Source: an uncultured Gammaproteobacteria bacterium
Lineage (GTDB): Bacteria; Pseudomonadota; Gammaproteobacteria; SZUA-140
Direction of reading: 5' to 3'
Assembly (NCBI GenBank): GCA_945787585.1
Contig: CALZIG010000002.1
Location: 1 to 14,873, forward strand
DNA length: 14,873 nucleotides
The notes below the pieces were generated by a model. It saw only the letters and a program-made list of their open reading frames with translations, was not told the DNA's origin and did not search any database. The first letter of the stretch is position 1. Each line of letters opens with the position of its first letter. The position numbers were made by a program, and so were the translations under genes. Shown here one piece after another: positions 1-14,873 of this stretch.

Positions 1-712
1 CCGCATCGACGGTTGTAACTTCAAGATGACGTTGTAACCACGCTGGCACTTTATCGATCACGGCCTGACTACAACTTTTTTGTTGCGCAATCAACAGCCC
101 CGAGCCAATCACCGCAGGATCATCATCCCGCACATCGGACATCAACAGGTTTAGCGCCGCACGCCCTTTCAGATAAGAGATTAGACGCCCCCCTTTGATT
201 AACGACAATGCACGTCGAACCTGATTGATCTCATCGATCGCCAGTCCACTGCCCAATAACCAGCGGTTGATCCGTTGCAGTTCGTTAAGATTAATCGAGT
301 CAGGCAACCGCTCAACCAGCGCCGATGCACCCCCTGAAATAAGAAAAATAAAGCGGGCATTCTTAGGGGCTTCATCGAGCAGTGTCAACAGATGCTGTCC
401 TGCACTGAGACTATTTTCATCGGGCTGTGGATGACCCGCTTCGATCAACTCAAGCGGATAAACATCCATATTTAACCGGTTACCATAACCATAACGGGTA
501 ATGACAAGCGCATGTTCGATGCAGCTGCCCAGTTGATCAAAGGCCCCTTGTGCCATGCTGGCGGCTGCCTTACCAATCGCGATTAGATAACAGGGGACAT
601 CATCAGCAAAGCTATGCGTCGCAAAGTAACGCATGACAGCACGACGACCATTCACGCCGTCAATGGCCGCCTGATAGATCGTCAGCAGATGCTGTCTATC
701 GATCTGCGTCAT
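1..712 (-). CDS. Glycerate 2-kinase / MOFRL-family protein (DUF4147 domain), C-terminus cut by window edge
   Basis: The reading frame opens at an ATG at 712 and stays open to the window edge, giving 237 codons of an incomplete protein. It matches the N-terminal domain of the GckA/TtuD-type glycerate kinases, which phosphorylate D-glycerate to 2-phosphoglycerate in the cytoplasm. Visible family motifs are AIGKAAASM at about residues 45-53 (the conserved lysine is K48), SGGASAL at 126-132, GLAIDEINQVRRALSLIKGG at about 156-175, and LLMSDVRDDDPAVIGSG at about 189-205. The glycine-rich SGGxSAL segment and the KGGRL motif are typical of the family. The C-terminal MOFRL domain would lie outside the window. 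It starts only 12 bp after the metZ stop, so it is probably cotranscribed with metZ. The ribosome binding site is weak, which may mean translational coupling. Alternative names in databases are hydroxypyruvate reductase (a historical misannotation of TtuD) and DUF4147 protein. Confidence 0.88.
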   Translation of the reverse strand, partial: MTQIDRQHLLTIYQAAIDGVNGRRAVMRYFATHSFADDVPCYLIAIGKAAASMAQGAFDQLGSCIEHALVITRYGYGNRLNMDVYPLELIEAGHPQPDENSLSAGQHLLTLLDEAPKNARFIFLISGGASALVERLPDSINLNELQRINRWLLGSGLAIDEINQVRRALSLIKGGRLISYLKGRAALNLLMSDVRDDDPAVIGSGLLIAQQKSCSQAVIDKVPAWLQRHLEVTTVDA

Positions 713-724
713 TATCGATAAATA

Positions 725-1912
725 CTACAGCGCATCAAAACCGCGTTGCAGATCTGTTTGCAGATCTTCGACATCTTCAAGCCCGACTGCAACACGCACT
801 AACCCCGGATGGATACCCGCGATATCACGCTCTTCATCACTAAGACGCCCGTGCGTCGTCGTCGCTGGGTGAGTGATCGTGGTTTTCGCGTCGCCAAGAT
901 TGGCAGTAATCGATACCAGCTCAGTGCCATTGATAAAACGCCACGCCTCTTCACGCCCACCGTTCAGTTCAAACGCCAGCAGACCACTGAAACCATCCTG
1001 CTGCTGCGCCGCCAGCGCATGTTGCGGATGCGATTCAAGCCCGGCGTAGAAGACCTGCTTCACTGCCGGGTTTTGCTCTATCCACTTTGCCAGTATCAGT
1101 GCGCTCGCACTATGCGCGGCCATGCGAATACGTAATGTCTCCAGTCCCTTCATGAACACCCACGCATTAAATGGACTCATGCTGGGTCCGGCAGTGCGTA
1201 GAAAGCCATAAACCTCTTCGATCAAATCACCATTACCAATTACAGCGCCACCGACACAACGCCCCTGACCATCGAGGTACTTAGTGGCTGACACCACCAC
1301 CAAATCCGCACCCAGTTCCAATGGTCGCTGCAGCGCTGCAGTACAGACGGTGTTATCCACCACTAAAATACAATCTTTACGCCTGGCGATTTCGGCAAGC
1401 TTTTTAATATCCACCACTTCAGCCAGCGGATTTGAAGGTGTCTCGATAAAGAGCATGCGGGTATTGGGTTGAATCGAAGACTCCCAGCGATCAAGGTCAC
1501 TCAACGGGATTGAACTATGCTCAATGCCAAACCGAGAGAGGTATTTATTAAAGAGTACCGTAGTGCTACCAAAGATCCCGTTTGACGAGAGGATGTGATC
1601 GCCCTGTTTTAGCAGTGCTGAACAGACTGCAGTAATCGCCGCCATTCCGGACGCCGTCGCGACACAACGCTCGCCACCTTCAAGCGAGGCAAGCCGACGT
1701 TCAAAGGTATTGACTGTCGGATTGGTAAAACGCGAATAGATATTACCTGGTTCTTCACCCGAGAATCTCGCGGCGGCCTGTTCGGCACTCTCGAAGACAT
1801 AACTGGAGGTCACAAAGATCGGTTCAGACTGTTCACCTTCCGGGGTGCGTCGTTGCCCGGCACGCACTCCGCGTGTGCCCACGCCATATTCACTAAAGTC
1901 TTTTTCTGTCAT
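725..1912 (-). CDS. metZ: O-succinylhomoserine sulfhydrylase
   Basis: This 395-residue protein belongs to the Cys/Met-metabolism PLP enzyme family (fold type I). MetZ condenses O-succinylhomoserine with sulfide to give homocysteine, bypassing cystathionine, in methionine synthesis. The PLP lysine is K211 in SATKYLDGQGR, a motif characteristic of MetZ rather than MetB or MetC. D186 in the VVDNT segment is expected to contact the pyridine nitrogen, and YSRFTNPTVNTFERRLASLE (about 59-78) is the usual phosphate- and substrate-side loop. Length and motifs fit the family. The ATG at 1912 has a good Shine-Dalgarno (GAGG, about 10 nt upstream). It lies downstream of purF, its usual neighbour in Pseudomonas-type genomes, but is separated by a 286-bp leader carrying a candidate SAM-II riboswitch and a terminator, so it is probably regulated separately from the purF operon. 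O-acetylhomoserine as substrate cannot be excluded from sequence. Confidence 0.95.
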   Translation of the reverse strand: MTEKDFSEYGVGTRGVRAGQRRTPEGEQSEPIFVTSSYVFESAEQAAARFSGEEPGNIYSRFTNPTVNTFERRLASLEGGERCVATASGMAAITAVCSALLKQGDHILSSNGIFGSTTVLFNKYLSRFGIEHSSIPLSDLDRWESSIQPNTRMLFIETPSNPLAEVVDIKKLAEIARRKDCILVVDNTVCTAALQRPLELGADLVVVSATKYLDGQGRCVGGAVIGNGDLIEEVYGFLRTAGPSMSPFNAWVFMKGLETLRIRMAAHSASALILAKWIEQNPAVKQVFYAGLESHPQHALAAQQQDGFSGLLAFELNGGREEAWRFINGTELVSITANLGDAKTTITHPATTTHGRLSDEERDIAGIHPGLVRVAVGLEDVEDLQTDLQRGFDAL

Positions 1913-2004
1913 TACCCCGTCCTCACGAAAACCTGTCTAAACAATTGGCGGATGTTCTCGCGTCCGGAAGCTAAAATCTCAGACATAAAAAAACCCACCA
2001 AGTC

Positions 2005-2036
2005 AAAAAAACTAAAGCAGGCTCTTCCCGCTTTAG
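2005..2036 (-). terminator. Intrinsic terminator or attenuator between purF and metZ
   Basis: On the minus strand CUAAAGCGGG pairs with CCUGCUUUAG. This is a 10-bp stem containing one G-U wobble, with an AAGAG loop, followed at once by seven Ts (plus-strand As 2005-2011). The wobble works only in minus-strand RNA (it would be A-C in plus-strand RNA), which fixes the direction. It can end transcripts coming from purF and, because it lies in the metZ leader, can also act as an attenuator. Its 5' arm coincides with the 3' strand of the candidate SAM-II pseudoknot. Confidence 0.85.
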
Positions 2037-2081
2037 CTGTATTTTTATGGCGCCCGCAAGCTGATTATCAAATCGGCGCCC
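2030..2081 (-). promoter_or_regulatory. SAM-II riboswitch aptamer in the metZ leader
   Basis: Read on the minus strand, GGCGCC (2080-2075) pairs with GGCGCC (2054-2049) as a 6-bp P1. The 20-nt loop opens with GAUUUG and contains GCUUGC (2061-2056). An A-rich linker beginning AUAAA follows, and then GCUAAAGC (2037-2030). GCUU-GC in the loop can pair with GCUAAAGC, leaving bulges, which is the pseudoknot P2 of SAM-II. The order GAUUU, GCUUGC, AUAAA, GCUAAA agrees, as I recall them, with the alphaproteobacterial metA-motif consensus and the crystallised SAM-II RNA. The downstream gene metZ is a known type of SAM-II target. SAM-II is best known from Alphaproteobacteria, so its presence in this gene context is notable. 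A covariance-model search was not possible here. Confidence 0.82.
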
Positions 2082-2095
2082 GGTGGTTACCCACC
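2082..2095 (-). other. GNRA-capped hairpin just 5' of the riboswitch P1
   Basis: The minus strand reads GGTGG-GTAA-CCACC, a perfect 5-bp stem with a GUAA (GNRA) tetraloop. It ends one nucleotide before the P1 stem of the candidate SAM-II aptamer, so it may stack on P1 or help the leader fold. Its CCACC arm could alternatively pair with the GGTGGG lying just after the terminator T-tract. Confidence 0.5.
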
Positions 2096-2111
2096 GCTCT
2101 ACTACCCGCAT

Positions 2112-2140
2112 ACCTTACGCCCGCACACCGTGGCTGTCAA
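2112..2140 (-). promoter_or_regulatory. Candidate sigma-70 promoter for metZ
   Basis: The minus strand carries a perfect -35 hexamer TTGACA (2140-2135) and, after exactly 17 nt, TAAGGT (2117-2112), which keeps the important first, second and last positions of TATAAT. A start near 2105 would give a leader of about 190 nt containing the GNRA hairpin, the SAM-II-like aptamer and the terminator. The weak -10 match keeps confidence moderate. Confidence 0.5.
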
Positions 2141-2198
2141 TACCAGCGAACCATCCTCGTGATCTGGTAACTACAGGAGTGCGGGCACGAGAGAAAAC

Positions 2199-3707
2199 TC
2201 AGGGCGTATTATGCATATCAATCATATTGGCCTTTGGCTTATCGGCACCCTTCGCATTATCGGCACGAGATTTTTCCAGATGGCTGAGATACTCAGGTGT
2301 TACATCGCCCGTCACATATTCGCCATTAAAACAGGAGGTATCAAACTGTTCGACAGCAGGATTACCGGCACGCACTGCATCAATCAGATCATCGAGGTCC
2401 TGATAGATCAGTTTGTCAGCCCCAATGATTTCACACACCTCTTCATCAGTGCGATTGTAGGCAATCAGCTCCTCGGCCGCTGGCATATCGATACCGTAAA
2501 CATTAGGATACCTCACAGGTGGCGCTGCTGACGCAAAGTAGACATTGCGCGCACCAGCATCGCGGGCCATCTGAATGATCTGATCCGAAGTCGTACCCCG
2601 CACAATAGAGTCGTCGACCAGTAAAACATTTTTACCCTTAAATTCGAGCTCAATCGCATTCAATTTCTGACGCACTGACTTCTTTCGCTGCGTCTGTCCC
2701 GGCATAATAAAGGTACGACCGATATAGCGGTTTTTAATAAAACCTTCGCGATAGCGCACCCCTAATCGATTGGCAAGTGCCAGCGCGGCAGTGCGGCTAG
2801 TGTCCGGAATAGGAATGACAACGTCGATACTAAGCTCAGGAAAATCACGTTTAATCTTATCCGCCAGTTTTTCACCCATGCGCAGGCGCGCTCGATAAAC
2901 ATAGATATCATCGATGATAGAGTCGGGACGTGCCAGATAGACATGTTCAAAAATACAGGGGGAGGAGATTGGATTTTCCGCGCACTGTTGTGTATGTAAT
3001 ACGCCATCAGTGGTCACGAACACAGCTTCGCCCGGCGCGATATCACGAATGCGTTCAAAGTCGAGCGCATCGAGCGCGACACTTTCGGAGGCAATCATAT
3101 ATTCATCACCCGCTTCCGAGGTGCGTTTACCAAAGACGATCGGGCGAATTCCGTAAGGGTCGCGAAAGCCTACGATGCCGATACCGGTGATCATCGCGAT
3201 GGCCGCATACCCACCCTTGCAACGACGGTGCGTACTGCGTACCGCTTCAAAGATATCCTCTGCATTGATATGTAATTTGTTGGCGCTCTGCAATTCATGG
3301 GCAAAGACATTCAACAACACCTCGGAATCCGATTCGGTGTTGATGTGGCGCTTATCATCACGAAACAACGCCTCTTTCAGCTCATCAGCATTGGTCAAAT
3401 TGCCGTTGTGCGCCAGCGCAATGCCGTAAGGGGAGTTGACATAAAACGGCTGCGCTTCAGCCGATGACGCGCAGCCCGCGGTTGGGTAACGCACATGGCC
3501 GATCCCAACATTACCGCGCAGGTTAATCATATGCGAGGTATGAAAGACGTCACGCACCAGTCCATTCTGTTTTCGCAGATACAACTTTCCGTTATCACAG
3601 GTCATGATCCCGGCGGCATCCTGCCCGCGATGTTGCAATACTGTCAGGGCGTCATAGATCGCCTGATTTACGTTACTCTTCTGGACAAGTCCGACCACAC
3701 CACACAT
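2199..3707 (-). CDS. purF: Amidophosphoribosyltransferase
   Basis: PurF catalyses the first committed step of purine synthesis, PRPP plus glutamine to 5-phosphoribosylamine, in the cytoplasm. The 502-residue protein starts MCGVVGLV, so after methionine removal C2 is the N-terminal nucleophile of the class II glutaminase domain (about 2-235). QHRGQDAAG (25-33), HVRYPTAG (71-78) and HNGNLTN (100-106) are further glutaminase-site motifs. The phosphoribosyltransferase domain carries the PRPP loop [13 protein letters not shown] at 361-373. Length fits the proteobacterial enzyme (about 500 residues), and there is no sign of the longer propeptide found in Bacillus-type PurF. The ATG at 3707 has a GAGGA ribosome binding site. 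The gene lies 99 bp downstream of cvpA, as in E. coli and Pseudomonas, and its transcript probably ends at the terminator at 2005-2036. Confidence 0.98.
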
Positions 3708-3746
3708 TAAAAAATCCTCATCAAAAAAATAAACTTGCTAGCCAAT

Positions 3747-3821
3747 GCCATTTTCTACCGGACAACGATCAGCCGAATAGCAATCGACTGGATAGCGGTT
3801 GACTGGCTAGAGATCGACTGG
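3747..3821 (-). repeat. Degenerate 15-bp tandem repeat across the cvpA stop codon
   Basis: On the minus strand three clear units (3821-3807, 3806-3792, 3791-3777) share CCAGTC-A/G-A and are followed by two degraded units (3776-3762, 3761-3747). Because the unit is 15 bp, the cvpA reading frame is kept through all copies. The units read PVDL-stop, PVNRY, PVDCY, SADRC and PVENG, followed by IG and a second TAG at 3738-3740. The cvpA stop TAG is at the codon position where units two and three have TAT (Tyr). Confidence 0.75.
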
Positions 3822-4316
3822 CTGGCCTTTGATACTTTGCGTCACTGTTCCGGGCAGGTTTTCGGCAAGCCATGTCGCTATCTGTTCAAAATACCCCACC
3901 ATAAATGAACTCGACCACACCGGCTCCGCCGCCAATGGTGAAATCCCACCTAAAAACACCACCACCACCACAATCAATCCGCCACGCAGGGCACCGAACA
4001 CACACCCTAAAATACGATCAATCGCCTTAAGCCCGCTGAGGTGTACCAACTTCGCCACCAGATGATTCACCAGCACACTGATTATCAGCACACCGACAAA
4101 CAACACTAAAAAAGCCAACGCATGCTGTAACCCTTCATGCGTAATAAAGCGCTCAAGAAACTGTGCAAAATCAGCCGAAAATCGGAATGCCGTCCAACCG
4201 GCCAGCACCCAGCCCAGCAGTGACATGATCTCTTTCACAAAACCACGAAAGACACTAATCAGCGTCGATAACAGGATGACACCCAGCAGTGCATAATCAA
4301 GCCATACTAATGTCAC
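3807..4316 (-). CDS. cvpA: CvpA family inner-membrane protein
   Basis: This 169-residue membrane protein belongs to the CvpA family, named for the E. coli gene needed for colicin V production and linked to envelope stress tolerance. Its biochemical role is not settled. Four hydrophobic helices are visible at about residues 5-22, 28-46, 64-87 and 102-126. The typical motif VFRGFVKEIMSLLGW (about 22-36) lies between the first two helices, and ILGCVFGALRGGLIV starts the fourth. The frame starts at GTG (4316) with only a weak GAAG upstream. A nearby ATG is out of frame, so GTG is the best choice. It sits between dedD and purF as in E. coli. The last codons (PVDL) form the first copy of a 15-bp tandem repeat that continues beyond the TAG stop, so the C-terminus may have been shortened recently. 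Confidence 0.93.
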   Translation of the reverse strand: MTLVWLDYALLGVILLSTLISVFRGFVKEIMSLLGWVLAGWTAFRFSADFAQFLERFITHEGLQHALAFLVLFVGVLIISVLVNHLVAKLVHLSGLKAIDRILGCVFGALRGGLIVVVVVFLGGISPLAAEPVWSSSFMVGYFEQIATWLAENLPGTVTQSIKGQPVDL

Positions 4317-4355
4317 CGCTTCAACGCCCCATCTTATTCATATCTTGATTTTGTT

Positions 4356-4967
4356 TCACTGCTGATGCCAGATAACAAGCCCTTTCAGCCCCATCTCTTG
4401 CTGTAACTGCTTTTGTAAACGGCTCGCCTTGTCTTTGTCTGCCGCGGGCCCGACACGCACCCGGTAACTCACCCGGCCTTTTACCTTCACTCCATCGACA
4501 AACGCTGCATAACCGCGCTTGTTTATTTTATCACTCAGCCCCTGCGCATTTTTTTCACTGTCAAAGCTGCCCACCTGCACCGTCCACCCTTCACGCAATG
4601 ATGTCACGGGTGTCGCAGCGGGGGCTGCAGGCTGCACTGCTTTTGGTGCCGATGGTTTCGATGCGGGTACTGGCGCTACTTTAGGCGCCGCTGCATCTGC
4701 GGCACGCTTCTGCTGCACCAGCTCATGTTGTTGCAACGTCTCTTCAACCGACCCCGCGGGATTGAGTCTCGGTACCTGTACCTGCGGTGTTTCATTCAAA
4801 TCAAACGTTTCAACCCGAAAGTCTTTTGGTTTGGGGGGGATATTGGTGCCGTTTATCACCTGGTCGTAATCTTTGCGGAAATCGAGCACCATCGGCACAA
4901 AGATCACCGCCAGCGCCAGTAATACAATCCCACCCACAATACGCTGCTTAATATTGACTTCCTGCAT
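4356..4967 (-). CDS. dedD: DedD-like SPOR-domain cell division protein
   Basis: This 203-residue bitopic inner-membrane protein has a short cytoplasmic N-terminus, one membrane helix at about residues 9-28 (IVGGIVLLALAVIFVPMVLD), a Pro/Ala-rich periplasmic linker (about 85-122) and a C-terminal SPOR domain (about 126-203). The SPOR domain begins GWTVQVGSFDSEKNAQGLSD and includes YRVRVGPAADKDKASRLQKQ. SPOR domains bind denuded glycan strands at the division septum, and DedD helps activate septal peptidoglycan synthesis in E. coli. The position between folC and cvpA is the conserved dedD place. The ATG at 4967 has an AAGGA ribosome binding site. The linker is low-complexity and its length is not expected to be conserved. 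Confidence 0.92.
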   Translation of the reverse strand: MQEVNIKQRIVGGIVLLALAVIFVPMVLDFRKDYDQVINGTNIPPKPKDFRVETFDLNETPQVQVPRLNPAGSVEETLQQHELVQQKRAADAAAPKVAPVPASKPSAPKAVQPAAPAATPVTSLREGWTVQVGSFDSEKNAQGLSDKINKRGYAAFVDGVKVKGRVSYRVRVGPAADKDKASRLQKQLQQEMGLKGLVIWHQQ

Positions 4968-5069
4968 TATTCCTTACAAATCCTGTTATTCCGGTGTCGG
5001 CGTCTACCATGCCGATCCAGTCTAATCTCGCCCTTCATCCGAAACCGGGATTTTACCTCAATTCTGCGC

Positions 5070-6383
5070 TCAGCACCCGCTATCGTGAAAAAAGGTTTTA
5101 GCCTCGGCTACCGTGTAAAAAGAGCCGAAAATGACAATTCGATCCCCCTGTATCGCATTTTTCAGTGCCGCCGCGGTGGCAGCGGCTACATTAACAAACG
5201 GTAGCGGCGCTAAATCCGCCATAGACAGCACAGAGGTGATCGCTGTCGCCGCAGCACCACGAGGGCAGACCGAGATGTCCAGACTCGCTACATACCACTT
5301 ATCCACCACTGGCCGCATCGCCACCACCACCGCATCAATATCTTTATCCGCCAACATCGCGATCACCCCGTGCGTGCTGCCGCCACACGATCGAGCAGCG
5401 AGGGTGTCACTCAACACCTGTGCGCTGGAACGGTTATGCGCAACATCGAGCAGGCATTCGACCTCGGCAAATTTAGCATGCACGACACGTTGAAAGCGCC
5501 CTGCAATCTGAACCTGTTTTAGACCGCTTTCGATCGCGGTTAATGCCACAGGAAAACGAGGCTGCAACAGTGTGACTGCCATCAACACACCTGCAGCATT
5601 CTGTAACTGAAAGGCGCCGGACAAGCCAGGCAGCGGGAGTGCATCATAAGATTGAGATGCGCTGTGCCAACGCCAGCTGCCATCATCGACCGCATCATTC
5701 AATGCGTAACTAAACTGATCATTCAAACTATAAAGTGATGCGCCAATCTCGGTAGCATGCGCAACCAGACTGCGTGCCGGTGATGGCTCGGCACAGATCG
5801 CCGGTCGCCCTGTTCGATAGATGCCTGCCTTCTCGCGCGCAATGGTCTCTCGGTCATTGCCCAACCACGATTGATGATCGATATCAACCATCGTCACCAG
5901 TGCGACATCCGGCTCCAGTGCATTGACCGCATCCAGTCGCCCCCCAAGCCCCACTTCGAGAATCGCGAGATCGACATTGGCCTGCGCAAAGATCACAATC
6001 GAGGCCAATGTGCCAAACTCAAAATAGGTCAGGGGTACTTCATCGCCGCCGCGTGTTCGTGCCTGCTCTATCTGTGCAAAGGCATCACACAGCGTCGCAT
6101 CATCGCTCATCACACCATTAAGTGTAATCCGCTCGTTATAACGCTGCAGATGTGGAGAGGTGTACGTACCCACGCGATATCCGGCCGCAGTATAAATCGA
6201 CTGCAACATCGCGGCGCTCGATCCCTTGCCATTGGTGCCCGCGATGGTGATGACGGTAAAGTCAGGCGTTAGCAATTCCATCCGTTGCAACACCTGCAGC
6301 ACGCGCTCAAGCCCAAGTTCAATCTCAGCCGGGTTGAGCTGCTCCTGCCATGTTAACCACGCATCAAGCGTATCAAAGCGCAT
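5070..6383 (-). CDS. folC: Bifunctional folylpolyglutamate synthase / dihydrofolate synthase
   Basis: FolC adds glutamate to dihydropteroate and then to folates, an ATP-dependent Mur-ligase-type reaction in the cytoplasm. In this 437-residue protein the P-loop GTNGKGS is at 49-55, the folate/ATP region TYTSPHLQRYNERI at 74-87, LEVGLGGRLDAVN at 142-154, and the C-terminal Mur-ligase motif DVAHN at 313-317. FolC usually has HNP here, but this protein has HNR (codon CGT, R318). The ATG at 6383 is fixed on the upstream side by an in-frame TGA four codons before it, leaving only a CTG between. The ribosome binding site is poor. The gene follows accD after 46 bp and precedes dedD by 102 bp, the usual accD-folC-dedD order. 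Confidence 0.96.
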   Translation of the reverse strand: MRFDTLDAWLTWQEQLNPAEIELGLERVLQVLQRMELLTPDFTVITIAGTNGKGSSAAMLQSIYTAAGYRVGTYTSPHLQRYNERITLNGVMSDDATLCDAFAQIEQARTRGGDEVPLTYFEFGTLASIVIFAQANVDLAILEVGLGGRLDAVNALEPDVALVTMVDIDHQSWLGNDRETIAREKAGIYRTGRPAICAEPSPARSLVAHATEIGASLYSLNDQFSYALNDAVDDGSWRWHSASQSYDALPLPGLSGAFQLQNAAGVLMAVTLLQPRFPVALTAIESGLKQVQIAGRFQRVVHAKFAEVECLLDVAHNRSSAQVLSDTLAARSCGGSTHGVIAMLADKDIDAVVVAMRPVVDKWYVASLDISVCPRGAAATAITSVLSMADLAPLPFVNVAAATAAALKNAIQGDRIVIFGSFYTVAEAKTFFHDSGC

Positions 6384-6429
6384 ACGATTCAGTCACGACG
6401 ATGACCAGTTAGCTTAATGACAACGCGAT

Positions 6430-7320
6430 TCAGGAAGAGAGCGGAATAGATATTTGATCCGTTTGCAGTGACGGTGTGGTCAGGATCGACAACAGTGATG
6501 CCACACGGTCACGCATCTCCCGTCGATCTGCAATAAAGTCGACCGCACCGTGCTCAACCAGAAATTCACTGCGCTGAAAACCGACCGGCAGTGTCTCGCG
6601 CACCGTCTGCTGAATCACACGCGGCCCGGCAAAACCGATCAACGCCTTGGGTTCCGCAATATTAACATCTCCCAGCATCGCCAGACTCGCCGACACCCCC
6701 CCCATAGTAGGATCAGTCAATACTGAAATATAAGGGATACCACGGTCACGCAGCTTCGCCAATACCGCGCTGGTCTTGGCCATCTGCATCAATGAAAAAA
6801 GTGCCTCCTGCATGCGCGCACCACCACTGGCCGAAAAACAGACCAGCGGGATATTGTATTCAAGACTGGCATTGGCGGCCTGCACAAAACGCTCGCCAAC
6901 CACTGAGCCCATCGAGCCACCCATAAAACGGAATTCAAAGGCGGCGGCCACCAGTGGAATGGTCTTTACCTGCCCCATCATTACGATCAGTGCGTCGGTC
7001 TCATCGGTATTTTTTTGTGCCAGGGTCAGACGATCTTTATATTTCTTGGAGTCGCGAAACTTGAGGATGTCCACCGGCTGAATATCAGCGGCAAGTTCCA
7101 TTCGAGGCTCTGCATCGAGAAAACTTTCGAGGCGACGGCGCGCACCGATGCGGCTGTGATGATCACACTTGGGACACACACCGAGACTGCGCTCCAGCTC
7201 GGCACGATAAAGAATCTGATTACAGGCGTCGCATTTGGTCCACAGCCCTTCAGGGATCGAACGCTTTTTACTTGTCTCTGTTTTGATCTTCGATGGGATC
7301 AGTTTTTCAAACCAGCTCAT
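6430..7320 (-). CDS. accD: Acetyl-CoA carboxylase carboxyltransferase subunit beta
   Basis: AccD, with AccA, transfers the carboxyl group from carboxybiotin to acetyl-CoA to make malonyl-CoA, the first step of fatty acid synthesis. The 296-residue protein has the N-terminal zinc ribbon with C30, C33, C49 and C52 (spacing CxxC-15-CxxC) and then the crotonase-fold carboxyltransferase domain. Typical segments are [14 protein letters not shown] (about 131-144), [20 protein letters not shown] and [18 protein letters not shown], which build the acetyl-CoA oxyanion pocket. Length fits the bacterial family. The ATG at 7320 lies 2 bp after the trpA stop, with a ribosome binding site inside the end of trpA, so its translation is probably coupled to trpA. 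Confidence 0.98.
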
Positions 7321-7322
7321 AT

Positions 7323-8174
7323 CTATTTACCTGTTCCAAATAGTTTCGCAAACCAGCCCACCTTTGGCGGGCCTGCATCCATCGCAACACGCATTTCGCA
7401 CAGCAGTGTTGCAACAGCCTCGTTAATCTTTTCGGGTGACTCGGCATTCTCAGCGACACGATTGACCACCGCACTGCCCACCACCACGGCATCCGCCACT
7501 GCTGCGACACGCTGCGCTGTCTCTGCATCACGAATACCAAAACCGACACCGATCGGCAGCTCAGTGTGTCTGCGAATCTGCGCTAACTTGGCATCCACCG
7601 CCGCGACATCGAGATTGGCTGCGCCCGTTACACCCTTCAGTGAAACATAGTAGACAAATCCGCTCGCTTCGGCGCAGATTTTGGCGACGCGCTCATCAGT
7701 CGTGGTAGGGGCCAACAGAAAGATCGGATCGATCTCGACCGCCTTCAGTACTTCGACCAGTGCACCCGCCTCTTCCGGCGGCATATCGACCGTCAACAGG
7801 CCATCGACACCGGCCTCGGCAGCCGCAGTCGCAAATGCCTGATACCCCATAATCTCAACCGGGTTCATATAGCCCATCAAGATCACTGGGGTGGTGCTGT
7901 TGGTGTGGCGAAACTCGCTCACCATCGCCAGCACATCACGCAGACTGGTGCCGTGTTCCAGTGCCCGCTCACACGCCTTTTGAATCGTCGGCCCTTCGGC
8001 CATCGGATCGGAAAACGGCACGCCGAGTTCCAGCAGATCGGCGCCCGCCTCGACCATCACATGCATCAGTGGCACGGTCACGGCCGGGTTAGGGTCACCT
8101 GCGGTGACAAAAGGTATCAGCGCCTTTTTATTCTCAGCCTTGAGCGCAGCAAAACAGGCTTTAATTCTGCTCAT
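7323..8174 (-). CDS. trpA: Tryptophan synthase alpha chain (catalytic Asp60 replaced by Glu)
   Basis: TrpA cleaves indole-3-glycerol phosphate to indole and glyceraldehyde-3-phosphate and channels indole to TrpB in the alpha2-beta2 complex. The protein is 283 residues long, slightly longer than the 268-residue E. coli enzyme. Numbering happens to match E. coli through the active site. E49 is present in [11 protein letters not shown], but residue 60, normally Asp in PxADGP, is Glu here (MAEGPTIQ, codon GAA). The phosphate-binding GVTGA (loop 6) and the GFGI and VVGSAVV segments near the C-terminal half are intact. The ATG overlaps the trpB stop by 4 nt (ATGA), with GAGGGG upstream, so translation is coupled to trpB. 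The start MSRI is the common form in this family. Confidence 0.97.
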
Positions 8175-9376
8175 ACCGTGATCCCCTCAAGTCCCGCCAC
8201 AGTATGAATATCTTTATCACCACGCCCAGAGAGATTGACGATGATGGTCTGATCTTTGCGCATCGTCGGCGCCAGCTTCGCGGCATAGGCAAGCGCGTGG
8301 CTCGACTCCAGCGCCGGCATGATCCCTTCTATTTTGGTCAGATCATGGAACGCCTTTAGCGCCTCGTCGTCGTTGACTGCGACATAGTTAGCGCGCCCGA
8401 TATCCTTGAGCCATGCATGCTCCGGGCCGACGCCGGGATAATCGAGCCCAGCCGAGATCGAATGGGTCTCGATAATCTGGCCGTTATCATCTTCGACCAG
8501 GTAAGTGCGGTTACCGTGCAGCACGCCGGGGCGCCCGGCACATAGCGGCGCGGCATGGCGCGGGGTATCGATGCCATCACCTGCGGCTTCGACGCCGTAC
8601 ATCGCGACGTCGCTATCTTCAATAAAGGGATGAAACAGACCAATCGCATTCGAGCCGCCACCAACACAGGCGATCAGCGCATCCGGCAGTCGCCCTTCTG
8701 CGGCCATAATCTGCTGCTTCGCCTCGCGGCCGATGATCGCCTGAAAATCGCGTACCAACATCGGATAAGGGTGCGGCCCCGCCACGGTACCAATAATATA
8801 AAAAGTGTTATCGACGTTGGTGACCCAGTCACGCATCGCCTCGTTAAGCGCATCCTTCAAGGTCTTCGAACCGGATTCAACCGGCACTACCGTGGCACCC
8901 AGCAGTTTCATGCGATAGACATTGAGTGCCTGACGCTTCACATCTTCCGCGCCCATGTAGACCACACACTCCAGCCCCAGACGGGCAGCGACGGTGGCCG
9001 ATGCAACGCCGTGCTGGCCGGCACCGGTCTCGGCGATAATACGTGTCTTACCCAGATGCTTCGCGAGCAACGCCTGACCGATGGTGTTATTGACCTTGTG
9101 GGCACCGGTGTGATTGAGGTCTTCACGCTTAAGATAGATCTTTGCCCCGCCGAGCATGTTGCTCCAGCGTTCGGCAAAATAGAGCGGCGATGGACGACCG
9201 ACATAATCCGCCAGATCTCTGTCCAGTTCGGCCTGAAATCCGGCATCATTTTTCAGCCGCTCATAGGCGGCGGTCAACTCATCCAGCGGCTCGATTAAGG
9301 TCTCGGCGACAAAACGTCCGCCGTAAACGCCAAAATGACCACTGGCATCTGGTAAATCTGCTACTTCACTACTCAT
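8171..9376 (-). CDS. trpB: Tryptophan synthase beta chain
   Basis: TrpB is the PLP-dependent subunit that condenses indole with L-serine to tryptophan. In this 401-residue protein the PLP lysine is K94 in HTGAHKVNN, the catalytic glutamate is E117 in [13 protein letters not shown], and the PLP-phosphate loop is GGGSNAIG in the second half. The N-terminal segment [15 protein letters not shown] (about 13-27) is typical of the standard TrpB1 type, not the TrpB2 type. The ATG at 9376 has GTGAG about 6 nt upstream. trpB follows trpF after a 102-bp AT-rich gap carrying a long inverted repeat, so trpBA may be expressed partly independently of truA-trpF. The remaining trp genes (trpE, trpG, trpD, trpC) are not in the window. 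Confidence 0.98.
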
Positions 9377-9404
9377 TGAATCTCACTTATAAATAAATAT
9401 TATT

Positions 9405-9471
9405 AAAGATTAAAAGAGAGAAAGGTGAAAAGATTGCGGTTTACTTTTAATCTTTCTCTCTTTTAATCTTT
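9405..9471. repeat. Perfect 20-bp inverted repeat between trpF and trpB
   Basis: Bases 9405-9424 are exactly the reverse complement of 9452-9471, separated by a 27-nt loop. The arm nearer trpB is purine-rich on the plus strand. A 12-nt piece of the right arm, CTTTTAATCTTT, occurs twice with a 16-bp period (9444-9455 and 9460-9471), so two alternative hairpins are possible. In minus-strand RNA the stem would end 28 nt before the trpB start codon. There is no good T-tract, so it is not a typical intrinsic terminator. It could affect RNA stability or the level of trpBA relative to trpF. Confidence 0.85.
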
Positions 9472-9478
9472 CTATTCT

Positions 9479-10096
9479 TCATACGCCGTTCACCGCTGCG
9501 ACAAACGCCGATATCTTACCAATATCTTTAATCCCTTTAGCTGCTTCAACACCACCACTGACATCAACCGCATAGGGGCGAACCTGCGCCACTGCCTCAC
9601 TCACATTCTGCGGGGTCAGACCACCGGCAAGAATTATAGGCTTTTTCAGCCCATCAGGCACGGCTTGCCAGTCAAATACCTCGCCAGTACCACCCGCAAC
9701 ACCCGGCTGATAGGCGTCAAGCAGAATGCCCTGCGCATCCCGATAGCATGCCACCGTCGCTGCAACATCGAGCCCCGGTGCCATGCGCAACGCCTTTATA
9801 TAGGGGCGTTCATATCCACCACATGCTCCCGCCGGTTCATCGCCATGAAACTGCAATAAACCCAGCGGCACATTATCCAACACCTCACGAATCTCATTAT
9901 CGCTGGCATTCACAAACAGGCCGACTACGGTGACAAACGGCGGCAACGCGCCCACAATCGCCTGCGCCTGCGCGATGGTCACATGGCGCGGACTCGGCCC
10001 ATAAAAGACCAGCCCAATCGCATCGCCACCCGCTTCGGCAACTGCCACGCCATCTTCAGGGCGGGTAATCCCACAGATCTTAATTCGTGTACGCAT
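9479..10096 (-). CDS. trpF: Phosphoribosylanthranilate isomerase
   Basis: TrpF catalyses the Amadori rearrangement of N-(5-phosphoribosyl)anthranilate to CdRP, the third step from chorismate to tryptophan. The 205-residue single-domain TIM barrel has the catalytic cysteine C8 in IKICGIT and the catalytic aspartate D127 in ILLDAYQ. The motifs [19 protein letters not shown] and the phosphate-binding [10 protein letters not shown] and VDVSGGVE match the family. It is a stand-alone enzyme, not fused to TrpC as in enteric bacteria. It starts 12 bp downstream of the truA stop, the conserved truA-trpF pair of Pseudomonas-like genomes. Confidence 0.97.
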
Positions 10097-10108
10097 AGAG
10101 GGTGCAGG

Positions 10109-10894
10109 TTACCAGACCATCTGGGGCGGTGAAAGGTAAGGAATGCCAAACGTTGCTGGATATTCAACGCCGACCAGATATAGGCCATGCGGCGGGGCCG
10201 TGACGCCCCCAAGCTTACGGTCTCGCTGTTCCAGCACTTCACGCGACCACTCGACTGGCTGTTCACCGGCACCAATCGCCGACAGTACCCCCACTACATT
10301 CCTCACCATATGGTGCAGAAATGCGTTGGCTTCGATATCCAGCATGATAAATTCGCCGCCCGCGGAACGACTCAGCTGCAACGCATGCACAGTGCGCAGC
10401 GGGCTCTTCGCCTGGCAGCCGTAAGCACGATAGGATGAAAAATCATGTTCACCGATCAAATGGTTCGCCGCCGCCTGCATCCGTTCGATATCGAGTGAGC
10501 GATACTCCCAGGTGACCCGTCGCGCCAGAAATGTCGGCCTTACGGGGCGCGAATAGATCACATAGCGATAGCGTCTGCGCTGCGCCGAAAAGCGCGCGTG
10601 AAATTCACCACTAACTGGTTTGGCCCAGACAATCGCGACATCATCCGGCAGATGGGCATTCGCACCGCGTACCCAGCCACGATCACTGCGCACCGCATCA
10701 CTCTCAAAGTGCACCACCTGACCGGTGGCGTGCACGCCGGTATCGGTACGCCCAGCACAGAAGACGCGCACGTCGTGATTGGCGACCTGAGCCAGTGCCT
10801 GCTCAACACATCCCTGCACCGTACGCCCCTGCGCCTGCACCTGCCAACCGCAAAAGTTGGCGCCATCATATTCAACCCCTAATGCGATTCGCAT
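10109..10894 (-). CDS. truA: tRNA pseudouridine(38-40) synthase
   Basis: TruA converts uridines 38-40 of the anticodon stem-loop to pseudouridine in many tRNAs. In this 261-residue protein the catalytic aspartate is D51 in AGRTDTGVHATGQVVHF. The N-terminal LGVEYDGANFCGWQVQ, the central RRYRYVI and the C-terminal FLHHMVRNVVGVL are all typical TruA segments. Length fits the family (E. coli, 270 residues). The gene starts 14 bp after the antiporter stop, with only a weak GGGTGCT-like ribosome binding site. In many Gamma- and Betaproteobacteria the gene upstream of truA is fimV. Here it is a proton antiporter gene instead. Confidence 0.96.
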   Translation of the reverse strand: MRIALGVEYDGANFCGWQVQAQGRTVQGCVEQALAQVANHDVRVFCAGRTDTGVHATGQVVHFESDAVRSDRGWVRGANAHLPDDVAIVWAKPVSGEFHARFSAQRRRYRYVIYSRPVRPTFLARRVTWEYRSLDIERMQAAANHLIGEHDFSSYRAYGCQAKSPLRTVHALQLSRSAGGEFIMLDIEANAFLHHMVRNVVGVLSAIGAGEQPVEWSREVLEQRDRKLGGVTAPPHGLYLVGVEYPATFGIPYLSPPQMVW

Positions 10895-10908
10895 ACAGCA
10901 CCCATCAT

Positions 10909-12888
10909 TTAACCCTGCAACAGTAGCGTTTCAGCATGCGCAAGATCTTCCGGTGTGCCGTAAAGCACCAGAATATCATCGGCCTGCAACACCATATCCG
11001 GCTCGGGCTGGTGCCCTTTAATACCACCGCGACGCACCGCCGTGACGATGACATCCGACTCCTGCAGCTTCAAAGCGCCCAGCGCACAACCCACGGCGTG
11101 AGCGCCCTCGGGCAGCTCCACTGATTGCAGCCGTTCGCGAAAGGCTGTCGCCTCTTCCAGTGATTCGGCCTCTTGCCCGTGGAAAAAGCCGCGCAGCATT
11201 TGATAGCGCGTACTGCGCACTTCCTGCACGTTACGCACGATGCGAGAGACGGGGACATTAAGCAGTAACAGCAAGTGCGACGCCAGCATCAGACTCGCCT
11301 CTAACGTCTCCGGCACCACTTCCGTCGCGCCGGCCTGTTGCAGCGCATCCAAATTGGCATCATCACGGGTGCGCACCAGCACCGGCAAGTCCGGCCATAG
11401 GCGCTTAACCTGTTGCAAGATCTTCATTGTTCTTGAGATATCATCAAAGCTGATCACCAGCACCTTGGCGCGCCCGATGCCTGCGGCGCCGAGGTTTTCA
11501 ATGTGTGTCGAGTCGCCATAAAAGACCTGTTCACCCGCCGCACGTGCATCGCGCACACGCACTGGATCAAGATCAAGCGCGATATAATTGACATCTTCCT
11601 GATCAAGAAAGCGCGCTATATTCTGTCCAATGCGGCCATAACCACAGATCACAACATGTTGATCAAGATTTTCGGTATGCCCTTCCATCTCACTCACCTG
11701 ACTTTCACGGTTACGCAGATAACTACCCGCATACAGCCACTTCGCAATGGCGCCATTGGATGAGATGAGAAAAGGGCTCAGCAACATGGTGATAATGATC
11801 GCCGCCAGCACTGTCTGACTCGCTTCCGGTGCCAGTGCACCTTCAACCAACGCCAGCGTCAACAGCGCCAACCCAAACTCGCCCCCCTGCGCCAGCACAA
11901 TACCGGTGCGTAATGCGATGCCCGGTTCTGCACCCAGCAGTCGACTCAACACAGTCACCAGCACCACTTTAAAAAAGATGATCGCTACCACTAACAACAG
12001 TACCCAATGAATGATGCCAGGCAGTGCCGAGAGGTCGAGTAACATGCCGATCGTGACAAAAAACAGCCCGAGTAATACGTCACGGAACGGGCGAATATCG
12101 GCCTCGACCTGATGACGAAATTCAGTCTCACCCAACAACATGCCCGCTATAAAGGCACCCAATGCAAATGAAAGGCCAAATAGATGGGTGAGCCAGGCTG
12201 CCGCCAGTGCAAACAGTAACGCTGCCAATGTAAATAGCTCTGACGAGCGCTGCGCCGCGATGATGTGAAACAGCGGGCGCAACAGCCAGTGGCCGATGGC
12301 CAGCATCGCACCAATCACAAAAACCCCTTTGAGCAGTGCGGCACCGAGTTCCAGCGCGACCGATGTATCGCTATCGCTGGCCAGTACTGGGATCAAGATC
12401 AGAAACGGGATCACCGCTACATCCTGAAACAGCAGCACACCTATCGATAAACGGCCGTGGCGCGAGCTGACTTCCAGCTGTTCCGTCAACTGTTTAATGA
12501 CGATGGCCGTCGACGACATCGCCAGGATGCCACCGATCACCACTGCGGCCATCAGCGGCATGCCAAATAGCCATGCAATGCCGCCGCCCGCCAGCGAGGT
12601 AAGCGCCACCTGCGCACCGCCCAGTCCGAGCACCTCGCGACGCATCGCAATCAATTGTGGCAGTGAAAATTCAAGACCGATAGTAAAGAGGAGAAACACG
12701 ACGCCGAACTCGGCAAGAAAACGAGTGCCTTCGCTCTCGGGAATCCAGTTAAGTGCATAGGGGCCAACTAGCATCCCCACAAACAGATAGGCAAGGATGG
12801 GAGGTAGATTGAAGCGACGGAACACGGCGACGGCAATCACCGCTACCGCCAGCAACACCAGGATCGCGTCAAGGACCGATGCACCCAT
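10909..12888 (-). CDS. CPA2-type monovalent cation:proton antiporter with RCK domain (KefB/YbaL-like)
   Basis: This 659-residue inner-membrane protein combines an N-terminal Na+/H+ exchanger domain (about 6-380, roughly 12 hydrophobic segments) with a cytoplasmic RCK/TrkA-N domain (about 411-525). The RCK domain's Rossmann motif VVICGYGRIGQNIARFL (412-428) ends in an acidic residue in ALDLD, suggesting NAD(H) binding. A TrkA-C domain follows (about 575-655). The transmembrane motifs TIGLEFSL (69-76), LLFQDVAVIPFL (152-163) and VLAQGGEFGLAL (331-342) are characteristic of the KefB/KefC/YbaL group, which move K+ or Na+ against protons. Specificity cannot be read from the sequence. The ATG at 12888 is overlapped by a TAA of another frame (TAATG), has no clear ribosome binding site, and has an in-frame stop ten codons upstream. 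It probably heads the truA-trpF transcript. Confidence 0.93.
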   Translation of the reverse strand: MGASVLDAILVLLAVAVIAVAVFRRFNLPPILAYLFVGMLVGPYALNWIPESEGTRFLAEFGVVFLLFTIGLEFSLPQLIAMRREVLGLGGAQVALTSLAGGGIAWLFGMPLMAAVVIGGILAMSSTAIVIKQLTEQLEVSSRHGRLSIGVLLFQDVAVIPFLILIPVLASDSDTSVALELGAALLKGVFVIGAMLAIGHWLLRPLFHIIAAQRSSELFTLAALLFALAAAWLTHLFGLSFALGAFIAGMLLGETEFRHQVEADIRPFRDVLLGLFFVTIGMLLDLSALPGIIHWVLLLVVAIIFFKVVLVTVLSRLLGAEPGIALRTGIVLAQGGEFGLALLTLALVEGALAPEASQTVLAAIIITMLLSPFLISSNGAIAKWLYAGSYLRNRESQVSEMEGHTENLDQHVVICGYGRIGQNIARFLDQEDVNYIALDLDPVRVRDARAAGEQVFYGDSTHIENLGAAGIGRAKVLVISFDDISRTMKILQQVKRLWPDLPVLVRTRDDANLDALQQAGATEVVPETLEASLMLASHLLLLLNVPVSRIVRNVQEVRSTRYQMLRGFFHGQEAESLEEATAFRERLQSVELPEGAHAVGCALGALKLQESDVIVTAVRRGGIKGHQPEPDMVLQADDILVLYGTPEDLAHAETLLLQG

Positions 12889-12915
12889 TATAAAAACAGC
12901 TTTTTCAACATCTTA

Positions 12916-12944
12916 ATCAAACCCGTTAAAGCATCCAGTGTAAA
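12916..12944 (-). promoter_or_regulatory. Candidate sigma-70 promoter for the antiporter-truA-trpF transcript
   Basis: On the minus strand TTTACA (12944-12939, five of six matches to the -35 consensus) and TTTGAT (12921-12916, four of six to the -10) are separated by exactly 17 nt. Transcription would start about 20 nt before the antiporter ATG. The call rests on consensus matching only. Confidence 0.42.
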
Positions 12945-12983
12945 CAGCTGGGCTGCATATGACTACCCTGTTGAGCAATAATT

Positions 12984-13024
12984 CTCGCCATACCAAACAT
13001 GGCGAGCGCTAAAAGCGCTCGCCA
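12984..13024. other. Two mutually exclusive hairpins downstream of the 6PGDH-like gene
   Basis: TGGCGAGCGCT (13000-13010) and AGCGCTCGCCA (13014-13024) form a perfect 11-bp stem with a 3-nt AAA loop on the plus strand. CTCGCCA at 12984-12990 can instead pair with TGGCGAG (13000-13006), so the two folds compete for one segment. The strong stem lies about 60 bp after the minus-strand gene ending at 13085 and could serve as its terminator, but no T-tract follows on either strand. The whole gene-free stretch 12889-13084 otherwise holds only the candidate promoter at 12916-12944. Confidence 0.6.
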
Positions 13025-13084
13025 GTGAGACCACCATGGAAATCGTTGCCGAGAATAAAAGCGAACGCGGTTCAACCAGGATAA

Positions 13085-13927
13085 TTAAACGTCCCGCTGG
13101 GCAGTGCGGTGCTGTAAAGCGGCCGAAATCACTGGCACTGCGACGTTTTGCTCAACCGCCTCAATGGCGCTCCAGCGAAGCTCATCATAATTGGGTAACT
13201 GCGCTTCAGTCGATGAAGTTGCATTAGCCTCGGCCTTTGCAAGCACATCGCCCAGTACACTGCCACCCAGTGCAGAGCCCTGTATCCAGGTGTTGGCAAC
13301 TGTCGGCAGGTCAAATGAAAAACTCGTTTTTCCCTGCAATAATGCAAACCCTTCGCTTAACGCCTGACGCACACCCGACTCGATACCACTGTGAACCATC
13401 CTTGCAAAGTGACCAGCGCCCAGTAGACCGACATGCGCCCAGCCTGTGCCACTATCTGCGGCCAAGGCCTGTAATAAGGGTTCAACTGTTTTCACGTGTT
13501 CACGCTCGCCGCCCACGGTGATGCAATACCCTTGCGCTAATCCATTACCACTGTCAATGATGCCAGCATCCACCAGCCAGGCGCCACTCTGCGACAGCAG
13601 TGCACCGCGCCGCTGGCTATCGTGATAGTTGGAATGGGTGCCATCCACCACAATATCACCAAGCGAAAGACGACTGGCGAGATTTTTGATCGCTTTATCG
13701 ACCGCCGCATTATCCGATAACATCAGCCAGACAACCTTAGGACCATCGCTCGGTAATTTCCTCAGCGCCGCGACCACAGAGGTGGTCGCAACCACCCCAC
13801 ACTCTTCGGCCAGCTGCTTGCCAGCAGCGGCGTCATCATCACACACCACCACCTCTACATCCTGTTGACGCCACCTGCGCGCCATGTCCCCTGCCATCCC
13901 CTCCAGCCCCATCAGCACAAACTTCAT
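13085..13927 (-). CDS. 6-phosphogluconate dehydrogenase-like protein (short GND1 type) with altered active site
   Basis: This 280-residue protein aligns along its length with the short, decarboxylating 6-phosphogluconate dehydrogenase family. The landmarks are an N-terminal Rossmann fold, VVWLML (66-71), DIVVDGTHSNYHDS (91-104, usually DGGNSYYKD), GLAQGYCITVGG (129-140), GAGHFARMVHSGIESG (170-185) and RWSAIEAVEQNVAVPVISAA (251-270). Key positions differ. The nucleotide motif GLGxMG is GLEGMA. The catalytic lysine of GHFxKMVHNGIE is Arg (R176), and the substrate-binding Asn is Ser (S180). Oxidative 6-phosphogluconate activity is therefore doubtful. The gene may encode a pseudoenzyme or a related reductase with another substrate. 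The ATG at 13927 is preferred over an in-frame TTG just before it, because AAGGA lies 7-8 nt upstream. The gene is divergent from the glgA-like gene. Confidence 0.82.
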   Translation of the reverse strand: MKFVLMGLEGMAGDMARRWRQQDVEVVVCDDDAAAGKQLAEECGVVATTSVVAALRKLPSDGPKVVWLMLSDNAAVDKAIKNLASRLSLGDIVVDGTHSNYHDSQRRGALLSQSGAWLVDAGIIDSGNGLAQGYCITVGGEREHVKTVEPLLQALAADSGTGWAHVGLLGAGHFARMVHSGIESGVRQALSEGFALLQGKTSFSFDLPTVANTWIQGSALGGSVLGDVLAKAEANATSSTEAQLPNYDELRWSAIEAVEQNVAVPVISAALQHRTAQRDV

Positions 13928-13996
13928 CAACTTTTCCTTCTTAATTTTATATTTCTTCTAAATGCTCGGGAAAAAATACCGATACCCTTTAATAAC

Positions 13997-14024
13997 TTGG
14001 CAGCGAAAGCGTTCAAATTAAAAA
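13997..14024 (+). promoter_or_regulatory. Weak candidate promoter for the glgA-like gene
   Basis: TTGGCA (13997-14002), a 16-nt spacer and TAAAAA (14019-14024) are the best sigma-70-like pair on the plus strand in the 152-bp divergent gap 13928-14079. No operator-like palindrome was found in the gap. The match is weak. Confidence 0.25.
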
Positions 14025-14079
14025 TTCATAACTACGACCACAATAACTCACATATAGATAACAGGCCTAACTATACCGC

Positions 14080-14873
14080 ATGAATATCCACAATGTCCTC
14101 TTTGCGACCAGCGAGATCGCGCCACCACGGCCGATCAGCCATATATCTGATATGACGATGCGGCTCCCCCCGGCGATAAAAACGCTCAGGCGTCACATCT
14201 ATGTGGTAGTCCCGAGCAGTCCGCCACTGCTTGAGATGATCGGCAGCACCACCTTACGCAGCGAAATCACACTCAATGGGCTCACCACGCCGGTACGACT
14301 GCTGGAAGGAAAACTACCCGGCAGCTCAGTAAAGCTGTTACTTGTCGATATTCAGGGCACGCCAGACCCCGCTGATGGCAATAATGCTTACTTTGCCTAC
14401 TTTTGCCAAATTGTCGCCATCATTGCGCGCGGAGAAGCCAATCTATCATGGCATCCACAATTAGTGCACTGTAATGGCTGGCAGACCGGACTGGTTCCTG
14501 CGCTGCTCGCCCATGGCGATCATTCAGTGGCGACACTCTTCACGCTACACAACCCCGCCGAACAGCAATCCGTTTCACTCGAACAGATCACACATTCGGG
14601 GCTACCGTCATCATTCGCCACAGATACATCGATTCTCACCGAGGGTCAGGTCTGTTTCACCAAAGCGGCCTTGCGTTATGCAGATAACATCAGCAGCACC
14701 AGCCCCACGTACGCCAGGGAACTCTGCGCCAGCACCCACGGCCACCACTTTCAAAGTCTGTTACAGCAGCGCCAGGCAGATCTCTTCGGCATTCTCAACG
14801 GCATCAATTACCAGCAGTGGAATCCGGCTAAAGACAAGCTCCTCGTACGCAGCTACAACAGCCACACACTGGA
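14080..14873 (+). CDS. Glycogen/starch synthase-like protein (GT5, GlgA family), degenerate donor site, C-terminus beyond window
   Basis: The frame from the ATG at 14080 is open to the window end (264 codons), with an in-frame TAA four codons upstream. It aligns with the N-terminal GT-B domain of GlgA, which transfers glucose from ADP-glucose to glycogen. Matching segments are LFATSEIAP (7-15), VVVPS (42-46), LVHCNGWQTGLVPALLA, LFTLHNPAEQ, SPTYAREL, SLLQQRQADLFGILNGIN and WNPAKDK. Aligned without gaps to E. coli GlgA, the KTGGL motif holding donor-site Lys15 reads PISHI here, although the following Asp of the GGLxD region is retained. The HDWH motif is NGWQ. There is no clear ribosome binding site. 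The protein may be inactive or have another donor or role. The C-terminal domain, with further catalytic residues, is not visible. Confidence 0.85.
   Translation, partial: MNIHNVLFATSEIAPPRPISHISDMTMRLPPAIKTLRRHIYVVVPSSPPLLEMIGSTTLRSEITLNGLTTPVRLLEGKLPGSSVKLLLVDIQGTPDPADGNNAYFAYFCQIVAIIARGEANLSWHPQLVHCNGWQTGLVPALLAHGDHSVATLFTLHNPAEQQSVSLEQITHSGLPSSFATDTSILTEGQVCFTKAALRYADNISSTSPTYARELCASTHGHHFQSLLQQRQADLFGILNGINYQQWNPAKDKLLVRSYNSHTL

Follow-up and report, generated by a model that had tools for sequence, protein, structure and literature searches.

A SAM-II riboswitch upstream of metZ in an uncultured gammaproteobacterium, with a likely expression platform of overlapping antiterminator and terminator hairpins

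In the 14,873-nt stretch of DNA analysed here (hereafter the window), the minus-strand intergenic leader between purF, the upstream neighbour, and metZ, the downstream gene, contains an aptamer at 2029-2081. By the weight of the available sequence tests, the RNA preceding metZ can be regarded as a SAM-II riboswitch, which most probably shuts off metZ through transcription termination when SAM is plentiful. The aptamer, the gene, a pair of overlapping hairpins and their conservation come directly from sequence analysis. The preliminary description of this DNA had correctly delimited and described the aptamer, but the full leader, from promoter-like boxes to terminator, runs beyond it, from about 2140 to 1987, and the likely expression platform, an antiterminator and a terminator hairpin that overlap, had been missed.

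Locus and leader layout

The assembly of origin amounts to 2.36 Mb in 321 contigs and is estimated to be 86% complete. The seven closest MetZ proteins found are 86-91% identical and all belong to uncultured assemblies, labelled Gammaproteobacteria, Thiotrichaceae, Chromatiales or Chromatiaceae. For comparison, 108 hits of the Rfam SAM_alpha model (RF00521) were reduced, after dropping one false hit (L163), to 107 homologous aptamers from 96 genomes. Read from purF towards metZ, the features upstream of the expression platform and the genes themselves are as follows.

2199..3707, minus strand: purF, amidophosphoribosyltransferase, upstream neighbour (TIGR01134, 533 bits, cut-off 350)
2135..2140, minus strand: probable -35 box TTGACA, read directly
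2112..2117, minus strand: probable -10 box TAAGGT, 17 nt from the -35 box, with three of six matches to TATAAT
2081..2096, minus strand: 5' hairpin CGGUGG-GUAA-CCACCG with a GNRA-type loop, abutting P1, seen by eye and folded
2075..2080, minus strand: P1, 5' strand GGCGCC (Rfam match, direct reading, covariation)
2068..2074, minus strand: loop 1, GAUUUGA; GATTTGA occurs in 99 of the 107 homologues, a looser form of it being an anchor of the script that gathered them
2063-2056, minus strand: loop segment CAGCTTGC, read directly
2056..2061, minus strand: P2, 5' strand GCUUGC
2049..2054, minus strand: P1, 3' strand GGCGCC (Rfam match, direct reading, covariation)
2038..2048 (about 2048-2040), minus strand: A-rich linker (direct reading, alignment)
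2030..2037, minus strand: P2, 3' strand GCUAAAGC (DNA letters GCTAAAGC), also in the 5' arm of hairpin A
1920..1924, minus strand: probable ribosome binding site GAGGA of metZ, read directly, outside the aptamer and not occluded by P2
725..1912, minus strand: metZ, O-succinylhomoserine sulfhydrylase, 395 aa (NCBIfam NF006003, 652 bits, cut-off 522)

Regarding the transcript start, a consensus scanner reported no promoter here, because the -10 box keeps only its three matches to the consensus. The same spacing between the two boxes is found in the nine genus leaders compared, eight of which have TAAGGT and one TACAGT. Across the class, 91 of the 107 leaders have TTGAC no more than 110 nt upstream of P1, whereas 100 mononucleotide shuffles gave 9.9 such leaders on average and 18 at most; like all the shuffles used here, these ignore kinship among the leaders. 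In 58 of those 91 the motif starts 35-39 nt upstream of P1, and the transcript of these leaders should therefore, judging from this spacing, start almost at the aptamer. In the nine genus leaders compared, TTGAC stands 58-61 nt upstream of P1 and the small GNRA-type hairpin occupies the interval between start and aptamer; this hairpin is present in all nine and was not seen in the two other family members compared. Besides, an open reading frame at 1986-1912, with its ATG right after the second U-run and a stop overlapping the metZ start, is taken as chance, because its sequence is, by eye, not conserved in the eight other genus leaders.

Elsewhere in the window, an AT-rich inverted repeat with 28-nt arms, 93% complementary and 11 nt apart, occupies 9405-9471, between what are presumably trpB-like and trpF-like genes. 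MIR1507 matches at 9388-9486, far under the cut-off, were rejected as chance effects of this repeat.

The aptamer and the support for its helices

P1, the GATTTGA loop, GCUUGC, the A-rich linker and the strand able to pair with the loop, all listed in the preliminary description, are present on the minus strand as it had stated. The search with RF00521 that it proposed gave a match over the full length of the model (1-79) at 2089-2012, with E = 8.7e-5 for the window and all 4227 Rfam families together, and a score of 34.9 bits, which falls short of the cut-off of 36. This cut-off is a curation choice rather than a biological feature; the window copy lies 1.1 bits below it, and six of the ten genus genomes lie above. 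No second RF00521 match at E 0.001 or better was found elsewhere in the own assembly, and SAM-V gave no match in the window at E up to 1. With R1, a model built from 95 class aptamers (alignment A1, 95 of the 107), the window scores 76.6 bits, being itself one of the 95 training sequences. GAUUUG, UUGC and GCUAAA, which we take to be the conserved SAM-pocket letters of SAM-II, are all present in the window; in the other rows their presence follows by construction, the script having used GA[CTG]TT[GA], TTGC and GCTAAA as anchors. SAM binding by this leader would be expected by analogy with the family.

Compensatory changes among relatives had also been proposed as a check, and they were found in P1 but not in P2. 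Changes on both sides of a pair fill 46 cells for P1 and P2 together, all of them in P1, against 16.4 after shuffling, and none of 500 shuffles reached as high a count. Across 94 distinct rows, five of the six P1 pairs show such changes, and when the partner is shifted by one, two or three columns, pairing drops from 94% to at most 51%. This covariation is favoured by data selection, since the model used to collect the aptamers itself gives credit for P1 pairing. As for P2, its four inner pairs are invariant across the 94 rows, hence uninformative, and its outer two fail in 26 and 20 of them without compensation, even though the window letters permit all six. P2 in this leader therefore rests on identity with the known SAM-II family rather than on covariation.

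Distribution and gene context

Within the genus, nine of ten genomes carry the aptamer, the own one included, and the exception is 66% complete. In the family outside the genus only three of ten genomes match R1, so that most of the sister genomes sampled either lack the element or carry a strongly diverged form of it. In the class sample, SAM_alpha matches 89 of 274 genomes at E 0.001 or better, one of these matches (L163 again) being judged false, and passes its cut-off in 24; R1 finds 135 of 274, a count that includes its training genomes and whose weakest matches cover only part of the model and may include false ones. With 24 genomes over the cut-off, 89 matching and 135 reached by R1, the Rfam model, which is named for Alphaproteobacteria, undercounts in this class. 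In a phylum-wide sample SAM_alpha matches 36 of 200 genomes, 31 of them over the cut-off. When 16 loci, drawn from 29 in other classes of the phylum, were given to R1, 15 scored 12.7-48.9 and one 51.5; by these scores, the class carries its own SAM-II sequence type, and a recent transfer from another class is therefore disfavoured. The suggestion of a transfer of the leader thus finds no support, with a third to a half of the 274 class genomes carrying SAM-II, and of a class-own type, though transfers of old date may have occurred.

A methionine or SAM gene lies downstream of 96 of the 107 homologous aptamers: metZ-like in 80, metK in 11, metF in three, metN in one and metX in one, with none of these in the remaining 11. 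Among five examples checked with NCBIfam, two metK, the metF and the metX pass their cut-offs, and the metN example falls under its own. The metK cases (L059, L069, L116, L124, L133, L143, L144, L146, L152, L160 and L169) were assigned by likeness apart from the two so checked, and in several of these leaders the terminator lies farther downstream than in metZ leaders.

Nine of the 11 aptamers without a methionine or SAM gene form tandem SAM-II pairs before other genes (L061, L109-L112, L151, L165, L167 and L170, belonging five times to genome G264 and otherwise to G136, G225, G102 and G140), in which a first aptamer with its terminator is followed by a second aptamer. No methionine gene was found downstream of these tandem loci; of seven nearby downstream proteins scanned, four had no Pfam match and the other three carried an HD domain, a MoxR-type ATPase domain and a metallophosphoesterase domain. 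Such tandem leaders were rejected as a novelty, tandem SAM-II being already in print (PMC9481103, cited, like all publications here, from excerpts).

The repressor MetJ (PF01340) was rejected as an alternative regulator, as it was not found in the own genome. It occurs in two of the 274 class genomes, both absent among the SAM-II matches of SAM_alpha and R1, two being too few to speak of exclusion.

Overlapping hairpins of the expression platform

Downstream of the aptamer, two hairpins follow each other on the minus strand, each ending at a U-run.

2011..2037, minus strand: hairpin A, proposed antiterminator, 11 pairs (2037-2027/2021-2011), predicted -15.1 kcal/mol
2005..2011, minus strand: U7 run at the end of hairpin A, tail score 4.9
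1993..2022, minus strand: hairpin B, proposed terminator, predicted -9.5 kcal/mol
1987..1993, minus strand: U7 run after hairpin B, read directly

Hairpin A pairs GCUAAAGC with the downstream CCUGCUUUAG, a GCUUUAG stretch. Hairpin B pairs CCUGC, located in front of and inside the GCUUUAG stretch, with a GCGGG-like arm before the U-run, which in the window reads GGUGGG and is followed by U7. As the two share nine paired nucleotides (CCUGC and after), they cannot coexist, and P2 and hairpin A both need GCUAAAGC.

This arrangement is conserved well beyond the window. A run of five or more U within 170 nt occurs in 93 of the 107 leaders (14 are without), and in 72 of these 93 the P2 strand pairs downstream at p of 0.05 or less against shuffles. 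A test requiring both hairpins at -8 kcal/mol or lower, at least four shared nucleotides and at least four P2 nucleotides was passed by 84 of the 93 leaders and failed by nine, whereas 20 shuffled replicates gave 8.65 passes on average and 14 at most; under a stricter rule, 70 leaders passed against 1.4 shuffled. These figures come from a run that allowed one U-run to real and shuffled leaders alike; an earlier run with a less even control, in which real leaders could use any U-run and shuffled ones a single one, had given 84 against 9.9 and, for the stricter rule, 69 against 1.9. The shuffles of this test and of the pairing test ignore the relatedness of leaders.

Two further sets behave likewise. 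In a hold-out set, 12 of 17 leaders passed against 2.0 shuffled; it consists of R1 matches that had no part in the training of the model and come from genomes that SAM_alpha had not matched in the class sample (20 taken, three of them without anchors, and three of the remaining 17 without a U-run), several of which also match RF02424, or SAM_alpha weakly. In other classes of the phylum, 18 of 23 leaders passed against 4.1 shuffled, this set being made of 29 loci less six without anchors, with three lacking a U-run and several from the same genus. Moreover, the base before GCUAAA, beside the P2 strand, can pair with the base opposite it in hairpin A in 45 of 80 leaders, where shuffling gives 34.5 (nine of 5000 shuffles as high), the 80 being those of the 107 with the motif TTT[AGC]G[CT]. 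Folds with the P2 strand forced single-stranded were, in the output shown, identical to unforced ones and have been left out.

Two further observations were made in passing. If transcription reads through, hairpin B may lose its 3' arm (1999-1994, minus strand) to pairing with a downstream CCGCC (about 1951-1945), as a possible third hairpin, similar CGCC letters recurring in the genus leaders. The motif RTGCCYG stands right after a U-run in 32 of 93 class leaders.

Proposed mechanism and competing explanations

From the layout we infer the following sequence of steps and sense of regulation. When SAM is low, P1 would form and P2 would not be kept closed, so GCUAAAGC could pair with the downstream GCUUUAG stretch in hairpin A; this would remove the 5' arm of the terminator and let RNA polymerase read into metZ. 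When SAM is high, the P1/P2 pseudoknot would be closed by SAM and GCUAAAGC held in P2, which would leave CCUGC and the GGUGGG arm to form hairpin B and, with U7, stop transcription before metZ.

Such a shut-off agrees, by analogy, with what is predicted for the SAM-II RNA of S. meliloti metZ, namely termination upon SAM binding, and the short leader RNA is more abundant there in high-SAM medium (PMC9373788). According to the same source, control in S. meliloti is not a simple shut-off, because this medium also stabilises the mRNA. It is likewise in line with a remark of 2007 that SAM-II is accompanied by terminators in alpha- and betaproteobacteria, the mechanism being then unproven (PMC2258182). 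Counting against it, hairpin A of the window is stronger than B and is followed by its own U7, and can consequently be read as a terminator. The uncompensated outer pairs of P2, the 14 homologues lacking a U-run in range and the nine leaders that fail the hairpin test also count against it.

From the terminator-like character of hairpin A arises the principal competitor of the proposed shut-off, which we consider unlikely: hairpin A of this genus would have become an intrinsic terminator, so that the leader would contain two terminators with a strand in common, only one of which can form at a time. SAM would then either shift the stop site with little net effect or raise read-through by breaking A. 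With its 11 pairs, its -15.1 kcal/mol and the U7 behind it, hairpin A is the one terminator-like site that a scan of 1800-2400 returned, a finding of little weight given the 0.6 such sites expected by chance. Its tail score is the highest of 91 leaders (median 0.83; own hairpin B 5.17), and the nine genus leaders all rank within the top 11. Hairpin B is moreover weak in the genus, from -6.3 to -12.8 kcal/mol against a median of -14.2 over the 91 leaders. Against this, hairpin A is without a U-run in the wider class, where it is B that terminates (median tail 0.83 for A vs. 4.97 for B). The run after A varies from U4 to U7 in the nine genus leaders compared, four of which have only U4, and pairing of this run with the A-rich linker can also extend A. 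A metZ gene induced by SAM would also be metabolically odd. The switch logic of the window may be weakened or inverted: U7 after A could strengthen the antiterminator, turn the leader into a leaky attenuator or invert the switch. That an antiterminator turned intrinsic terminator in this genus, with SAM moving the stop site or even raising read-through into metZ, seems rather improbable; if true, a riboswitch would have been caught in the rewiring of its logic through growth of a U-run. Leaders with U4 to U7 after the antiterminator constitute a natural series for the drift of switch logic.

A translational SAM-II of the kind known from the Sargasso Sea metX RNA, with the ribosome binding site masked by P2, is very improbable here. 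This mechanism is accepted for some SAM-II RNAs (PMC9373788, PMC10907184), and S. meliloti metA is controlled by a distant SD sequence in the riboswitch (PMC9373788). In this leader no ribosome binding site lies inside or next to P2: GAGGA (1924-1920) is about 106 nt past the end of the P2 strand at 2030, with hairpins and U-runs between, and most homologues have a terminator.

An sRNA on the opposite strand, as Rfam RF02424 (Bp2_287) would have it, is scarcely credible. This model gives a weak plus-strand match at 2011-2076 (19.7 bits, cut-off 70, E = 0.83), whereas it is the SAM-II strand that leads into metZ and bears the U-runs. In the class, RF02424 produced 32 matches in 31 of 274 genomes, over its cut-off in none of the 274. 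The 30 matching loci scanned with R1 (L079-L108) have SAM-II on the opposite strand in every case, two of them over model positions 3-32 only. Those two, L095 and L097 (about 1501-1640), precede a metZ-like gene by sequence likeness and have a GC-rich hairpin inserted in the linker from P1 to GCUAAAGC, R1 matching the first half.

Equally hard to credit is an ordinary purF terminator resembling SAM-II by chance: a terminator-like hairpin does lie between both genes, but aptamer sequence and position are kept in nine of ten genus genomes, P1 covaries across the class and a promoter-like element separates purF from the aptamer. The preliminary identification of a SAM-II aptamer before metZ in a purF-metZ locus is thus borne out by the Rfam and R1 matches, P1 covariation, conservation in the genus and the NCBIfam assignments.

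Comparison with known systems

In gamma-Proteobacteria, SAM-II had been described as isolated cases and possible transfers, its way of controlling expression not being established (Barrick and Breaker 2007, PMC2258182), and it was subsequently reported from Alpha-, Beta- and Gammaproteobacteria (Meyer et al. 2009, PMC2704228). The range extension envisaged in the preliminary description had therefore been anticipated in 2007 and 2009 (PMC2258182, PMC2704228). The S. meliloti metZ mechanism was still given as a prediction in a 2022 study (PMC9373788). The conserved overlapping hairpin pair makes the question of SAM-II control testable with one template. SAM-V, including tandem SAM-II/SAM-V arrangements, has a similar pseudoknot and SAM pocket (PMC2704228).

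Two elements described under other names come close to this leader. RF02424 derives from Bp2_287, a Burkholderia sRNA family whose members precede methionine genes and have purF, metZ and metX next to them, and for which a cis-acting methionine element was suggested (Khoo et al. 2012, PMC3521395). Its sub-cut-off matches cover the same segment as SAM-II, the SAM-II model lying on the opposite strand in 30 of 30 loci, and RF02424 appears, from these sequences, to be the reverse strand of SAM-II plus terminator. The metXZ element of betaproteobacteria is a pseudoknot with a terminator before metX or metZ, treated as novel in a study by Leyn et al. (2014, PMC4239095), where SAM_alpha is confined to Rhizobiales and Rhodobacterales. 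It resembles the present leader in combining pseudoknot and terminator, the comparison being of text rather than alignment, and it is plausible, as a hypothesis, that metXZ is SAM-II. No paper equating SAM-II, RF02424 and metXZ was found in excerpts from a literature search with poor coverage of subscription journals.

The closest known relative is the alphaproteobacterial SAM-II (metA motif, RF00521; S. meliloti metZ), with which this leader has in common the H-type pseudoknot, the GAUUUG loop, UUGC and GCUAAA, as well as a metZ/metY target and, in many members, a predicted downstream terminator (PMC2258182, PMC9373788, PMC4239095). It differs in its class-typical P1, GCGCC/GGCGC here vs. CGUGG/CCACG there, and in its loop letters (CAGCUUGC). 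Lastly, the antiterminator uses GCUAAAGC itself here, whereas in many leaders of other classes it is mainly the GC-rich stretch after GCUAAAGC that is involved.
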